From Halostella salina (lineage in GTDB: Archaea > Halobacteriota > Halobacteria > Halobacteriales > Natronoarchaeaceae), in assembly GCF_003675855.1 (NCBI RefSeq), contig NZ_RCIH01000003.1:310001-374000 (forward strand): 64,000 bases of DNA, given 5' to 3'. Of this stretch, positions 1 to 64,000 are shown in pieces. Both the position numbers and the translations under genes were made by a program. Within the stretch, counting starts at the first letter, position 1, and every line of letters begins with the position of its first letter. The notes beneath the pieces are model-generated. The model worked only from the letters and a program-made list of their open reading frames with translations, was not told the origin of the DNA and did no database searches.

Positions 1-777
1 CAGGAGGTGTTCGGCGAGGAGGGCCAGACAGTCCCGATGGCCAACGACACCTCCTTCGGCGTCGGCCACGCGCCCCTGACCGAGACCGAGCGGATCGTCC
101 TGAACGCCGAGCGGAGCCTCACCGGCGAGTACGCCGCGGCCAACCCCGCGGTCGGTCCCGACGTGAAGATCATGGGCAAGCGACAGGGCGACCACATCGA
201 CGTCACCGTCGCCGCCGCGATCGTCGACAGCTACGTCGACGACCTGGACGAGTACGACGCCGTCGTCGAGGGGATCCGCGACCACGTCGAGACGCTCGCG
301 GCCGACTACACCGACCGCGACGTGACCGTCCACGTCAACACCGCCGACGACTATCAGGACGGCTCGATCTACCTCACGACGACGGGGACAAGCGCCGAGC
401 AGGGCGACGACGGCTCCGTCGGCCGGGGCAACCGCGCCAACGGGCTCATCACGCCGAACCGCTCGATGAGCATGGAGGCGACAAGCGGCAAGAACCCGGT
501 CAACCACATCGGGAAGATCTACAACCTCCTGTCGACGAGCATCGCCGAGAGCGTCGTCGCGGAGGTCGACGGCATCCGCGACCTGCGCGTCCGCCTGCTC
601 AGCCAGATCGGCCGCCCCATCGACCAGCCCCACATCGCCGACGTTGAGGTCGTCACGGAGGACGGCGTCTCGGTCGGCGACATCGAGGACGAGGTCGTCC
701 CCATCGTCGACGACGAACTGGCGAACGTCACCGACGTGACCGAGCAGGTCATCGCCGGCGAGCTGTCGACGTTCTGA
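1..777 (+). CDS. mat: S-adenosylmethionine synthetase, archaeal type (3' part)
   Basis: This is the C-terminal part of archaeal methionine adenosyltransferase, which makes SAM from methionine and ATP in the cytoplasm. The reading frame is open from the first base, so the N-terminus lies outside the window. Visible family segments include the stretch beginning [18 protein letters not shown], the [12 protein letters not shown] segment and [11 protein letters not shown], all characteristic of the archaeal enzyme and not of bacterial MetK. The gene ends at a TGA at 775-777. The 59 bases to thiI carry a separate TATA-like element, so thiI is probably transcribed on its own. Confidence 0.95.
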
Positions 778-836
778 ACTGCGGCCGGCGGGCCGCGCCC
801 GAAGCCTGTTTATTTCCCTACCTGCAACCCCCTGGT

Positions 837-2018
837 ATGCACCCCCCGGGAGCCGACACCGTCGTCGTACGCCACGGCGATATCAACGGGAAGAGCGGGG
901 GCGTCCAGCGCGACATGGAGCGCCGCCTCGTCGACAACATCTCGGCGCTCCTGGCCGACCGCGGCGTCGACGCCGACGTGGAACGCCGCTGGACGCGCCC
1001 GCTGGTTCACGCCACCCCCGACACCGTCGAGGCGGCGACCGACACGGCGACGGACGCGTTCGGCGTCGTCTCCGCCAGCCCGGCGCTCGTCGTCCCGGCT
1101 GAGCGGGACGCCATCGTCGACGCGCTGGCGCGGACGGCCCGGGAGCGCTACGACGGTGGGACGTTCGCCGTCGACGCTCGCCGGGCGGGCGATTCGCTGT
1201 CGTTCACGAGCGAGGACGTCGAGACGTTCGGCGGGCAGGCCGTGTGGGACGCCGTCGCCGACGAGTTCGACCCCGAGGTCGACCTCGACGACCCCGACCT
1301 GACCTTCTACGTCGAGTGCCGCGAGGACGGCGACGCGTTCGTCTTCCTCGAAAAGCGACCCGGTCCCGGAGGTCTCCCCCTCGGCAGTCAGGCACCCCTC
1401 GTCGCGCTGGTCAGCGGCGGCATCGACTCGCCGGTGGCCGCCTACGAGGCGATGAAACGCGGCGCGCCGGTCGTTCCCGTCTACGTCGACCTGGGCGACT
1501 ACGGCGGTCCCGACCACGCGGCCCGGGCGATGGAGACGGTCCGGACGCTTTCCGACCTGGCCCCGAACTTCGACCTCCGGCCGTACCGGGTGCCGGCCGG
1601 CGAGACGGTCGCCCTGCTCGCCGACGAACTGGAACAGGGGCGGATGCTCGCGTTCCGCCGGTTCATCTACCGCGTCGGCGAGGCCATCGCCGAGCGGGAG
1701 GGCGCATCCGGGATCGTCACGGGCGAAGCGATCGGGCAGAAGTCGAGCCAGACCGCCCGGAACTTCGGCGTCACCAGCCGCGCGGTCGATCTCCCGGTCC
1801 ACCGGCCGCTGCTGACGCTGGACAAACACGACATCACCGAGCGGGCGCGGGCGATCGGCACCTTCCGGGACTCGACCATCCCGGCGGGCTGTAACCGCTT
1901 CGCTCCGGACCAGCCCGAGACGAACGGACGGATCGAGCCGCTTCGACGGGCGGAGCCGGACGACCTGTTCGAGCGGGCAGCGCGAGCGGCCGAACGGGCC
2001 GAGCGCGTCGAGCCCTGA
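837..2018 (+). CDS. thiI: tRNA 4-thiouridine synthase ThiI
   Basis: A 393-residue ThiI that thiolates U8 of tRNA and may feed sulfur to thiamine synthesis. A ferredoxin-like and THUMP region (about residues 1-175) precedes the PP-loop ATPase motif SGGIDS at 193-198. The conserved sulfur-carrying cysteine lies in AGCNRFAP (C352). There is no C-terminal rhodanese domain, as is usual in archaea, so a separate persulfide donor is needed. The ATG at 837 lies 27 bases after a TTTATT element at 808-813, which supports a leaderless start. Confidence 0.95.
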   Translation: MHPPGADTVVVRHGDINGKSGGVQRDMERRLVDNISALLADRGVDADVERRWTRPLVHATPDTVEAATDTATDAFGVVSASPALVVPAERDAIVDALARTARERYDGGTFAVDARRAGDSLSFTSEDVETFGGQAVWDAVADEFDPEVDLDDPDLTFYVECREDGDAFVFLEKRPGPGGLPLGSQAPLVALVSGGIDSPVAAYEAMKRGAPVVPVYVDLGDYGGPDHAARAMETVRTLSDLAPNFDLRPYRVPAGETVALLADELEQGRMLAFRRFIYRVGEAIAEREGASGIVTGEAIGQKSSQTARNFGVTSRAVDLPVHRPLLTLDKHDITERARAIGTFRDSTIPAGCNRFAPDQPETNGRIEPLRRAEPDDLFERAARAAERAERVEP

Positions 2019-2082
2019 CGCACGGGGGTTCGACCGCAACGGAGCGAAATCCACATTACCGACCCGGGACCAACTGGACGTA

Positions 2083-2535
2083 GTGACCCGCGTCTGTCTC
2101 GTCGGTGCCGACGACGTCGACCTCCGCTTCGAACTCCTCTCCCGGGAGACGGCCCGCGAGGCGCTGTCGACGTACGACCTCAGCCAGCCGTACGAGAACA
2201 CGCTCGCGCTCTCGACCGTCTCGGTCGGCGCGGCGGTGTCGCTGTTGAACGACCTGAACTGGTATCTGGTCCGCTACGCCGACGCCGCCCTGGTCCGCGA
2301 CCCGAGCGTCAGCGAGACGGAGTGGCTCTCCCGCGACCTCGCGGAGGCGGTCCGGAACGACGACGTGACGCCCGCCGACACCGACGAGTACCTCCGGCTG
2401 TACGGCGTCGACGAGGGCCGCCTCGTCGAACCGCTGTTCGTCCGGCGCACCGACGGCGAGGTGCCCGAGTACGACCTCCGGGAGGTCGAGGAGACGGTGA
2501 CCGTCCGCGTCACGGAGGCCGAGTTCGGCGGATGA
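2083..2535 (+). CDS. DUF5804 family protein (unknown function)
   Basis: A 150-residue acidic protein starting at GTG 2083. It resembles a conserved haloarchaeal family that I recall as DUF5804. No catalytic motif or membrane segment is visible. Its stop overlaps the start of the next hydrolase gene in an ATGA arrangement, so the two are almost certainly translated from one message. The function is unknown; the family name comes from memory of homologues and not from a search. Confidence 0.75.
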   Translation: MTRVCLVGADDVDLRFELLSRETAREALSTYDLSQPYENTLALSTVSVGAAVSLLNDLNWYLVRYADAALVRDPSVSETEWLSRDLAEAVRNDDVTPADTDEYLRLYGVDEGRLVEPLFVRRTDGEVPEYDLREVEETVTVRVTEAEFGG

Positions 2536-3404
2536 TCCGGAGCGAGGCCGTGCCGGCGGCCGACTCGCTGTACGCCACCGTCGACGGCCGGCGGATCCGC
2601 TACCTGCGGGCCGGCGACGACGGCCCGCCGCTCCTGTTCCTCCACGGCGGCGGCGTCGACGACGCCGCGGTGTCGTGGAAGCACGCGATCCCCCACTTCG
2701 CCGAGGACCACCGGGTGTACGCGCTCGACTGGCCCGGCTACGGCGAGAGCGACCCGTCCGAAACGACCCCGACGACCGACCTGTACGCCGGGACGCTCAC
2801 GGGCTTTCTGGACGCGGTCGGGCTGGATTCGGCGACGCTGGTCGGCATCTCGATGGGCGGCGCGGCGGCGCTTTCGGTCGCCGTCCGGGATCCGGAACGG
2901 GTCGACCGCCTCGCGCTGGTCGACAGCTACGGGCTGGCCGACGCGGTCCCCGGCGGGATCGGGTCGTACCTGCTGGCCAACGCGCCGTTTGCCAACGCCG
3001 TCGGCCGGCTGGCGTTTGCCACCAGCCCGCTCGGCGCGCGGGCGGCGTTACGGAACATCGTGTACGACGCCGACGCCGTCGACGACGAGTTCGTCGCTGC
3101 CGTCGGGGAGCGCCTCCGGCGACCGGACGCCGGGGAGGAGTTCCTCGCCTACCTCCGTCACGAGTTCTCGCCGGACCGCGTCCGGACGAGTTTCGTCGAC
3201 GACTTCGCCGACCTCCGGCCGCCGACGCTGTTCGTCCACGGCAGGGAGGACCCGCTGATCCCCGTTTCGTGGTCAGAGCGGGCCGCCGAGCGAGTGCCGG
3301 ACGGGGAACTGGCGGCGTTCGAACACTGCGGGCACTGGCCGCCGCGGGAGCGTCCGGACCTGTTCAACCGGACGCTCAGGGCGTTTCTCGACCGGACGGA
3401 GTGA
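2532..3404 (+). CDS. Alpha/beta-fold hydrolase
   Basis: A 290-residue cytoplasmic alpha/beta hydrolase. The oxyanion segment LFLHGGG is near residues 35-41, the nucleophile elbow GISMGG has Ser107, and the probable acid and histidine are Asp240 (GREDPLIP) and His268 (CGHWPP). The ATG at 2532 overlaps the stop of the upstream gene, so it is preferred over longer in-frame starts that run through that gene. The substrate cannot be told from sequence; esterase, lipase or C-C hydrolase activity is possible. Confidence 0.85.
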   Translation: MIRSEAVPAADSLYATVDGRRIRYLRAGDDGPPLLFLHGGGVDDAAVSWKHAIPHFAEDHRVYALDWPGYGESDPSETTPTTDLYAGTLTGFLDAVGLDSATLVGISMGGAAALSVAVRDPERVDRLALVDSYGLADAVPGGIGSYLLANAPFANAVGRLAFATSPLGARAALRNIVYDADAVDDEFVAAVGERLRRPDAGEEFLAYLRHEFSPDRVRTSFVDDFADLRPPTLFVHGREDPLIPVSWSERAAERVPDGELAAFEHCGHWPPRERPDLFNRTLRAFLDRTE

Positions 3405-3424
3405 CGGTCCGGGTTCCCCGGTGA

Positions 3425-3694
3425 TCACTCGATGTCGAGCGTGTAGAGGCGCTTCCGGGCGTCGGAGAAGGAGTACCGGGACGCGACCACGTCGACCTCT
3501 TCGAGCCGGTTCAGCGCGTACCGGACGGTCCGGGGCGGTAGCAGCGTCTCCTCGGCGAGCTGGCTCTGCGTGAGGGTGTCGTTGTACTCGAGGACCTTCG
3601 CAACGAGCTTCGCGCTCGGCGGCAGGTCACGGACGTCGTCCCACGATGCCGCGGGATCGGTTTCCTCGGGCCGTGCTGGCTCTGATGCACTCAT
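3425..3694 (-). CDS. Winged-helix transcriptional regulator (MarR/TrmB-like)
   Basis: An 89-residue DNA-binding protein. After a disordered acidic N-terminus (about 1-25), residues 26-75 form a winged helix: the recognition-helix segment LPPRTVRYALNRL follows TLTQSQLAEET, and a wing SRYSFSDARKRLY follows. It is divergent from PAN. Its upstream region is a strikingly AT-rich island holding an inverted repeat over the probable TATA box, which suggests autoregulation. The target and ligand are unknown. Confidence 0.82.
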   Translation of the reverse strand: MSASEPARPEETDPAASWDDVRDLPPSAKLVAKVLEYNDTLTQSQLAEETLLPPRTVRYALNRLEEVDVVASRYSFSDARKRLYTLDIE

Positions 3695-3719
3695 CGTACA
3701 CCGTCATAGTGAATACAGC

Positions 3720-3749
3720 GTAATAATATTACCTCTTTCAAAATATTAC
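3720..3749. promoter_or_regulatory. AT-rich inverted and direct repeats in a divergent promoter region
   Basis: GTAATAATATTAC (3720-3732) has 6-bp inverted arms around one A. AATATTAC occurs at 3725-3732 and again at 3742-3749, a 17-base period. The inverted repeat lies 26-38 bases before the start of the minus-strand winged-helix gene, exactly where its TATA box should be. It is therefore both the promoter core and a plausible operator for that regulator. Confidence 0.5.
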
Positions 3750-3878
3750 TATAGAGAATACCAGGGAAGGGACGAACCGCAGCGTTGTCACCCGGCAACA
3801 CCGTCGATCCCGGCGGTGTGCGCCCCCGGATCACCCCCACCCGCAGGCTTTTATGAGACAACCCCTTATCCCGGGGTG

Positions 3879-5093
3879 ATGACCGACACCGTGGAAGACG
3901 TCGACCTCCCGTACGACGAGGAGGACACGTCCCAACAGGAAAAGATCGAGGCGTTGCGCGAGCGCCTGGAGGTCCTCGAGGCCCAAAACGAGGAGATGCG
4001 CGACAAGCTCCTCGACGCGAACGCTGAGAACAACAAGTACCAGCAGAAGTTGGAGCGGCTCACCCACGAGAACAAGAAGCTGAAGCAGTCCCCGCTGTTC
4101 GTCGCGACGGTGCAGGAGGTGACCGACGAGGGCGTCATCATCAAGCAGCACGGCAACAACCAGGAGGCGCTGACCGAGGTCACCGACGAGATGCGCGCGG
4201 ACATCGAGCCCGACAGCCGCGTCGCGGTCAACAACTCCCTCTCGGTCGTCAAGACGCTCGACGACGAGACCGACGTCCGCGCCCGCGTGATGGAGGTCAG
4301 CGAGAGCCCGGACGTGACCTACGCCGACATCGGCGGGCTCGAAGAGCAGATGCAGGAGGTCCGCGAGACCGTCGAGATGCCGCTGAACAAGCCCGACGCC
4401 TTCGACGAGGTCGGCATCGAGCCGCCGAGTGGCGTCCTGCTGTACGGCCCGCCGGGGACGGGGAAGACGATGCTGGCGAAGGCCGTGGCCAACGAGACCG
4501 ACGCCACGTTCATCAAGATGGCCGGCTCCGAACTCGTCCACAAGTTCATCGGCGAGGGCGCGAAGCTGGTCCGTGACCTGTTCCAGGTCGCCCGCGAGCA
4601 CGAGCCGGCCGTCATCTTCATCGACGAGATCGACGCCATCGCGGCAAAGCGCACGGAGTCGAAGACCTCCGGCGACGCCGAGGTCCAGCGTACGATGATG
4701 CAGTTGCTCTCGGAGATGGACGGCTTCGAGGACCGCGGCGAGATCCGCATCATCGCGGCGACGAACCGGTTCGATATGCTCGACCGCGCCATCCTCCGGC
4801 CCGGCCGGTTCGACCGCCTCATCGAGGTTCCGAAGCCCGACCACGAGGGTCGCGAGATCATCTTCGAGATCCACACCCGCGACATGAACACCGCCGCCGA
4901 CGTCGACTTCGGCGCGCTCGCCGAGATGGCCGCCGACGCCAGCGGTGCCGACGTGAAGGCCATCTGCACCGAGGCCGGGATGTTCGCCATCCGCGACGAC
5001 CGCACGGAGATCCGCCAGTCCGACTTCGAGGAGGCCTACGAGAAGATCCAGGCCGAATCGGAGGAGGAGGACGTGTCGAAGACGTTCGCCTGA
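3879..5093 (+). CDS. pan: Proteasome-activating nucleotidase PAN
   Basis: A 404-residue AAA+ ATPase that unfolds proteins for the 20S proteasome. A coiled coil (about 20-72) precedes an OB domain (about 73-145). The AAA+ module has Walker A GPPGTGKT at 190-197, Walker B FIDEID at 247-252 and the arginine-finger segment RPGRFDR. The ATG at 3879 has a CTTTTATGA TATA-like element about 27 bases upstream; longer in-frame starts run through this promoter. The C-terminus is KTFA, so Phe replaces the usual Tyr of the HbYX motif that docks into the proteasome alpha ring. Confidence 0.95.
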   Translation: MTDTVEDVDLPYDEEDTSQQEKIEALRERLEVLEAQNEEMRDKLLDANAENNKYQQKLERLTHENKKLKQSPLFVATVQEVTDEGVIIKQHGNNQEALTEVTDEMRADIEPDSRVAVNNSLSVVKTLDDETDVRARVMEVSESPDVTYADIGGLEEQMQEVRETVEMPLNKPDAFDEVGIEPPSGVLLYGPPGTGKTMLAKAVANETDATFIKMAGSELVHKFIGEGAKLVRDLFQVAREHEPAVIFIDEIDAIAAKRTESKTSGDAEVQRTMMQLLSEMDGFEDRGEIRIIAATNRFDMLDRAILRPGRFDRLIEVPKPDHEGREIIFEIHTRDMNTAADVDFGALAEMAADASGADVKAICTEAGMFAIRDDRTEIRQSDFEEAYEKIQAESEEEDVSKTFA

Positions 5094-5099
5094 GGTCCT

Positions 5100-5125
5100 T
5101 CCGTTCTCCCGGTTTTCTTGTTTCC
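5100..5125 (+). terminator. T-rich tract after PAN
   Basis: Pyrimidine- and T-rich sequence with TTTT and TTT runs (5113-5123) begins just after the PAN stop. Archaeal transcription often ends at such U-runs without a hairpin. No convincing stem is visible. Confidence 0.3.
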
Positions 5126-5189
5126 GCTGCGTAGCGCGCGCTTCCGAGCCTCGTAGCGACGCGCGAGGCGACGGCGACTGAACCGTCGT

Positions 5190-5354
5190 CTACAGCGACA
5201 GGAAGAGGAGATACGGCAGGCCAAACAGCAGCGCAGTCATCGCAACGAGGATCAGCCCGTAGCCGACGCCGGTGCCGATCGCGGTCCGCCACGCAGGGTG
5301 GTCGTACTCCGCCAGCGAGTCGAGCATACCGGCACCGTCGGGCGCGGCCGACAT
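5190..5354 (-). CDS. Small single-pass membrane protein (54 aa)
   Basis: A 54-residue protein starting at the ATG at 5352-5354. It has a short soluble head with the segment MLDSLAEYDHPAWRTA followed by one strongly hydrophobic helix (about residues 29-52) that ends at the stop. Very similar small proteins seem widespread in haloarchaea. Function unknown. It is convergent with PAN and divergent from the GMP synthetase subunit. Confidence 0.75.
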   Translation of the reverse strand: MSAAPDGAGMLDSLAEYDHPAWRTAIGTGVGYGLILVAMTALLFGLPYLLFLSL

Positions 5355-5480
5355 AGTAGTACCGAGAACCGAGGGTCGACAACGGGCCGCCGGTGGGCGA
5401 CGCCGAGCGCAGAGGCCCCCCGGCCAGACCGGGCGGCCACTCCGGACCGCTTTTACCCGCCGGGCGGCTACGAGGGCGTA

Positions 5481-6032
5481 ATGACGCGGATCGTCGTGGT
5501 GGACAACCACGGGCAGTTCACGCATCTCGAACAGCGCGCGCTCCGGGACATGGGCGTCGACGCGGACCTCGTCGACAACGACACGCCGGCCGACGAGATA
5601 GACGCCGACGGCGTCGTTCTCTCGGGCGGCCCCGACATGGACGACGTGGGCCGGTGCGCGGAGTACCTCGACCTGGACGTGCCGGTGCTCGGCATCTGTC
5701 TCGGCATGCAGTTCATGGCCGACGAACTCGGCGGCAGCGTCGGCAGCGGCGAGTACGGCGGCTACGCCGACGTGACCGTCGACGTGCTGGACGCCGACGA
5801 CCCCCTTACCGGGTCGCTCGCGCCCGAGACGCGCGTCTGGGCGAGCCACGCCGACGAGGTGACCGAGCTCCCCGACGGGTTCGAACTCACCGCGCGGAGC
5901 GACGTGTGTGACGTGGAGGCGATGAGCGACACGGACCGAGACCTGTACGGCGTCCAGTGGCACCCCGAGGTCGCGCACACCGAGGAGGGCGAGGAGCTGT
6001 TCGAGAACTTCCGGCGGCTCTGCGAGGCCTAA
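5481..6032 (+). CDS. guaA1: GMP synthase, glutamine amidotransferase subunit A
   Basis: A 183-residue class I glutamine amidotransferase that supplies ammonia for XMP to GMP conversion. The nucleophile is Cys73 in GICLGMQ, and the His161/Glu163 pair lies in WHPEV. Archaea often keep the amidotransferase and ATP-pyrophosphatase subunits as separate genes; the partner subunit is not in this window. The ATG at 5481 lies about 30 bases after a CTTTTA element. Confidence 0.93.
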   Translation: MTRIVVVDNHGQFTHLEQRALRDMGVDADLVDNDTPADEIDADGVVLSGGPDMDDVGRCAEYLDLDVPVLGICLGMQFMADELGGSVGSGEYGGYADVTVDVLDADDPLTGSLAPETRVWASHADEVTELPDGFELTARSDVCDVEAMSDTDRDLYGVQWHPEVAHTEEGEELFENFRRLCEA

Positions 6033-6064
6033 CTTTACTTGGCCGGGGTGAGATCCTCCGTTCG

Positions 6065-7921
6065 ATGACAGCTACCCAGGGCGACCTGGCCAGCCTCTCC
6101 CGGTTCGTCTTCCGGGCACCGCGATGGCCGACGACCGCGGCGTTCGCGCTGGTCGTCGCGGCCGTCACCGGACTCGGCGTCTTCGACACCACCTACGCCC
6201 TGGAGGACGCCTGGCAGGGCGTGTTCTACATCGGGATCCCGACGCTTGCCGCCGGCTTTCTGACCAGCAGCATCGACCGGTCGCTCGGCGGCCAGCTCAC
6301 GCCGAACCGGTCGTCGCTGCTGGCGCTCGTCTGCGAGGTGTTCGTCGTCGTCACGCTCGTCGCCGCGGGCGTCGCCGCCGCGCTGACGCCGCTCGGGCAG
6401 AACTTCGTCTTCGACGCGTTCCTCGCGGCGCTTTCGGGTATCTTCGCCTTCCGGCTGCTCGTCGTGATGGCGGTGTCGCGCCACGGCGCGCTGGTCGCGG
6501 TCGTGCCGGCGAGCGTCCAGACGGTCGCGGCCGCCGCCCTCCTGTTCGTCTACAGCGGGACGATGCGCTACGTCGCCGTCGAGGGGGCGCTGGTCGACGC
6601 CTTCCTCTCGCGCCAGGAGCAGGCTCCGGCGGCGCTGAACGTCGTCGTCCCCGCCGACTTCGGCGTGCTGGCCGCGGTCTGTGTCGTCTACGGCACCGCC
6701 GTCTACGCGTTCGTCCGGATCATCGACCGGCCGTGGCAGCGCAGCCTCGGCGTGAGCGTCCTCGACTTCCTCGGCGGGTTCATCGGGCACATCGCGGACG
6801 GCACGCGCGAACTGGAGGACTTCTTCGAGGAGATCGGCGAGGAGGCGGTCGTCCCGGTTACGGTCTGTTCGATCCGCCGGCCCGACGGCGCGGAGAAGGC
6901 CCGGTTCGTCCTGCCGATGATCCACCCCGGACCGATGGGTGAGATCGGGGGCGGCAACCTCCCCGTCCGCGTCGCGGAGTCGGCCGAGGGGCTGGCGTTC
7001 CCGCCCCACGCGACTGCGGGCCACGACTTCAACCTCGTCACCGAGCGCGAGGTCGACACGATCCTCTCGGCGGCCGAGCGTGCCGTCGACGAGGTGGAGT
7101 ACACGGACCGCGCGACCCGGAGCGTTCGAACGACCGAGGGCGACGCCTCGCTGCTGGCCCAGGCCGTCGGGGACGACATGCTCTCGACGGTGACGTACGC
7201 GCCGTCCTTTGCCGACGACGTGTCCTACGCCGTCGGCCTCGCCGCCGCCGCGGAGGCCCGCTCGGGCGGTATCGACGACGTGTTGCTGGCCGACGCGCAC
7301 AACTGTAACAACGGGCTGCAGGGCGAGGACCTGGGCCACGTGACGCCGGGCAGCGAGCGCGCGTTCGACACGCAACACGCTGCCGGGGCGGCGGGCGACC
7401 GCCTCGCCGACGCCGAGCGCCACGCCCTTCGGGTCGGCGTCGCGTGGGACGAGACCGACTGGGAGCCGACAGAGGGGATCGGTCCGCTCGGCGTCCGGGT
7501 CGCCGTCTTCGAGGTCGACGACCAGCGGACGGCGTACGTGCTGGTCGACGGGAACAACATGGAACCCGGCCTCCGCGACCGCCTCGTCGCCGGGGTCGAG
7601 GGCGTCGACCGCGTCGAGGTGCTGACGACCGACACCCACATCGTCAACCAGGTCGAGGCGACGAATCAGGTCGGCGAAGCGATCGACGACGGGAAACTGC
7701 TGTCGCTGATCAACGACCTCGTGGAGGAAGCGACCGCCGACCTCGAACCCGTCGAGGCAGGCGTGGCGACCGAGCGGGCGGCCGTCACCGTGTTCGGTAA
7801 CGACCGCACGGAGACGCTCGCCAGCACCGCCAACGCGATGGTGTCGATGGGCGGCGGGCTCGCTGCGGCGACGACGCTCACCGCGATGGTGATAAGCGGC
7901 GTCGTGTTCCTGCTGTCCTAG
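6065..7921 (+). CDS. DUF2070 family membrane protein
   Basis: A 618-residue archaeal membrane protein. About six hydrophobic helices fill residues 25-225. A large soluble region follows with the conserved segments MIHPGPMGEIGGGNLP and DAHNCNNG, and a last hydrophobic helix sits at the C-terminus. The biochemical role of the family is unknown. The His/Asp/Cys-containing motifs suggest a metal site or enzyme (inference). Its stop TAG interlocks with the stop of DUF3194 on the other strand within a CTAG at 7918-7921. Confidence 0.9.
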   Translation: MTATQGDLASLSRFVFRAPRWPTTAAFALVVAAVTGLGVFDTTYALEDAWQGVFYIGIPTLAAGFLTSSIDRSLGGQLTPNRSSLLALVCEVFVVVTLVAAGVAAALTPLGQNFVFDAFLAALSGIFAFRLLVVMAVSRHGALVAVVPASVQTVAAAALLFVYSGTMRYVAVEGALVDAFLSRQEQAPAALNVVVPADFGVLAAVCVVYGTAVYAFVRIIDRPWQRSLGVSVLDFLGGFIGHIADGTRELEDFFEEIGEEAVVPVTVCSIRRPDGAEKARFVLPMIHPGPMGEIGGGNLPVRVAESAEGLAFPPHATAGHDFNLVTEREVDTILSAAERAVDEVEYTDRATRSVRTTEGDASLLAQAVGDDMLSTVTYAPSFADDVSYAVGLAAAAEARSGGIDDVLLADAHNCNNGLQGEDLGHVTPGSERAFDTQHAAGAAGDRLADAERHALRVGVAWDETDWEPTEGIGPLGVRVAVFEVDDQRTAYVLVDGNNMEPGLRDRLVAGVEGVDRVEVLTTDTHIVNQVEATNQVGEAIDDGKLLSLINDLVEEATADLEPVEAGVATERAAVTVFGNDRTETLASTANAMVSMGGGLAAATTLTAMVISGVVFLLS

Positions 7922-8154
7922 CCCTCGAACAGGTCGTCGACCGCGCCGCGGGCGGCGAGCGCCGCGTCGTCGGCGACGCGCCCCTCGTCCGCGCTCGCGT
8001 CGGGGGCGTGGACGTACACGTCGACCTCGAGCACGCCGTCCTCGAACGTCACGGTCACGTCGAGGTCGTCGACGTCACTGTTGTCGATCCGCGAGAAGAC
8101 GACGTCCTCGGCCGCCTCGGCGGCGGTCCGAACGACCTCGTCGTCGGTCGGCAT
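7918..8154 (-). CDS. DUF3194 family protein
   Basis: A 78-residue acidic protein of an archaeal family usually encoded next to the prefoldin beta subunit, as here. Its ATG directly abuts the pfdB stop codon (8155-8157) with no spacer. Strand-rich segments (DLDVTVTFEDGVLEVDVYV) suggest a small alpha/beta fold. The exact role is unknown; the linkage suggests a part in protein folding or translation. Confidence 0.88.
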   Translation of the reverse strand: MPTDDEVVRTAAEAAEDVVFSRIDNSDVDDLDVTVTFEDGVLEVDVYVHAPDASADEGRVADDAALAARGAVDDLFEG

Positions 8155-8544
8155 CTACGCGCCGCCGGGGCCGCCCATCGGGCCGCCGCCCGCGCCGCCG
8201 GCACCGCCGAGCATCTGCTGCAGTTCGCTCTGGAGCTCCTCGAACTGCTCCTGCACGCGCTCCTCCTGCTTTTCGAGCGTCTCGACGCGGATCTCCAGGC
8301 TGTCGACCTTCTCGTCAAGGTCCTCCTGGGCCTCGTCGTAGTCGGTGGCGACGAGCAGTTCGCCGACCTCGCGGTACATCTGCGTGTCGTCGTCGATGTC
8401 GTCCAGCTCGTCGAGGGCGTTCTGTGCCTCGGTCAGCTGGCTCTCGGCCTCGTTCTTCTGGACGGCGACCTGCTGTGCCGTCTCCTGAAGGTCCTGTAGC
8501 TCCTCGAGTTTCTCCTGCGCTTCCGGCGGTAGATTACCCTGCAT
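8155..8544 (-). CDS. pfdB: Prefoldin beta subunit
   Basis: A 129-residue subunit of the hexameric jellyfish-shaped chaperone that hands nascent proteins to the thermosome. Two long coiled-coil helices (about residues 7-55 and 75-117) flank the beta-hairpin region ([11 protein letters not shown]). A Gly/Pro-rich tail ([17 protein letters not shown]) ends the protein. The ATG at 8542-8544 fits the family length; upstream in-frame sequence is not conserved-looking. Confidence 0.95.
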
Positions 8545-8645
8545 ACGCGTTGGGTCGTGCCCCGCATTGAAAAACCCCCGCTTTACGTACGCCCGAACCC
8601 CGCCGTCCCCTCGGTCGTTACTGTTAAGGCGATGATTTGTAAACT

Positions 8646-9062
8646 GTGAGGGAGATGCGTGGCGACAACAGCAACTGCCGACGAGTCCGTCGTGACGGCT
8701 CCCGGACCACGCTCCTGCGGTCCGACGATGGCGTGCCGCCGGAGCCGCTCTCCCCCGATACGGTCTTCGAACTCCTGGCGTCGCGCCGCCGCCGGTTCGT
8801 CCTCTATGCACTCGCTGACACCGACGGGGAGGTGCCGTTCGACGCCCTCGTGGCGCAGGTGGTCGAGTGGGAGACGGCGGGGCTGACCCCGCCGCGCGGC
8901 CACGAGGACCGGGTCGCGACGGCGCTTCACCACGTGCATCTCCCGCGGCTGGCAGCCGAGGGGGTCGTCAGCTACGACGAATCCGACGACACGGTTCGCT
9001 ATCTCGGCTCGGCAGAGCTCGAACGGCTCCTCGACGCGGCCCGCGAGACCGACCGGGTGTAG
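8646..9062 (+). CDS. HTH protein, DUF7344-like
   Basis: A 138-residue protein from GTG 8646 (an internal ATG at 8655 is also possible). The segment [27 protein letters not shown], with the downstream [19 protein letters not shown], is the winged-helix pattern of haloarchaeal DUF7344 proteins, which are presumed transcription regulators. It lies on the opposite strand between pfdB and pcc1, splitting an otherwise familiar archaeal gene block, so it may have arrived later. Confidence 0.8.
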
Positions 9063-9065
9063 CGG

Positions 9066-9311
9066 TCACGCGCTGACCTGCTCGGCCACGTCGACCAGCG
9101 AGAGCCAGGTGTTGATGCTCGCCCGGAGCGCCACCGGGTCCGCGGCCTCGACCGTGACGGTGACGGTCGGGCCGTCCCGGTCGACGACCGCCGTCGACCG
9201 GTCGCCGTCTATCTCGCCGACCTCCTGCCGGACGCTCCGCTCGACGGTCCGAGCGCGCTCCGGAGAATCGTAGTCGAACGCGAACGTCGCCTCGTGGACG
9301 AACGCCGGCAC
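9066..9311 (-). CDS. pcc1: KEOPS complex subunit Pcc1
   Basis: An 81-residue protein with the Pcc1 pattern: strand 1 (HEATFAFDYDSPERA), a central strand pair and the final helix DPVALRASINTWLSLVDVAEQV. In KEOPS, Pcc1 dimerises and holds Kae1 during t6A37 modification of ANN-decoding tRNAs. It follows rpoP by one base, so rpl37ae, rpoP and pcc1 form one operon. Confidence 0.92.
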   Translation of the reverse strand: MPAFVHEATFAFDYDSPERARTVERSVRQEVGEIDGDRSTAVVDRDGPTVTVTVEAADPVALRASINTWLSLVDVAEQVSA

Positions 9312-9312
9312 G

Positions 9313-9447
9313 TTACCGGACGTCGACTTCCTTGACGTCGCGGCTCCGCTCCTTCAGCAGCACCCGGTGGCCGCAGTACGGACACCGGACCCCGCCGTAC
9401 TCGTCGAGTTCGACGTCGCGCTTACAGCGGGAACACTTGTAGCTCAT
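9313..9447 (-). CDS. rpoP: DNA-directed RNA polymerase subunit P (Rpo12)
   Basis: A 44-residue zinc-binding RNA polymerase subunit (eukaryotic Rpb12 homologue). It begins [19 protein letters not shown] and has CxxC pairs at residues 5-8 and 22-25 ([10 protein letters not shown]). The short start at 9445-9447 gives the normal family length and overlaps the rpl37ae stop in an ATGA arrangement. Confidence 0.96.
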
Positions 9448-9725
9448 TCGTCCTCTTCGCCCAGCGCCGCGCGGATCGACCGGGTGACGCCGCGGCCGCC
9501 CGGGGTCTGCGGGCGGTACGTGCCGCCGGCGAACTTGTAGCCGCACTTGCCGCACTGCCAGATCCCGGTGCCCTGCCGGTCGACCGCGTTCGCGCCGCAG
9601 TCGGGGCAGGCGTGGTCCTCGTTCATGTCCGACTCGATCTCCGAGACGCGGCGTCGGGAGACGCGACCGTAGCGCGCCCCGAACCGCCCGGCACTGCCGG
9701 TGTTCTGTGGTCCGTCTTCGGCCAT
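9444..9725 (-). CDS. rpl37ae: 50S ribosomal protein L37Ae (eL43)
   Basis: A 93-residue zinc-ribbon ribosomal protein. A basic N-terminus ([19 protein letters not shown]) is followed by CPDCG and CGKCG zinc ligands and the [11 protein letters not shown] tail typical of eL43. It is first in the operon with rpoP and pcc1. A GTTTATC element about 27 bases before the ATG supports this start. Confidence 0.96.
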
Positions 9726-9828
9726 AGTAACGACACGTAGCCCCAGCGGGCAGATAAACCCTACGAGTCGGAACCGGCGTCGAACGCCGGCCGCGTCACA
9801 CCGACACGGTATCTCGCAGTGGTTGCTC

Positions 9829-10032
9829 TCACTCCTCGACCGGGAACGTCGCCATCTCGTGGGCGATGAGCGCGAGCGCCGCGAGGAACCCGCCGGTCCA
9901 CAGCGGGAACTCCCCGGGCGACCCCGCCAGCCCGACCGTCGTATCGAGCGCCCGAACGGCGGCGTGGAGGACTACGCCGGTCGCGGCGACGACCGGGATG
10001 GCGGCGAGCACGGCGTCGTAGCGGGTGACCAT
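9829..10032 (-). CDS. Small two-helix membrane protein
   Basis: A 67-residue protein with two hydrophobic segments (about residues 7-27 and 43-60) separated by a short loop. No known domain was recognised. It sits alone between L37Ae and a DUF2103 gene. It is probably a small inner-membrane protein of unknown role. Confidence 0.6.
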
Positions 10033-10106
10033 CGGCTAATTATATCTCATTACCGGTGAAAAGCGTCGGGGTTCCTGGCGGGCGCGTGAGTGGTCGCCCC
10101 CGAGAG

Positions 10107-10826
10107 CTACTGGAGGTCGGCTTCCGCCAGCGCGCCGTTCAAGTCCTCGCGGACGCGCTCGCCGGTCTCGCGGTCGCCGGCAGTCGTCACGACCCGGTTC
10201 TCCTGCACGCTGGACCCGTTGCGGATCAGCAGGCGGACGTTGCCGTTGCCGTCCGCCCGGGTCGCCTTTGCCCGGACGCCGGACTGCGATCCGGTGCCGC
10301 CGGCGTCGATCGGACCGGGGACGATCTTCTTGACGTGGGGGTGTCCCGCGACGGTCTGGACGGCGCGACGGCCGCTCCGCCCGCCGATGAGCGTCGAATG
10401 GGTGCCGCCGATCTTCTCGGCGGGCGCGGCGTCGACGACCTCCAGCGCCGTCTCGCCCCGACGGGTCCGGACTGCCTCCACGGGGTCGCCGCCGTCGACG
10501 CGGTAGAACTCGTGGTGCAACTGCTCTCGGGCCGCGCGGAGCACCTCCCGGTGGCCCGCGGCGAACACCTCGTCCGGTCGCTTGCGCCGCACCTCGTCGG
10601 CGATCCGGCCGGCGAAGTTGCGCAGTTCGACGACGCCCGTCTCCTCGCCGTCCTCCGGTGATGTGGTGATCGTCGTCGTCGCGACCACCTCGTCGTCGGA
10701 CAGCATCGTCACCGCCGCGCGGTCGCGGTCGATGTCTAGCACGACGGCGTCGGCGTTGGCGGTCCGACAGACCAGGCAGTAGTCGCCCGGCCGTTCCAGC
10801 GGGGAGCCGCACTGCCGACAGTCCAT
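10107..10826 (-). CDS. DUF2103 family predicted metal-binding protein
   Basis: A 239-residue protein. The N-terminus is a zinc ribbon (MDCRQCGSPLERPGDYCLVC, paired CxxC). A basic C-terminal region carries the SGRRAVQTVAGHPHVKKIVPG segment that marks the archaeal DUF2103 family. The ATG at 10824-10826 starts directly at the zinc ribbon. The biochemical function is unknown; the conserved His and Arg residues suggest a nucleic acid or phosphate ligand (inference). Confidence 0.82.
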   Translation of the reverse strand: MDCRQCGSPLERPGDYCLVCRTANADAVVLDIDRDRAAVTMLSDDEVVATTTITTSPEDGEETGVVELRNFAGRIADEVRRKRPDEVFAAGHREVLRAAREQLHHEFYRVDGGDPVEAVRTRRGETALEVVDAAPAEKIGGTHSTLIGGRSGRRAVQTVAGHPHVKKIVPGPIDAGGTGSQSGVRAKATRADGNGNVRLLIRNGSSVQENRVVTTAGDRETGERVREDLNGALAEADLQ

Positions 10827-10908
10827 GCCCCGGCATAGCTCCGCGGCGAATAAAACTGGCGCGCTTCCGGGATGCGGCCGGCGGTGTGGCGCCAGGTGGC
10901 CCGCCGAT

Positions 10909-11316
10909 TCAGGTGGCGACATCCCTCCCGCAGTTGCGGCAGTAGCGCGCGTCCGCCGAGAGGACGACGCCACACTCCGGACAGTTCCGCGGCCCGCCGG
11001 CGTCCTCGGGGAGTTCGTCGCCGCAGTTGCGGCAGTACTCGGCGTCCGCCGCGGCACGGGACCCGCAGTTCGGACAGGCCCGGTCCGACTCCCACAGGAC
11101 ACGCCGCCGAGAGTCGTTCAGGTACTTGTAGGCGGCGTACACCGCGTTGACGATGCCGAACGTCCACCAGGCGGTCAGGATCGCGATGACCACGTGGACC
11201 CCGAGCGCACCGTAGTTCCGCTTGACGAGGACGACCCGGTCACCCGACTCGTCCTCTATCTTCCAGCCCGCCTGCAGGGCGTCGTCCATCTCTCGCCGCA
11301 TCCGTTCGGTTCGCAT
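10909..11316 (-). CDS. Membrane protein with double zinc ribbon
   Basis: A 135-residue protein. A short cytoplasmic head is followed by one or two hydrophobic segments (about residues 37-64, GVHVVIAILTAWWTFGIVNAVYAAYKY). Two zinc ribbons of the CPNCG...YCRNCG type (about 80-98 and 109-131) make up the C-terminus. Such double zinc ribbons usually mediate protein or nucleic-acid contacts. No specific role can be assigned. Confidence 0.75.
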   Translation of the reverse strand: MRTERMRREMDDALQAGWKIEDESGDRVVLVKRNYGALGVHVVIAILTAWWTFGIVNAVYAAYKYLNDSRRRVLWESDRACPNCGSRAAADAEYCRNCGDELPEDAGGPRNCPECGVVLSADARYCRNCGRDVAT

Positions 11317-11382
11317 GGCCGCCCTACCACGCCGACGGGTAAATGCGCTCGCGGGGCGCTCCCACCCCGACCCGGGAGACGG

Positions 11383-12357
11383 TTAGTCGAACAGCCCCGT
11401 CGAGAGATACCGTTCACCGCTGTCCCAGAACACGGTGACGACCAGCGGGCAGTCGTCGTAACCGGCCGCCTCGCCGCCGTCGGACTGGAGCTCCCGCGCG
11501 CCGGCCGGCGCTGGCGGGCAGTCGAGTTCCGGAGCCGCCAGCCGCTCTGCGACCCGCCGCGCGGCGAGGCTGGTCGCACCGCTGGACTGGCCGACGAGGA
11601 TCCCTTCCTCGCGGGCGAGCCGGCGACATTCGGCCTCCGCGTCCTCCAGCCGGACCGTCTCCACGTCGTCGATGAGGCTCGTGTCGAGGTTGTCGCTGAC
11701 GAAGCCCGGTCCCATCCCCTGGTAGTCGTCGTCGCCGGGCTCGCCGGTCGAGAGGACGGCGTTCCGCGCCGGCTCGACCGCGACGACCTCCAGCTCGGGG
11801 AACTCCTCGCGGAGCCGCCGGCCGGTGCCCGACAGCGTGCCGCCGGTGCCGACGCCGGCGACCAGCGCGTCCACCTCGCGCTCGCCGACCTGCTTGACTA
11901 TCTCCTCGCCCGTCGTCCGGTAGTGGGCCTCCGGGTTCGCCGGGTTCTCGAACTGGCCCAGCTGTACCGCGCCGGTCTCCGCGACGATCTCGTCGGCGCG
12001 CTCGCGGGCCGTCTCCATCTCGCCGTCGACGAGTTCGAGGTCCGCGCCGTACGCCTTCATCAGTCGCTGACGCTCCTCTGACTTCGACGCCGGCATCACG
12101 ATCGTCAGGTCGTATCCACGGGCCGCGGCGACCAGCGCGATCCCGATCCCGGTGTTCCCGCTCGTCGGCTCGACGAGGCGGTCGCCCGGCTCGATCCGGC
12201 CCGCCTGCTCCGCCGCGCGGACCATCGCTCGCGCCGGCCGGTCCTTGGCCGAGCCCCCCGGATTGAACGACTCGACCTTCGCGGCGACGGTCGCTCCCGT
12301 CGGGGAGTCGACCTGCACCAGGGGCGAGCCGATGGTGTCCAGAATGCTCTCTCTCAT
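11383..12357 (-). CDS. cysK: Cysteine synthase family PLP enzyme
   Basis: A 324-residue fold-type II PLP enzyme. The Schiff-base lysine is Lys38 in GGSAKDRPA, the substrate-binding loop is TSGNTG at 65-70, and the PLP phosphate loop is GVGTGGTLSGTG. It probably makes cysteine from O-acetylserine (or O-phosphoserine) and sulfide. A cystathionine beta-synthase activity cannot be excluded from sequence. It lacks a CBS regulatory domain. Confidence 0.88.
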   Translation of the reverse strand: MRESILDTIGSPLVQVDSPTGATVAAKVESFNPGGSAKDRPARAMVRAAEQAGRIEPGDRLVEPTSGNTGIGIALVAAARGYDLTIVMPASKSEERQRLMKAYGADLELVDGEMETARERADEIVAETGAVQLGQFENPANPEAHYRTTGEEIVKQVGEREVDALVAGVGTGGTLSGTGRRLREEFPELEVVAVEPARNAVLSTGEPGDDDYQGMGPGFVSDNLDTSLIDDVETVRLEDAEAECRRLAREEGILVGQSSGATSLAARRVAERLAAPELDCPPAPAGARELQSDGGEAAGYDDCPLVVTVFWDSGERYLSTGLFD

Positions 12358-12456
12358 TGCGTTCTCCTAACCGTCCGGTGCGTAAACCGATGCCGGTCAC
12401 CGGCAGGACGTGCCGCCGCCCGTGGAGGAACCGGCGGCCCGTCGGCGCTCCCCATC

Positions 12457-12618
12457 TCAGAGTTCGACCGCGCCGAGCCACCGCTCGGTGCCGTCGGCGT
12501 CGCACCACTCGGCGTGGGCCGCGGCACAGCGTTCGTGCAGGAGCCGTCCGCACTGGCACAGCACGCGCTCGGTTCCCGCGTCGATGCTCCCCCGGCACAG
12601 CGTACAGCGTCGTTCCAT
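12457..12618 (-). CDS. Small zinc-finger protein (53 aa)
   Basis: Reading down the minus strand from the ATG at 12616-12618 gives a 53-residue protein ending at TGA 12457-12459. Cys/His pairs follow a treble-clef or RING-like pattern: CTLC near residues 5-8, CQC at 21-23, HERC at 28-31 and HAEWC at 35-39. Small zinc-finger proteins are common and often functional in haloarchaea. The codon use matches its neighbours. The function is unknown. Confidence 0.65.
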   Translation of the reverse strand: MERRCTLCRGSIDAGTERVLCQCGRLLHERCAAAHAEWCDADGTERWLGAVEL

Positions 12619-12765
12619 ACTCCGTGCTACTGATCCATACGCAATAACTGGTGTAGCGATTTCCCGGACAGCTCCCGGACTGCAATGAACCGGTCGGTGT
12701 TGCCGGTACTCCCCGGTTCTGCGGGGAACGCGGCGGTTAAGCCGCTCGACCGTCTACGGCGATCC

Positions 12766-13149
12766 ATGTCACTCGAAACGATGGAACCGACCCCGACGTG
12801 GGACAGCGATGCCCACGGCGACACGGTCGAGACGCTCGCCGCGCACGACGACCTGACGTACAGGGTGTGGGGCGGCGACTGGTGCAAGGACTGCCGCGCC
12901 GTCCTCCCGGACTTCGCCGCCGCGCTCGACGCCGCCGGCGTCCCCGAGGACCGGATCGAACAGTACCCCGTCGAGCGCGAGGACGGCGAGAAAGTCGGTC
13001 CGAAGGTCGAGGAGTACGGCATCGAACTGATTCCGACGATCATCGTTGAGCGAAACGGTGACGAAGTCGCCCGCTTCGTCGAGTCGGCCGACCGGCCCGC
13101 TGCCGCGGTCATCGCCGACCAACTCGACGAACTCGACGCGACGGCCTGA
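12766..13149 (+). CDS. Thioredoxin family protein
   Basis: A 127-residue thioredoxin-like protein with the redox site WCKDC (GGDWCKDCRAVLPDF) and the cis-proline segment LIPTIIV. The ATG at 12766 is preferred; a longer in-frame extension to 12685 looks non-coding. The family resembles cytosolic thioredoxins that reduce disulfides, or those acting near cysteine biosynthesis, whose gene lies nearby. The redox partner is unknown. Confidence 0.85.
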   Translation: MSLETMEPTPTWDSDAHGDTVETLAAHDDLTYRVWGGDWCKDCRAVLPDFAAALDAAGVPEDRIEQYPVEREDGEKVGPKVEEYGIELIPTIIVERNGDEVARFVESADRPAAAVIADQLDELDATA

Positions 13150-13173
13150 CCGTCGTTCCGAACGGAAACGGCG

Positions 13174-15342
13174 CTATTCCGCGTCCTCGTTTTTGCCGTT
13201 CGGTCGAAGCCGCTCGGCCCACTCCAGCGCCGCTCCCACGTCCGTCTGCGGCGGCGAGCAGGTGAAGGACCGACAGACGTACAGCGTCGGCTCGTCCCCG
13301 TCGCGCTCCCGGTTCGCCCAGACCGGCGGCGCGTCGGCCAGTCCCAGTTCGTCCAGCCACTCCTGGAGGCCGTTCGCCGTCGGCGGTCGCCGGGAGAGCA
13401 CGCGGTTGGGCAGGAACTCGTCGCCGAAGCGGTCGCGCCACGCCGTAGGTGTCTCGTCGGCCACGACGGTGAGTTCGAGCCCGCCGGTTTCCAGCCGGTC
13501 GGCCGCCATCGCCAGCGAGACGTACTCGACGGGGCTGGCCCGGACCTCGTCGCCGTGCGTGCCGACGGCCGCCTCGGCTATATCGGCGAACGACTCCTCG
13601 GGGAGGAAGTGGTCGAGCGCCAGCAGCGCGTCGACGGCGACGCCGACGCTCGACGGCGTGGACTGGTCGCGGAGTTCCTGCGGGCGCGTCACCAGCTGTT
13701 CGCCGCTCTCGGGCGTGAAGTACAGCGTCCCGGCGTCCGCGTCCCAGAACTCCTCGCGGATCACGCGGGCGAGGTCGAGCGCGAACGCGAGGTGGTCCAC
13801 GTCGCCGGTCGCCTCGTACAGCACGAACGCGCCGCGGGCGAGGAACGCGTAGTCCTCCAGATAGCCCTCGCCCTTCACGTCCCCGGACTTGTACCGCCGG
13901 GCGAGCCGTCCGGCGTCCGCGTCCCAGAGGTGCTCGTGGACGAAGTCGAGCGCGTCCCCGGCCGCCGTCGCGTAGTCGCCGTCGAGGGCGACGTCGGCCT
14001 CGGCGAGCGCGCCGATCATGAGGCCGTTCCACCCCGCCAGCACCTTTTCGTCGCGGCGCGGCCGGGGCCGGTCGCTCCGGGCCGCGAACAGCTTTTCGTC
14101 GGCGGCGGCGAGCCGTTGCTCGACCGTCTCCGCGTCGAGCCCGTACTCGTCGGCCAGCGTCTCGACGCTCGAATCGACGGTCAGGACGGTCGTCCCGCGC
14201 TCGAAGTTGCCGGCGTCGGTGATCCCGTAGCGGTCGCAGACCAGGTCCGCAGTCTCCTCGTCCAGCACCTCGCGGACCTCGTCGGGCGTCCAGACGTAGA
14301 ACGCGCCCTCCTCGTCGCCTTCTGCGTCCGGGTCGCGCTCCGTCGGGACGGGGCTCTGTGCGTCCAGCGTGCTGTAGAAGCCGCCGTCGGGGTGGGTCAG
14401 TTCGCGCTCGACGAAGTCGAACGTCTCGCGGACGACCTCGGCGTAGCGCTCGTCGCCCGTCACCTGATAGCCGGCGAGGTAGACGCGGGGCAGTTCGGCG
14501 TTGTCGTACAGCATCTTCTCGAAGTGGGGCACCGTCCACTCGCCGTCGGTTGCGTAGCGGTGGAAGCCGCCGCCGACGTGGTCGTACATCCCGCCGTCGG
14601 CCATCGCGTCGAGCGTCTCGACGGCCACCTCTCGGTACGCTTCCCGGCCGGTCCGGTCGTATGCGCGGAGCAGGAGGTCGATCCGCCCCGGTTGGGGGAA
14701 CTTCGGCCCGCCGCTGCTGAACCCGCCGTGCTCCCGGTCCGCTCCGCGGAGGACGGCGTCGGCCGCGTCCGTCAGCAGTTCGCTCCCCGGGGCCTCGCCG
14801 CCCGCGCCCGGCGTGGCCTCCAGCCGGTCGGTCGCGGCGTCGGTCCACTGCTCCGCGCGGTTCTCCATCTCCGGCCGGTCCGTCTCGTCCGCCCAGGAGT
14901 CGGCGATGTTGCGGAGCAGGTTCGCGAACCCGGGCATCCCGCGTTTCTCCTCGGGCGGGAAGTACGTCCCCACGTAGAACGGCTTCCCCTCCGGCGTGAG
15001 CCAGACGGACAGCGGCCAGCCGCCGCGGCCGCTGACGAGCTGGCTCACCGTCTGGTAGATCCGGTCGATGTCCGGTCGCTCCTCGCGGTCGACCTTGATC
15101 GGGACGAAGTTATCGTTGAGCAACTGCGCCACGTCCTCGTCCTCGAAGCTCTCCTCCTCCATCACGTGACACCAGTGGCAGGCCGAGTAGCCCACGGAGA
15201 GGAAGATGGGCACGTCGCGCTCCTTCGCCGCGTCCAGCGCGGCGTCGTCCCAGGGCTGCCAGTTCACGGGGTTGTCGGCGTGCTGGCGCAGGTACGGGCT
15301 CTCCTCCTCGTCCAGTCGGTTGCGGTCCGTCGGGTCGGTCAT
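13174..15342 (-). CDS. DUF255 thioredoxin-domain protein (YyaL/SPATA20 family)
   Basis: A 722-residue protein of normal length for the family. The N-terminal thioredoxin-like DUF255 domain contains NPVNWQPW and the active-site-like SACHWCHVMEEESF (CHWC at 55-58). The remainder is an alpha/alpha six-barrel resembling glycosidases and epimerases. The family occurs from bacteria to humans, but its reaction is unsettled. The ATG at 15340-15342 begins just before the conserved LDEEESPYLRQHADNPVNW. Confidence 0.92.
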   Translation of the reverse strand: MTDPTDRNRLDEEESPYLRQHADNPVNWQPWDDAALDAAKERDVPIFLSVGYSACHWCHVMEEESFEDEDVAQLLNDNFVPIKVDREERPDIDRIYQTVSQLVSGRGGWPLSVWLTPEGKPFYVGTYFPPEEKRGMPGFANLLRNIADSWADETDRPEMENRAEQWTDAATDRLEATPGAGGEAPGSELLTDAADAVLRGADREHGGFSSGGPKFPQPGRIDLLLRAYDRTGREAYREVAVETLDAMADGGMYDHVGGGFHRYATDGEWTVPHFEKMLYDNAELPRVYLAGYQVTGDERYAEVVRETFDFVERELTHPDGGFYSTLDAQSPVPTERDPDAEGDEEGAFYVWTPDEVREVLDEETADLVCDRYGITDAGNFERGTTVLTVDSSVETLADEYGLDAETVEQRLAAADEKLFAARSDRPRPRRDEKVLAGWNGLMIGALAEADVALDGDYATAAGDALDFVHEHLWDADAGRLARRYKSGDVKGEGYLEDYAFLARGAFVLYEATGDVDHLAFALDLARVIREEFWDADAGTLYFTPESGEQLVTRPQELRDQSTPSSVGVAVDALLALDHFLPEESFADIAEAAVGTHGDEVRASPVEYVSLAMAADRLETGGLELTVVADETPTAWRDRFGDEFLPNRVLSRRPPTANGLQEWLDELGLADAPPVWANRERDGDEPTLYVCRSFTCSPPQTDVGAALEWAERLRPNGKNEDAE

Positions 15343-15420
15343 ACGCCCCCGTAGTCGCTTCGGACACCTAAGTGCGGCCGTCCCGGAACGCCGGTGCCCG
15401 GCGAAGGCGCGCCCGTCGGG

Positions 15421-15439
15421 ATTCCACGTTCGTGGATCG
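15421..15439. promoter_or_regulatory. Candidate purine-regulon operator upstream of purD
   Basis: ATTCCACGTTCGTGGATCG contains the inverted repeat CCACG-TT-CGTGG (15423-15434). It lies about 22-50 bases upstream of the purD TATA-like element CTTTACACTC, which precedes the ATG by about 27 bases. Almost the same sequence occurs upstream of purA (47718-47735). A position upstream of the TATA box fits an activator, or a repressor acting by looping or blocking recruitment. Confidence 0.55.
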
Positions 15440-15492
15440 TATGAGTCAGTGAAAGAGCAACCTTTACACTCACGTGCCCACCACCGTCGCCC

Positions 15493-16803
15493 ATGACCGA
15501 GACCGTCCTGCTGGTCGGCGGCGGCGGCCGCGAGCACGCCATCGCCCGCGCGCTGGCCGAATCGGACTGTGACCTGTACGCCTGCGCCGGCAACCGAAAC
15601 CCCGGGATCGCCCGGGTCGCCGTCGGCTTCGAGAGCCTCGACACGACGGACACCGATGCCGTGGTCGACTACGCCGAGGCGGTGGAGGCGACCCTCGCGG
15701 TGATCGGCCCGGAGACGCCGCTGGCCGCGGGCGTCGTCGACGCGCTCGAAGACGTCGGCGTGTACGCGTTCGGCCCGAAGCAGGCCGAGGCGCGCATCGA
15801 GACGGACAAGCGGTTCCAGCGGGAGTTCATGGCCGACCACGACATCCCCGGCTGCCCGGACTTCGCGACGTTCACCGACCCCGACGAGGCGGCCGCGTAC
15901 ATCGACGACTACGACGGCGACCTCGCCGTGAAGCCGACCGGACTCACGGGCGGCAAGGGCGTCCGCGTAACTGGCGACCAGATCACGAAGGCGGAAGCGA
16001 AGGAGTACGTCCGGGAGAGCGACTACGACGAGTTCGTGCTGGAGGAACGGCTCGTCGGCGAGGAGTTCACGGTACAGGCGTTCGTCGCCAACGGCGAGGT
16101 TCGCGTGACGCCGGCCGTGCAGGACCACAAGCGCGCCTACGAGGGCGACGAGGGACCGAACACCGGCGGGATGGGCAGCTACAGCGACGCCATCCCGCAA
16201 CTGCCGTTCATGAACGAGGCCGACTACCGCGATGCCGTCCGGATCATCGAGGCCGTCGTCGACGCGCTCGACGGCTACCGCGGCGTCCTCTACGGCCAGT
16301 TCATGCTCGGGGCTGACGGCCCGAAGGTCGTGGAGTTCAACGCTCGCTTCGGCGACCCCGAGGCGATGAACACGCTCCCCGTCCTCGAAACCGACTTCCT
16401 CGACGTGCTGACCGCGGCCCGCGACGGCGAGCGCCTGCCCGACCTGGAATTCGCCGAGCGCGCGACGGTCTGCAAGTACGCCGTCCCCGCCGGCTACCCC
16501 ACCGACCCCGAGGCCGGCGCGCCGGTGACCGTCGACGAGGAGAGCGTCGCCGACGTGGACGCCCCCGGCGAGGCACAGCTGTTCTACGCCTCCGTGGACG
16601 CCCGCGACGACGGCGTGTACACGACCACCTCGCGATCCTTCGCCGTCGTCGGGCTTGGCGACACCATCGTCGACGCCGAGGAGACGGCGGAGGCCGCCCT
16701 CGCGCTCGCCGGCGAGGCTGGCCTGCGCGTCCGCCACGACATCGGGAAGCCGGACCTCGTGCAGTCACGGATCGACCACATCGACGAACTCCGCGGGAAC
16801 TGA
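15493..16803 (+). CDS. purD: Phosphoribosylamine-glycine ligase
   Basis: A 436-residue GAR synthetase catalysing the second step of de novo purine synthesis. The N-terminal nucleotide-like fold begins LLVGGGGREHA. The ATP-grasp domain holds KPTGLTGGKGV, the substrate segment GPNTGGMGSYS and EFNARFGDPE. Length is normal. It stands alone, with no other pur gene adjacent, but shares an upstream motif with purA. Confidence 0.96.
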   Translation: MTETVLLVGGGGREHAIARALAESDCDLYACAGNRNPGIARVAVGFESLDTTDTDAVVDYAEAVEATLAVIGPETPLAAGVVDALEDVGVYAFGPKQAEARIETDKRFQREFMADHDIPGCPDFATFTDPDEAAAYIDDYDGDLAVKPTGLTGGKGVRVTGDQITKAEAKEYVRESDYDEFVLEERLVGEEFTVQAFVANGEVRVTPAVQDHKRAYEGDEGPNTGGMGSYSDAIPQLPFMNEADYRDAVRIIEAVVDALDGYRGVLYGQFMLGADGPKVVEFNARFGDPEAMNTLPVLETDFLDVLTAARDGERLPDLEFAERATVCKYAVPAGYPTDPEAGAPVTVDEESVADVDAPGEAQLFYASVDARDDGVYTTTSRSFAVVGLGDTIVDAEETAEAALALAGEAGLRVRHDIGKPDLVQSRIDHIDELRGN

Positions 16804-16874
16804 CCGGACTCACCGACCACGGCCCCCGCCCCGCGCCGGGAGCGTTTATTAGCTCCCGCCCCGAACGCCGTGGC

Positions 16875-17408
16875 GTGACAGAAGACGACGCGCCGGCCGA
16901 CGGCTCCCGCCACGACCGCGTCACCGCCCACCCGACGCCGGGACCGCGCAACTCCCTCCGCCACTGGCCCGACGCCAAGCACCCGCTGCGCGTCGCGCTC
17001 AACTACGTCGTGATCGTCCTCGCGCGGATCTCGCCGAGCCTCCGCCTGAAGTGCTGGCTCCTGCGGCGGATCGGCGTCACGGTCGGGACGGGCGTCTCGT
17101 GGGGGCTGGAGTCGACGCCGGACGTGTTCTGGCCCGAACTGATCACCGTCGAGGACGGCGCGATAATCGGCTACGACGCGACGATCCTCTGTCACGAGTT
17201 CCTGCAGGAGGAGTACCGCACCGGCGAGGTGGTCGTCGGCGAACGGGCGATGGTCGGCGCGGGAGCGATCATCCTCCCCGGTGTTCGGGTCGGCGAGGGC
17301 GCGAGCGTCGCCGCGAACTCGCTGGTTACGGAGGACGTGCCGCCGGGCGAGACGGTCGCCGGCGTTCCGGCGCGGCCGATGTCGAGTGACGGCCTCGACG
17401 ACGCCTGA
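16875..17408 (+). CDS. Hexapeptide-repeat acyltransferase
   Basis: A 177-residue protein from GTG 16875, 27 bases after a TTTATT element. Residues 70-165 show left-handed beta-helix hexapeptide repeats (GTGVSWG, AIIGYDATI, AMVGAGAIILPGVRVGEGASVAANSLV) ending in AGVPAR, as in LacA/MaaT-like O-acetyltransferases. A hydrophobic helix (about residues 40-55) suggests membrane association. The acceptor is unknown; a cell-surface sugar is plausible. Confidence 0.82.
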   Translation: MTEDDAPADGSRHDRVTAHPTPGPRNSLRHWPDAKHPLRVALNYVVIVLARISPSLRLKCWLLRRIGVTVGTGVSWGLESTPDVFWPELITVEDGAIIGYDATILCHEFLQEEYRTGEVVVGERAMVGAGAIILPGVRVGEGASVAANSLVTEDVPPGETVAGVPARPMSSDGLDDA

Positions 17409-17434
17409 CGGTGCTGGCGGGGTCCTGTCGTCTG

Positions 17435-18202
17435 TCAGTCCCGGATCCGGACGATCCCGTTCTCCAGCACGCGGCTGTTGGGGACGATGAACTCCTCCTC
17501 GTCGTTCTCGATGTGCGTGACGAACACGTCGACCTCCTGAACGATCCCCTCGTGGTCGCCGATCCGGACGCTATCGCCGATGCCGTACGGCTGGTTCAGG
17601 AGGAGATACACCCCCGCCGCACCGGACGCGAGGAAGTCCTTGAACGCGAGGCCGCCGAGGAACACGAGGGCGAACGCGTACACCGCGAGCAAGACGATCA
17701 GCGCGTCGGTGTTGACGCCGATCTGGTCTAACGCGACCAGCGAGGCGATGTAGAGGACGCTGTACTTGATCACCCGCGGTAGAAGCCCGACCTCCGGGAG
17801 CTTGATCCCGCGGAGGCGCTCGCTGGCCATCAGTTCGGCCTTGTCGGCGACGACGAAGCCGACGACCAGTACCAGGGCGGCGATGAACAGCCGGGGGACG
17901 AACTCCGTCACGCGCAGCCAGAACCGCTCGGCGCTGAACAGCTGGGCGATGTGGACCGCCGTCAGCAGGGCGACGCCGTACACGAACCACGAGGAGAGCC
18001 GCGCGACGATGGTGACCGTCGAGGTGCCGAGGCTCTGTGCGGTTCGCTCGAACGGCGTCCCCTCCACCGACTCCGGGATCCCCGCGGCGGTGAGCAGTCG
18101 CTTGTTGAGCTTGCCGACGAGGTAGCCAAGCAGGATGCCGACCGCGAGCACCGCCGCGGCCAGCGCTGCCGGCTGGTTCGTGACGAGGCTCCACTCCACC
18201 AT
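17435..18202 (-). CDS. MscS-family mechanosensitive channel protein
   Basis: A 255-residue membrane protein with about four to five helices. The pore-lining TM3-like segment and following beta domain (SGAAGVYLLLNQPYGIGDSVRIGDHEGIVQEVDVF, then IVPNSRVLENGI) define MscS. It lacks the long C-terminal cage, so it is a short form. Its start overlaps the dacZ stop by one base (TGATG), so it is co-translated with the c-di-AMP synthase. This links turgor release with c-di-AMP signalling. Confidence 0.88.
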   Translation of the reverse strand: MVEWSLVTNQPAALAAAVLAVGILLGYLVGKLNKRLLTAAGIPESVEGTPFERTAQSLGTSTVTIVARLSSWFVYGVALLTAVHIAQLFSAERFWLRVTEFVPRLFIAALVLVVGFVVADKAELMASERLRGIKLPEVGLLPRVIKYSVLYIASLVALDQIGVNTDALIVLLAVYAFALVFLGGLAFKDFLASGAAGVYLLLNQPYGIGDSVRIGDHEGIVQEVDVFVTHIENDEEEFIVPNSRVLENGIVRIRD

Positions 18203-19014
18203 CAGTAGTCCTCCGGGTCCAGTTCGAGCACCAGTTCACCCGCCTTGAACGCCCGCACGAGGCCGTCGCTCTCGCTCAACACGATGGCGGTGGCGTTCGT
18301 GTCCCGGGTGACCGCGCCCGCGGCCATGTGCCGCGTGCCCAGCCCCTTCGGGATGTCGACGCCCTCCGCGGAGGGTTCGAGGTAGCGATACGCCGAGACG
18401 ATCTTGCCGGAGTCGCTGATGACGAACGCCCCGTCGAGCCGGGAGAACTCCTTCAGCATCACGTTGACGATGGGGTCGCCGACGTGGACGTGGGACTTCT
18501 CGAAGGGGTTGTACGAGAGCGGCCGGGACTTGTTCATCACCTTCCCGGCGTCGCCGACGACGAACAGCGCGCCGACGGGCTTGCCCTTCTGCCCTTTCTT
18601 CCCCAGTTCGATCACCAGTTCCAGCACGGACCGGATGACGCTCGGTTCGGCCCGCGACTCCGAGAACAGCCCGTAAACCCCCGACGACATCGACTCGTCG
18701 ACGCGGATGCGGGAGACCGTGTCGATCTCGTCGGCGAACACGCCCAGCGCGCAGGCGACCACGTCGCCGTCCTCGACGTAGCCCGCGTCGAACGCCCCTT
18801 CGATACCGAAGCGGATCCGGTCGACCACGTCGTCGAACTGTAGCGGGAGTTCGACGAACTCGTCCGCGCCGTGGTCGTTCTCGCCGGCCACCACGATGAT
18901 GGGGTGTTCGGCGTTTTCGGTCACCTCCTCGTAGTAGGACCCGCTGGGCGAGAACAGCAGTATCGCGTCCACCGACGGGACCAGCTCCGCAAACAACTCG
19001 CTTGCCTCGGCCAT
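18202..19014 (-). CDS. dacZ: Diadenylate cyclase DacZ
   Basis: A 270-residue archaeal diadenylate cyclase making c-di-AMP from two ATP. The DisA_N catalytic domain is C-terminal (about residues 115-260), with the DGA motif at 194-196 (RLDGAFVIS) and the RHR-type motif as GTRHMAAG at 226-233. The ATG at 19012-19014 is preferred over a TTG four codons upstream. A T-rich element lies about 28 bases upstream. DacZ is known in Haloferax volcanii, where c-di-AMP level affects osmotic fitness. Here it heads an operon with mscS. Confidence 0.92.
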   Translation of the reverse strand: MAEASELFAELVPSVDAILLFSPSGSYYEEVTENAEHPIIVVAGENDHGADEFVELPLQFDDVVDRIRFGIEGAFDAGYVEDGDVVACALGVFADEIDTVSRIRVDESMSSGVYGLFSESRAEPSVIRSVLELVIELGKKGQKGKPVGALFVVGDAGKVMNKSRPLSYNPFEKSHVHVGDPIVNVMLKEFSRLDGAFVISDSGKIVSAYRYLEPSAEGVDIPKGLGTRHMAAGAVTRDTNATAIVLSESDGLVRAFKAGELVLELDPEDY

Positions 19015-19077
19015 TGTGCAAGGCAACTCCCGCCCGACGAAAAAGGTTTGCGTCGCGTGAGACGTGTCCGCGGTGGT

Positions 19078-19938
19078 TCAGCCCATCTCCGGGGTAACCG
19101 TCGCATCGACGAGGCGACCGAGCGGAGCCTCGACGGCGTACCCCGGTGTCTCGACGCGGATGGGGGAGTCGCGGTCGACGTCGACGAACCGGAGCGTCAT
19201 GCTGAACCGGCCGTCGTCGCCGATGGTCGTCGCCTCGCGCTGGCCGGTCGGCTCGTGCCGCGCCCACGCCGTCTCGCCGGCGAACCGAGCGTCGGCTTGG
19301 CCGCTGACGACGTGGCCGAACGGCGTCTCCGAGAGGTTCGTCCCGGCCATCGCGTAGTCCCGGCCGTGCCACTCCCAGAACCCCTCGTCGATGACGTACA
19401 CTTCCTCGTAGCCGCCGTCGATGAGCGACGCCGCCCGGATCGACGAGAGGTGGTGCGGACAGCCGCAGTAGCAGACGATCCGGTCGCCCTCGGGCCACTC
19501 GACGACGGGGTCGCCGTCGGTGCCGCCGCGACCGGCCGGACTCAGGACCGCGCCGTAGACGTGTGAGGTGTCGTACTGCTTCCGGCCGCGGGCGTCGACC
19601 ATGCGTGCCTCGCCCCGCCGGTACCAGTAGTTGGCCACGTCGATCGGTGCCAGCGGCACCTCGACGCCGTCGCGGTCCACCGTTCCGAACGACGACGTGT
19701 CGACCTCGCGCTCGTCGGGGACCTCGTCGAACTCGGGCGGATAGCCGTCGGTCGGGTCCTCGTCCGGCGGGAACTCGCCGTTCGTGTCGTAGTCGGCCGT
19801 CGCCGTCCCGGTCGCCGGGCCCCCGCTCGTCTCGGTCGCTGTGCGCTCCGTGGTGCCGTCGCCCGACCCGTTGGAGCCGAGACAGCCGGCGAGTGCGGCC
19901 GTCGCCGCGACGCTCGCGAGGTAGGTTCGTCGGTTCAT
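19078..19938 (-). CDS. Tat-exported rhodanese-like lipoprotein
   Basis: A 286-residue secreted protein. MNRRTYLASVAATAALAGC is a twin-arginine signal with a lipobox (LAGC, Cys19), followed by a Ser/Thr/Gly-rich linker. Residues about 90-195 form a rhodanese domain (MVDARGRKQYDTSHVYGA, then IVCYCGCPHHLSS, in which the catalytic loop carries several Cys). A strand-rich C-terminal domain follows. It is the last gene of a four-gene operon of exported proteins, 26 bases after the Dyp-like gene. A sulfur-transfer or metal-thiol role outside the membrane is inferred. Confidence 0.82.
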   Translation of the reverse strand: MNRRTYLASVAATAALAGCLGSNGSGDGTTERTATETSGGPATGTATADYDTNGEFPPDEDPTDGYPPEFDEVPDEREVDTSSFGTVDRDGVEVPLAPIDVANYWYRRGEARMVDARGRKQYDTSHVYGAVLSPAGRGGTDGDPVVEWPEGDRIVCYCGCPHHLSSIRAASLIDGGYEEVYVIDEGFWEWHGRDYAMAGTNLSETPFGHVVSGQADARFAGETAWARHEPTGQREATTIGDDGRFSMTLRFVDVDRDSPIRVETPGYAVEAPLGRLVDATVTPEMG

Positions 19939-19964
19939 ATGTGGTGGTTGGGACGCATCCGGTA

Positions 19965-21284
19965 TCAGGATTCGCTCCCCGGACGGGGCGTCGGCAGCGC
20001 GCGGTGTCGCCGCGGCGGCACGAGGAAGTTGCCGCGGTTGTTGACGAAGATGTACTCCAGGATGCCGTTGTTCACGCGCTGTTTGACCGCCGGGCTGTCG
20101 ATGTCGCTCCCGTTCATCGCCTCGCGCACCCGTTCGAACTGCTCGATGTCGCGCTGCAGCGTCGGGAAGTGGAGGCTGGCCACGTCGTCGTCGGTCGACT
20201 CGAAGTGCCGGCGCAGCAGGAGGACGTTGCCGTCCTCGTCGCGGTTCGCGCGGGCCGCCTTCTGGGCGTGGCCGACGCGGCTGAACTCGCGGGCGTGCTC
20301 CTCCACGCTCTCCATCATCTCCTCGGTGACCCCGCTGTGGTCCCCGAGGTTGTGACCCGCGCCCTCGACCATCCCCTCCTCGGCGTGGACGGGGCTGAAC
20401 ATCTCCATCACGCGGTCCTCGTAGTTCTGCTCGACGTACCAGTCCGCGAGGCGCTGGCGGATGTTGGCGACGTGTTTCGTCGTCCCACCCGCGAACGGCC
20501 CCTCGTCGATGGTGACGTAGTCCTCGCTGGCCTGATTGCCGGCGAACCCGGCGGTAAAGCCCATGAACAGCGGCGACTCCTCCGGTACGGGGTTCCCGTC
20601 GGGGATGCCGCTCACGTCCTGTCGTTCGGCCGGCATCCCGTCGCCGATGAACCCGGTCCGGCGGTCGTCGACCGTCATCGCGTCGGTCAGCGGCGTCTCA
20701 ACCGCCGTGCCGTTGGCCTCGACGTTGCCCCGGAGCGCCTCGTCGGCCTCCAGCACCACGTCGGCGCGGTCGCTTGCCAGATGCAGGAGCGCGTCCTGCG
20801 TGTCCAGTTCCGGCTCCTCGAACGCCGAGAGCCGCCGGGGCTCCGGCAGGTTCACGTTCTCCGGGAGGTCCTCGTCGAACCGGTCGAAGTACGCCGGCGA
20901 GTAGGCGACCGAGTGGATCAGCCCCTCGTTCGACCGCTCGTACGCGCGGTCCAGCGTCGCCAGCGCGCTCTCGACCGTCGTCCGTGCCTCGTCGCTCGGC
21001 GGGCCGGACCCGTCGAGCGTCAGGTACAGCAACACCTGATGCCGCGGGAGGACGGTGTTGCCGTGCTCGTCCCGCGGGATCAGGTCGTTCCAGCCGTGCT
21101 GGCGGTCGGGGAGCGACGAGGGATCCTCGACCCCCTCGGGGACCGGGCCGCCGGTCGTCGGCGTCGTCGATCCCTCGCTGTCGCCGTCGTCGGCGTCGAG
21201 ACAGGCGCTCAGGGCGCTCACTCCGCCGGCGGCGACCGCCGCCTTCAGGAATTCGCGCCGCGACTGGTCGGGGGAGGGTTTCAT
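19965..21284 (-). CDS. Tat-exported Dyp-type peroxidase-like protein (DUF7405-like)
   Basis: A 439-residue exported protein. The signal is QSRREFLKAAVAAGGVSALSAC (twin arginine and lipobox). Dyp/EfeB-like landmarks are visible: GPFAGGTTKHVANIRQRLADWY, the probable heme-proximal His in RVGHAQKAARAN, and LLLRRHFESTDDD followed by LHFPTLQRDIEQF. The canonical GxxDG distal motif is not obvious (GIPDGNP is the nearest). It follows the DUF7282 gene by 55 bases. The match suggests heme binding or ferrous oxidation, as in EfeB. Assignment is from motif reading only. Confidence 0.65.
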   Translation of the reverse strand: MKPSPDQSRREFLKAAVAAGGVSALSACLDADDGDSEGSTTPTTGGPVPEGVEDPSSLPDRQHGWNDLIPRDEHGNTVLPRHQVLLYLTLDGSGPPSDEARTTVESALATLDRAYERSNEGLIHSVAYSPAYFDRFDEDLPENVNLPEPRRLSAFEEPELDTQDALLHLASDRADVVLEADEALRGNVEANGTAVETPLTDAMTVDDRRTGFIGDGMPAERQDVSGIPDGNPVPEESPLFMGFTAGFAGNQASEDYVTIDEGPFAGGTTKHVANIRQRLADWYVEQNYEDRVMEMFSPVHAEEGMVEGAGHNLGDHSGVTEEMMESVEEHAREFSRVGHAQKAARANRDEDGNVLLLRRHFESTDDDVASLHFPTLQRDIEQFERVREAMNGSDIDSPAVKQRVNNGILEYIFVNNRGNFLVPPRRHRALPTPRPGSES

Positions 21285-21339
21285 CGTCCCACCGTTGGGA
21301 CCCCCCGGAAATGGGGGTTCTGGTGTGGCTCTCGAACGG

Positions 21340-22338
21340 TCATCCGTCCCCCCGTCGGCGGGCGGCCAGCAGCGCGCCGGCGGCGACCGCCGCCAGCGTC
21401 CCGACGACGCCGACCGCGGGCATGCTCGTCTCCCCGTCGCCTGACGCCGTGGTCGTCGTGGTGGTCGAGTCGCCCGGCGCGGCGGTCGTCGTCGGCGTCG
21501 CCGTCGCGGTGTTGACACCGACGTTGAGTCCGCCGGTGCCGCCGTCCGTCCCGTTCTCGCCGAGCGTCGCGGCGACGCGGGACTGGACCGGCGTTCCGCC
21601 GACGCGAACCGGCTCGTCGCTCTCACGGTCGAACTCGCCGTCGCCGTCGTCGCGGTACACGGTCACCCACAGCGACACGCGGCTGTCGTTACCGGGCAGG
21701 CGGCTTCGATTGACCGGGACCGTCACGTTCTCGTGGGCACCGGCAGCCAGCGACGTGCTGCCGACCACCTCGCCCGGGGCACCGGTCTCCTCGTCGCTCC
21801 GCCTGACGACGAGGTGCCCGTCCTCGGCCAGCTGGGCGTTCGGCACCGTCAGCGAGTCGGCGACGGTGTGACCAGACAGCGACATCGCCACGACGGTGAC
21901 CGACCCGTCACCCTGCCTGACGGCGAACTCGTCCGCGGCGAGGGTGCCGAGGCTGAACAGGGTCGAGTCCGTCTCGGGATCGAACTCGTCGCCGTCCTCG
22001 GCGTCGTCGTGGAGCACCGCTACCAGCGACGTGTTGCCGGACGTCGACTCCCACCAGGACTGGTCGACGGCGACGGCGACGTTGCGGTGATAGCCGGACG
22101 TGAGCTTTCGGTGGCCGACGACCTCGCCGGGGTCGCCGCCGTCGCTCTCGTGGATCGCCACGTACCCGTCCTCCAGCAGGAACAGTTGCTCGACGACCAC
22201 GCTCCCGTCGCCCGACACCTGCGCCCTCGCGGTGAGGTGGTTGCCGTGGCCGCCCGCCGGGGCGACTACTGGGCCGGCAAGCGGCGCGACCACGGCGATG
22301 GCGAGCAGGGTCGCCACGGCGCGACGCCGTCCGGTCAT
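21340..22338 (-). CDS. Surface-anchored DUF7282-repeat protein
   Basis: A 332-residue exported protein. An N-terminal signal (ATLLAIAVVAPLAGPVVA) leads into two homologous domains. Each has the pattern VVEQLFLLEDGYVAIHES...GEVVGHRKL and LTVPNAQLAEDGHLVVRRS...GEVVGSTSL, as in haloarchaeal DUF7282. A Thr-rich spacer and a C-terminal hydrophobic helix followed by RRR give a surface anchor similar to, but not exactly, PGF-CTERM. Its start overlaps the P19-like gene by ATGA, so the two are coupled. Confidence 0.75.
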   Translation of the reverse strand: MTGRRRAVATLLAIAVVAPLAGPVVAPAGGHGNHLTARAQVSGDGSVVVEQLFLLEDGYVAIHESDGGDPGEVVGHRKLTSGYHRNVAVAVDQSWWESTSGNTSLVAVLHDDAEDGDEFDPETDSTLFSLGTLAADEFAVRQGDGSVTVVAMSLSGHTVADSLTVPNAQLAEDGHLVVRRSDEETGAPGEVVGSTSLAAGAHENVTVPVNRSRLPGNDSRVSLWVTVYRDDGDGEFDRESDEPVRVGGTPVQSRVAATLGENGTDGGTGGLNVGVNTATATPTTTAAPGDSTTTTTTASGDGETSMPAVGVVGTLAAVAAGALLAARRRGDG

Positions 22339-23417
22339 AGCTGGATATCGACGCTCGGCGTGCCGATAAACGCCGTCTCGTACCCCTGGTGGCGGGCCAC
22401 CTGTGGCGGCACGTCCACGGACAGCGTCAGCGTATCGCCCGACTCGACGCCGTCGACCAGCGCGCCGTAGTGGTAGTCGAGTTCGGGGTCGAGCGTCCGC
22501 TCGAACGCGCCCTCGTACACGGGCTCCCCGTCGCGTTCGACCGTGCCGGACAGCCCCATCTCGGGCACCAGCAGCGCGTTGTACCGCGTCCGGGCCGAGA
22601 CCGCGACGTAGGTGCCGTCGCCGAAGCGGTCGTCGGACAGCGTCGTGACGACGTACCGCACGCCGTCGGCGCGCGACTCCCCGCGGACCGTCCCCGGCAG
22701 GTCCTCGGGAGCGGCCGCGCGGCCGAGCGGCACCATGTCCATGTCCATCGGCTTGACCGCCCCCGGCTCCCCGGCGGCGTCGATTTCCTGTGTCGTCAAC
22801 TGCTCGCGCTTCCGGTCGTTCAGTTCGAGCGGAACGGTCGCGCTCGCCGGCTCACCGAACTGTCCCTCGAACACCCCTGTGCGACGCGTCGACATTCCGC
22901 CGACGCTGACCGTCACGTCGTACGTCCCGTTCCCGTCGAGTTCGAAGTTCGCGCCGTAGTGGAACCCCATCCGCTGTGAGAACATCGGGTAGATGACCTC
23001 CTCGGAGACCAGGTCGCCACCCTTCGTGATCTCGACGGACAGCCCCGTGTCCGGGAGCACGGTCCCCGTCTCGGGGTCCCACACCGACGCCATCAGGTGC
23101 ATCGTCTGCTCGTTGGTCCGTGGATGTTCGGAGCGCTCGGTCCCCGTCACCGTCCAGAACTGGTGGGGGAACGTGTAGAACACGCCGAACCGGTAGTCGC
23201 CGTCCGACGCGGTACCGGCCATCAACATGTTCTCCACGAACGGCTGGACGTAGATTCCCCGGGGGGAGGACCCCTGTCCGTCCGCCGTCGTATCCGTGGT
23301 CGTTTCGGCCGTTCCGGTCGTCGTGTCGGTGTTCGTCGAGTCGCCGTCGTCGCCGCCGAGACAGCCGGCGAGGAGGGGAACCGATGCGCCCGCAGCGAGG
23401 AACCTTCGGCGTTTCAT
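22335..23417 (-). CDS. P19/Tp34-like metal-binding lipoprotein (tandem domains)
   Basis: A 360-residue Tat lipoprotein (KRRRFLAAGASVPLLAGC, Cys19) with a Thr-rich spacer. Residues about 55-180 resemble periplasmic iron-transport proteins of the P19/Tp34 family: a DPETGTVLPD loop, the metal-like segment PMFSQRMGFHYGANFEL (Met and His, HYGAN at 153-157) and GTYDVTVSV. A second, diverged copy (about 240-350) holds DYHYGAL at 314-320 and ARHQGYETAF at 341-350. In bacteria such proteins bind Cu/Fe beside FetM/EfeU permeases. None is present here. First gene of the operon, with a T-rich TATA element 27-30 bases upstream. Confidence 0.72.
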   Translation of the reverse strand: MKRRRFLAAGASVPLLAGCLGGDDGDSTNTDTTTGTAETTTDTTADGQGSSPRGIYVQPFVENMLMAGTASDGDYRFGVFYTFPHQFWTVTGTERSEHPRTNEQTMHLMASVWDPETGTVLPDTGLSVEITKGGDLVSEEVIYPMFSQRMGFHYGANFELDGNGTYDVTVSVGGMSTRRTGVFEGQFGEPASATVPLELNDRKREQLTTQEIDAAGEPGAVKPMDMDMVPLGRAAAPEDLPGTVRGESRADGVRYVVTTLSDDRFGDGTYVAVSARTRYNALLVPEMGLSGTVERDGEPVYEGAFERTLDPELDYHYGALVDGVESGDTLTLSVDVPPQVARHQGYETAFIGTPSVDIQL

Positions 23418-23532
23418 CTACCCGGGCTTGGGGTCGTACCAACAAAAAATCACGTCCTTCACGGGGTCGTCTCGGCCGCTGCGACTGGTCCTGTAGCACA
23501 CATTTATATCGTTCGGTCGGCAACTGGTACGT

Positions 23533-24870
23533 ATGAACCAGTCGAGACGTACGTTCCTGCAAGCGAGCGGCGCGGCCGCCCTCCTCGGCCTGTCGGGCTG
23601 TACCGGCGTGCTCGAAGGCGACGAGGGGATCGGCGACGCCGGCCCGCCGGGCTTCACGTCGTGGGTGTACGACCCGAGGGACCTCCTCGGCGTCGAGACC
23701 CGGGGCTTCGCGACGTACGACATCGAGAGCGTCCTCGCACAGCGTGACTCCCTCCCCCAGGACCCCTTCGAGGGGCTGGAACAGGCAAACGAGAACATCG
23801 ACGAAGTCGACCTAGAGGAGTTCTCCCGGCTGACGATGGTCGGCGGGAGCACGCTCAACGCCGACAACCCCGAGGCCGGCGGGTCGGCCGTCCTCGAAGG
23901 CTCCTTCGACGTGGAGACGATCACGGAGGAGATAGAGTCCCAGTCCACCGGCGTCCAGTACCAGACCGGCTCCTACGAGGGGTACGAACTGTACTACGGC
24001 TCGCAGGAAAACGAGTTCCAGGGGACGACGAACTCCTTTGCCTTCGCGATCAACGAGGAGAACGTCGTCGTCGGCGGGTCGAACTCCGACGCGATGAGCG
24101 GCCGCGGGGCGGTCGAGGCGATGATCGACACCAGCCTCGGGGACCAGGCGCAGTACTACAACCGGAGCGACTACGCCGAACGGCTCGTCAACGAACTCGG
24201 CGACGCGACGATGCTGATCGGCGTCGAGTTCGACCTCGGCACGCTCATCCGTGACCAGGTGAACAACGACAGCGCCCGTCTGGTTCTCAGCGGCCTCGGC
24301 GCGGCCGGCATGGCCGGAACGATCGAGGGCGAGACCGCCACCAACGAGATCCTGCTCGTGTACGAGGAGGACGCCGAGGTGCCCGAGGAGACCGCACAGG
24401 ACCTGCTCGACCGGGCCCGCGAGCAGTCCCCGACCGCCTTCGAGAACGTCGAGGACGTGAACATCTCCAGCGGCGACCGCACGCTCCGGTTCACGATGAC
24501 GGTCGACACCCAGCAGCTGTGGGAGCAGAGCGGTCTCGGCCCGACCGCCGTCGCCGACACCGCCACCGAGAGCAACACTGCTACTGGGCCCCCGCGAGCG
24601 TCGTTCGAGATCGAGTGGTCGGACTACGACGAGAACCGGAAGGAAGCGACGATCACCCATCAGGGCGGCGACTCGATCGACGCCGATCGGCTCTCGCTGG
24701 AGGGCGACATCGAGGCGGAGGGTAGCTGGGTCAACACCAGCGACGGAAACGTCGTCGCCGGGTCGACCACCCAGGCCCTCGTCGAAGCCGGCGGCTACAT
24801 CGCCGTCGTCTGGACCAGCGCGAACGGCTCCACGTCGGCACAGCTGGCCGGCTCCTCGGCCCCGAACTGA
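23533..24870 (+). CDS. Tat lipoprotein with a pilin-type C-terminal domain
   Basis: A 445-residue exported protein, divergent from the P19-like operon. The signal is QSRRTFLQASGAAALLGLSGC (twin arginine, lipobox LSGC). The large central domain (about 40-330) is unrecognised and strand/helix mixed. Residues about 355-440 (FEIEWSDYDENRKEATIT..., HQGGDSIDADRLSL, IAVVWTSANGSTSAQLA) match the beta-sandwich of archaeal type IV pilins, but there is no pilin signal. A TTTATA element lies 27 bases upstream. The function is unknown; an adhesion or surface-assembly role is an inference. Confidence 0.7.
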   Translation: MNQSRRTFLQASGAAALLGLSGCTGVLEGDEGIGDAGPPGFTSWVYDPRDLLGVETRGFATYDIESVLAQRDSLPQDPFEGLEQANENIDEVDLEEFSRLTMVGGSTLNADNPEAGGSAVLEGSFDVETITEEIESQSTGVQYQTGSYEGYELYYGSQENEFQGTTNSFAFAINEENVVVGGSNSDAMSGRGAVEAMIDTSLGDQAQYYNRSDYAERLVNELGDATMLIGVEFDLGTLIRDQVNNDSARLVLSGLGAAGMAGTIEGETATNEILLVYEEDAEVPEETAQDLLDRAREQSPTAFENVEDVNISSGDRTLRFTMTVDTQQLWEQSGLGPTAVADTATESNTATGPPRASFEIEWSDYDENRKEATITHQGGDSIDADRLSLEGDIEAEGSWVNTSDGNVVAGSTTQALVEAGGYIAVVWTSANGSTSAQLAGSSAPN

Positions 24871-24891
24871 GGCGACGCCGCCGTCGGACGA

Positions 24892-25503
24892 TTACGCTTC
24901 CTCGCCGTCGATACTTCTCGCCTCGATGTGCATCCCGAGCACGAGCAGCGGGATCCCGACGATCGCACCCACGACGGTGAGTGTGAACAGCAATCCCACT
25001 ATCTGTAGCATCTTCCCGGCGTTCCGACTCGCGTCTGCCCGCGCCTCGTCACGTGATTTCCCGTCGTCGGTGCCTGCCCCGGAGCCGGCGGCGGACGGTT
25101 CGCTTTCCAGGAATCCACAGTCATAGCACATCTTCGTCCGGCTCAGGAGCTTCCCAACCCGGGGACCGTAGTGGTCCGACCCGCACCTCGGGCACGTCGA
25201 CTCGGACCGACACGAGTTCCGAACGAGCCGCGGGAGGTCAGCGAACTCACGGTCGAGGTACTCCCGTTCCTCGTCCGTGAACGGGTCGTCGTCCCTGGCG
25301 GGTGGTCCTTTTCCGCGCTGTAGCGCCCCGCATGCGTAACAGATCTTCCCAGTCGACAGCCCCGCCGCCGGGTGTCTGAACGCGACTCGCACGGCGTCAC
25401 AGGCGTCGCAGCTGTCGTTGAGGTGGGACGTGAACCGGACGTACAGCGGGACACGACCGTCCCCGTCGACGATCCGTTGCTCCCGCTCGTGTATCTCCGA
25501 CAT
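24892..25503 (-). CDS. Zinc-ribbon membrane protein
   Basis: A 203-residue protein. Three CxxC-type clusters are visible: CDACD with CYACG (about residues 32-58), CPRCG and CYDCG (about 104-128). A low-complexity acidic linker and a hydrophobic helix (about 165-193) form the C-terminus. It was not assigned to a known family. A TATATAAG element lies about 27 bases before the ATG, with a hairpin just upstream. It borders the low-GC mini-island. Confidence 0.7.
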   Translation of the reverse strand: MSEIHEREQRIVDGDGRVPLYVRFTSHLNDSCDACDAVRVAFRHPAAGLSTGKICYACGALQRGKGPPARDDDPFTDEEREYLDREFADLPRLVRNSCRSESTCPRCGSDHYGPRVGKLLSRTKMCYDCGFLESEPSAAGSGAGTDDGKSRDEARADASRNAGKMLQIVGLLFTLTVVGAIVGIPLLVLGMHIEARSIDGEEA

Positions 25504-25535
25504 ACGGTGTACTGGCGAGAAGTGGGCTTATATCC

Positions 25536-25551
25536 CCACCTCCGCAGGTGG
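25536..25551. promoter_or_regulatory. Inverted repeat upstream of the zinc-ribbon gene promoter
   Basis: CCACCT-CCGC-AGGTGG is a perfect 6-bp stem with a 4-base loop. It sits directly upstream of the TATATAAG element (25526-25534, minus strand) of the gene ending at 24892. It could be a regulator site, or part of the boundary of the adjacent mini-island. Confidence 0.35.
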
Positions 25552-25576
25552 TGGAGCGATCAGTTGCCCAAGCTTG

Positions 25577-25594
25577 CGGGACCGGATTTGAACC
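25577..25594 (-). repeat. Detached tRNA-Leu 3' fragment (att-like)
   Basis: On the minus strand this reads GGTTCAAATCCGGTCCCG, identical to the T-loop and first part of the acceptor 3' strand of the tRNA-Leu at 26946-27029. Flanking bases on both sides do not continue a tRNA: the T-stem 5' side fails beyond two pairs. Confidence 0.7.
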
Positions 25595-25714
25595 TCGCCG
25601 AGACGGTCGCCCTCGCCACAAGCTTTTGCACCCTTCGAGGAGGTACAGAAGCGTCCGGTCCCGTATTTGACTTCCACCATGATATTTGTAGCCTCGCTGT
25701 TCACTCTTCTCTCA

Positions 25715-26902
25715 ATGGACAGGGACGAGATAGACGAGTACGTCCGGCGGTGTCAGCAACTCATCGAATCGTCACCGCAGATGGACGAGGAGAACACGAA
25801 GGTCAAACTCGTCCAGCCGTTTCTCGAACTTCTCGGATGGGATCTCTACTCGACGGAGGTTGCGCTCGAATACACGATCCCGATGGCTTCGGGAAGTACG
25901 CACGTCGATTACGCCCTTCTGGTGGGCGATTCTCCCGTCGTGTTCGTCGAAGCCAAGCCGGTACGGTCTACCCTCTCCGAGGCCGAGGTTCAGCAGTTAC
26001 GAAGTTACATGCGTCAGGAACTCGACGTGGATTGGGGGATTCTGACCAACGGGAAGTCCTTCGAGGTGTTGACGAAGAACCACAACCGGAACGGCGGCGA
26101 GGAGGTGTCCGTGGTTCAGTTCGATCTCGACGATCTCGCCGAAAGCCCGGACGTACTGGAACTCCTCACCAAGGAGTCGATACGGTCGGGGAAGTCCGAC
26201 AAAATCGCCGAGCAGGTCGCACAGACGAACCAGGCGATTCGGTATCTGCGGGAAAACGAGGACAGCGTCACCGAATCCGTCGCCGAAGCGGTCGAGCGCG
26301 AGGTCGGCGATCTCACCGTCGACATAGAAGCCCAGTCCCGGGAGTTCGTGCAGAATCTCGTTTCGGTGCTCCGCGAACAGCGACACTTCGTCAGCGAGGA
26401 GCCGGCCACTGAATCGAACGTCGAAGGTGAAGAAAGAGAAACGAACGATACTCCTGACGAAATTCAGCCGCTTGAGAGCAAAGTGGCGGGCACTATTTCC
26501 CGGCAGGAGATAGAAGGCGACCCCGACTCACGCGTTGCTGTCTTCCCGACGAAGGAGTCGGGACTTCCGTTCCTCAAAGAGAACGAGGCTTGGGGATTCG
26601 TTCGAGTCAGTAGTGATTTCGACTACGTGGCGATGTACGTTACCGGGGACGTTCAAGAGGTGAAATACATCGCCAAAGTGAACGACGTGGTAGTCCCTGA
26701 CGAAGCCGACTTGATGCGGGAGCCACTGGACTACAAGGACCGGGCGAAGATCGCGGATGGGAAGAAGGTCATCGTGTTCGAGCCGGGGTCGCTCTACGAA
26801 CTCGAAGACCCAGTACCATACGAGTCGAAATATCCACAATCGCTCCGGTATACGACTCTCGGGAAACTACGGACTGCGAAGACGACCGACGACATGCTCT
26901 GA
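25715..26902 (+). CDS. HsdR_N-type PD-(D/E)xK nuclease-like protein
   Basis: A 395-residue protein from ATG 25715, about 30 bases after TATA-like GATATTTG. Upstream in-frame starts at 25679 and 25667 are less likely. The N-terminal domain resembles the type I restriction R-subunit N-terminus (KVKLVQPFLELLGWD, VDYALLV, VVFVEAKP), with putative catalytic Asp65, Glu79 and Lys81. There is no helicase domain and no M or S gene nearby. The C-terminal part (about 265-390; LKENEAWGFVRVSSD, VAMYVTGDVQEVKYIAKV) is a separate domain, perhaps PUA/EVE-like. Codon use is less GC-rich than its neighbours, suggesting transfer. A stand-alone defence nuclease is possible. Confidence 0.75.
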   Translation: MDRDEIDEYVRRCQQLIESSPQMDEENTKVKLVQPFLELLGWDLYSTEVALEYTIPMASGSTHVDYALLVGDSPVVFVEAKPVRSTLSEAEVQQLRSYMRQELDVDWGILTNGKSFEVLTKNHNRNGGEEVSVVQFDLDDLAESPDVLELLTKESIRSGKSDKIAEQVAQTNQAIRYLRENEDSVTESVAEAVEREVGDLTVDIEAQSREFVQNLVSVLREQRHFVSEEPATESNVEGEERETNDTPDEIQPLESKVAGTISRQEIEGDPDSRVAVFPTKESGLPFLKENEAWGFVRVSSDFDYVAMYVTGDVQEVKYIAKVNDVVVPDEADLMREPLDYKDRAKIADGKKVIVFEPGSLYELEDPVPYESKYPQSLRYTTLGKLRTAKTTDDML

Positions 26903-26945
26903 ATTGACACCGAGCGATCCGTGCCGGTTCAACACCACCGCCACA

Positions 26946-27029
26946 AGTTCGGGACCGGATTTGAACCGGCGGACCCCTACGGGACAGCGTCCTAAGCGCT
27001 GCGCCGTTTCCTGGCTTGGCTACCCGCGC
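26946..27029 (-). tRNA. tRNA-Leu (anticodon UAG) with mispaired acceptor stem
   Basis: Type II tRNA on the minus strand. The 5' acceptor strand GCGCGGG is at 27029-27023, followed by U8 A9. The anticodon stem CAGCG/CGCTG encloses loop CTTAGGA (anticodon TAG). A CCC/GGG variable arm and T-arm GCCGG-TTCAAAT-CCGGT follow. The acceptor 3' strand is CCCGAAC, so pairs 2-71 and 3-70 are C-A and G-A, and position 73 is T instead of the A usual for tRNA-Leu. A TATTTTT promoter element sits about 27 bases upstream. No CCA is encoded. It may be impaired by the adjacent integration. Confidence 0.8.
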
Positions 27030-27094
27030 TCGGCCGCACGTACTCCCGTCCCGGAAAAATACCTGTCGTTCCGAACCGGAGGCTTAAGACCGAA

Positions 27095-27110
27095 CCCGCC
27101 GTACGGCGGG
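27095..27110. promoter_or_regulatory. Perfect 16-bp palindrome at the TFB-like gene start
   Basis: CCCGCCGTACGGCGGG is a perfect palindrome between the TATA-like GCTTAAGAC (27082-27090) and the ATG at 27113, covering the expected transcription start. That position would suit a repressor operator. Confidence 0.5.
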
Positions 27111-27112
27111 GC

Positions 27113-27421
27113 ATGTATCGGGCGCGGGACCGGGTTGACAACGAGGAGTGGATCGAGGACCTCCACGCGGCGGCGGACCGACTCGACCTCGGCGCGGAGG
27201 CTCGGTCGACGGCGACGGACCTCTTTCTGACGGCCATCGGCGAAGACGACGGTGAAAAGCGGACCGTGTTGGCGGCCAGCCTCTACGCCGGGTCGCTGAT
27301 CGCGGGCGAGGAACGGTCGCAGGGCGCGGTCGCGTCGGCGGCGGACGTGTCGCGGTTGAGCATCCAGCAGCGCTGGAAGTCGGTGCTGGAGACGGCCGGA
27401 CTCGAACCGCCCGGCTGGTAG
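27113..27421 (+). CDS. Small TFIIB/cyclin-like protein
   Basis: A 102-residue acidic protein. Its pattern (WIEDLHAAADRLDLGAEARSTATDLFLTAI, LAASLYAGSLIAGEERSQGAVASAADVSRLSIQQRWKSVLE) matches a single cyclin repeat of archaeal TFB, without the zinc ribbon or B-finger. Such short TFB-like proteins occur in haloarchaea and are of unknown role; interference with, or modulation of, transcription initiation is possible. A perfect palindrome lies at its promoter. Confidence 0.75.
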   Translation: MYRARDRVDNEEWIEDLHAAADRLDLGAEARSTATDLFLTAIGEDDGEKRTVLAASLYAGSLIAGEERSQGAVASAADVSRLSIQQRWKSVLETAGLEPPGW

Positions 27422-27423
27422 GT

Positions 27424-27912
27424 TCAGTCGGTTCGTTCGCGCCCGTCGCGCTCGGGCGTGAGGTTGCCGTGTTCGTCTATCTCGCCGCGGACGATGCGGG
27501 TACTGGAGATGATGTCGCCGTCCGCCGCGCGCTCGTAGTCGACGACTTCGATCGAGAGCGGGTCGAACCCGCGTTCACGGCGGATCTCGTTGATGCGCTC
27601 GGCCCCCTCCGCCGTCTCCGGGGAGACGACGAGGTAGTCGAACGGCTCCTCGGAGGCGATGCCGGTCGGCTTCTCCAGCGTGCGGATCTCGTAGTCGCGG
27701 TCGTACCGCTCCGCGAACTCGTCGAGTTCCGCCGCCAGGTCGGTCTTCCGTTCGGCGAACGGCCTGACGTACCGGTCCTCCGTGCGGGTCTTCGGCGCGA
27801 GTTCGTCACTGGTGAGACCGACGGTTACGTCCCCGAGTTCGAACGCGTGCTCGAAGAGGGAGCGATGACCGTCGTGCACCGGGTCGAACGTCCCACCCAG
27901 CGCTACCTTCAT
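27424..27912 (-). CDS. coaD: Phosphopantetheine adenylyltransferase
   Basis: A 162-residue archaeal-type PPAT that adenylates 4'-phosphopantetheine in CoA synthesis. The nucleotidyltransferase signature GGTFDPVHDGH (T/HxGH) is at the N-terminus, and the ISSTRIVRGEID segment at the end corresponds to the ISST motif. The ATG at 27910-27912 is chosen because it begins MKVALGGTFD; a TTG three codons upstream is less likely. Confidence 0.9.
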   Translation of the reverse strand: MKVALGGTFDPVHDGHRSLFEHAFELGDVTVGLTSDELAPKTRTEDRYVRPFAERKTDLAAELDEFAERYDRDYEIRTLEKPTGIASEEPFDYLVVSPETAEGAERINEIRRERGFDPLSIEVVDYERAADGDIISSTRIVRGEIDEHGNLTPERDGRERTD

Positions 27913-27951
27913 ACCCACCAAAAGCGGTGCCCGGTGCTTAAAAGAGTCGGG

Positions 27952-28482
27952 TTACGTCTCGGTGCCGTCCGACTCGCTGTCGCCGTCCTCGACCGTGATC
28001 GTCACCGGATCGCTCTCCTCCTCCTCCTCCTCCGACTCCACGCCGCGCCCGTCGAGGTGGTCGTCGAGATTGAACACGGTGTTGAGTTCGTGCTGGACCT
28101 GCTCGACGACGCCGGAGACCAGTTCGCTCGGGGCGATCGCGGTGTACTCGTAGGGGTTGTTGCCGGCCCCGTCGCTCTGGCGCTTGCGCCGCGTGACGGT
28201 CTCCTCGTCGTGGAGTTCCGCCAGGGCCTCCCGGACGGTGCTCGGATAGAGTCCGGTGCCCTCGGCGATCTCCTCGCTCGTACTGCCGGGGTTCTGCCGG
28301 AGGTAGACGAAGATTCGCGCGCGCGTCTCGGTGTCCAACACCCACGAGAGCAGGTCGACGACGCCCTGGTCGAACCCCTCGACCGCGCGGTCCCTCGTCG
28401 ACCCCGCCTCGGCGGATGCGTCCGCCCCGTCCCCGTCGACTGTCACGTCCTCCCCGTCCGTGGTCTCGTTCTCGCCGGACAT
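27952..28482 (-). CDS. Winged-helix transcriptional regulator
   Basis: A 176-residue protein. After an acidic disordered N-terminus, residues about 45-115 form a winged helix (VLDTETRARIFVYLRQNPGSTSEEIAEGTGLYPSTVREALAELHDEETVTRRKR). The C-terminus is a helix plus an acidic tail with a Glu run. It follows the haloarchaeal ArsR/TrmB-like pattern. The start at 28480-28482 is chosen because a 17-base inverted repeat lies directly upstream, a plausible autoregulatory site. Its targets are unknown. Confidence 0.8.
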   Translation of the reverse strand: MSGENETTDGEDVTVDGDGADASAEAGSTRDRAVEGFDQGVVDLLSWVLDTETRARIFVYLRQNPGSTSEEIAEGTGLYPSTVREALAELHDEETVTRRKRQSDGAGNNPYEYTAIAPSELVSGVVEQVQHELNTVFNLDDHLDGRGVESEEEEEESDPVTITVEDGDSESDGTET

Positions 28483-28483
28483 T

Positions 28484-28500
28484 GTCCTTTCGTAAAGGAC
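28484..28500. promoter_or_regulatory. Inverted repeat abutting a regulator gene start
   Basis: GTCCTTTCGTAAAGGAC has perfect 7-bp arms around CGT. It ends one base before the start codon of the minus-strand winged-helix gene, so it covers the transcription start of a leaderless message. This is a classic position for self-repression. Confidence 0.5.
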
Positions 28501-28599
28501 GAAATACACGGACGGTAAAAAGCGTTGTTCATCCGGGCGTCGGCGGCAGTTAGCCCTGCATCCGGTGTTCCGGCGGACATCGCCGTCCCGCCTGTCGTT

Positions 28600-29682
28600 T
28601 CAGAGCACAAGTGACTCCCGCAGCGCGGCCGGGCCCTCGGCCTCCCGAAGCCGGCGCTGTCTCGCCGCGCCGCTCTCGGCGTCGTACACGTCGCGGAGGC
28701 CGTCGACGCCGAGGCGGTCGCACTCCCGGTCGACGAACTCCCCCAGCTCGATCGTCGTCTCGCCGTTGCGCCCGACGAACGACGCGTCGTGCCCGTGCCG
28801 GATGGCGCGCCACTTGTTCTCGTCCAGCAGTTCGCGGCGGAGTCGGTCGGTCCCGTCGCTGGCCGCGCCGTCCTCGTAGCGCGCCGCCAGGTCGAGGACG
28901 AGTTCGCGGACGTACTCGGCGAACGCGAGGACGCGCTCGGGGTCGGCCTGGCCGTCGGGCGTCCGGACCTCGACGGTGCCGTGTTCCGTGTGCGGGCGAA
29001 CCTCGTACCAGAGTTCGCCGCGGTCCTCGATCGACCCCGTCTCGATCATCCGGCGTTCGAACTCGCGGTACGCGTGGAAATCCTCGAACGCGGTCGGCAT
29101 GCCCGTGTTCGGGAGCCCCTCGAAGATCTTCGCGCGGGCCGACTGGAGGCCCGTGTCGAACCCGTTCCAGAACGGCGAGTTGGCCGACAGCGCGAGGATC
29201 GGCGGCAGGTACCAGCGGACCCGGTTCGCGACCCACGTCGCCTTGTCCGCGTCGTCGACGCCGACGTGGACGTGCAGCCCGGCGGTCGTGTTGCGGTGCT
29301 GTGGGTACTGGATCCGGTTCAACTGCGACCGATAGCGGGGCTTCTCGGCGTGTTCCAGTTCGCGCCACTTCGCGGCGGGGTGCAGGCCGGCCGCGGCGAT
29401 CCGGTAGCCGTGGCGCTCGGCGTGCTCGACCAGGGCCTCACGGACGTCGCGGAGCGTCCCCTCGGCGTCGGCGGGCGACTCGATGACCGGCGTCTGCGTC
29501 TCGATGACGCACTTGAACAGTTCGTGGTCGATCCGGCCCTCCAGGATCTCGGGCGGGTCGTACCGGTACACCAGGTCGTCCGTCCCGGACGTGGGGCGGC
29601 CCGCATCGTCGACGACGTAGAACTCCTCCTCGATCCCAAGCGTTCCAAGCTCGTCGAACGTCTCGGCGTCGCCCTGGTCCAT
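28600..29682 (-). CDS. gshA: Glutamate-cysteine ligase
   Basis: A 360-residue GCS2-family enzyme making gamma-glutamylcysteine, the main low-molecular-weight thiol of haloarchaea. Signatures are [11 protein letters not shown] at the N-terminus (metal/glutamate site), [19 protein letters not shown] and [15 protein letters not shown]. Length is normal. It precedes, on the opposite strand, a 370-base non-genic region with tandem promoter-like repeats. Confidence 0.92.
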
Positions 29683-29815
29683 CGCAATGCTGTTTGGAAC
29701 CCGCGAATAAATAGGGAACGGAGTCGGCAGGGTAGCTGTGCCGGCGACGTGGCCGCGGAACCGGCGGTCACCGCCCGACTACCGGGCGGGTCGTTCTCGC
29801 AGTTCGCCGTCTTCG

Positions 29816-29854
29816 TTTTAAGTGCCTCTCGCGACAAGGGGTCATAGTGAGGGA
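29816..29854 (+). repeat. Promoter-like repeat unit A
   Basis: The unit starts TTTTAAGTGCCTCTCGCGAC and ends TCATAGTGAGGGA. It matches unit B (29925-29963) at roughly four fifths of positions with no gaps. TTTAAG has the spacing of a TATA box about 27 bases before the conserved TAGTGAGG, which would be the transcript start. The units are 109 bases apart. Confidence 0.6.
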
Positions 29855-29930
29855 GTTCTCCGAGCTACTCGCCGTCGAGTGCCGACGCTACCGGTCCGGC
29901 CACCGACGCGTGCATCGACTGTTCCTTTAA
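29847..29930 (+). CDS. Candidate leaderless micro-protein (27 aa)
   Basis: GTG at 29847, at the predicted transcript start of unit A, opens a 27-codon frame ending at TAA 29928-29930, inside the TATA box of unit B. The peptide is Arg-rich and matches nothing recognised. It may equally be a short non-coding RNA. Confidence 0.25.
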   Translation: MREFSELLAVECRRYRSGHRRVHRLFL

Positions 29931-29963
29931 GTGCTTCTCGTCACAACGGTTCGTAGTGAGGAC
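29925..29963 (+). repeat. Promoter-like repeat unit B
   Basis: Second copy of the unit: CTTTAAGTGCTTCTCGTCAC, then TTCGTAGTGAGGA. The TATA-like core and the presumed start TAGTGAGG are conserved, and the middle differs. It lies about 95 bases upstream of the RNA polymerase epsilon-like gene, which has its own closer TATA element. Confidence 0.6.
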
Positions 29964-30057
29964 GACGCCGACGGTCCCCGACTTCGTTTTCGCGACTGGT
30001 ATCCGGTTCCGACAGGCCACAGGTTTGTATAGCTCCGCGAACGAGGTAGGGACGTGA
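29956..30057 (+). CDS. Candidate leaderless micro-protein (33 aa)
   Basis: GTG at 29956, at the predicted start of unit B, opens a 33-codon frame whose TGA (30055-30057) overlaps the ATG of the next gene by one base (TGATG). It could be a small upstream frame coupling translation to that gene. The peptide is unrecognised. Confidence 0.3.
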   Translation: MRTTPTVPDFVFATGIRFRQATGLYSSANEVGT

Positions 30058-30812
30058 TGACGAGCGGCCGCCCCCCGGCGTCGACGGGACCTTCCACGAC
30101 CGAGCACCAATCAGCCAGCGGACGGCGTGAGGTAAGCGCCGGCCCCGGCGACGGCGCGCTGTCGCGCGTCGATGCGGTCAAGGACGAGCGGTTCCGCCGG
30201 TGGGACGTGGTGTCCCCGAGCGCGACCCTTATCGGGCGCGCCGAGCGCGCCGGCGAGGACGTGAGCGAGAACCTCCGCCGGCTCCACGACGAGCAGCATC
30301 CGGCGATGCAGGGCCACAGCGCGCGGATGCACCGGCTGGAGAAGGCCCGGATCACCCAGGCCTTCTGCAACACGCTGTCGCTGACGGCCTGGGAGCGCGA
30401 CCGCGTGCTCGGGATCATGACCGAACTCGACCTCACCGCCTTCGGCAGCCAGCGCGCCATCGGCAAGGTGGCGCTGGTGGTCATCCGCCACGTCGTCGAC
30501 GAGGAGCGCCAGCGCCGCCTCGGCCTGCAGGACGACGAGTGGGTGAGCGAGCGCTCCCCGGACGAACTCGAATCGCTGTACGACCGCTTCGAGTCGATCA
30601 CCGACGACCCGCAGTACAAGGACCTGCTCGACGCGCAGGGCCTCGACACCATCGGCGTCAACCGCCTGCACCGGACGCTCCGGGACCAGCTGGACGAGCA
30701 GGACCTCCACGGTGCCGTCCTCGGGCGGTCGCCGCACCGGGACCCGAGTCTGCCGGCGGTCACGGACCGGGGGGACGGCGACGCGCCCGACGAGACAGCC
30801 GAGAGCGCGTAG
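30057..30812 (+). CDS. RNA polymerase subunit epsilon-like protein
   Basis: A 251-residue protein. The core (SRVDAVKDERFRRWDVVSPSATLIGRAE, then WERDRVLGIMTELDLTAFGSQRAIGKVALVVIRHVVD) matches proteins I recall as haloarchaeal RNA polymerase subunit epsilon; the helical part is TFB-cyclin-like. The function of epsilon is poorly known and it is thought not to be essential for basal transcription in vitro. ATG 30057 is preferred over the adjacent GTG at 30054, with TTTGTATAG about 27 bases upstream. It is convergent with flpA. Confidence 0.6.
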   Translation: MTSGRPPASTGPSTTEHQSASGRREVSAGPGDGALSRVDAVKDERFRRWDVVSPSATLIGRAERAGEDVSENLRRLHDEQHPAMQGHSARMHRLEKARITQAFCNTLSLTAWERDRVLGIMTELDLTAFGSQRAIGKVALVVIRHVVDEERQRRLGLQDDEWVSERSPDELESLYDRFESITDDPQYKDLLDAQGLDTIGVNRLHRTLRDQLDEQDLHGAVLGRSPHRDPSLPAVTDRGDGDAPDETAESA

Positions 30813-30831
30813 GGCGACCGCGCCGCCCGAC

Positions 30832-31461
30832 CTACCGGGGCTGCGCGACGACGCCGAGGTGGTCGTCGTGGAACGGCTCCAGCCGCGCCGTCTCCAGTAT
30901 GTCGTAGCTCTCCGCCAGTTCCGCTTCCACCGAATCGAACACTGCCGCGGGGTCGCCGGTCACGTCCTCGCTCCGCGCCTTGATCGCGGCGACGAGGCGG
31001 CCGTCGTCCGCGAGAAACCGCCGGTTCTCCGCCGCGACGCGGGCCTGTCCGCGCGTCGCAACGTCCTGTACGATCGCGTCCAGGTCCGCCTCCACGACGT
31101 GGGCGTACGTCTCCGGCTTCCGGGCGTCCTTCAGGAGCGGAAAGAGCCGGTCCCTGTCCCGCGCCACGTCGAGCAGGTCCCGGGCCGGACGCGCGGCGAA
31201 CTCGACGGCGTACGTCGGCCCGGCGAAGTCCGCGACGTGGCTCACCGTCGTCCCGCTGGCGGCCCCGAGATACAGCACCGAGTCACCGCCGGCCAGCCCG
31301 ACGTCCATCCCCTGTTCGAGCATCGCGCCGAGCTTCGACCGGCGGGCGTCCCAGAGCCGCCAGTCGCCGTCGGTCGGCTCGCCGTACACCGGCGTCCCGC
31401 GAGTGGCCAGCCGCTCCTCGCCGTCGAACGCGCGGCGCTTGACGCCGTCGGGGAGCGTCAT
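30832..31461 (-). CDS. flpA: Fibrillarin-like rRNA/tRNA 2'-O-methyltransferase
   Basis: A 209-residue fibrillarin homologue, the SAM-dependent catalytic subunit of box C/D ribonucleoproteins. The SAM-binding segment is VLYLGAASGTTVSHVADF, followed by VYAVEF-type and AIKARS segments. Its ATG overlaps the stop of nop5 by ATGA at 31458-31461, so the two partner proteins are made together. Confidence 0.95.
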   Translation of the reverse strand: MTLPDGVKRRAFDGEERLATRGTPVYGEPTDGDWRLWDARRSKLGAMLEQGMDVGLAGGDSVLYLGAASGTTVSHVADFAGPTYAVEFAARPARDLLDVARDRDRLFPLLKDARKPETYAHVVEADLDAIVQDVATRGQARVAAENRRFLADDGRLVAAIKARSEDVTGDPAAVFDSVEAELAESYDILETARLEPFHDDHLGVVAQPR

Positions 31462-32297
31462 TCGCCGTCACCCCGCGCCCGGATCGCTGCGATGCGCTCG
31501 TCCAGTTCCGCGTCCAGTTCGGGCTTGCGCTCGCCGGAGTAGTGGTCCACGCGCGCCGCGATGGTCAGCTTCCCGGCCAGCGCACGGGACGCCGAACCGC
31601 GGTGGTCGGGGTCGGTTCCCCGGACGTACTCGTGGGTGTAGATGACCCCGTGCTTCGGCGAACTCGCGTGTCCGCGGAGGTGGGCGAACAGCGCGTCCTC
31701 CGCGCCGAGCACCTGTACCGTCCCGCTGGGCATCTTCGCCAGCGACTCCAGCCCGCCGGCGAGCGCGATCAGCCGGGCCGCAAGCACCGGCCCGGCCATC
31801 GCCGCGAGGTTTGGCGCGACCACGCCCGCCTGTCGCTCGACGTACTCCCGGAGCGCGTCGCGCTCGTCGACTACCCCCTCGACGCGCTCCGCGAGCGAGA
31901 CGACCCGTTGCTCCGCGGGGCCGGACGGATCGCGCCCGGCGAGTTCGAGCGCACCGTCGACGCCGGTGCCCGCATCCTCGAACAGCGCACCCGCCCACTC
32001 CGCGACGCGTTCGGCCAGTTCGTTTGCGGTACGTTCACAGTCGTCCATGGCGCGGACGGCGTGGACCAGCTGCTGGTCGTCGGCGCGCTCTGCCTCGTCG
32101 ACAGCTTTGGCCGTCGCCGAGAGCGTTGCCTCCCGGAGCCGGTCGTAGTACTCGTCCTCGTCGGCGACGGCACCGGTCCCGACGGCTCGCGCGGGCCAGT
32201 CGTCGGGGCGCTCGGCGGTTCCGTCCCGGACGCGCTCCGCCGCCGCGGCCGCGTCGCCGGCGTCGATCCCGGCGAACCAGCCCTCCGTGTCGGTCAT
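31458..32297 (-). CDS. nop5: Nop5/Nop56-family box C/D RNP protein
   Basis: A 279-residue scaffold protein that binds guide RNA with L7Ae and recruits fibrillarin. The Nop signature APNLAAMAGPVLAARLIALAGGLESLAKMP and AEDALFAHLRGHASSPKHGVIY are clear. It is somewhat shorter than many archaeal Nop5 proteins: the N-terminal domain is reduced and the Lys-rich tail is absent, as is common in haloarchaea. Confidence 0.95.
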   Translation of the reverse strand: MTDTEGWFAGIDAGDAAAAAERVRDGTAERPDDWPARAVGTGAVADEDEYYDRLREATLSATAKAVDEAERADDQQLVHAVRAMDDCERTANELAERVAEWAGALFEDAGTGVDGALELAGRDPSGPAEQRVVSLAERVEGVVDERDALREYVERQAGVVAPNLAAMAGPVLAARLIALAGGLESLAKMPSGTVQVLGAEDALFAHLRGHASSPKHGVIYTHEYVRGTDPDHRGSASRALAGKLTIAARVDHYSGERKPELDAELDERIAAIRARGDGE

Positions 32298-32421
32298 ACC
32301 CCTCCGTTCGGCGGTGGAGGGTTAAAACCGTGCGACTCGCGGGGCGAACCACCGGTCCGACAGGTCAGGCTGTCCCGGAGACAGCCTTATGTACCGAAGC
32401 GCGCCCAGGGACAGGTAGCGA

Positions 32422-32571
32422 ATGGCAGCCGACCAGCAACCCCCCGGTGACGGGACCGTCAACGACAGATACCGCGCTTACGAGACCGACGACGACCGCT
32501 TCGTCGTGTACGACGCCGACAACGGCGACGCGTGGATCCACTCCACGGCGTCCGTGGCAGTCGAGCGGTAG
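32422..32571 (+). CDS. Small acidic protein, DUF7331-like (49 aa)
   Basis: A 49-residue protein from ATG 32422 to TAG 32569-32571, with a CTTATGTA element about 27 bases upstream. The segment YRAYETDDDRFVVYDADNGD followed by AWIHSTASVAVER matches a small haloarchaeal family that I recall as DUF7331. Function unknown. Codon use fits the neighbourhood. Confidence 0.65.
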   Translation: MAADQQPPGDGTVNDRYRAYETDDDRFVVYDADNGDAWIHSTASVAVER

Positions 32572-32605
32572 CGGTCGCGTTACAGCGATACTCCCTTCCC
32601 GCGGC

Positions 32606-32989
32606 TCATCCCGTCTTGTACACGCCGCGAGCGTCGGCCACGGCCGTCCCGTCGGCGGCGAACACGTCCACGTCCACGACGCCCACGTCGCTCCCGCAGC
32701 GCACCACGTCGGCCTCGGCGCGCAGGTCGCCCGTGCCGGCCTCCAGGTAGTCGATCCGCATGTCGATGGTCGGCACCGGCTGGTCGACGAGCGAGACCAA
32801 GGCGGCCCCGCCGACGGTGTCGGCGAGCGTGAACGTGACGCCGCCGTGGGCCATCAACTGGTCGGCGTTCCACGACAGCTCCTCGCGCATCTCGATGCGC
32901 CCCTCGGCGTGGCCGTCGTCGACCGCGGTCACTTCGACGCCCAGCAGGTCCGCGAAGGGCATCTCCTCGAAGAACGACTCGGTGTCCAT
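32606..32989 (-). CDS. PaaI-type hotdog thioesterase
   Basis: A 127-residue single hotdog domain. MAHGGVTFTLADTVGGAAL is the PaaI/YbgC-type active-site helix, preceded by the LSWNADQL segment. The start at 32987-32989 is 26 bases after a TTTAAT element; a longer in-frame extension is unlikely. It probably hydrolyses an acyl-CoA; the substrate is unknown. Confidence 0.85.
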   Translation of the reverse strand: MDTESFFEEMPFADLLGVEVTAVDDGHAEGRIEMREELSWNADQLMAHGGVTFTLADTVGGAALVSLVDQPVPTIDMRIDYLEAGTGDLRAEADVVRCGSDVGVVDVDVFAADGTAVADARGVYKTG

Positions 32990-33085
32990 GTCGCCGGGTA
33001 CGGGAACCGCCGGATTAAACGTGTATGATCCGGGCGAGGATTCCGGCAAAGGGTTCATACCCGTCCGGAAAATACCCCTTGCTAC

Positions 33086-33322
33086 ATGCCCCGCATCGAA
33101 GTGACGCTACCGGACGACGTCGAGGTCCAGCTCGATCAGATGGTCGACCAGGGGGAGTTCGTCAACCGCGACGAGGCGATCGAGGAACTGCTGTCGCTCG
33201 GGATCAAGGAACACCAGACCGTCGCCGACACCGAGGAGCGCGGCGAGGTCGGCTTCGAGGAGGAGATGATGGCGACCGACGAGCGCTCGATCGGCGACGA
33301 CGACGACGGGTACGCGTTCTAA
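33086..33322 (+). CDS. Ribbon-helix-helix protein (CopG-like)
   Basis: A 78-residue protein. MPRIEVTLPDDVEVQLDQMVDQGEFVNRDEAIEELLSLGI is a ribbon-helix-helix DNA-binding domain (strand, two helices). An acidic tail follows. It could be a free regulator or an orphan antitoxin-like protein, but no toxin gene is adjacent. The family is common in haloarchaea. Confidence 0.8.
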   Translation: MPRIEVTLPDDVEVQLDQMVDQGEFVNRDEAIEELLSLGIKEHQTVADTEERGEVGFEEEMMATDERSIGDDDDGYAF

Positions 33323-33333
33323 CCGACTGCCTT

Positions 33334-34206
33334 CTAGAGGTCGAGGAACCGTTCGGCGTTCTCCCAGAGGAGCTTCCGCTGGACCTCCTCGGGGAAGTCG
33401 AGGTCGGCGAACTGCTCAAGCCACGGCTTCGGCTCGAGCATCGGATAGTCGGTGCCGAACATCACCTTGTCCGACAGCAGCGTCTTCGCGTAGTGGAGCA
33501 CCTGGTCGTCGATGTAGTTCGGCATCCAGCCCGACAGGTCCATGTACACGTTGCCCTTCTGCTGGCAGATGGCGAGCTGCTCCTTCTCCCACGGGAACGC
33601 CGGGTGGGCGATCAGGATCTGCAGGTCCGGGTGCTCGGCGGCCACGTCGTCGATCAGCATCGGGTTCCCGTACTTGATCTTGAGGCCGCGCCCGCCGGGC
33701 CCGCACGCGCCGAGCGTGGAGTTGCCCCCGTGGAACACGACGGGGACGCCCAGGTCCTCGATGGTCGCGAACAGCTCCTCGTGTTCCGGGTCGCTCGGGT
33801 CGAACCCCTGGGCGATCTGCTGGAACTTGAACCCCGAGAGGTCCAGGTCCTCGACCGCCCGGCGGGCCTCCGCGACGCAGTCGTCCTTGAGCGGGTCGAC
33901 GGAGGCGAAGCCGACGAAGAAGTCGTCGTGCTCGTCGCGCACCTCGGCGACGTAGTCGTTCGGAACGGGCGGGTTGCCGGTGTTGGTCTCGGCGTCCCAT
34001 CCGAGCAGGACCGCGCGGCCGACGCCGGCGTCGCGGTACTCCGCGATCATCTCGTCGTAGCCGTGGGTCTCCAGGTCCGTGCCGAAGCGGTCGGCGGCGT
34101 CCTGCATCATCTGGCCGCCGGCGTCGTGGAGGAACTCCTCGGTCGGCTGGTGGGCGTGCGTGTCGATCGCCCGCGGTTCGTCGGCGAGGAGGTCGGGAAT
34201 CGCCAT
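33334..34206 (-). CDS. Amidohydrolase (Amidohydro_2 family)
   Basis: A 290-residue TIM-barrel metal-dependent hydrolase or decarboxylase. Metal ligands are visible as DTHAHQPT, VFHGGN, LIAHPAFPW and GTDYPML, with FKFQQ in the usual Lys/Gln position. The start at 34204-34206 precedes AIPDLLADEPRAIDTHAH. The family includes ACMSD-type decarboxylases and many uncharacterised enzymes. Linkage to a hydrolase and kynureninase raises a tryptophan-degradation role, but this is inference. Confidence 0.82.
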   Translation of the reverse strand: MAIPDLLADEPRAIDTHAHQPTEEFLHDAGGQMMQDAADRFGTDLETHGYDEMIAEYRDAGVGRAVLLGWDAETNTGNPPVPNDYVAEVRDEHDDFFVGFASVDPLKDDCVAEARRAVEDLDLSGFKFQQIAQGFDPSDPEHEELFATIEDLGVPVVFHGGNSTLGACGPGGRGLKIKYGNPMLIDDVAAEHPDLQILIAHPAFPWEKEQLAICQQKGNVYMDLSGWMPNYIDDQVLHYAKTLLSDKVMFGTDYPMLEPKPWLEQFADLDFPEEVQRKLLWENAERFLDL

Positions 34207-34244
34207 GCGTGGACGCTCGGCGGTGGGGACCAAAAACCCCCGCG

Positions 34245-35216
34245 TCAGAGCCGCGCCCGGAGCGAGGCCGCGACATCGCCGAACGCCTCGTCGGCGACGG
34301 CGGCGTCCTCCGCCAGACTCAGGACCCCGTGGGGGACCGATGGGTAGTGCAGGTGGTCCACGTCGACGCCGGCGTCGTCGAGCGCCTCCGCGTAGTCGGC
34401 CCCCTCGTCGCGGAGCGGGTCGTGGCCGCAGGTGACGACCGTCGCGGGCGGCAGGTCGCCGAAGTCGTCAGTCTCGGCGGGCACCGCGTAGGGGTTCGCC
34501 CGGTCGACGGAACTCCGGAGGTACTGGTCCCAGAACCACGCAACGTCGCGCCGGGTCAGCAGCGGGCCGTCCGCGTTCTCGGCGTAGGAGCCGCCGGAGT
34601 CGTCACCAGTCGCGTCGCCGCCGTCCACACCGCCGTCGAGCGCGGCGTCGTCGACCATCGGGTAGCAGAGCGCCTGCGCCGCGAGGTCGGGACCCCCCTC
34701 GTCCCGCGCCCGGAGCGCCGTCGCCGCGGCGAGGTTCCCGCCCGCGCTCGTCCCGGCGACGGCGAGGCGCTCGGGGTCGCCGCCGACCGCCCCGGCGTGC
34801 TCGGCGACCCAGCGCAGCGCGGCGTACGCGTCGTCGACCGCCGCCGGGAACGGGTGTTCCGGCGCGAGGCGGTAGTCGACCGAGACGACGACGGCACCGG
34901 TCCGGCGGGCGAACTGCCGGCAGATGTCGTCCGACGAGTCGAGGGTCCCGAGCGTCCAGCCCCCGCCGTGGTAGAAGACGACGACCGGCGCAGGCGTCTC
35001 GGCGTCGGGGCGGTAGACCCGCAGCGGCAGGTCGCCGCCCGGCCCGTCGACCGCCAGATCCCGGACGAGGTCGACCGGCGGCGGGTCCGCGCCGCCGAAC
35101 ACCTCGTCCTCGATCCGCCGCGCTGCGTCGACCGACAGCGCGTGCCACTCGGGGATCCCCTCCCGCTCGATCCGCTCGACGACCGCGGCGATCGCTCCAT
35201 CGAGTTCCGTGCGCAT
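34245..35216 (-). CDS. Alpha/beta hydrolase, HSL/formamidase type
   Basis: A 323-residue esterase-like protein. The oxyanion motif is HGGGWTLG, the nucleophile elbow GTSAGGN, with the acid Asp in CGHDPLRD and His in VPHGVLS. This is the hormone-sensitive-lipase branch. Kynurenine formamidases share the HGGxW feature, and the gene is divergent from kynureninase with a 61-base spacer, so a formamidase role is possible but unproven. Confidence 0.85.
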   Translation of the reverse strand: MRTELDGAIAAVVERIEREGIPEWHALSVDAARRIEDEVFGGADPPPVDLVRDLAVDGPGGDLPLRVYRPDAETPAPVVVFYHGGGWTLGTLDSSDDICRQFARRTGAVVVSVDYRLAPEHPFPAAVDDAYAALRWVAEHAGAVGGDPERLAVAGTSAGGNLAAATALRARDEGGPDLAAQALCYPMVDDAALDGGVDGGDATGDDSGGSYAENADGPLLTRRDVAWFWDQYLRSSVDRANPYAVPAETDDFGDLPPATVVTCGHDPLRDEGADYAEALDDAGVDVDHLHYPSVPHGVLSLAEDAAVADEAFGDVAASLRARL

Positions 35217-35277
35217 CCTGTCGGTCCATCCCGCCGCGGGACAAAGGTACTTGCCCCGGGCGGCCCCTGTGGCGTGC

Positions 35278-36558
35278 ATGGACGAACTGGACGCCGACCC
35301 CGCGGTCGCGGAGCGCCGCGACGAGGCGGACCCGATCGCCGGGTTCGCGGAGCGGTTCCACGTCCCCGACGAGCAGATCTACATGGACGGCAACTCGCTC
35401 GGGCCGCTCTCGGACGACGCCGAGCGGACGCTCGACCGGGTGGTCGACGAGTGGCGCGAGCGCGGGATCGAGGGGTGGACCGAGGGGGAGCAGCCCTGGT
35501 TCCACTACGGCGAGCACCTCGGGGACCGCCTCGCGCCGCTGGTCGGCGCGCGCGAGGACGAGGTGGTCGTCGCCAACTCGACGACGGTGAACGTCCACAC
35601 GCTGGTCGGCACGTTCCTCGACGCCGCCGACGGCGACGCGGTGATCGTCAACGAACTCGACTTCCCAACGGACCACTACGCGATCCGCGCCCAGCTGCGC
35701 CAGTGTGACCTCGACCCCGACGAGAAGCTCGTCGTCGTCGAGAGCCGCGACGGCCGGACGATAGCCGCCGAGGACGTGGTCGCGGCGATGGACGAGCGCG
35801 ACGACGCCGGCGTCGTATTCATGCCGAGCGTGCTCTACCGGAGCGGCCAGTTGCTCGACGTGGAACGGATCACCCGCGCTGCTCACGACCGCGGCCTGCT
35901 GGCCGGCTTCGATCTGGCTCACTCCGTCGGCGTCGTCCCGCACGACCTCTCGGCGGTCGGCGTCGACTTCGCGACGTGGTGTAGCTACAAGTACCTCAAC
36001 GCCGGCCCCGGCGCGATCGCCGGCCTGTACGTCAACGAGCGCCACTTCGGCGAGACACCGGCGCTCGCCGGCTGGTGGGGCCACGAGAAAGAGACCCAGT
36101 TCGACCTGAACATGACCTACACGCCGGCGGACTCCGCGGGCGCATGGCAGACCGGGACGGTGCCGATGCTCTCGGCCGCGCCGCTGGAGGGGTCGCTCGA
36201 CGTGATCCACGACGCCGGGATCGACGCCGTCCGCGAGAAGTCACTCGAACTCACCGACTACCTCATCGAACTGGTCGACGACGAACTCGCCGCGTACGGT
36301 TACGGCGTCGGCACCCCGCGGGAGCACGACCGCCGCGGCGGCCACGTCGCGCTCGAACACGACGACGCCGAGCGGATCAGTCTGGCCCTGCGGGACCGCG
36401 GCGTCGTCGTGGACTACCGCCCGCCGAACGTCGTCCGCGTCTGCCCGTCGCCGCTGTACACGTCGTTCCGGGACGTGTACGACGCCGCCGCGCACTGCCG
36501 GGACGTTGTCGAGACCGGTGAGTACGAGGCCTACGACGCCGGCGACGACGTGACGTAG
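35278..36558 (+). CDS. kynU: Kynureninase
   Basis: A 426-residue PLP enzyme cleaving kynurenine to anthranilate and alanine. MDGNSLGPLS near residues 36-45, the PLP-Asp segment FDLAHSVGVVPHDL (Asp212) and the PLP-lysine segment SYKYLNAGPG (Lys238) are diagnostic, as is GWWGHEKETQFD. Length is normal. No tryptophan dioxygenase is in the window. The neighbouring hydrolase and amidohydrolase may belong to the same pathway. Confidence 0.93.
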   Translation: MDELDADPAVAERRDEADPIAGFAERFHVPDEQIYMDGNSLGPLSDDAERTLDRVVDEWRERGIEGWTEGEQPWFHYGEHLGDRLAPLVGAREDEVVVANSTTVNVHTLVGTFLDAADGDAVIVNELDFPTDHYAIRAQLRQCDLDPDEKLVVVESRDGRTIAAEDVVAAMDERDDAGVVFMPSVLYRSGQLLDVERITRAAHDRGLLAGFDLAHSVGVVPHDLSAVGVDFATWCSYKYLNAGPGAIAGLYVNERHFGETPALAGWWGHEKETQFDLNMTYTPADSAGAWQTGTVPMLSAAPLEGSLDVIHDAGIDAVREKSLELTDYLIELVDDELAAYGYGVGTPREHDRRGGHVALEHDDAERISLALRDRGVVVDYRPPNVVRVCPSPLYTSFRDVYDAAAHCRDVVETGEYEAYDAGDDVT

Positions 36559-36582
36559 CGCGACCGCCGCCGGCGTCAGCCC

Positions 36583-37227
36583 TCAGTGCTCCAGCCCCTC
36601 GACCAGCGCGACGACGTTCTCTTCCTCGTCCAGTTGCCGCGGGTAGACGGCGATCGGAACGACGTAGTCGCCGTCGTGGTCGACCTGCCCGATGTGGATG
36701 TACACGTCGACCGTGGTGCCGTCGAGGTCCGCCTGCCCCTCGAACTTCGACAGCGTCACCGTCTCGCCGAGCGTCGACACGTCCGTCGTTCCGACCTCGT
36801 CGCCGACCTCCATCCCGCCGTACTTGCCCTGCACCTGCTGGATGAGGTCGCGGTTCGACATCTCCTCGATGGGGTTGAACGTCTCTCCGAGGATCTCGAC
36901 CTTCGGCGTCGAGAACGCGACGAACACCGCCGCGCGCTGCTCCACGCTGAGGACGGAGACGCTCCGGTCGTACTCGCTCATGTAGTTGACCGCGACGACC
37001 TGCCGCTCCTGATTGGCGGCCGAGAACGTCCGGTCTATCTCCATGCGTTCGCTCTCTTGCTCCCCCGCCGCCTCGTACTCCGTCTCCTCCAAGCTGGCGT
37101 CGCCCGCCGTCGCCGCCGACGCCTCGAACTCCTGGGCCTCGTTGCCGAGGATGAAGCCGAGACAGCCCGACCCGGCGACGATCGCGCCGGTTACAAGTCC
37201 CCCGAACGCTCGTCGTGAGAGTGTCAT
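36583..37227 (-). CDS. DUF6517 family lipoprotein
   Basis: A 214-residue exported protein with a Tat-like signal and lipobox (SRRAFGGLVTGAIVAGSGC, Cys22). The mature part (EFEASAATAGDASLEETEYE, VVAVNYMSEYDR, VDVYIHIGQVDHDGDYVV) resembles the haloarchaeal DUF6517 family. Function unknown. It is convergent with kynU and stands 78 bases downstream of cysS. Confidence 0.75.
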   Translation of the reverse strand: MTLSRRAFGGLVTGAIVAGSGCLGFILGNEAQEFEASAATAGDASLEETEYEAAGEQESERMEIDRTFSAANQERQVVAVNYMSEYDRSVSVLSVEQRAAVFVAFSTPKVEILGETFNPIEEMSNRDLIQQVQGKYGGMEVGDEVGTTDVSTLGETVTLSKFEGQADLDGTTVDVYIHIGQVDHDGDYVVPIAVYPRQLDEEENVVALVEGLEH

Positions 37228-37305
37228 GGGGGTGGCTTCCCGTCCGGGTGATAAAAGCTTCGTGGCTCGGCCCGACCCCGTTCGGAAATCGACGAGACGG
37301 CCCCG

Positions 37306-38790
37306 CTACCGGCGGAACGTCGGGCCGTCGTCGGCGTCCTCGACGGTGACGCCGAGCGCCTCCAGTTCGTCGCGGAGCTCGTCGGCGCGCTCGTAGTTGC
37401 CGGCCTCGCGCTCCCGCTCGCGCAGGTCGAGGACGAGTTCGATCGCCTCGTCGGCGAGGCGGGCGTCGCCGTCGGCCGTCGCGTCGCCGAACGTCAGGCC
37501 GAGCACGTCGCCGCCGAACTCGTCGAACGCCTCGACGGCTCGCCGGAGCGCGCGGTAGTCGTACGCGTCGCGGTCGTCGAGGTGCCGGTTGACCGCACCG
37601 GCCAGGTCGGTGAGGATCGCCAGCGTCTCCCGGGTGTTGAAGTCGTCGTTCATCGCCGCCGTCGCGTCCGTGCGGGCCGAATCGACGGCCTCGCGCAGGG
37701 CCTCGTCCGTCACCTTCGTCCGCGCGTCGACGCCGTCGACCGCCTCGACGGCGCGGTCATAGGCGCGGTCAAGCCGGTCCCAGCGGTCGCGGGCCTCGTC
37801 TAAGGTGTCTGCGGAGAACGTCGCGCGGTTGTGGTACGCCGTCGACAGCAGGAACGTTCGGACGACGTTCGCGCCCTCCTCGGCGACCAGGTTCTCGACC
37901 GTGGCGAAGTTGCCCAGCGACGAGGACATCTTCTCGCCGGCCGTCTCCAGCAGGCGGACGTGCAGCCAGTAGTTGGCGAACTGCTGGCCCGTGGCGGCCT
38001 CGCTCTGTGCGATCTCGTTTTCGTTGTGCGGGAAGACGAGGTCCTGCCCGGCGACGTGGATGTCGATGGTGTCGTCGAGGTGGGTCGTCGACATCGCCGA
38101 GCACTCGATGTGCCAGCCGGGACGGCCCTCGCCCCACGGCGAGTCCCACGTCTCTGCGGTCGCGGCCGCCTCCTCGGCGGGGGCCGCTTCGTCGTGCTGG
38201 TGCTCGGCGATCTCGTCGGCGTCGACGCCGCCCGCCTTCCACAGCGCGAAGTCGGCCGGGTTGCGTTTCTCGCCGCGGTCCGCATCGGATCCCTGAGCCT
38301 CCATCTCCTCGACGTCCTGGTTCGACAGCTTTCCGTATTCGGGGTACTCGGTCACGTCGAAGTAAACGGAGCCGTTCGCCTCGTAGGCGTACCCCTTGTC
38401 GATCAGCGTCTCGACCATCTCGATTATCTCCGGGACGTGCTCGGACACCCGGGGGTACACGGTCGCGCGCTTGAGGTTGAGCGATCGCATGTCCCGGAGC
38501 GTGTCGGCGACGTAGTGCTCGGCCACGTCGGCCTCGTCGCTCCCGTCCTCGCCGACGCGGGCGACGATCTTCTCGTTCACGTCGGTGAAGTTCTCGACGT
38601 GGCGGACGCCGTACCCCTCGTGGTCGAGCCAGCGGTGGATCACGTCGGTGTGCACCCACGCTCTGGCGTGGCCGAGGTGGGCGGGGTCGGAAACCGTCAG
38701 GCCACAGAGGTAGAGCAGTACGGAGTCGGGGTCCTGTGGCTCGAACGGCTCCTTCTCGCCCGTGAGCGTGTTCGTCACGCGAAGGGTCAT
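37306..38790 (-). CDS. cysS: Cysteinyl-tRNA synthetase
   Basis: A 494-residue class I synthetase. The HIGH-type motif is HLGH at 38-41, zinc-binding Cys29 is in YLCGLTV, and the KMSKS loop is GEKMSSSLGN. The anticodon-binding helical region ends the protein. Length is normal. This shows that Cys-tRNA is made directly, as expected for haloarchaea. Confidence 0.96.
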   Translation of the reverse strand: MTLRVTNTLTGEKEPFEPQDPDSVLLYLCGLTVSDPAHLGHARAWVHTDVIHRWLDHEGYGVRHVENFTDVNEKIVARVGEDGSDEADVAEHYVADTLRDMRSLNLKRATVYPRVSEHVPEIIEMVETLIDKGYAYEANGSVYFDVTEYPEYGKLSNQDVEEMEAQGSDADRGEKRNPADFALWKAGGVDADEIAEHQHDEAAPAEEAAATAETWDSPWGEGRPGWHIECSAMSTTHLDDTIDIHVAGQDLVFPHNENEIAQSEAATGQQFANYWLHVRLLETAGEKMSSSLGNFATVENLVAEEGANVVRTFLLSTAYHNRATFSADTLDEARDRWDRLDRAYDRAVEAVDGVDARTKVTDEALREAVDSARTDATAAMNDDFNTRETLAILTDLAGAVNRHLDDRDAYDYRALRRAVEAFDEFGGDVLGLTFGDATADGDARLADEAIELVLDLREREREAGNYERADELRDELEALGVTVEDADDGPTFRR

Positions 38791-38872
38791 TGCCGACCAC
38801 TACCCGCCCGCACCCTTTGAAATCGTCGGAACGGCCGCCGTCGCGGTCGCGCTCCCCTCGCGGTTGGATTCG

Positions 38873-39373
38873 TCACTCCCCCGTCTCGCTCGCCGGCACC
38901 GCCTCCAGCGCGGCCTCGACGGTCCGGACGGCGTCCGCGCCCGCCCGCCGCGGCACCGCCACGACGAGCGCGTCGCCGGCCGTCGCCGCGGCCTCCACCG
39001 GTACGCCGGCGCTCGCAAGTCGCCGCAGGACGGCGGCCAGCGCCGTCGGGTCGACGTCCCCGGTCGCAAGCACGCCCGTGAGCGACCCGCCGCCGGGCGC
39101 GAGCGCGACGCCGCCCGCGACCAGCACCGCGTCGGCGGGGTCGTCGGTCGGCCCGAGGCCGCTTTCCATGGTCACGCGGGCGTCCCGCGACTGCGCCTCC
39201 ATGGGTGGGAGGTCGTCGGCGTACCGCCGGAGCGCGGTGGCGACGGCGTCCTCGTCCCCCTCAACGTCGAGGAACCGGGCGGTGGCGGTGTAGTTGCAGA
39301 CGCCGGCCCGAAGCGCGTCGACGAGGAACGGGCGCTTGTCGACCGCCCGGCGCGTTCGTTCGGCGAGTGACAT
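38873..39373 (-). CDS. DUF7523-like haloarchaeal protein
   Basis: A 166-residue protein from the ATG at 39371-39373. The N-terminal segment RAVDKRPFLVDALRAGVCNYTATARFLDV resembles a helix-turn-helix. The rest is Ala/Gly-rich alpha/beta with a possible ACT-like pattern (GVLATGDVDPTALAAVLRRLASAGVPVEAAATAGDALVVAV). It belongs to a family that I recall as DUF7523. Function unknown. It is divergent from cbiX. Confidence 0.65.
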   Translation of the reverse strand: MSLAERTRRAVDKRPFLVDALRAGVCNYTATARFLDVEGDEDAVATALRRYADDLPPMEAQSRDARVTMESGLGPTDDPADAVLVAGGVALAPGGGSLTGVLATGDVDPTALAAVLRRLASAGVPVEAAATAGDALVVAVPRRAGADAVRTVEAALEAVPASETGE

Positions 39374-39509
39374 GATCGGCACGGCGCGCTCCGGGGGCAA
39401 AAAACCGCCCGCCGTGGCCGCCGGGCGCTCGCGGCCGTGGCGGGCCGCCCGAGCGCCCCGGACCGCCGGGAGCGAAGTCCCTAAGTCGCCACAACCCTTC
39501 GATTTTCCC

Positions 39510-40382
39510 ATGCAAGCGCTGGTCATCGTGGCGCACGGCTCGCACCTGAACCCGGGCTCCAGCACGCCGACGTACCGGCACGCCGACACCGTCCGCGAGA
39601 CGGGCGCGTTCGACGAGGTCCGGACCGGCTTCTGGAAGGAGGAACCGCACTTCCGCGAGGTCCTGCGCACCGTCGAGAGCGACGAGGTGTACGTCGTCCC
39701 GCTGTTCATCAGCGAGGGCTACTTCACCGAGGACGTGATCCCCCGCGAACTCCGCGTCGACGACGAGGTCGGACTGGACGACCCCGACCCCGGGTGGGAG
39801 CCCCGCGTGGCGACGCCCGAGGACGTGGACAAGACGGTCCACTACTGCGGTCCCGTCGGCACCCACGACGCGATGAGCGACGTGATCGTCCAGCGCGCCG
39901 AAAGCGTCACCGGCGACCCGGACGTGGGCGAGGGCTTCGGCCTCGCCGTCGTCGGCCACGGCACCGAACGCAACGAGAACAGCGCGAAGGCGATCTACCA
40001 CCACGCCGAGCGCATCGGCGAGCGCGACCGCTTCGACGAGGTGAAGGCGCTGTTCATGGACGAGGAGCCGGAGGTCGACGACGTGACCGACTACTTCGAG
40101 AGCGACGACGTGGTCGTCGTCCCGCTGTTCATCGCCGACGGCTACCACACGCAGGAGGACATCCCCGAGGATATGGGGATGACCGACGACTACCGCGAGG
40201 GGTGGGAGACGCCGACGGAGGTCGACGGCCACCGGATCTGGTACTCCGGGGCGGTCGGCACCGAGGACCTCATGGCCGACGTGGTGCTCGAACGCGCCGA
40301 GGAGGCGGGTGCCGACGTGGGCGACGCCGTCGAGGCGGTCCGCGAACTGACGGGCGGCGTCCGGTCGCCGGCGGACGACTGA
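39510..40382 (+). CDS. cbiX: Sirohydrochlorin cobaltochelatase CbiX (two-domain)
   Basis: A 290-residue chelatase with two homologous halves. The first starts LVIVAHGSHLNPGS and has VVPLFISEGYFTEDVIP. The second has LAVVGHGTERNENS and VVPLFIADGYHTQEDIP. The His of each HG motif is a candidate metal ligand. It inserts Co2+ (or Ni/Fe) into sirohydrochlorin in cobalamin or siroheme synthesis. A DR2241-type Fe-S protein often linked to it lies 3.5 kb downstream. Confidence 0.9.
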   Translation: MQALVIVAHGSHLNPGSSTPTYRHADTVRETGAFDEVRTGFWKEEPHFREVLRTVESDEVYVVPLFISEGYFTEDVIPRELRVDDEVGLDDPDPGWEPRVATPEDVDKTVHYCGPVGTHDAMSDVIVQRAESVTGDPDVGEGFGLAVVGHGTERNENSAKAIYHHAERIGERDRFDEVKALFMDEEPEVDDVTDYFESDDVVVVPLFIADGYHTQEDIPEDMGMTDDYREGWETPTEVDGHRIWYSGAVGTEDLMADVVLERAEEAGADVGDAVEAVRELTGGVRSPADD

Positions 40383-40472
40383 CGGGACCGGACGGCATAG
40401 CCCGGGCACGACGTTTTTCTCGTCCTGAATTCGCACGAGGCTTTTAAACGATCCCCGTCCGATCCGGGGGAC

Positions 40473-40838
40473 GTGAGCGAGGACCGTGACCTGGCGGACG
40501 TACTCGACGCCCTCAGCGACGAGTACGCCCGGGCGATCCTCGCCGAAACGAGCACCGAGCCGATGTCCGCGAAAACGCTGAGCGAGCGCTGCGACGCGTC
40601 CCTCCCGACCGTGTACCGACGCATCGAACGGCTGCAGGAGCACGACCTCGTCACGGAACGGACCCGGATGAAACCTGACGGCGGGCATCACAAGGTGTAC
40701 ACGGCGACGCTGTCCTCGCTCACTATCGACCTCGACGACGGGGAGTACGAGGCCACCGTGGAGCGAACCGACCGTGCGGCGGATCTGGACGCGGACGACG
40801 CCGCGGACCGCCTCACCTACATGTGGGAGAACCTCTGA
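40473..40838 (+). CDS. Winged-helix regulator (ArsR-like)
   Basis: A 121-residue protein from GTG 40473. LADVLDALSDEYARAILAETSTEPMSAKTLSERCDASLPTVYRRIERLQEHDLV is a winged helix. The tail SSLTIDLDDGEYEATVER is the dimer region typical of haloarchaeal ArsR-like regulators. It is followed after 2 bases by a small membrane protein gene; this pair is common in haloarchaea and probably forms a regulator-sensor unit. A CTTTTAAACG element lies about 27 bases upstream. Confidence 0.85.
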   Translation: MSEDRDLADVLDALSDEYARAILAETSTEPMSAKTLSERCDASLPTVYRRIERLQEHDLVTERTRMKPDGGHHKVYTATLSSLTIDLDDGEYEATVERTDRAADLDADDAADRLTYMWENL

Positions 40839-40840
40839 CC

Positions 40841-41152
40841 ATGACCATCGCAACGACACCCATCGAGTGGGCCATCCTGGCCGCGTCAGCGGCCTCGACG
40901 GCCGTCGGACTGTACGTCGCCTATCAGGCATACCGCGGCTACCGCCGCCACAGCAGCAGGCCGATGCAGTACCTCTCGCTGGGGCTGGTCATCCTGCTCG
41001 GGGTGACGTTCGCCTCCGCGTTCGTCGGCTCCCTGCTGCTCCGGGGCGGGGTCGTTCCCGGCGACTATCGGCCCGGCTTCACCCTGCTGGTCAGGCTGCT
41101 CCAGCTGCTCGGCGTGGTCTTCATCGCGTACTCCCTGTCGATCCGCTCCTGA
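40841..41152 (+). CDS. DUF7521-like small membrane protein
   Basis: A 103-residue protein with three hydrophobic helices (about residues 7-25, 41-63 and 78-100) and a basic loop YRGYRRHSSRP. It is translated immediately after the ArsR-like regulator. Such proteins may sense a membrane signal for the regulator (inference). Its 3' end overlaps the antisense LolA-like gene by 88 bases. Confidence 0.75.
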   Translation: MTIATTPIEWAILAASAASTAVGLYVAYQAYRGYRRHSSRPMQYLSLGLVILLGVTFASAFVGSLLLRGGVVPGDYRPGFTLLVRLLQLLGVVFIAYSLSIRS

Positions 41153-42375
41153 TCCCCCGACTCTCCACACTCCACCGTCGCCACCACGTCCAGGAGCGTG
41201 GACTTGCTGACGTTCTCCCCGTACACGCTGTACCGGTGGCCGCCACACTCCCAGGCGGCGAAGTTGAGCCCGCCGAGTTCGTCGTAGCTCACCGGCCGCC
41301 CGTCGGCGACGGCGCGGTTCTCCTCGGTGATCTCGACGATCCCCGTCCGGTTCGACTTCGTCACCGACACCTCCGCGGTGGCGTTGGCGTAGGCGACCTC
41401 CACGCTCCGGATCTCGCCGCTCGTCCGGCGGAACGTGTCCGGTTCGAACCCTGACGGCGGCCTCGGCTCAGGCACGGACATCTCGGCGGCCGCCGCGAGC
41501 GCCGTCCGTGATTCGTACGTCGTCGTCTCGGGCAGTGTCTGCCGTTCGACGGTGACGTTTTCCGGCGGCTCGAACTCGAACGTGGCGTCGGTCAACCCCG
41601 GATCGAACGTGACGTTGGAGTACGTCATCCGGACCCGGTACTGTTCGCCGTCGATCCAGTAGCGCTGGTCGTACTTCAGCGGGTAGTACCGCTCGGCATC
41701 GATCCAGAGCTTCTGGGTGACGTTCGTCAGCAGGCTACTGTTGCCCCCCGACAGCGTCCCGTTTAGCATGACCACATGCGTCTCCCGCCCGTCGACCGTG
41801 TCCGTCCCGAGGTAGGTCACATCGTACTCGGTGGCGTTGCGTGACGGCTCGCCGACCGGCGGCTCCGTCGTCGCCGGCCCCGACACGACCGGCAGCGGGG
41901 AGACGCCGGGGTTCGGGTCCTCGACGTCGGACACGCCGCGCTTGTCGTTTATTCGGGCGAAGATGTCCTCGACTCGCTCGCCCGTCGACGTGCCGTTTCC
42001 GAGGGTGTCGGGCAGCTCCTGCCGGGTCGCCGTCCCGGCGTCGTGGTCGTACAGCCACATCGTCGATCCGTTCGCGTAGATCGAGGTCCTGTTACCCGGT
42101 CCTTCGATGGTACGCTGGTACAGATACTGGCTGTCGGGGCGCTCTTTGACCGCCATCACGGTCCGGGACGAACTGTTCGGACCCTCGAACTCGGTCGTCA
42201 CGGTTGCCGAGATGCCGTCTATCGCGGCGTACTGCTCGGAGGCGTTTTCGCCGATGGGGGCCGGCTCCGACGCGCCGGTGTCGCCGCCGAACGCCGCGAA
42301 CAGCCCGGCGGCGATGATGAACACGGCGAACACGCCGACGACGGCGCGACGGAGGGGGGACTCGGTGAGCGGCAT
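41065..42375 (-). CDS. LolA/MucB-like exported protein
   Basis: A 436-residue protein anchored by an N-terminal hydrophobic segment (RRAVVGVFAVFIIAAGLFAAF). Strand-rich repeats include TVMAVKERPDSQYLYQRTIEGP, LWIDAERYYPLKYDQRYWIDG and YSNVTFDPGLTDATFEFEPP. These match the LolA-like (outer membrane lipoprotein sorting-like) fold. The start at 42375 follows a CATTTTTG element by about 26 bases. Compared with its neighbour paralogue it has a 25-30 residue C-terminal extension, encoded where it overlaps the small membrane gene. Function unknown. Confidence 0.75.
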   Translation of the reverse strand: MPLTESPLRRAVVGVFAVFIIAAGLFAAFGGDTGASEPAPIGENASEQYAAIDGISATVTTEFEGPNSSSRTVMAVKERPDSQYLYQRTIEGPGNRTSIYANGSTMWLYDHDAGTATRQELPDTLGNGTSTGERVEDIFARINDKRGVSDVEDPNPGVSPLPVVSGPATTEPPVGEPSRNATEYDVTYLGTDTVDGRETHVVMLNGTLSGGNSSLLTNVTQKLWIDAERYYPLKYDQRYWIDGEQYRVRMTYSNVTFDPGLTDATFEFEPPENVTVERQTLPETTTYESRTALAAAAEMSVPEPRPPSGFEPDTFRRTSGEIRSVEVAYANATAEVSVTKSNRTGIVEITEENRAVADGRPVSYDELGGLNFAAWECGGHRYSVYGENVSKSTLLDVVATVECGESGDQERIDREYAMKTTPSSWSSLTSRVKPGR

Positions 42376-42538
42376 CCGTTCGATACGATCCGACAGAAGC
42401 GGCAAAAATGCTTGCATTCAGGGTCGTGACAGGGCGACTGCGTGGTGTCTGGAGGGCCGCGAACGTCAGCGGGACCGGCGGCGTGTTCGAGGCGCCGCCG
42501 GCGTCAGTGGGGATGACAGTGGCAGGTTGCTGTCGCGG

Positions 42539-43693
42539 TCAGTGACACGCCATCGACTCCGCTATCTCGACGAGGCCGTCCTCGTCGAACGGGCCAGTCA
42601 CCGAGTACGTCCGGCCGTCGCAGGTCCAGCTGACCATCGCGGTGCTACCGAGCTCGTCGTACGCACCCTGCTGGTCGCCGACGGTGACGTTCTCGCCGTT
42701 CGTATCGTAGGTGGCGGCGATCTTCGTGACGGTGAACCGGTCGGTGCCGTTCGTGTAGGTGATCGACACCTGTTCGGTGTTCCCCGTCACGGTCATGCCG
42801 GATTCGAACTCGTAGCCCGCCGGCACGTCCGGGTCGGGCACCGAGAGGTTCGACGCCGCCGTCAGCGCCTCGCGGGAGTTGTACGTCTCGGTGTCGGGCG
42901 TCTCGTACGTCTCGAACGTCACGTCGTCGGGCAGGTCCTCGAACGTGAACGTCGAGTCCGGGAGGTCGGGGTTCAGGGTCACGTTCTCGTACTCGACGGT
43001 CGTCGAGACGTTGTATTCGCCGGTCTGTGCGGCGCTCTCGTAGCGGACGGGGAAGTACGTCTCGGCGTCGATCCAGCCGGTCACCTCCACGTCGGTCCCG
43101 ACGGTGTTGGTCGGGGTGATCGAGACGCGGTAGGTCCGCTCGCCGTCGACCTGCTCTGTCGCCTCGTACTGGAGGCTAGCGTTTTCGAGGCCGCCGAAGG
43201 TGGTGCCGAGCGTGCCCTGTGAGGTGCCGCTGCGGTCGTACACCGTCACCGTCGACTCGCTCTCGTCGTAACGCTGCATCGCACTCTCGTTGATGATGGT
43301 CACGTCACCGCTGGCCGCTTCGGGCGAGAGCGTCTTGGTGCGGGACTCGCCAGTGTCGAAGCGGGCCCACGTCCGCGTCTCCGTCGTCGTCTCGTTCCCG
43401 TCGATGACGTAGGTCATCTCCTGGGTCATCGTGATGCTGTCGAGGCCCGACAGCCGTTCACGGAAGCTTTCGGTCAGCTCCTCGTCGGTCGGCGGCTCGG
43501 TCGTCTCGTCGTCGCTTTCGGCAGTCTCGGTGGCCGTCGCTGCCTGTTCGTCCGGGCGTTCCGTCGTCGGGTCGTCCGTCTCGGTCTCCGTGGCCGAGTC
43601 GCCGGGGGCGACCGCGCCCAGACAGCCGCTGAGCGCGATCATCCCCACGAGCAGCAGGGCCGGGAGGGAGGACCGAAGTGAGTTGGGGACCAT
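42539..43693 (-). CDS. LolA/MucB-like lipoprotein (paralogue)
   Basis: A 384-residue lipoprotein with lipobox LSGC (Cys24) and a Thr/Asp/Glu-rich spacer. It is paralogous to the preceding gene: GWIDAETYFPVRYESA, ENVTLNPDLPDSTFTFEDLPDDV, YNSREALTAASNLSVPDPDVPAGYEF and the final SWTCDGRTYSVTGP align well. Two tandem copies suggest local duplication. In bacteria this fold binds lipids or lipoproteins. The ligand in haloarchaea is unknown. Confidence 0.8.
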   Translation of the reverse strand: MVPNSLRSSLPALLLVGMIALSGCLGAVAPGDSATETETDDPTTERPDEQAATATETAESDDETTEPPTDEELTESFRERLSGLDSITMTQEMTYVIDGNETTTETRTWARFDTGESRTKTLSPEAASGDVTIINESAMQRYDESESTVTVYDRSGTSQGTLGTTFGGLENASLQYEATEQVDGERTYRVSITPTNTVGTDVEVTGWIDAETYFPVRYESAAQTGEYNVSTTVEYENVTLNPDLPDSTFTFEDLPDDVTFETYETPDTETYNSREALTAASNLSVPDPDVPAGYEFESGMTVTGNTEQVSITYTNGTDRFTVTKIAATYDTNGENVTVGDQQGAYDELGSTAMVSWTCDGRTYSVTGPFDEDGLVEIAESMACH

Positions 43694-43869
43694 TGCATCT
43701 CAACGGTGTCGCTGTACCCCCATAAACCGGACAGCGACGTTTCCCCGTCGGAAGCTCGGGGAAAAACTTAAATACCACATTTGCTGCTCCGATCCTCGCC
43801 TCGGCCACTTCCTCATGCCCCAACCGCCGAATGGCCGGGCTTATGCCGCCCCCAGCCTACGGTAAACGT

Positions 43870-44940
43870 ATGCAACCAGAGCAGGTCGAGGCGCTCCGCG
43901 AGGCGGCCGGCGAGGGAGTCGAGTGCGACGGACTCGAAGCCGAGCGCGGCGACGACGGCTACCGCTTTGCCGTCCCCGGCGACGAGCGGACCGGCCTGAA
44001 CGCCGAGGCGTTCGAGGCGGCCGCGCGGGACGCCGCGGCGTACGTCACGAACTGGCACTTCTGGACCCGCGAGGCCCCGACCCACGACGCCCGCCGGGCG
44101 TTCCTGCGCTGGCTCGAAGCGGCCGACGAGCACGCCGTGCCGGACCGCTACGAGGCGCTCGCCGACGGCACGGCACGCGGCTGGGGACAGCTTCGCATCA
44201 CCGTGACGCTCGGCGACGACGGGTGCCGTCGCTACGACCTCCGCCACGAGGCCGATGCGGGGACGCCGGTCGCCGACCTCGACGCGTTCCACGACCCCCG
44301 GGACGCCCGCGAACTCGTTACGTTCGACGACCGGGAGCGCTACCGGCCGCTGAAGACCGCGCCGACGCTCCGGACGGGCTGGGCGTTCCCCGACCTCTCC
44401 GCGGCTGACCTCGTCGAAACCGTCGGGGTCGTCTACCCGGCGACGGTGGTGAACTGGCACCGCGAACGCGAGGGCGACCTCGACGTGTCCCACTGGCGCG
44501 AGACGGCCGAGCGACAGACCGGCATCTACGACATCGTCGACGAACTCGACGCCGAGGCCGTCGACCGCATCGCGGCGAGTTGCTGCGTCGACTCGCAGTG
44601 TCTCAAGCGCCGCGAGTGGGACTTCGACGCGGACCACGAACTCGACGCCGACCGGGGCGACGGCGAGTTCCCCTGCCGCGAACCCTGCTCGCTCGTGGTC
44701 GCGGCCGCGCGCAAGTGGACCAAACTGGAGGAAGAGGAGCCACACACCTACGAGTTCGAACTCACGCCCAGCGAGAAGGAACAGCTTGAGGCCATCGTCG
44801 ACGCCGTCGCCGACGGTCGGGTCGACGAGATCCGCGAGGCCGACGTGTACGAGGGTGCGAACCGCTACCGGGCGCGATATCTGCGCGAGAAACTGTTCGA
44901 CGACGAAGGTCGGCTCGGTGGCGTTCCGACCGAGGAGTAG
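43870..44940 (+). CDS. DR2241-family Fe-S protein
   Basis: A 356-residue protein. The C-terminal part holds a Cys cluster (CCVDSQCLKRREWDF, then FPCREPCSLVV) that matches the 4Fe-4S domain of the DR2241 family. The N-terminal part has YVTNWHFWTREAP and WGQLRITVTL. DR2241 proteins are usually encoded beside CbiX and are thought to act in tetrapyrrole or cobalamin metabolism. Here the two genes are separated by four others. The ATG at 43870 fits the family start. Confidence 0.8.
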   Translation: MQPEQVEALREAAGEGVECDGLEAERGDDGYRFAVPGDERTGLNAEAFEAAARDAAAYVTNWHFWTREAPTHDARRAFLRWLEAADEHAVPDRYEALADGTARGWGQLRITVTLGDDGCRRYDLRHEADAGTPVADLDAFHDPRDARELVTFDDRERYRPLKTAPTLRTGWAFPDLSAADLVETVGVVYPATVVNWHREREGDLDVSHWRETAERQTGIYDIVDELDAEAVDRIAASCCVDSQCLKRREWDFDADHELDADRGDGEFPCREPCSLVVAAARKWTKLEEEEPHTYEFELTPSEKEQLEAIVDAVADGRVDEIREADVYEGANRYRARYLREKLFDDEGRLGGVPTEE

Positions 44941-44965
44941 CCGCCGGGGGTCCGCCGCGCCACGC

Positions 44966-45586
44966 TCATTCGCGAATCAGCAGGACGCCGGCGACCGCGA
45001 CGCCCGCGAGCACGACGCCGACGCCCAGCGCCGCGACGACCCCGTCGACCAGCGTCGCGGTGACCGCCGCGACGAGCACGGCGACGCCGGCAAGCGCGGC
45101 GACCGGCGCGTTCTCCCGCGCCCGGAGCGCGTCCGATATCTCGGACCCGGTCGTCCCCACATCCTGGGTCTGCTCTGCCGGCTCCGACAGGGTCTCGTCG
45201 ACCGCCACCGACTCGCCCTCCCCGAGTTCGGCGGTACCGGTCCGTGGCGCGGCCGGCTCGTCGACCGCCACGTCGACGTAGGCCGTCTCCGCGCCGTAGC
45301 CGGTGACGACTTTCAGTTTCCCGCTGGCCGGGAGCGCGCCGTCGACGACGCCGACGCTCACGCGTTGCACGGCGTCGGTCTCGACGAAGTGGTTCGTCGC
45401 CTCAAGGGTGACGCCGCGTTCCAGCCCCTCCATGAGGTTCAGATGCACGTGCACCGCCCGACCGTGGTTGACCAGTTCCACGTCGAACGGTCCCTCGGTC
45501 TCGAACGACGGCGGCTCCGCTCGCACGGAGTGGAGGCCGTCCTCGCTCACGTGGACCGACAGCGTCGGGGGCACGGCTCGACCCAC
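44966..45586 (-). CDS. DUF7524-like membrane-anchored protein
   Basis: A 206-residue protein from GTG 45586. A beta-sandwich-like N-terminus (SFETEGPFDVELVNHGRAVHVHLNL) is followed by an acidic linker and two hydrophobic helices (about residues 157-177 and 181-203). It resembles a haloarchaeal family that I recall as DUF7524. Function unknown. Confidence 0.6.
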   Translation of the reverse strand: MGRAVPPTLSVHVSEDGLHSVRAEPPSFETEGPFDVELVNHGRAVHVHLNLMEGLERGVTLEATNHFVETDAVQRVSVGVVDGALPASGKLKVVTGYGAETAYVDVAVDEPAAPRTGTAELGEGESVAVDETLSEPAEQTQDVGTTGSEISDALRARENAPVAALAGVAVLVAAVTATLVDGVVAALGVGVVLAGVAVAGVLLIRE

Positions 45587-45607
45587 GGAGCGCGACAGGA
45601 AAAGTGT

Positions 45608-45802
45608 TCAGGCCGGTGCTTCGTCGCGCATGTCCGGCGGCAGGAGGTTCGGGATGCCGTCCTCGATCGGGTACGTCTCGCCGCACTCGGTGCAGACCAG
45701 CGACCCGTCGACGATCTCGCCGTCCTCGCGTACTTCGTCCTCGAGTTCGAGGTCGTGCTTGTCCATCGGGCAACAGAGTATGTCCATGAGGGATTCCTTC
45801 AC
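45608..45802 (-). CDS. Trm112-family methyltransferase activator
   Basis: A 64-residue zinc-binding protein. GTG 45802 gives VKESLMDILCCPMDKHDLEL; a shorter start at ATG 45787 is possible. The Cys pairs CCP and CTEC with YPIEDGIPNLLPPDMR are the Trm112 signature. In Haloferax, Trm112 activates several RNA and protein methyltransferases. Confidence 0.85.
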   Translation of the reverse strand: MKESLMDILCCPMDKHDLELEDEVREDGEIVDGSLVCTECGETYPIEDGIPNLLPPDMRDEAPA

Positions 45803-45920
45803 GACGAACTCACCTGATACCGAATACAACGGACCCCCCGAGGAAAAGCGTGCCGGGTCGCGGCGGGTGGGGCACCGCTTCGGGACAACTTATATTCGCC
45901 TCCGCTCGGTCGGAACCGGT

Positions 45921-46286
45921 ATGGGAAACGACCAGACGCTGTACGACGAACTGGGCGGCGAGGCGGCGATCAGCGCCGTCGTCGACGAGTTCTACGACCG
46001 CGTTCTCGACGACGACCAGCTCGTCGGCTACTTCGAGGACACCGACATGGACGAGCTTCGGGGCCACCAGACGAAGTTCCTCTCGGCCGTCACGGGCGGC
46101 CCGGTCGACTACACCGGCGCGGACATGCGTGCGGCTCACGCCCATCTGGACCTGACCGAGGACGATTTCGTTCGCGTCGCCCAGCATCTGGAGGCGAGCC
46201 TGGCCGAGTTCGACGTGCCGGAGGAACACATCGAGACGATCCTCGGCGAAGTGAGCGACCTGAAGGGCGCTATTCTGGCGGACTGA
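45921..46286 (+). CDS. Group I truncated hemoglobin
   Basis: A 121-residue globin. LYDELGGEAAISAVVDEFYDRVLDD and the distal/proximal segments FLSAVTGGPVDYTGADMRAAHAHL (with the heme-ligand His in RAAHAHL) are typical of trHbN. It likely binds O2 or NO in the cytoplasm. TTATATTC lies about 27 bases before the ATG. It ends 3 bases before the purA stop on the other strand. Confidence 0.92.
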   Translation: MGNDQTLYDELGGEAAISAVVDEFYDRVLDDDQLVGYFEDTDMDELRGHQTKFLSAVTGGPVDYTGADMRAAHAHLDLTEDDFVRVAQHLEASLAEFDVPEEHIETILGEVSDLKGAILAD

Positions 46287-46289
46287 CGG

Positions 46290-47651
46290 TCAGAACGGGC
46301 GCTCGACGACGACCGTGTCGTCGCGCCCCGGGCCGACCCCGACGGCGTAGACCGGCGTGTCGAGTTCGTCGCTGACGTACTCCAGATACGCCCGTGCGTT
46401 CTCGGGGATCGCCCCGTACCCCTCGGCGGCGACTGCGCTCCAGTCGACCTCCGGCCACCCGTCGAACGTCCGGTAGTTCGGCTCGCACCGGCCCCAGCGT
46501 TCGGTCGTGGCGGGAACGCTGTCTCTCTCCTCGCCGTCGAGGTCGTACGTGTGGCCGACCTTCACCTCGTCCAGGCCGGCGAGCACGTCGATGTGATTGA
46601 CCGCGAGGCCGGTAAACCCGCTCACGCGGGCTGCGTGGCGGAGCATCGGCATGTCGAGCCACCCGACGCGTCGCGGGCGGCCGGTGACGGTGCCGTACTC
46701 ACCGCCCTCGTCCCGGATGTAGGTGGCGAGTTCCTCCGCCTCGGCGTCGCTGTCGCCGGAGTAGCCCGGCGTCTGCCCCTCGACGCCGGCGAGTTCCGTA
46801 GGCAGGGGGCCGGTGCCGACCCGGGAGAGATACGCCTTGACGATGCCGATGACCTCGCCCTGGCCGACGGTGGTGGGTGCGAGGCCCGTCCCGACGCAGG
46901 CACCGCCGGCAGTGGGGTTCGAGGAAGTGACGTAAGGGTAGATGCCGTGGTCGATGTCGATGAGGGTCCCCTGTGCGCCCTCCATCATCACGTTCTCGCC
47001 GTCCGCGATGCGGTCGGCGAGGAACTCGCCGGCGTTCACGGTCATTCCCTCCTCGGCGAGGCGTTCGCCGTACTCCCGGTAGCTGTCGTAGAGGTGGTCG
47101 ACGTCGAACGCTTCGCCGGTCTCGATGCCGTACACGTCCTCGGCGAGCGCACGCTTCTGGGGGACGACGTACTCCAGCCGGTCACGGAGCGTGTCGGGGT
47201 CGAGCAGGTCGCCGACGCGGACGCCGCGGCGACCCATCTTGTCCTCGTAGGTGGGGCCAATGCCGCGTCCGGTGGTCCCCGCCGCGAGGTCGTCGTCGCT
47301 TTTCACGTCCTCCTCGATGCCGTCGAGCACTCGGTGGTACGGGAGGATGACGTGTGCCCGGCGGGCAATGCGGACGTCCGGATCGAGCCCCTTCTCGCGG
47401 AGCGTGTCGATCTCCTCGAACAGCGTCGCCGGGTTGACGACACAGCCGTTGCCGAGAACCCCGACCTTCCCGCGGACGGCACCGCTCGGAACGAGCGATA
47501 GCTTGTACGTCTCGCCACCGTGAACGACGGTGTGGCCCGCGTTGTCGCCGCCCTGATACCGCGCGACGACGTCGGCCGCGTCGCCGTAGAGGTCGACGAC
47601 GCCGCCCTTGCCCTCGTCGCCCAGCTGGGCACCGACGATGGTAACGGTCAT
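46290..47651 (-). CDS. purA: Adenylosuccinate synthetase
   Basis: A 453-residue GTP-dependent enzyme converting IMP and aspartate to adenylosuccinate. The P-loop region is QLGDEGKGG (11-17). GGDNAGHTV, the IMP segment TTGRGIGP and EGAQGTLIDIDHG follow. The ATG at 47649-47651 follows a TGTTTATC element by about 28 bases; longer upstream frames are rejected. An operator-like motif shared with purD lies upstream of this TATA. Confidence 0.96.
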   Translation of the reverse strand: MTVTIVGAQLGDEGKGGVVDLYGDAADVVARYQGGDNAGHTVVHGGETYKLSLVPSGAVRGKVGVLGNGCVVNPATLFEEIDTLREKGLDPDVRIARRAHVILPYHRVLDGIEEDVKSDDDLAAGTTGRGIGPTYEDKMGRRGVRVGDLLDPDTLRDRLEYVVPQKRALAEDVYGIETGEAFDVDHLYDSYREYGERLAEEGMTVNAGEFLADRIADGENVMMEGAQGTLIDIDHGIYPYVTSSNPTAGGACVGTGLAPTTVGQGEVIGIVKAYLSRVGTGPLPTELAGVEGQTPGYSGDSDAEAEELATYIRDEGGEYGTVTGRPRRVGWLDMPMLRHAARVSGFTGLAVNHIDVLAGLDEVKVGHTYDLDGEERDSVPATTERWGRCEPNYRTFDGWPEVDWSAVAAEGYGAIPENARAYLEYVSDELDTPVYAVGVGPGRDDTVVVERPF

Positions 47652-47717
47652 AACACGGGTCGATTCACCCTTCGCCGATAAACAGATTACGATACCGACC
47701 CCTCTTCGCGGCATTAG

Positions 47718-47735
47718 AATCCACGTTCGTGATCG
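47718..47735. promoter_or_regulatory. Candidate purine-regulon operator upstream of purA
   Basis: AATCCACGTTCGTGATCG contains CCACGTTCGTG, as in the purD upstream motif, and continues ATCG in both. Only one base of the right arm is missing compared with purD. It lies 67-84 bases before the purA start and about 34 bases upstream of its TATA element, close to the geometry at purD. Confidence 0.55.
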
Positions 47736-47853
47736 CTTCGGACATCTGAACGGCGTGATGACGGCATCACCGTGCCCAATAGCGGGACAGCCCACGCCGC
47801 GACGCCGGCGACTGAATCAGCTTCTCTGCACCCAGCTGACTACCGGGTCGGTG

Positions 47854-49122
47854 TCAGTACCGACGGCGTCGACGCAACCAGAGCCAGCCAAGAACGCCCC
47901 CGATCCCCGCAGTCATCGTGAATCCGGGCGTCCCCTGACTCGACCGGCTTCCAGTCGATGTTTCATTCGTGTTCGGCTCCGCCGTCGGTGACGGCGTTCT
48001 TCGCTCCTTCGTCGTCACCGTCCTCTCCGCTGTCGTTCCGTCGACGACGGCAACCCACCCGTCGGATTCGACGTCGCCCCGGTCCAGCACTCCTCCGACG
48101 ACGGCCCTACCGTCGCGTATCGGCTGGACGGTGGTGAGAGCCAGGTCCCGCTTCTCGTCAGCGAGGGTCAGTTGCCATTTTCGTTCTCCGTCCGCCGCGA
48201 GGTAGAACAGAAGTCCCTGGGTCCGTTCCGATTCCGGGTCCGCGGCATTCCCGGCGACGAAGAACCCATCATCTGTCGTCCGTTCGACTGCGACGGGACT
48301 GTACGAACCGGTTTGCATGTCGTACCGTTTCGACCACTCGATCCGTGCGTCGAACCCGGTCCGAACCAGCTTGAGGCCGCCCTCCGCGCGCCGTGCTGAG
48401 AGGAATCCGTCCCCGTCTGCGACGGTATTACCGGGATAGACGTCGGCCGATCCGACGATCTCAGGATCCGTCTCGCCATTCACTCGAACGATACTGAGCT
48501 GGTCGACCCCAGCTTGCCGCCTCAGGAAGACGAGCTCGCCGTCGTCGGTCGCTACCGGTCCGAACGCGCGTCGCAGTTCACGGGTCCACCTCTTCTCGCC
48601 CGTTTCCGTCAGCGCGGTCAGGGAGACGGTGGATCCGCTCGGACGGGGAGACTCCTGAGCGAGGACGACTCCGTCGTCGAGGTCGAACACGTCGACGGGG
48701 GAGCCGATGCCGATGTCCGTCATCTCCCACATCGCTTCGAACTCGTCGTCGACCTTTCCGATGGCGTTCCCGGAGGCGACCAGTATCTCGCCGTCGTCCG
48801 TCGCCGTGACCACCGTACCGCCGCCGAAATCGTCATCGAACGGGAATCCCCGGCGAACGCCGCTCCCGTCACCGTACGAAAGCAGGAACGGTTGCGTCTC
48901 CAACGCCCCAGCGTAGTCACTCAGCTGTGTTCCGCCGCAGAAGACGGGTCCATCGCCCGTGCTCGCGCTCCCCGAAACCACTTCCATTCCCCCGTAATCG
49001 ATCCGGGATTCCCGGACGACCGACGGGGATGATTGTCCCACTCCCGCAGATCGGCCGCCTTGGACAGCCACACCGAGTGCGCTGCCTGCAGTCGACAGAA
49101 ACGCCCGCCGATGGAGGACCAT
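47854..49122 (-). CDS. Tat-exported PGF-CTERM surface protein
   Basis: A 422-residue protein. The N-terminus HRRAFLSTAGSALGVAV is a twin-arginine signal. Repeated segments such as GGGTVVTATDDGEILVASGNAIG and VAVERTTDDGFFVAGNA suggest a beta-propeller. The C-terminus GTPGFTMTAGIGGVLGWLW followed by RRRRR is a PGF-CTERM signal, so archaeosortase would lipid-anchor it. The ligand is unknown. Base composition is slightly less GC-rich than its neighbours. Confidence 0.78.
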   Translation of the reverse strand: MVLHRRAFLSTAGSALGVAVQGGRSAGVGQSSPSVVRESRIDYGGMEVVSGSASTGDGPVFCGGTQLSDYAGALETQPFLLSYGDGSGVRRGFPFDDDFGGGTVVTATDDGEILVASGNAIGKVDDEFEAMWEMTDIGIGSPVDVFDLDDGVVLAQESPRPSGSTVSLTALTETGEKRWTRELRRAFGPVATDDGELVFLRRQAGVDQLSIVRVNGETDPEIVGSADVYPGNTVADGDGFLSARRAEGGLKLVRTGFDARIEWSKRYDMQTGSYSPVAVERTTDDGFFVAGNAADPESERTQGLLFYLAADGERKWQLTLADEKRDLALTTVQPIRDGRAVVGGVLDRGDVESDGWVAVVDGTTAERTVTTKERRTPSPTAEPNTNETSTGSRSSQGTPGFTMTAGIGGVLGWLWLRRRRRY

Positions 49123-49174
49123 ACTGGTCGTTCAGACGGGATCTCCAAACGCTTTCTGCCTCCGCGCTGCGACC

Positions 49175-50164
49175 TCACCACCGATGGTGGACGTGCTCTT
49201 TCACGTACTCCTCGTACACCTCGTCGACCGCCTCGCGCTGGGCCGCGGAGAGCGGCGGCAGGTCCGCGGCGGCGACGTTGTCGCGGATGTGCTCCGGCGT
49301 CGTGGAGCCGGGGATCACCGTCGAGACGGCGTCGTGGTCGAGGATCCAGCGGAGCGCGGTCTGTGCCATCGTCGCGTCGTCCGGCACCGCCGGCCGGAGT
49401 TCCTCGACGGCGTCCAGCCCGGTCTCGAACGGCACGCCCGCGAACGTCTCGCCCACGTCGAACGCCTCGCCGTCGCGGTTGTAGTTGCGGTGGTCGTTCT
49501 CGGGGAACTCCGCGTCGCGCGAGAGCTTCCCGGTCAGCAGGCCCGAGGCCAGCGGGACACGGACGATGACGCCGACGTCGCGTTCCGCCGCGCGGTCGAG
49601 AAACAGGTCGGCCGGGCGCTGTCGGAACGGGTTGAAGATGATCTGAACGGTCTCGACGCCCGGGTACTCGATGGCTTTCAGCCCTTCCTCGACGCGCTCG
49701 ACGGAGACGCCGTAGTGGTCGATCCGGCCCTCGTCGGACAGCGTCGCCAGCGCGTCGAACGTCTCGGGCTGGTAGTAGGCGTCGGTCGGCGGGCAGTGCA
49801 GCTGCACGAGGTCGAGCGAGTCGACGCCGAGGTTGTCGCGGCTCCGGTTCACGAACCGCCGGAGGTTCCCCTCGTCGTACCGTTCGGCGTCGTGCGGGTC
49901 GAGCCGCCGCCCGGCCTTCGTCGCCACGTACACGCGCTCGTCCGGGTCGTACTCGTCCAGCACCTCGCGGATGATGCGCTCGCTCCGGCCGTCGCCGTAC
50001 ACGTCCGCGGTGTCGAGGAAGTTGATACCGGCGTCCAGCGCCGTCCGGACCGCCTTGCGGCCCTCGGCCTCGGACACGTCGCCCCAGTCGCTGCCGACCT
50101 CCCACGTTCCGAGGCCGACCTTCGTCACGTCCCATCCAGTCGATCCGAGTCTGCGTCGGTCCAT
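49175..50164 (-). CDS. Aldo/keto reductase
   Basis: A 329-residue NADPH-type aldo/keto reductase. The catalytic Asp/Tyr segment is NFLDTADVYGDGRSE, the Lys is in VATKAGR, and the His in LVQLHCPP. The nucleotide-binding loop is VIPGSTTPEHI. It is close to the IolS/YajO-like subfamily. The substrate is unknown. The ATG at 50162-50164 begins MDRRRLGSTGWDV, typical for the family. Confidence 0.9.
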   Translation of the reverse strand: MDRRRLGSTGWDVTKVGLGTWEVGSDWGDVSEAEGRKAVRTALDAGINFLDTADVYGDGRSERIIREVLDEYDPDERVYVATKAGRRLDPHDAERYDEGNLRRFVNRSRDNLGVDSLDLVQLHCPPTDAYYQPETFDALATLSDEGRIDHYGVSVERVEEGLKAIEYPGVETVQIIFNPFRQRPADLFLDRAAERDVGVIVRVPLASGLLTGKLSRDAEFPENDHRNYNRDGEAFDVGETFAGVPFETGLDAVEELRPAVPDDATMAQTALRWILDHDAVSTVIPGSTTPEHIRDNVAAADLPPLSAAQREAVDEVYEEYVKEHVHHRW

Positions 50165-50324
50165 GCGTACTGACAGCCGACCGACGCCCGTAAGGGTACG
50201 CTCCGGGGCAATCCGCGTCGCTCGACCCAAAGTGTTAACCCGTCTCACGAAGAAGGGTTCAACCTCACGCACCGAGCCGCCGTAACAACTTTTAAAAACC
50301 CCCAAAGACAAGTTAACAAGTGCC

Positions 50325-50630
50325 ATGATAGACCGACTTGAGAAAGAGGTCGATATGCTCGAACGACACCTGCAGGTTCTGAAGATGGTCATCGAGAACG
50401 AGCCCATCGGCATCGTCAAGATGTCGAACGAGACGGGCTACCCGCACCACAAGGTCCGCTACTCCCTCCGCGTTCTCGAAGAGGAGAACCTCATCGAGCC
50501 CTCCAGTCAGGGTGCGATCAAGACCGAGCGCACCGACGAGTTCGTCGAGGACCTGGACGAGAAACTCGACGACATCGTCGGCAAGCTTGACGAGATGAAG
50601 ATCGAGGAGAGCGCCGAGATCGAGAGCTAG
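50325..50630 (+). CDS. Small HTH/coiled-coil regulator
   Basis: A 101-residue protein conserved in haloarchaea. A coiled-coil start (DRLEKEVDMLERHLQVLKMVIE) is followed by a winged helix (IGIVKMSNETGYPHHKVRYSLRVLEEENLIEPS) and a second helix. It is a predicted transcriptional regulator of unknown target. Its TAG (50628-50630) interlocks with the opposite gene's stop within a CTAG at 50627-50630. Confidence 0.82.
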   Translation: MIDRLEKEVDMLERHLQVLKMVIENEPIGIVKMSNETGYPHHKVRYSLRVLEEENLIEPSSQGAIKTERTDEFVEDLDEKLDDIVGKLDEMKIEESAEIES

Positions 50631-53314
50631 AGTTCCGGGACGTTGATGTGGAAGTCCGTGCCGCGGGCCTCCACGAGACACAGATGATACCCGTCCTTCC
50701 TGGATAGCTTCACGAAGCTCTTCTTCGAGTCCCGACTCAGGAAGCTCCCGCTGGTCGCCTCCGCGGCCGTCTCCAGCGCGCCCGGCTCGAAGAACGAGGA
50801 GGTGACGACGAAGGCGGCGCTCAGACGGTCGTTCGTCTCCTTGACGCGGGACGCGCTGCTCTCCAGCGTCGCCATCCCGCTCTCGGTGACCGGCTGGCGC
50901 GAGTCGTTCAGGTCCGCGACGATCAGGGGGTTGCCCATCCGGTCGCGCAGCACCACGTCGAACTGCTTCTGTTCGCGCACCTCGTCGCCGTTCTCCTGGT
51001 ACACGAGGCTGACGCTCCCCTTCAGCTCCGCGCGGTCGATCTCCGGGATGGCGTCGTACAGTCGCTCCAGCGAGCCGGCGTGGCCCGTGTCCCGGATCTC
51101 GTACAGCAGGCCGCCGACGATCCAGTCGACGAAGTTGAACTCCAGCGTGCCGGTGAGGAACTCGTCGAACGCTTTCCCCTCGACGGCGACGTTGCCGCTC
51201 TCGAACTGCGTGTGGTGTTCCAGCCGGAGGTTGGCGTTGACATCGTCGGCGTCGGCGTCCCCGGCGTGGGCGTCCTCGAGCGTCGCGTCGCCTTTCGACG
51301 CGTAGCGAACGAACAGGTTCGTCCCCTGCAGGGCCTCGGCCTCGCCGATCCGCCGGTCCGCGTTCGGCGCGCCGCCGGCGGCCCGCTGTGCCTCCGTCAG
51401 TTCGGTCTCCAGCCGCTCGACTTCGCCTTCGAGGCGCTGTATCTCGGCCTCCAGTTCGGTCACGCGCTCCGAGAGCGACTCGTTCTCGCTCCGTAGCTCG
51501 TCGCGCTCCTCACGCAGTTCGTCTCGCTCGGTTTTCAGGTCGGTGACGTGCTGTTGGAGCTGGTCGATCTTGTCCTCGCGTTCGAGGACCTCCTGTTCGA
51601 GCGCCTCGTCCTGGCGGGTGCGCTGCCCTGCGCTCGCGGCCCCGGCCTCGGTCTCGGATGCGCGCCGAGTACGGTCTTCGGTTGCGGCGGCGGACTGTCG
51701 GTCCGTACTCCCGGCGTCGCTGTTTCGTGTCGCGCTGTTTCGCGCCGCCGACTCCGTTCGCGACCGGTCGTTCGACCCGTCGTCGCCGGTACTCGTCCGA
51801 TCAGGGTCCAGCGCGGGGATCGTGCGAGCCTCCTGCCACTCCCGTTCCTCGGTGACGGTCGGTTCCGGGTCCGAGTCGTCCGGCTCCGGCGACGACCCTG
51901 CGGACCCGAGGTCCGCGTCCCAGCTCTCGCGTCCCTCGTCCCCGCTTTCAGTCGCCGACTCCGCCGTCACGTCGGCGTCGCGGGCAGGTGTACTGTCAGG
52001 CTCCGGGTCGACGGCGGTCGCCTCGCCCTGTTCGGCCCGGTCTACGTTCGGCGTCGTCCCGGTGCCCGAGGACGTAGCCGCCTCGGAAGACTGGTCGGTG
52101 TCGGTATCCGGGTCGACCGCACTGCCGGGGTCGGTCGGCTGCGACGGGTCGATGCTCTCGGCTGTCCGTTCCGTCCCGGCGGCCGTCTCCGAGGGGCCGG
52201 AGCCACGGTCCGGGCGTTCCGCCCGGTCGATCGACGGCGAAGCGTCGCGGGTTCCCTCCACCCGTCCGTCGGTGGGCGTCGGGGCGGTGTCAGCCTGTGT
52301 CCCCCGCCCCTCTGCGGCCGTCGGATCCTCGGTCGACGTCGTCTCAGTCGCCTCCCCGTTCCGTCCGCGATCGCGGCGGTCGCGGTCCGGGTCGCTCGCC
52401 CGCTCCGGCTCGTCCGGGTCGGTCCCCTCCGTGGCCCGTCCGCCGTCCCGGTCGGGCGACTGCCCGGCCGTGGGGTCTACGTCCGGGGTCGTCGAACGCT
52501 GTCCGGACGTGGCGTCCGCAGACGCCGTGTCGGCTGCCTCCGCCTCAGTCTGCTGTGTCTCGGACGGGTCCGCCGCGTCGGGGGCGTGGTCCGCGGGATC
52601 CGGTGTCTGCTCCGTGCCGGAATCGGTCGCGTCCACGCCGGCGGCCGGGCGCTGGTTCCCGGCGGTCGCCGTCGGGTCGATCCCGTCTGCCGACCCCGCA
52701 TCCGTCTCGGTGCCGCCGTTTGCCAGCCCCGCTCCGGCCGCGGCTCCAGCGCCGTCGTCGGACTCGTCCGCCGCCGGTTCGGGGACGTCGGTGACCTCGA
52801 TGTCCACGTCGCGGACCTCGTAGATGCCGACCTCGTCGCTGGCGCGCTCGAACGCCTCGTCGCCGGTGATCAGTTCCTCGCGGTTGCCGACGAACGCACA
52901 GCTCATCGACTTGCCGCCGTAGTAGGCGACGTAGTAGTCGCCGCTGAGAACGTTCTCGCTCAGTTCGATGTAGCCGGTGAAAGAGCCGGACGAGAGCGTT
53001 CCGTCGGCCTCGTCGACCGGCGTGTCCTCGGTGTAGTACTTCGCTCGCTGGTCACCGCCCTTCTCCAGCATCGTAAAGAGGAGCGGGAGCGACGGGTCCG
53101 GGGCGACGTGTGCGGTCGCGTCGGCTGTCTCGAAGTCCTCGATGGACCCCTCGAACACCCCCACGATCCGCCCGTTCAGCATGAACAGCGTCGCGCCCCG
53201 CGCCCGGACCGCACCGGAAAACCCCTCGTCCGCGAGGTCGCGCAACCCGTCGTACCCGTCCGCGACCGACCGGGTACGCCAGTCGCCGACCCGTTCCTCC
53301 GTGCGCGTATTCAT
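50627..53314 (-). CDS. Long acidic protein with disordered middle and coiled coil
   Basis: An 895-residue protein from the ATG at 53312-53314. Residues about 1-175 form a compact N-terminal domain (GLRDLADEGFSGAVRARGATLFMLNGRIVGVFEG), similar to ligand-display domains of signalling proteins. About 180-560 is very long low complexity rich in Asp, Ser, Thr, Glu and Pro. A coiled coil (about 580-665) follows. The C-terminal 230 residues are a conserved-looking domain (NFVDWIVGGLLYEIRDTGHAGSLERLYDAIPEIDRAELKGSV, FDVVLRDRMGNPLIVADLN). It may be a haloarchaeal scaffold or signalling protein; function unknown. Confidence 0.75.
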   Translation of the reverse strand: MNTRTEERVGDWRTRSVADGYDGLRDLADEGFSGAVRARGATLFMLNGRIVGVFEGSIEDFETADATAHVAPDPSLPLLFTMLEKGGDQRAKYYTEDTPVDEADGTLSSGSFTGYIELSENVLSGDYYVAYYGGKSMSCAFVGNREELITGDEAFERASDEVGIYEVRDVDIEVTDVPEPAADESDDGAGAAAGAGLANGGTETDAGSADGIDPTATAGNQRPAAGVDATDSGTEQTPDPADHAPDAADPSETQQTEAEAADTASADATSGQRSTTPDVDPTAGQSPDRDGGRATEGTDPDEPERASDPDRDRRDRGRNGEATETTSTEDPTAAEGRGTQADTAPTPTDGRVEGTRDASPSIDRAERPDRGSGPSETAAGTERTAESIDPSQPTDPGSAVDPDTDTDQSSEAATSSGTGTTPNVDRAEQGEATAVDPEPDSTPARDADVTAESATESGDEGRESWDADLGSAGSSPEPDDSDPEPTVTEEREWQEARTIPALDPDRTSTGDDGSNDRSRTESAARNSATRNSDAGSTDRQSAAATEDRTRRASETEAGAASAGQRTRQDEALEQEVLEREDKIDQLQQHVTDLKTERDELREERDELRSENESLSERVTELEAEIQRLEGEVERLETELTEAQRAAGGAPNADRRIGEAEALQGTNLFVRYASKGDATLEDAHAGDADADDVNANLRLEHHTQFESGNVAVEGKAFDEFLTGTLEFNFVDWIVGGLLYEIRDTGHAGSLERLYDAIPEIDRAELKGSVSLVYQENGDEVREQKQFDVVLRDRMGNPLIVADLNDSRQPVTESGMATLESSASRVKETNDRLSAAFVVTSSFFEPGALETAAEATSGSFLSRDSKKSFVKLSRKDGYHLCLVEARGTDFHINVPEL

Positions 53315-53398
53315 ACGTACGCAAAGCCACAAGCGCCCCAAATACTTTCCGCCCCCGGCGTGCCCGTACGTTGACGTGTTCCGGAGCCTGACCCGCGC

Positions 53399-53677
53399 TC
53401 AGATGCGCTGCTCGGCGTCGTCGGCCAGCTCCTCCATCCGCTTGCCGATCCGGCCGGCGCTGGAGAACTCGTCCTCGCTCATCGCCGTGGCGAGCGCGTT
53501 ACCGAGCACGAAGACGGCGTGTTTGTGCTCGCTCTTCGACTTGTGGACGTGCGAGGGGTCGACGTCGAGCTGGTAGTAGGGGTCGAACAGCTCCGGGTCG
53601 ACCTCCTCGCGCTCGGCGACGTTCTCCATGATCGTCACCATCTGTTCGTGCAGTTCGAGCAGCTCGTCTTTGTGCAT
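53399..53677 (-). CDS. UPF0058 family metal-binding protein
   Basis: A 92-residue helical protein. MHKDELLELHEQM is the family start, followed by LDVDPSHVHKSKSEHKHAVFVLGNALA, whose His residues probably bind a metal. UPF0058 is archaeal, of unknown function. The start at 53675-53677 is preferred over an in-frame upstream ATG. Confidence 0.9.
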   Translation of the reverse strand: MHKDELLELHEQMVTIMENVAEREEVDPELFDPYYQLDVDPSHVHKSKSEHKHAVFVLGNALATAMSEDEFSSAGRIGKRMEELADDAEQRI

Positions 53678-53812
53678 GCCCGGCCATAGGGAGGGTCCGA
53701 ATTTCAACCTTTTGACCGCCTGCACCCCGCGGTGCAGGGTGAGTTCGGGACGAGACGGACGGGAACCCGCCGACGGAACGCTTTTGTGTCAGTCATCGCA
53801 ACCCGATTGCGA

Positions 53813-55444
53813 ATGAGCAAGTGGCGCCGGCGGACCGGACTGTATCTCGTCTCGCTGGCCACCGTCATCGTCGTCTACGCGCTGGCGTACCACGCCGGGA
53901 TGGCACTTCTGGAGAACCGGCCGCAGCCGTTCCTCCACTCGCTGCAGGTCGTAGTTGAGACGTTCACGACGACCGGCTACGGCTCCGACGCCCCGTGGTC
54001 GTCGCCCGCGATGAACGTCTTCGTCATCCTGATGGACCTGACCGGCGTCCTCCTCATCTTCATGGCCCTGCCCGTGTTCGTGTTCCCGCTGTTCGAGGAG
54101 GCCCTGCAGACGCGCGCGCCGCGCTCGGTCGACGGGCTGTCGGACCACGTCGTCGTCTGTGAGTACACCGCCCACGGCGAGGCGCTCGTCGACGAACTGG
54201 AGACCCGGGACGAGGAGTACGTCGTCGTCGAATCGGACCCGTCGACGGCCGCCGACCTCCACGAGAACGGGCTGTCGGTGATCGCCGGCGAGCCCGAGTC
54301 GACGGCGACGCTGGAGCGGGCGGCCGTCGACGAGGCGACCGCCGTCGTCGCGGACGCCGGCGACGAGCGCAACGCGAGCATCGTCCTCTCGGCCCGGGAG
54401 GTCGACCCGGACGTGCAGGTCGTCAGCCTCGTGGAGGACAGCGACAACGCCGACTACCACCGCTACGCGGGCGCGGACGACGTTCTCTCCCCGGAGCGGA
54501 TCCTCGGCGAGAGCCTCGCGGACAAGATCACTGCGGCGGTCGACTCGCCGGTCGGTGAGGCGGTGGCGGAGGACTTCGAAATCGCCGAACTCACCGTGCG
54601 CGACGACTGCGAACTCGCCGGGACACGCCTCGTCGACAGCGGGATCCGCGAGCGAACGGGCGCGAACGTCGTCGGCGTCTGGGACGGCGGCGAGTTCCGA
54701 AGCCCGCCGCCGCCGACGTTTCGGCTGACCGCGGGTACTGTCCTCGTTGCCGCGGGGCGGGACTCGGACCTGCAGTCGCTCCGCGGCCTCACGCTGTCGA
54801 CGAAGCGCCGGCCCTCGCGGGCCGACGTCGTCGTCCTCGGCGCGGGCGAGGTCGGGTCGCAGGTGGTCGACGCGCTGGCGGCCGCCGACGTGGGGGCGAC
54901 GGTCGTCGACCGGAAGGCGGGACCGACCGTCGACGTGGTCGGCGACGCGACGGAGGAGCGGACGCTCCGGGAGGCCGGGGTCACCGACGCGACCACCGTG
55001 GTCCTGACGCTCGGAACGGACACGGCGACGACGTTTGCCACGCTCGTCGTCTCGGAACTGGCCCCGGACGTGGAGGTCGTCTGTCGCGCCGACGACGCCG
55101 AGAGCGTGCCGAAACTCCGCCGCGCGGGGGCCGACTACGTGCTTGCACTGACCACGGTGAGCGGCCGGATGCTCGCCTCGACGGTGCTCGACGAGGACGT
55201 GCTCTCCCTCGACACCCAGATCGAAGTGGTCCGGACGCCGGTGCCCGCGCTCGCCGGGCAGTCGCTCGGCGGCGCGAACGTCCGGAAGCGGACCGGCTGT
55301 ACCGTCGTCGCCGTCGAACGCGACGGCGAGGTGACGACCGACCTCGACCCGTCGTACCGCTTCCGGGCCGACGACGAGGTGGTCGTCACGGGCACCGACA
55401 CGGACGTGAACCGCTTTACCGCGCTGGCGACACGGAACGACTGA
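53813..55444 (+). CDS. Potassium channel with two RCK (TrkA) modules
   Basis: A 543-residue membrane protein. Two helices (about residues 9-30 and 68-92) flank a pore loop with the K+ filter TTGYGSD (residues 53-59). Two tandem TrkA-N/TrkA-C units follow, starting at VDGLSDHVVVCEYTAHGEAL and RADVVVLGAGEVGSQVVDAL. The GxGxxG site is clear only in the second unit. It is a ligand-gated K+ channel, important in a cell that keeps molar K+. CTTTTGTG lies about 27 bases upstream. Confidence 0.9.
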   Translation: MSKWRRRTGLYLVSLATVIVVYALAYHAGMALLENRPQPFLHSLQVVVETFTTTGYGSDAPWSSPAMNVFVILMDLTGVLLIFMALPVFVFPLFEEALQTRAPRSVDGLSDHVVVCEYTAHGEALVDELETRDEEYVVVESDPSTAADLHENGLSVIAGEPESTATLERAAVDEATAVVADAGDERNASIVLSAREVDPDVQVVSLVEDSDNADYHRYAGADDVLSPERILGESLADKITAAVDSPVGEAVAEDFEIAELTVRDDCELAGTRLVDSGIRERTGANVVGVWDGGEFRSPPPPTFRLTAGTVLVAAGRDSDLQSLRGLTLSTKRRPSRADVVVLGAGEVGSQVVDALAAADVGATVVDRKAGPTVDVVGDATEERTLREAGVTDATTVVLTLGTDTATTFATLVVSELAPDVEVVCRADDAESVPKLRRAGADYVLALTTVSGRMLASTVLDEDVLSLDTQIEVVRTPVPALAGQSLGGANVRKRTGCTVVAVERDGEVTTDLDPSYRFRADDEVVVTGTDTDVNRFTALATRND

Positions 55445-56015
55445 GACTGCCCGACAGCAGGCGCGCAGTCCCGAGGAGCCAGCCGGCGAACATCGCCGCC
55501 CCTGCGGCCTCCGCGGCGGCGAAGTAGGCCGGCGCGAGCGTCAGCCCCCAGCCGACCCACATCGCGACGTGCCCGACGCCGAGTCCGACCGTGGCGAGTC
55601 CTCGCCGTCGCTCCCCGGCACGGAGGTCGCCGGCACCCCACACCAGCATCGTCACCGTCGCGAACAGGTAGTGGCCGATCGCCACTGCGCCGTGTCCGGC
55701 CCGCGGGAGATGGAGGACGCCCACCAGCCCCATACAGACGACCGCGACGACGAAGGCGGCGACGCCCGCGCGGTGGACCGCGTTCCGGGCCGCGCCGGCG
55801 AGCGCGTAGGCGAACGGGACGCCGACGACGCCGGCGACGACCAGTCCGCCGTTGAACAGCCAGTACGTCGGTTCGCCGGGCCGGCCCATGTCCGAGAGTG
55901 CGGCCCCGGCCCAGGTGAACGACGGCGAGACCAGCGTCGCAAGCATGAACGACCCGACCGCGACTATCGGCGCGACGAGACCGGTCGCGGCCGCGACCCG
56001 TCGGAGATCCGTCAT
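55416..56015 (-). CDS. DUF998 family membrane protein
   Basis: A 199-residue protein with about six hydrophobic helices and the family segment LVSPSFTWAGAALSDMGRPGEPTYWLFNGGLVVAGV. DUF998 proteins are integral membrane proteins of unknown function. Its 3' end overlaps the 3' end of the K+ channel gene by 29 bases on opposite strands. Confidence 0.85.
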   Translation of the reverse strand: MTDLRRVAAATGLVAPIVAVGSFMLATLVSPSFTWAGAALSDMGRPGEPTYWLFNGGLVVAGVVGVPFAYALAGAARNAVHRAGVAAFVVAVVCMGLVGVLHLPRAGHGAVAIGHYLFATVTMLVWGAGDLRAGERRRGLATVGLGVGHVAMWVGWGLTLAPAYFAAAEAAGAAMFAGWLLGTARLLSGSLSRSVSPAR

Positions 56016-56092
56016 ACGATCGCCAACCGGGGCGGGGACCAAAGCCGTTGTCCCGGGCAAGCGTTTTGTGCCGGCCGGGCGACGTTCGCTTC

Positions 56093-56440
56093 ATGGCCGG
56101 TATCGTCTTCTTCGGCACCGAGCGGCTCGACCGCGTCGTCCAGTTCTACCTCGACGAGGTGGACGCGAGCGTCTGGATCGAGCAGGACGGCTGTACGATC
56201 CTCCGACACGGCGACTTTCGCTTCGGCTTCTGCGAGCGCGAGTCCGCCGACACCTGCGGGACGGTCACGTTCTACTACGACGACCGCGACGCCGTCGACG
56301 CGATGTACGACCGCCTCGCCCACCTGGCGCGCGACCCGCCCCGCGAGAACGAACAGTACGACATCTATCAGTTCTTCGCGGACGACCCCGAGGGGCGGAC
56401 CGTCGAGTTCCAGACGTTCCTCCATCCCGTGTCTGACTGA
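56093..56440 (+). CDS. VOC (glyoxalase-like) protein
   Basis: A 115-residue single-module VOC protein: IVFFGTERLDRVVQFYLDEVDASVWIEQDGCTILRHGDFRFGF, then VTFYYDDRDAVDAMYDRL and ADDPEGRTVEFQTF, with the metal-ligand-like Glu near the end. The substrate is unknown. GCGTTTTGTG precedes the start by about 27 bases. Confidence 0.85.
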   Translation: MAGIVFFGTERLDRVVQFYLDEVDASVWIEQDGCTILRHGDFRFGFCERESADTCGTVTFYYDDRDAVDAMYDRLAHLARDPPRENEQYDIYQFFADDPEGRTVEFQTFLHPVSD

Positions 56441-56485
56441 CGGTGACCTGTGTCACGCACCTTCCCCCACGGGATCCCCCGTTGG

Positions 56486-57124
56486 TCACTCCTCTGGGAG
56501 GTCGTCGATGAGCACGACCGCTTCGCCCTCGACGGCGGCCCGGTCGGCGTCCTCGTCGGTCACCGTGGTCGACAGGCGATACTGGTTCTCGCCCAGGTCC
56601 TCGATGACCTCCACCGTCGCGGTGACGCGGTCGCCGATGGACACCGGTGCTGTGAACTCCAGGTCCTGCGAGAGGTAGATCGTCAGCCCCGGCAGGCGCG
56701 CGAGCGCCGCGCTGATCAGCCCCGAGACGAGCGTCCCGTGGGCGATCCGACCGCCGAACCGCGTCGTCTCGGCGAACTCGTCGTCCAGATGGAGCCGGTT
56801 CGTGTCGCCGCTCGCGCGGGCGAAATCGTGGACGTCCTCGTCGTCCAGGTCCTTGGAGAAGCGTACCGTATCGCCGACCGTGATCGCCTCGGAGTGCTCG
56901 ACGGTGCGCTCGAACGTCCAGTCGGCCTCCTCGTAGTCCAGCGAGGGGATCGACGGCTCCCCTCGGTCCTGTTCGTCGGTGTCTCCCGTCTCCTCGCCGT
57001 CGAACGCCGAGATGGCCGCCGTGTTGGCGGCGGCCGCGCTCTTGATGAACGACCCGGTCATCCGCGCCCACGCGCTCGTCATCGCCGACATCGGCGTCGC
57101 CGCCTCCTGGGAGTGCTTGCTCAT
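56486..57124 (-). CDS. MaoC-family (R)-enoyl-CoA hydratase
   Basis: A 212-residue hotdog hydratase. A long N-terminal extension (about 70 residues) precedes the MaoC domain. The hydratase signature is DVHDFARASGDTNRLHLDDEFAETTRFGGRIAHGTLVSGLISA (catalytic Asp/His pair). It would hydrate enoyl-CoA to (R)-3-hydroxyacyl-CoA, feeding PHA synthesis, as PhaJ does. It is divergent from phaR across a shared 214-base promoter region. Confidence 0.88.
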   Translation of the reverse strand: MSKHSQEAATPMSAMTSAWARMTGSFIKSAAAANTAAISAFDGEETGDTDEQDRGEPSIPSLDYEEADWTFERTVEHSEAITVGDTVRFSKDLDDEDVHDFARASGDTNRLHLDDEFAETTRFGGRIAHGTLVSGLISAALARLPGLTIYLSQDLEFTAPVSIGDRVTATVEVIEDLGENQYRLSTTVTDEDADRAAVEGEAVVLIDDLPEE

Positions 57125-57280
57125 GAACAGTCGGGCTTGGCGGTAGACTGTTAAGACTTCTTTGGCTGTTCGCGGCCGTAACGGAACCCTGACCGCACGG
57201 AGTCGCCAGAAGGTGTTGCTTTCTAGATGTTCCATCGTCGCCACAGCAGCTACGCGCCCGACCCAACCTCTGACATTGAA

Positions 57281-57336
57281 TGGTATGAGATGGTATTCAG
57301 CGGAAGCTTTATCCGTTTCGGGGTGGTATGAACTGG
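57281..57336. promoter_or_regulatory. Candidate PhaR operator repeats around the phaRP promoter
   Basis: TGGTAT occurs at 57281-57286 (TGGTATGAGA), 57291-57296 (TGGTATTCAG) and 57324-57329 (TGGTATGAAC, followed by TGG). The TATA-like GCTTTATCC (57306-57314) of phaR lies between the second and third copies. Copies on both sides of TATA would let a dimeric repressor block transcription. A 10-base spacing of the first two puts them on the same DNA face. Confidence 0.5.
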
Positions 57337-57338
57337 TG

Positions 57339-57662
57339 ATGACGGAGGACGACGACCGCGGCGGGATGCCGTGGACGCCAGCCGATTTCGCACGCCAGGT
57401 TCAGCAGGCCAGCGAGGACGCCGTCGAGTCCCAGCAGGAACTGTTCGAGCAGTTCCTCTCGGCCAACGCCGGCGGGATGGACGGGATGTCCAGCCTCGGC
57501 CCGATGAGCATGGGTACCGCGACGTTCAAGACCCGCGTGCAGAGCGGCGGCCGGATCAGCATCCCCGACGCGGAGCGCGAGGCCCTCGACATCCAGGAGG
57601 GCGACATCGTGCAGACCGTCGTCGTCCCCGTGAAACGCAACAGAAGTGATTCCGATGACTGA
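57339..57662 (+). CDS. phaR: PHA regulator PhaR (AbrB-type)
   Basis: A 107-residue protein. A helical N-terminus (WTPADFARQVQQASEDAVESQQELFEQFL) resembles a granule-binding or phasin-like segment. It precedes a SpoVT/AbrB swapped-hairpin DNA-binding domain (FKTRVQSGGRISIPDAEREALDIQEGDIVQTVVVPV). In Haloferax mediterranei, PhaR of this type represses phaRP and binds PHA granules. Its end overlaps phaP by 8 bases. The upstream TGGTAT repeats are its likely sites. Confidence 0.85.
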   Translation: MTEDDDRGGMPWTPADFARQVQQASEDAVESQQELFEQFLSANAGGMDGMSSLGPMSMGTATFKTRVQSGGRISIPDAEREALDIQEGDIVQTVVVPVKRNRSDSDD

Positions 57663-58128
57663 CACTACCAACCCCATGACGACCGTCTTCGAGTTCCAGC
57701 GCACCGCCGTCGAACAGACCCAGCAGGCGACCCACGACGCCCTCGAGGCCCAGAAGGCCGCCGTCGACACGCTCGCCGAGAGCGTCGAGGCGATGCAGTC
57801 CCTGCAGGAGCAGTCCACCGAGATGACCCAGGAGGCCGCCCACGCCTACCTCGACGCCGTCGAGAGCGCCCTCCCCGAGGACGCCGCCGACTTCGACGAG
57901 CTCCGCGCGGCCGTCGACGACGGCTTCGACAACGTCGACGAGCTGCAGGCCGACACCTGGGCCGCCCTCGACGAGGCCGTCGACGAGAACGTCGCCGCCT
58001 TCGACGAGTACGCCGACAACTACGCCGACGCCGTCGACAGTTCGTTCGACACCTTCCTCGACGCCCACGAGCAGGTCGCCGAGAGCGTCGAGGGTGCGGC
58101 CGACGAGTTCGACGTCGCCGCGAACTGA
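57655..58128 (+). CDS. phaP: PHA granule-associated phasin PhaP
   Basis: A 157-residue, almost wholly helical acidic protein (FEFQRTAVEQTQQATHDALEAQKAAVDTLAESVEAMQ...), typical of haloarchaeal phasins that coat PHA granules. It is co-translated with phaR (8-base overlap). A T-run (58136-58140) follows the stop and may end the phaRP message. Confidence 0.88.
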   Translation: MTDTTNPMTTVFEFQRTAVEQTQQATHDALEAQKAAVDTLAESVEAMQSLQEQSTEMTQEAAHAYLDAVESALPEDAADFDELRAAVDDGFDNVDELQADTWAALDEAVDENVAAFDEYADNYADAVDSSFDTFLDAHEQVAESVEGAADEFDVAAN

Positions 58129-58166
58129 AGCCACCTTTTTCAGGTCCCGTCTCCATTCTTTCCACA

Positions 58167-58718
58167 ATGACAGACTCATACACACCCAACGCGACCGCAG
58201 AGGGCTGGAACCAGTTCGTCGACCAGATGAACCAGCAGTTCATGGACGCCTTCGAGCAGAACGTCGAGGCCCAGGCCGAGTTCGTCGAATCCTGGACCGA
58301 GACGTTCGAATCGAGCGTCGACGACGACGAGATGACCGAGGGCGTGAAAGGCTACGCCCGCGCCTACGAGGCGTGGATGGACGCGGCCCAGCGGATGGTC
58401 GACCGCGCCAACGACGCCGCCCAGGGCGAGGACGTGGAGGTCGAGGAGTTCCGCGATATCTGGCTCAACACCGCCAACGAGGCGTTCAAGGAGGCGATGA
58501 GCACGACTGCCTTCGCCGCCGCCACCGGCGAGTCCGTGGGCGAGGCGCTCGACCTCCGCCAGCAGGCCGACGAGGCCGCCGAGTCGACGCTCCACGACCT
58601 GGGCTTTGCCACCGAGGGTGACGTCGTCGAGATCGGCGAGCGACTGGTCGAGCTCGAACGGCGACAGCACGCCGTCGAGGAGAAGCTCGACCGGATCTTA
58701 GAGGAACTCGACGAATGA
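58167..58718 (+). CDS. phaE: PHA synthase subunit PhaE
   Basis: A 183-residue protein of the haloarchaeal PhaE type, the non-catalytic partner of class III PHA synthase. Helical, with [46 protein letters not shown] and a C-terminal coiled coil ([22 protein letters not shown]). It overlaps phaC by ATGA, so both subunits are made together. Confidence 0.9.
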
Positions 58719-60106
58719 GCATGAACCCGTTCGCCGACGCCATCGACCTCCAGCGCCGCACCTGGGAGAACGCCGCCGAGGTCGTCGAGAAGACCGGCGC
58801 AGCGCCCGACGCCGGCGAAACCATCGCGGACGTCGACGTCGGTCAGACGCCCAAGGAGGTCGTCTACGAGGAGAACAAGCTCCAGCTCTACCACTACGAG
58901 TCACGGACCGAGGAGCAACACGACGTGCCGATCCTCATCGTGTACGCGCTGATCAACCGGCCGTACATCCTCGACCTCCAGCCCGACCGCTCGGTCGTCC
59001 AGACGCTGCTGGACAACGGGTTCGACGTGTACCTCATCGACTGGGGCGAGCCCTCGAAGCTGGACGCGTCGCTCACGCTCGACGACTACGTCAGCCGCTA
59101 CATCGACAACTGCGTCGACGTGGTGCGCGAGCGCTCCGGGCAGGACAGCATCAACGTGCTCGGCTACTGCATGGGCGGGACGATGAGCGTGATGTACTCC
59201 GCGCTCCACCCCGAGAAGGTCCGGAACCTCGGCCTGATGGCCGCCGGGCTCTGCTTCGCGGGCGACGGCGGCGTCCTCGAACTGTGGGGCGGCGAGGAGT
59301 ACTACGACCCCGAGAAGGTCACCGAGACGTTCGACAACGTCCCGGCGGAGTTCCTGGACGTCGGCTTCGCGCTGATGGACCCCGTCGCCAACGGCGTCAC
59401 GAAGTACGTCCGCCTCTACGAGAACATCGAGGACGAGGACTTCGTCGAGAACTTCGCCCGCATGGAGGAGTGGCTCGGCGACGGCATCGACGTGGCCGGC
59501 GACACGTACGTCCAGTTCCTCCGGGATATCTACCAGGGGAACAAGCTGTACAACAACGAACTCGAACTCGACGGGAAACCGATCGACCTTGACGAACTGG
59601 AGATGCCGATCCTCCAGATCGTCGCGGAGTACGACCACCTCATCCCGCCGGAGGCCTCCAAGCCGTTCAACGACGTGGTGCCGAGCGACGACGTGACCAC
59701 GATGGAGTTCCCGACCGGTCACATCGGGATGTCCGTCTCCTCCAGCTCCCACGCGGAGCTGTGGCCGGACGTCTGCGAGTGGTTCGAGGACCGATCCGAC
59801 GTCGACGACGCGACGGGCGAAAGCGCCACCGACCCCGAATCGCCTGATTCCGCACTGGCGGAGGACGCGGACCCCGACGAAACGGACGCTCCGGCCGCCG
59901 CCGAGGACGGTCCCGACACGACCGTCGAGCGCGACCTGGAGGACATCGACGGGATCGGTCCCTCGTACGCCGACCGACTCCGTGACGCCGGCGTTGAGAA
60001 TGTCGCCGACCTGGCCGACGCGTCCGCCGCGGACCTCGCGGACGACGCCGACGTGCCGGTGAGCCGGCTCGAAAGCTGGATCGAGCAGGCGCAGTCGAGC
60101 AACTGA
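58715..60106 (+). CDS. phaC: PHA synthase PhaC with C-terminal helix-hairpin-helix
   Basis: A 463-residue class III PHA synthase. The lipase-like box is GYCMGG with nucleophile Cys152; Asp307 (AEYDHLIP) and His336 (PTGHIGMS) complete the triad. After an acidic Asp/Glu/Ala linker (about 360-405), residues about 407-460 form a helix-hairpin-helix-like domain ([20 protein letters not shown], then [23 protein letters not shown]). Bacterial PhaC lacks this. The tail may bind partners, granules or DNA (inference). Confidence 0.93.
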
Positions 60107-60126
60107 CGCGGCGTCTCGCCTTTTTC
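60107..60126 (+). terminator. T-run after phaC
   Basis: The stop of phaC is followed within 20 bases by TTTTT at 60121-60125. This would suit archaeal U-tract termination of the phaEC message. Confidence 0.35.
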
Positions 60127-60244
60127 CGTCCAGCCTTTCGCCCGAAGCCGGGGGAATCCTTATGCCGCGACTGGTAGAAGGGCCAACTAGATTCGAGAAC
60201 GGCCAGCGGGCGGACCGGCCCCGTCGGCCGTTCCGGGACCCACC

Positions 60245-60988
60245 ATGAACATGGACGACCGCACCTGTCTGATCACGGGATCGGGGCGAGGAATCGGCCG
60301 CGGCATCGCGGAACACCTGGGCAGCGAGGGTGCAAACGTCGTCGTCAACTACCGCAGTTCGGAGGCGTCGGCCCACGAGGCCGTCGAGGCGATCGAGGAT
60401 GCCGGCGGGAATGCGATCGCCGCGCAGGCGGACGTGACCGACCGCGATGAGGTCGACGCGATGCGCGACCAGGTGCACGACGCGTTCGGTCCCATCGACG
60501 TCCTCGTCAACAACGCCGGGATCACGAAGGACACCCGGTTCACGAAGATGAGCCGCGAGGAGTGGGACCAGGTGATGAACGTCAACCTCGGCGGGACGTT
60601 CAACTGCACGCAGGCCTTTTACGACGACATCTGGAACGCCGACGAGGGCCGGCTGATCAACATCTCCAGCATCGTCGGCAAGCAGGGCAACTTCGGGCAG
60701 GCCAACTACGCCACCGCCAAGTCCGGCCTGTTCGGCTTCACCCGCACGATGGCGCTGGAACTGGCAAGCGGCGGCTCCACGGCGAACTGCGTCGCGCCGG
60801 GCTTTACCCGAACCGACATGCTCGAAACCGTCCCCGACGACGTGCAGGAGAAGATCCTCGCGGAGATCCCGCTGGGCCGCTTCGCCGAGATCGAGGACAT
60901 CGCCTGTACCGTCCGGTTCCTCGCCAGCGAGCACTCCTCGTACATCACCGGCGAGGTGCTGGACATCAACGGCGGGATGGATCTGTAA
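60245..60988 (+). CDS. SDR acetoacetyl-CoA reductase (PhaB/FabG-like)
   Basis: A 247-residue short-chain dehydrogenase. The nucleotide motif is TGSGRGIGRG (about 11-20), then NNAG. Catalytic Ser is in NISSIVG and Tyr/Lys in NYATAKSG. The end LDINGGMDL is FabG/PhaB-like. Placed after phaC, it most likely reduces 3-ketoacyl-CoA to (R)-3-hydroxyacyl-CoA for the polymer. A fatty-acid role is unlikely in archaea. Confidence 0.88.
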   Translation: MNMDDRTCLITGSGRGIGRGIAEHLGSEGANVVVNYRSSEASAHEAVEAIEDAGGNAIAAQADVTDRDEVDAMRDQVHDAFGPIDVLVNNAGITKDTRFTKMSREEWDQVMNVNLGGTFNCTQAFYDDIWNADEGRLINISSIVGKQGNFGQANYATAKSGLFGFTRTMALELASGGSTANCVAPGFTRTDMLETVPDDVQEKILAEIPLGRFAEIEDIACTVRFLASEHSSYITGEVLDINGGMDL

Positions 60989-60989
60989 C

Positions 60990-61014
60990 CGCGACCTTTT
61001 GCGCTGCGGTCGCG
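60990..61014 (+). terminator. Hairpin just after the reductase gene
   Basis: CGCGACC (60990-60996) pairs with GGTCGCG (61008-61014) across an 11-base loop starting TTTT. It lies 2 bases after the TAA at 60986-60988. It could stop the phaB message or protect its 3' end. Confidence 0.35.
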
Positions 61015-61280
61015 CGCCGTCGGCGCGCTCCCTCGGCAAAAGCTCGGCCAAAATCACTCCTCCTTCACTTCGCTTCGCTCCGTTCAGTCGTCGGACCGCT
61101 CGCTCGTTCACGCCGCTCACTCGCTCGCGGGTGCTATCGTGGCGGCGGCCTGCCCTTCCCCGGGTCGCGCGGGTGCTTCCGCACCACGCGCTCCCGGCCG
61201 ACCATTCGTGGTTGTTTTCCCCGCCGCCAACGCTCGCCCTAGCACCAGCCTATAAACCGGTCCGCCCTGTCAGGCCGTGT
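61015..61280. other. Low-complexity intergenic stretch
   Basis: The 292 bases between the reductase and thiolase hold no gene. After the hairpin there is repetitive C/T/G-rich sequence with CTTCGCTTCGCTCCG and CTCGCTCG-type runs (about 61065-61135), a kind of low complexity often seen between haloarchaeal genes. A CCTATAAACC element (about 61250-61258) is the thiolase promoter. Confidence 0.5.
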
Positions 61281-62432
61281 ATGGAACGCGTAGCGATCAT
61301 CGGCGCGTCGATGACCCAGTTCGGGGAGCGGGAGGGCTGGGTCAACGAACTGCTCGCGGAGGCGGGCAAGGCGTGCCTCGACGACGCGGGGGTTTCGGGC
61401 GACGACCTGGACCACCTGTACGTGTCGAACATGGCGAGCGGCGAGTTCGAGGGGCAGACCGGCGTCCCGAACGCGCTCGCCCACGACCTCGGGGCGATGC
61501 CGGCCTACACCCAGCGGGTCGACCAGACGAGTTCGAGCGGCGGCGCGGGGACCTTCGCCGCGTGGCAGTCCGTCGCGAGCGGGGCCAGCGACCTCACGAT
61601 GCTCGTCGGCGGCGAGAAGATGACCCACCGCACGACGGCGGAGGCGACCGACGTGATCGCGTCGCTGACCCACCCCGTCGAGTACAAGCACGGCGTCACG
61701 CTCCCGAGCTTCGCAGGGCTGACCGCGCGGCACTACCTGGAGAAGTACGACGCGCCCCGCGAGAGCCTCGGCAAGGTCGCGGTCAAGAACCACAGGAACG
61801 GCCTCGACAATCCGCACGCGCAGTTCCGGAAGGAGGTCGACCTCGACACCGTCCTCGACTCGCCCATCGTCGCGGACCCGCTTCGGCTGTACGACTTCTG
61901 TCCCATCACGGACGGGAGCGCGGCGCTCCTGCTCTGCCCCGAGTCCGAGGCCGAGCAGTACACGGACGACTACTCGATCATCACCGGCGTCGCGGGCGCG
62001 ACGGACACCCACGTCGTCCACGAGCGCGACGACCCGACCACGATGGGCGGCGTCGTCGAGAGCGGCGAGCAGGCCTACGAGATGGCCGGGATCGGTCCGG
62101 AGGACGTGGACGTGGCGGAACTGCACGACATGTTCACCATCCTCGAGTTCCTCCAGATGGAGGGGCTCGGCTTCGCCGACCCGGGCGAGGCCTGGCAAGC
62201 GGTCGAAGAGGGCCGCACCGAGCGCGACGGCGAACTGCCGATCAACACCTCGGGCGGCCTGAAGTCGAAGGGCCACCCGCTCGGCGCGAGCGGCGTGGCG
62301 CAGGTGTACGAGATCCACAAGCAGATCACCGGCGACGCCGGCCCCCGGCAGGTCGAAGCCGGGACCGGCCTCGCCTGCAACGTCGGCGGCTTCGGCAACT
62401 GCGTGATCACCACCATTCTGGAGGAACCATGA
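61281..62432 (+). CDS. Beta-ketothiolase catalytic subunit, haloarchaeal type
   Basis: A 383-residue thiolase-superfamily protein, SCP-x-like. At the position of the usual nucleophilic Cys it reads RVDQTSSSGGAGTF (Ser84-86), with no Cys. The His segments VAELHDMF and SKGHPLGASG are present. Haloarchaeal PhaA/BktB alpha subunits are reported to use Ser in place of Cys and to need a separate OB-fold subunit, which follows here with an ATGA overlap. It would condense acetyl-CoA (or propionyl-CoA) for PHA. A TATAAA element lies about 27 bases upstream. Confidence 0.85.
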   Translation: MERVAIIGASMTQFGEREGWVNELLAEAGKACLDDAGVSGDDLDHLYVSNMASGEFEGQTGVPNALAHDLGAMPAYTQRVDQTSSSGGAGTFAAWQSVASGASDLTMLVGGEKMTHRTTAEATDVIASLTHPVEYKHGVTLPSFAGLTARHYLEKYDAPRESLGKVAVKNHRNGLDNPHAQFRKEVDLDTVLDSPIVADPLRLYDFCPITDGSAALLLCPESEAEQYTDDYSIITGVAGATDTHVVHERDDPTTMGGVVESGEQAYEMAGIGPEDVDVAELHDMFTILEFLQMEGLGFADPGEAWQAVEEGRTERDGELPINTSGGLKSKGHPLGASGVAQVYEIHKQITGDAGPRQVEAGTGLACNVGGFGNCVITTILEEP

Positions 62433-62791
62433 GCTTCGACGCACACCGCTGTCCGAACGGCCACGTCACCTACCCGGGCCACACCGTCTGCCCGGACTGC
62501 GGCGAGGAACAGACCGAGACGATCGACCTCTCCGACGAGACCGGCGAGGTCGTCACGTGGACGAAAAGCACCGCGACGCCGCCCGGCGTCCGTCAGCCCA
62601 ACACGCTCGCAATCGTCGAGTTCGACGTTGACGGCGCGTCCGTCCGCGCGCTCGGGCAGGCGACGACCGACGAAATCGAGACCGGCGACACGGTCGAACC
62701 GGTGTACGTCGAGGAGCTCCGCGACCCCGACGCCGGTATCCGGGAGCGGGAGAGTCAGGCGTGGGATGGGTTCCGGTTCGAGCCGGTCTAA
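62429..62791 (+). CDS. Thiolase OB-fold/zinc-ribbon subunit (DUF35)
   Basis: A 120-residue DUF35 protein. A zinc ribbon (HRCPNGHVTYPGHTVCPDCG) is followed by an OB fold (GEVVTWTKSTATPPGVRQPN, LAIVEFDVDGASVRALGQA). It is the beta subunit that bridges the thiolase. The start overlaps the thiolase stop by ATGA. The 3' end is part of a 55-bp-period tandem repeat that runs past the stop. Confidence 0.88.
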   Translation: MSFDAHRCPNGHVTYPGHTVCPDCGEEQTETIDLSDETGEVVTWTKSTATPPGVRQPNTLAIVEFDVDGASVRALGQATTDEIETGDTVEPVYVEELRDPDAGIRERESQAWDGFRFEPV

Positions 62792-62934
62792 GCGACGGTT
62801 TATCGTCGCGGCACGGATCGAAGCGGAATGGTTCGAGCCGACGCAGTGAGCGCGTCGGCGCGAATCGTGGGGTCGAAGCGGAAAGGTTCGAGCCGGTCTA
62901 AGCGGCGGTTTCGCACGCCCTGGTTCGAGCTACC
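62775..62934 (+). repeat. 55-bp-period tandem repeat over the 3' end of the OB-fold gene
   Basis: Three units begin GGTTCGAGCCG at 62775, 62830 and 62885, exactly 55 bases apart. Units 1 and 2 end TCGAAGCGGAAT and TCGAAGCGGAAA. Units 1 and 3 share 27 bases with one mismatch (62775-62801 against 62885-62911). The first unit contains the final codons and stop of the OB-fold gene; the others are non-coding. This looks like slippage or duplication of the gene end. Confidence 0.7.
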
Positions 62935-63548
62935 TACTGCGAGCCGTCTTCGCCGTCGTCATCGGCACCGTCGTTTTCGCCGTCCTCGTCGCGGTACTGG
63001 TCGCGGAGCGAGTCGAGTTCGGCGTCCACGTCGACGTTCACGTCCTCCCCCGCTTCCGGTTCGTCGTCGAACTCGTCCAGCGTCCGCTCCTCGGCGGTCG
63101 CGTCGCGGAGCCGACGGTCGATCTCCCGGCGGAGGTCGCGGGCGTCCTCCAGCACCGGGGCGGCCGGCGAGTCGTCCGGGAGCCCGCCCGACTCGACGGC
63201 GCGCTGGAACTCCTCAAGGGCGGTGTCGACGCGCTGCAGGGTGGACCGGCTCAGGTCCGCCGCGCGGTCGCGGGCCTCGCCGCCGCGTTCGCGCGCCTCC
63301 CGGCCGGTTCGGGTTAGTTGAATCGCACGCTGGAGCGCTTCGAGGGCGCGCACGTTCGCCTCCAGGATCGCGACGAGCGCTGGGATCGCGGCCTCGTCGG
63401 CGAACCGCAGGAGTTCGTCGGGACGGGGCGGTCTGGGGAGGCCGAGCGGGCCGCGCGGCGGCTCCACGTCCCCCTGCAGCTCCCGGAGGGAGTCCGCGAG
63501 GTCCGCCGCCGCCCGGGCCAGGTCGTCGTCCGGCATCGTGTCGCTCAT
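62934..63548 (-). CDS. DUF7547-like helical acidic protein
   Basis: A 204-residue protein, mostly helical. A Pro-rich loop (PPRGPLGLPRPPRPDELLRF) and long helices (about 60-165) are followed by a very acidic tail (DVNVDVDAELDSLRDQYRDEDGE). It resembles a haloarchaeal family that I recall as DUF7547. Function unknown. It is convergent with the repeat region at its 3' end. Confidence 0.65.
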   Translation of the reverse strand: MSDTMPDDDLARAAADLADSLRELQGDVEPPRGPLGLPRPPRPDELLRFADEAAIPALVAILEANVRALEALQRAIQLTRTGREARERGGEARDRAADLSRSTLQRVDTALEEFQRAVESGGLPDDSPAAPVLEDARDLRREIDRRLRDATAEERTLDEFDDEPEAGEDVNVDVDAELDSLRDQYRDEDGENDGADDDGEDGSQ

Positions 63549-63620
63549 ACGGACGGCTTCGGGCGGACGGGCCAAAACGGTCACGCCCCGGCCAGACGCA
63601 ATGCTTATTGTATCCTCCGT

Positions 63621-63640
63621 GCATCTTCCCGGAAGAATGC
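63621..63640. promoter_or_regulatory. Near-palindrome over the last gene's start codon
   Basis: The 20 bases from 63621 contain TCTTCC-C-GGAAGA, with outer GCAT and ATGC also pairing if one base is bulged. It covers the transcription start and ATG (63637) of a leaderless-looking gene, with TTATTGTATCC about 30 bases upstream. Confidence 0.35.
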
Positions 63641-64000
63641 GTCCGGAGCACGGCGGTGGCCCGTCCGAGGGGACCGAGTTCTCGCAGGCGCTCGCCGACC
63701 TGAAGCGGGACGGCTGTAACGTGCTGGTCGTCGGCGGGGCGTCGGAGAGCGCCGACCGGGGCGTCTGCCGCCGCCTGCTGGGGGACGCCGGGGAGGACAC
63801 CCGAACCCGGCTGTTCGTGTTCACGGAGAACGTCGACGCCCGCGAACGCGTTCCGGAGGGGTTCGGCGACGGTGACAGGGTGCTCCTCCAGCACGACGCC
63901 GAGACGGCGGCCGAGCCGCCGGAGTGGGCGTCGGCGGTCGACGCCCGCATGCTCTCGGCGCTCTGCCGGGAGTTCGTCGCGGTCGTCGACGAGTACGAGG
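63637..64000 (+). CDS. DUF7504-like protein (5' part)
   Basis: The open frame from ATG 63637 runs off the window; 121 codons are visible. GTEFSQALADLKRDGCNVLVVGGASESADRGVCRRLLGDA resembles the P-loop-like start of haloarchaeal DUF7504 proteins (RecA-like fold with a degenerate phosphate loop), which are thought to act in signalling. The rest is outside the window. Confidence 0.6.
   Translation, partial: MRPEHGGGPSEGTEFSQALADLKRDGCNVLVVGGASESADRGVCRRLLGDAGEDTRTRLFVFTENVDARERVPEGFGDGDRVLLQHDAETAAEPPEWASAVDARMLSALCREFVAVVDEYE

Follow-up and report, generated by a model that had tools for sequence, protein, structure and literature searches.

An exported P19-type and DyP-fold protein pair of haloarchaea as a candidate surface copper/redox-handling module

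The window analysed here, a stretch of 64,000 nucleotides from Halostella salina (genome in 17 contigs, 99% complete), carries an array of four minus-strand genes, A to D from upstream to downstream (Table 1). The open reading frames agree with the arrangement given in the preliminary description of this DNA: A and B overlap in an ATGA (22335-22338), B and C are separated by 55 bases (21285-21339), and C and D by 26 bases (19939-19964). All four products are predicted to be exported, as had been claimed, A and D as Tat lipoproteins with RR and a lipobox, and B with a signal at its N-terminus and a hydrophobic anchor at its C-terminus; the claim has to be amended for C, which is a Tat lipoprotein and not a plain Tat substrate, as the lipobox cysteine C28 is kept in 98% of 80 homologues.

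Table 1. Positions of the array genes, of promoter-like elements and of flanking genes in the window
Feature	Position	Strand	Description
dacZ (diadenylate cyclase), then mscS-type channel gene	17435-19026	-	Same strand, downstream of the array
Gene D, rhodanese	19078-19938	-	286 aa; PF00581, E 2e-8
Gene C, DUF7405	19965-21284	-	439 aa from the ATG at 21284; Pfam E 3e-167
Promoter-position box ACCAGAACCCCCATT	21310-21324	-	B-C gap; first base 40 nt before the C start codon; matrix score 24.6
Gene B, two DUF7282 stretches	21340-22338	-	332 aa; PF23951, E 6e-33
Gene A, DUF7350	22335-23417	-	360 aa; Pfam DUF7350 and Iron_transport (PF10634)
TATA-like ATATAAAT	23502-23509	-	Within the 115 bases separating A from the divergent gene; read from the sequence
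Divergent Tat lipoprotein gene	23533-24870	+	445 aa

The complete A-B-C-D order is found in three genomes only, the window genome and two congeners (L077 and L176), and as these congeners keep the same order at the same site, the array goes beyond a chance assembly. The C-A pair recurs across the class, whereas the full order was found within one genus only. A conserved promoter-position box in the B-C gap leaves room for two transcription units, A-B and C-D, with the TATA-like element as a possible promoter of A-B. The divergent Tat lipoprotein gene, which has its 115-base upstream region in common with A, is kept in L176, where the dacZ and mscS-type pair also adjoins the array.

The AlphaFold model of A (mean pLDDT 87) displays a P19/FetP fold at residues of about 61-208, as the preliminary description had proposed, followed by a degenerate P19-like domain at about 236-360. 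All 27 Foldseek matches below 0.001 belong to the P19 family, and among the matches listed by VIA the first domain reaches Z 13-14.5 against P19, FetP, FtrA, Tp34 and HftA (FetP: Z 14.5, rmsd 2.4 over 135 residues). On the sequence level, the profile of A recognizes FtrA (E 4e-7) and PF10634 is matched at 6e-6, and databases attach the label 'iron transporter' to A; the single sequence of A searched against the PDB gave nothing useful. The two domains of A align with each other by hhalign (97%, E 1.1e-10) with HYG placed on HYG, while the profile of domain 2 found no relative among solved structures. DUF7350 proteins thereby look like tandem P19 domains of which the second is degenerate. A paralogue of A resides on contig 2 of the window genome.

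In P19, a copper site is situated about 7 Å from an acidic patch of Glu3, Glu44, Asp46 and Asp92 that holds manganese as an iron mimic (PMC9174327). The copper-type residues H107, M145 and H153 of A align with those of FtrA and are invariant in 64 of 64 homologues, as are M109, M150 and, in domain 2, H343. In the same FtrA alignment, M109 and M150 occupy the positions of Glu44 and Asp92 of P19 in all 64 homologues, and position 111, equivalent to Asp46, is mostly Thr, Ser or Val; the P19-type acidic iron/manganese site is thus absent from A at these three equivalents. E62 is nevertheless a conserved acid. The presumed metal site of A looks softer and copper-type, and iron or heme acquisition as the function of the array is not favoured, in view of the replaced acidic residues and the retained histidines and methionines.

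The preliminary description had noted that a permease is not visible, and this observation extends well beyond the array. The FTR1/EfeU permease family (PF03239) gave no match in the window genome and none in 145 haloarchaeal genomes, with matches in the four known genomes used as positive controls, and neither an iron permease nor a heme transporter is found among the recurrent neighbours of the C-A pair. Ferrous-iron acquisition, with A as a FetP/P19-like protein whose copper cofactor oxidizes Fe2+, C as an EfeB-like partner and an unrelated permease in place of FTR1/EfeU, can invoke the P19 fold and PF10634 match of A, the occurrence of EfeB in the list of structures similar to C, and a DtxR/FeoA-type regulator together with a ZIP-like transporter in one island. 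We regard this explanation as rather unlikely, as FTR1 is missing from all 145 genomes, the acidic iron/manganese residues of P19 have given way to others in nearly every homologue of A, if not in all, and no iron permease recurs in the neighbourhood.

The DyP-like character ascribed to C is borne out by its AlphaFold model (mean pLDDT 90.5), which superimposes by VIA on DyP peroxidases including those of Sphingomonas and E. coli EfeB with Z 25-26 over about 300 residues (Foldseek 6e-17). A paralogue of C in its own genome scores above the cut-off for PF20628, and the Pfam model of the DyP C-terminal part matches in 14 of 59 haloarchaeal genomes at places which, where compared, fall inside DUF7405 genes. 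A search of the PDB with the single sequence of a C homologue gave nothing useful. Among solved structures, those nearest to C in sequence bear the label deferrochelatase, which together with the appearance of EfeB in the structural list speaks for heme capture or the release of iron from heme, in which C would be a deferrochelatase-like heme binder and A would take the iron. With the iron-site acids of A gone and no heme transporter among the recurrent neighbours, such a function appears highly improbable.

The resemblance of C to EfeB holds for the fold but not for the full catalytic set. Profile alignments to DyP chains locate the proximal His at H339 and the distal Arg at R358, each kept in 79 of 80 homologues; an initial reading that the distal Arg is lost was rejected on the basis of these alignments. 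The position of the distal Asp of the GXXDG motif, assigned to 245 (A245 in C) from motif reading rather than superposition, is mostly Ser or Ala and in none of the 80 homologues Asp. Two residues after the distal Arg, position 360 is Asp or His in 78 of 80 homologues, and it is a speculation that the acid/base has been relocated there. Outside the haloarchaea, a homologue with 36% identity and without an obvious export signal is encoded on a Streptomyces plasmid (L256:5998-7074); it carries Ser in place of the Asp, no P19-type gene is annotated next to it, and its presence indicates that the DUF7405 family is not strictly haloarchaeal.

C is probably heme-binding, and a loss of the distal Asp need not abolish peroxide chemistry. 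In DtpB of S. lividans, a variant of the Asp matches the wild type in forming Compound I, which without the Arg is formed slowly and is unstable (PMC8463360); since C keeps the Arg, a reaction with peroxide is still possible. These data also bear on an alternative assignment as a defence against peroxide or metal stress, with C as a surface peroxidase, A as its redox partner or a metal sponge and D in thiol repair. The retained proximal His and distal Arg in a DyP fold, the behaviour of the DtpB variant, the mobile islands with heavy-metal ATPases and DsbA/thioredoxin-like neighbours are in line with such a defence. On the other hand, the distal Asp missing in 80 of 80 homologues is important in other DyPs (PMC7611857), and the near-universal presence of the pair points to housekeeping more than to a resistance function, so that we consider a stress defence unlikely.

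With respect to the two remaining genes, the preliminary designation of B as a surface receptor found no support, and the feature that stands out is the predicted mature N-terminus HGNH. An H-x-[NQ]-H motif following a signal-peptidase-like site, with a predicted mature N-terminal His, is present in 10 of 10 DUF7282 proteins encoded beside A or C and absent in the 30 top-scoring DUF7282 loci elsewhere, a rough control in which several reads are cut or on the wrong strand. Since CopC binds copper through such a residue, the predicted N-terminal His of B as a copper ligand is a lead, though only a lead. B-type genes stand beside A or C in 8 of 84 loci from several families. D possesses a rhodanese domain with a putative active-site Cys in the loop VCYCGCPHH, and a YC-x-CPH loop is present in 10 of 10 homologues. 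Of 145 genomes, 59 encode homologues of D, mostly away from the array; in L177, which belongs to a different family, D adjoins A directly.

The core of the module and its true conserved unit is the pair of C and A. In a common set of 391 genomes from the class, DUF7405 is present in 346 and DUF7350 in 337, with both in 336, neither in 44, DUF7405 only in 10 and DUF7350 only in one, a co-occurrence with a Fisher value of 3e-47 that ignores kinship, the absences being clustered in one genus. The matches listed for a sample spanning the phylum all come from the same order. At 39 of 80 loci, C has a same-strand A within 400 bases, and at 52 of 80 within 4 kb in any arrangement; at 27 loci no A was found in the fetched stretch.

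A second tie between the two genes is a box, ACCAgAAcccnCTTT (also written ACCAGAAC), which emerged upstream of C genes as a k-mer excess; the weight matrix derived from it was trained solely on C genes. Scores of at least 10 are reached in 38 of 78 C upstream regions, with about 0.5 expected from the density in the loci. At 36-41 nt before the start codon the box occurs in 29 of 78 C genes and 21 of 60 A genes, compared with 6 of 953 other genes of the same loci (A versus other genes, p 9e-23); in L177 it precedes D and A separately. The six other genes include SCO1 and NosL with weak scores of 12.0 and 10.7. In about 0.9 Mb of the window genome, sites scoring at least 18 are located only before C of the window, which is part of the training set, and before the contig-2 paralogue of A, which is outside it; A of the window has no box at this score. 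The box may be a special core promoter, for which its position in the BRE/TATA region of leaderless transcripts would be fitting, a regulator site or both, and is a possible marker of a regulon. None of the papers listed by a literature search for the box contains its sequence, and a promoter box before C and A genes appears to be new.

Neighbour genes were counted as loci with a match less than 4 kb from C versus farther away. Enriched close to C are DUF7471 (18 versus 3), an HTH_HVO_0163-type regulator (18 versus 2), TM503, a membrane protein of 500 aa without a Pfam family (11 versus 6), and SCO1 (5 versus 0). A neighbour cluster of 22 loci initially taken as SCO1 was rejected as a read-through over masked bases that comprises mostly HTH_HVO_0163-type regulators. 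Equally discarded as a functional link were the UbiA and enoyl-CoA-hydratase-type genes beside the pair in one family (L124-L142), where C-A is followed by a cohesin-domain protein, as they look like local synteny. The TM503 homologue of the window genome (460 aa) is encoded directly after a coxC-like gene (L185:6646-9766), beside genes that we take, as with the other cox names from reading the sequences, to be coxB-like and ctaA/ctaB-like.

Members of the pair are also part of metal islands. In Salinigranum rubrum the pair is accompanied by a metal-dependent regulator, a multicopper oxidase, a metal transporter, plastocyanin, an HTH protein, TM503 and a P-type ATPase. On Haloferax mediterranei pHME505 (L257:7881-14020), DUF7350, a small protein, TM503, a heavy-metal P-type ATPase and HiPIP follow each other on one strand. 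An island of the order HTH, DUF7471, methyltransferase-like, C, A, A, TM503 and P-type ATPase is shared by five loci (L098, L105, L107, L117 and L260); these plasmid-borne islands are very similar across different families and probably mobile. The P-type ATPases of the metal islands carry CPCAFVIS, a motif of the Zn/Cd/Pb type and not the copper motif, which argues against a purely copper island. Similar clusters of multicopper oxidase, transmembrane protein and plastocyanin are induced in denitrifying H. mediterranei (PMC11218638).

Cumulatively, the interpretation of the array in the preliminary description is partly supported, and our preferred, still tentative explanation, to which we assign a probability of roughly 0.45, is a surface copper/redox-handling module rather than an iron import system. 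Copper is favoured by the loss of the iron-site acids, the abundance of Met in the site of A, the histidine of B and the links to SCO1 and cox genes. A would bind copper in its His/Met site outside the membrane, and C, which may still be peroxide-reactive through the distal Arg, would set or protect the copper redox state, so that copper could be buffered or handed to respiratory cuproenzymes; B would act as an accessory copper-binding surface protein and D as a sulfur or thiol-repair helper. The folds, the Tat and lipobox signals, the conservation of ligands, the co-occurrence and the shared promoter box were established by computation; the metal, the heme of C, the transfer of electrons or copper, the direction of flow and the roles of B and D are inferred. 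For copper count the P19 and DyP folds, the lack of FTR1 in the window genome and 145 relatives, the co-occurrence of C and A, their common box with its weaker counterparts at SCO1 and NosL, and TM503 after coxC. Against it count the CPCAFVIS ATPases, the 'iron transporter' label and the iron-transport family PF10634, the conserved E62, which could serve a harder metal, the low scores of the SCO1 and NosL boxes and genome counts that ignore kinship. A more elaborate version, a copper-redox regulon marked by the ACCAgAAcccnCTTT box in which C with its acid/base at position 360 oxidizes Cu(I) on the tandem-P19 protein A, assisted by the His-DUF7282 protein and the rhodanese, is doubtful.

Each member of the pair is present in about 86-88% of the sampled haloarchaeal genomes, and no mention of DUF7405 was found in the literature searched. 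If copper is the metal handled, the name 'iron transporter' misleads for a whole archaeal class. DyP enzymology is divided over which residue, Asp or Arg, drives the formation of Compound I, and DUF7405, with the Asp uniformly lost and the Arg kept, provides a natural test. The shared promoter box, moreover, makes the regulon directly accessible in haloarchaea that are amenable to genetics.

Among known systems, the P19/FetP/FtrA/Tp34 proteins with their FTR1-type permease (FetMP, P19-cFtr1, FtrABCD) resemble A in the fold of domain 1, the copper-type His/Met ligands and export, whereas A has a second P19-like domain, replaced iron-site acids and a lipid anchor, and is paired with a DyP-fold protein instead of an FTR1 partner. 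EfeB of the EfeUOB system is similar to C in fold, Tat export, proximal His and distal Arg; C differs in lacking the GXXDG distal Asp in 80 of 80 homologues, in its lipid anchor and in its P19-type partner, and EfeU is absent from the genomes tested. SCO1, NosL and CopC, compared for the proposed role and not for homology, have no Pfam match in A, B or C, for which a copper role is predicted, but share with them export, the copper-type ligands of A, the position of SCO1 as a neighbour and, in the case of CopC, the predicted N-terminal His of B.

Follow-up and report, generated by a model that had tools for sequence, protein, structure and literature searches.

What kind of DNA is a single gene that lies between a tRNA gene and a second copy of that tRNA's tail, with no integrase beside it? 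This question is raised by a locus in the window, the 64,000-nucleotide stretch of the Halostella salina genome (contig NZ_RCIH01000003.1) that was analysed here. The 18-mer CGGGACCGGATTTGAACC was present in the window as two exact copies, at 25577–25594 and 26950–26967 (both minus strand), with a start-to-start distance of 1,373 bp. When up to 3 mismatches were allowed, the search still returned just two matches, with 0.09 expected. The proximal copy (26950–26967) consists of the T-arm and the start of the 3' acceptor strand of a minus-strand tRNA-Leu(UAG) gene (26945–27030), the sole UAG tRNA-Leu found in the genome. Between the two copies lies a single plus-strand gene (25715–26902; 395 aa), predicted to encode a modification-dependent restriction nuclease. 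The GC content of this gene is 0.572 against 0.689 for the window, and only 0.3% of equal-length windows reach a value as low. No integrase was detected at 15–37 kb of the window using a profile built from the recombinase of a congener (genome G002). These results bear out the preliminary description on two points, namely the 18-bp tRNA-Leu tail repeat around ca. 1.37 kb of lower-GC DNA with one gene, and the lack of an integrase.

The protein belongs to the Pfam family HSDR_N_2 (PF13588; 41.1 bits against a curated cut-off of 25, E = 2.1e-10), and HSDR_N also scored above its cut-off. In the AlphaFold model (mean pLDDT 83, pTM 0.51), residues 1–160 (25715–26194, plus strand) form an HSDR_N-type PD-(D/E)XK domain, whose structural matches were DrdV (Z 13.0), the HsdR fragment 3h1t (Z 12.6), and BpuSI (Z 11.9). 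Beyond a weak linker at residues 226–248, residues 268–389 (26516–26881, plus strand) are predicted to adopt a PUA-like (ASCH/EVE/YTH) fold; this region matched ASCH (Z 8.6), EVE-like, and YTH (Z up to 7.7) structures, a Z under about 8 being weak. Pfam gave no ASCH, EVE, or YTH match, and the resemblance is by fold only. No helicase or methylase domain was matched by Pfam in the 395 aa. The protein was also considered as a type I subunit HsdR, and this was rejected on its length of 395 aa, the lack of a Pfam helicase match, and the PUA-like fold of the C-terminal part. As expected of a type IV enzyme, the nuclease domain carries catalytic residues (D65, E79, and K81, invariant in 24 aligned sequences) on a DrdV-like fold. 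Judging from the model, the domain layout suggests a modification-dependent (type IV) enzyme, and the nuclease looks like defence cargo. Some relatives share 80% identity over the first ca. 245 residues and have a different C-terminal part, which fits a swapped reader. Since dN/dS against five relatives was 0.05–0.12, the gene is under purifying selection. The phage endonucleases of phrog_4225 matched residues 23–199 (7.6e-20); phage and viral collections otherwise yielded distant N-terminal matches of 22–32% identity, none covering 80% of the protein. A PDB sequence search gave no meaningful match, and the search for a paralogue in the same genome gave one weak match (C7:82241, 30%).

Relatives at E ≤ 1e-25 were found in 92 of the 392 genomes of the order. 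From 59 named loci, L141, L148, L151, and L153 were left out as short or partial matches, and the remaining 55 were analysed; tRNAs predicted with introns were ignored in the counts of tRNA distance and elements and in the wider tail-copy counts below. An intronless tRNA gene was present within 1.5 kb of the nuclease gene at 21 loci and was not found within that distance at the other 34. Within 500 b of the gene (54.2 kb in all) there were 15 tRNA genes, compared with 1.03 expected from the density at 3–10 kb in the same loci (Poisson, 4e-13), and for 14 of these the nuclease gene was on the 3' side of the tRNA. Seven or more kinds of tRNA are involved: Leu(UAG), Val(CAC), Ala(CGC), Gly(CCC), Ser(UGA), Arg(UCG), and Pro(CGG). 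Both convergent and co-directional arrangements occur; where the two are convergent and within 500 b of each other, the gap between tRNA and gene is 42–284 b. In Natronorubrum bangense, the nuclease gene lies beside tRNA-Val(CAC) on both the chromosome (L104) and the plasmid (L105) of one strain. In Halorhabdus (L106/G270), a transposon-like gene splits the nuclease gene, and an sot0042 RNA (Rfam) lies nearby (L193:8074-8243).

A tree of 32 proteins, many forks of which are weakly supported, contained 21 tRNA-labelled rows with eight labels and required at least nine label changes. The window copy grouped with Ser(UGA) and unplaced copies; the proteins nearest to it were those of L095 (no tRNA within 10 kb), G118, and G007. 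The same gene with tRNA-Leu(UAG) in the same orientation was present in G007 and, in other families, in G160, G326, G338, L101, and L103. The preliminary description had regarded conservation of gene and spacing across distant haloarchaea as an argument against insertion. The same gene beside the same tRNA does recur in G007, L097, L101, and L103, yet it also occurs at other tRNAs. Because of these other tRNAs and the nine or more switches on the tree, recurrent arrival fits better than ancestry.

With the G002-recombinase profile, integrases were detected near the nuclease gene at four of the 55 loci: L102, L107, L138, and, broken, L146. L102 (tRNA-Leu) and L138 (tRNA-Arg) have the order tRNA, integrase, type IIG-like restriction-methylation genes, nuclease, and tRNA copy; in both, the nuclease gene thus lies outermost, next to the distal att site, and has the same polarity as in the window. 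Its presence in these two tRNA elements agrees with the "passive defence cargo or degraded element" of the preliminary description. That description had also called such a unit unusual, which is weakened by two or more further nuclease units that lack an integrase and are bounded by tails: a single-gene unit of 1.6 kb bounded by a 107-bp perfect repeat (L118) and a unit of 2.1 kb bounded by tRNA copies (L127). In the window, L102, L118, and L127 alike, the 5' end of the gene faces the distal copy, at 121, 204, 300, and 172 b, respectively, and the 3' end points towards the tRNA. Among the anatomical features, this common orientation argues best for the mini-units being either collapsed elements or cassettes cut out of such elements. 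A distal tail copy was not found in most of the tRNA-adjacent loci. Other genes occupy comparable positions. At L100:11345-12589, next to the nuclease gene, tail copies of tRNA-Leu(UAG) enclose a Pycsar pair (PycC, 2e-16; PycTM, 2e-27). In genome G101 (L174), a lone gene named TFB-like by eye lies in the first 1.5 kb beyond tRNA-Leu(UAG) and is bounded on its far side by tail copies 1.4 kb from the tRNA.

We compared the same site in congeners. The interval from the conserved gene ending at 24870 to the tRNA differs in all five congeneric genomes; therefore, the tRNA-Leu(UAG) flank is an integration hotspot. The interval is 2.1 kb in the window. In G004 it is ca. 0.5 kb, with three extra tail copies and an intact tRNA; G002 has an element of 6.5 kb in which a recombinase gene and a methylase-like gene accompany a tRNA copy of 50 bp, and G001 and G003 have other genes. 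The nuclease gene was absent from this site in all four congeners, and in G002 and G004 tail copies are present there without it. The empty site that the preliminary description expected in close relatives is thus approached by G004, which is gene-free with an intact tRNA, although its ca. 0.5 kb with tail copies is not strictly empty. Outside the repeat, a zinc-ribbon-like gene of 203 aa (24892–25503, minus strand) had no aligned counterpart at the site in G001–G004 and is probably a separate accretion. In G007, which belongs to another genus, the nuclease gene lies beside the same tRNA, intact there, and the gene alone shows 80.5% nucleotide identity, near the 74–79% of the flanking core genes.

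Do the two 18-bp copies then mark the ends of an insertion? We examined 60 tRNA-Leu(UAG) 3' flanks (711,630 b), hand-picked from among the matches listed. When up to 3 mismatches were allowed, they contained 73 tail copies on the same strand, against 4 on the opposite strand and 0 for the reversed control, and 44 of the 60 flanks, all from haloarchaeal genomes, had at least one. In a wider set that includes these flanks, a tail copy was present within 600 b on the 3' side of 46 of 71 Leu(UAG) genes and 13 of 38 other tRNA genes, and on the 5' side of 0 of 47. The median spacing of the copies was 117 b (quartiles, 104–126). In the genome of the window, a relaxed tail search found a copy of the own tail at 20 of 43 tRNA genes, and a strict anti-tail/tail pattern gave no match. 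In other orders of the phylum, own-tail copies were found at 0 of 28 tRNAs, a small sample of well-scoring ones. The anti-tail was held in 58 of 66 tail units (6.4 expected), and the units folded better than mononucleotide shuffles (mean z, −3.6). After two of the 66 were left out by length, the tail stem showed U-A/C-G covariation and the inner stem several types of base pair; the comparison was uncorrected for relatedness, and the overall alifold energy was weak (−1.7). For one module, all six genome matches with up to 1 mismatch were within 180 b of a tRNA. No Rfam family was found for the units in five array-chosen loci (L180, L205, L193, L214, and L166). Among the papers found outside subscription journals, including the accessible part of PMC3119063, partial tRNA copies are tied to prophages, and nothing like units of ca. 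117 b was found. These tail units are a more novel lead than the nuclease unit.

The 18 bases beside the distal copy (25595–25612, minus strand; GGGCGACCGTCTCGGCGA in the minus view) form an inner-hairpin module and match the inner ends of tail units in L204 (2 mismatches) and L179 (4 mismatches); the distal copy therefore probably forms the right-hand end of a tail unit. The partial tRNA copy on the far side that characterises tRNA-integrated elements is present here as 18 exact bp, and such copies also occur insert-free. Since tail copies occur without the gene, the distal repeat alone cannot prove insertion. Integration at the tRNA 3' end, as the preliminary description proposed, consequently draws on the clustering at tRNAs, the integrase-bearing relatives, and the gene-free site of G004; the repeat by itself does not stand as an att duplication.

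An intact tRNA is expected after integration of a tRNA-targeting element, and in the window the acceptor stem is broken: the 5' strand GCGCGGG fails to pair with the 3' strand CCCGAAC, which is followed by U. Five bases (26945–26949, minus strand) replace the expected end CGCGCA, and the identity to all four congeners ends there. Each of these has an intact tRNA-Leu(UAG) at the same place; the genes of G001, G002, and G003 end in CCCGCGCA, and that of G004 aligns with all 85 bases of the intact query. The match of the window gene ends at base 80 of 85, the sole such UAG gene among the matches listed, and its score (36.8 bits) is the lowest among the 44 tRNAs listed in the genome. The other tRNA-Leu genes have the anticodons GAG, CAG, CAA, and UAA, and DNA, tRNA-family, and tail-pattern searches of the genome found no second UAG tRNA-Leu. 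Rescue as a split tRNA was rejected, as searches of this kind showed neither a second UAG gene nor an intact matching 3' piece. Loss of the CUA codon was likewise rejected: in 41 ORFs selected for their acidity, this codon accounts for 16 of the 1,059 Leu codons. A tail copy lies ca. 100 b past the tRNA in G007, L097, and L101, which have the same gene at the same tRNA, and its end is decayed in L097 and L101. From its sequence, the window tRNA looks like a tRNA body fused to a decayed tail copy, which could have arisen by a real deletion or by collapse in the assembly of 17 contigs.

With moderate confidence, we regard the unit as an integrase-free remnant, or a passively moved cassette, of a tRNA-targeting integrative element with nuclease cargo. 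On this view, an element encoding a tyrosine recombinase would have inserted at the 3' end of the tRNA gene, with the nuclease gene as the final one ahead of the distal att site. Probably via deletion between short tail repeats, the element would then have lost its integrase along with other genes, and selection would have retained the nuclease, which would leave the unit bounded by tRNA-Leu(UAG) on one side and an old tail copy on the other. The PUA-like domain may recognise a modified base of invading DNA, which the PD-(D/E)XK domain would then cut, with no need of a partner methylase. Several observations weigh against this reading. The distal repeat need not mark an insertion, because tail copies occur gene-free, and 34 of the 55 relatives have no intronless tRNA within 1.5 kb. 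The gap of 42–284 b is tidier than random deletions would leave, and none of the reader folds was recognised by Pfam. The near-core divergence from G007 would equally fit old residence followed by loss. Such residence, in which the gene would have been inherited vertically beside tRNA-Leu(UAG) in some haloarchaea and lost elsewhere, and the repeat would be a mere tail copy, also gains from the shared gene, tRNA, and orientation in G007 and the other families. We consider it improbable, given the absence of the gene at the site in all four congeners, its low GC, and a gene tree that mixes tRNA types and places the window copy with Ser(UGA) and unplaced copies.

The tidy gap is more at home with a cassette that is mobile as such. 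Elements of this kind (CIMEs) are att-flanked and moved in trans; here the flanking tail copies would be the att sites, served by the integrases of other elements. The nine or more tRNA switches on the tree point the same way, as do the TFB-like gene of L174 between tRNA and tail copies and the order in L100 (tRNA, tail copy, Pycsar pair, tail copy, nuclease), which resembles a cassette array. We nevertheless find this doubtful, as neither an excised circle nor a transfer was seen and most tRNA-adjacent loci lack a detected distal copy. Rather unlikely in our judgement, and more speculative, is an extension to the tail units themselves: the structured haloarchaeal units of ca. 117 bp would be very small elements that target tRNA tails and are mobilised in trans by tRNA integrases, and the window nuclease, like the Pycsar pair of L100 and the TFB-like gene of L174, would be a gene-bearing cassette in an integrase-less, integron-like store of defence genes. 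Finally, the location might reflect function, with the tRNA or its transcript either sensed by the nuclease or regulating it. Some PUA-like domains bind RNA, and the bias to the 3' side is strong; even so, the many different tRNAs, the occurrence of both orientations, and the many relatives away from any tRNA make such coupling very improbable.

On the remnant reading, the unit is a variant of archaeal tRNA-element remnants, which are already known as a kind. Haloquadratum GI3 and a 6.7-kb tRNA-Thr remnant (PMC3119063) and thaumarchaeal elements (PMC6563490) are archaeal examples; in the accessible text of both papers, such elements share with the unit the tRNA 3' end, a partial tRNA copy on the far side, and foreign composition, and integrase-free remnants are reported among them. 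Unlike these, the window unit is 1.4 kb with one gene, belongs to a family recurrent at many tRNAs, and has a repeat that probably derives from a pre-existing tail-copy system. The type IV enzyme VcaM4I (EVE-HNH), as described in the available part of PMC7897488, joins a nuclease to a PUA-superfamily reader without a methylase, a layout that the window protein is predicted to share; in contrast, the window protein is predicted to combine an HSDR_N/DrdV-type PD-(D/E)XK nuclease with a putative reader whose fold most resembles ASCH. The accessible text of PMC7641849 mentions fusions of YTH-like domains to PD-(D/E)XK nucleases. Type IIG DrdV and BpuSI and type I HsdR appear to share the N-terminal nuclease fold of the modelled protein, which unlike them has no matched helicase or methylase domain. 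The match to the phrog_4225 endonucleases is N-terminal, the C-terminal domain being unmatched.

These results caution against taking a short repeat of a tRNA tail in a haloarchaeon, on its own, as proof of integration. They also extend a single locus to a general pattern that can be tested: across haloarchaea, restriction-like nucleases of one family are associated with tRNA 3' ends. The little-noticed repeated tRNA tails could explain why tRNA sites collect defence genes, and if the tail units are indeed tiny elements moved in trans, spare tails would let a damaged tRNA be rebuilt by recombination.
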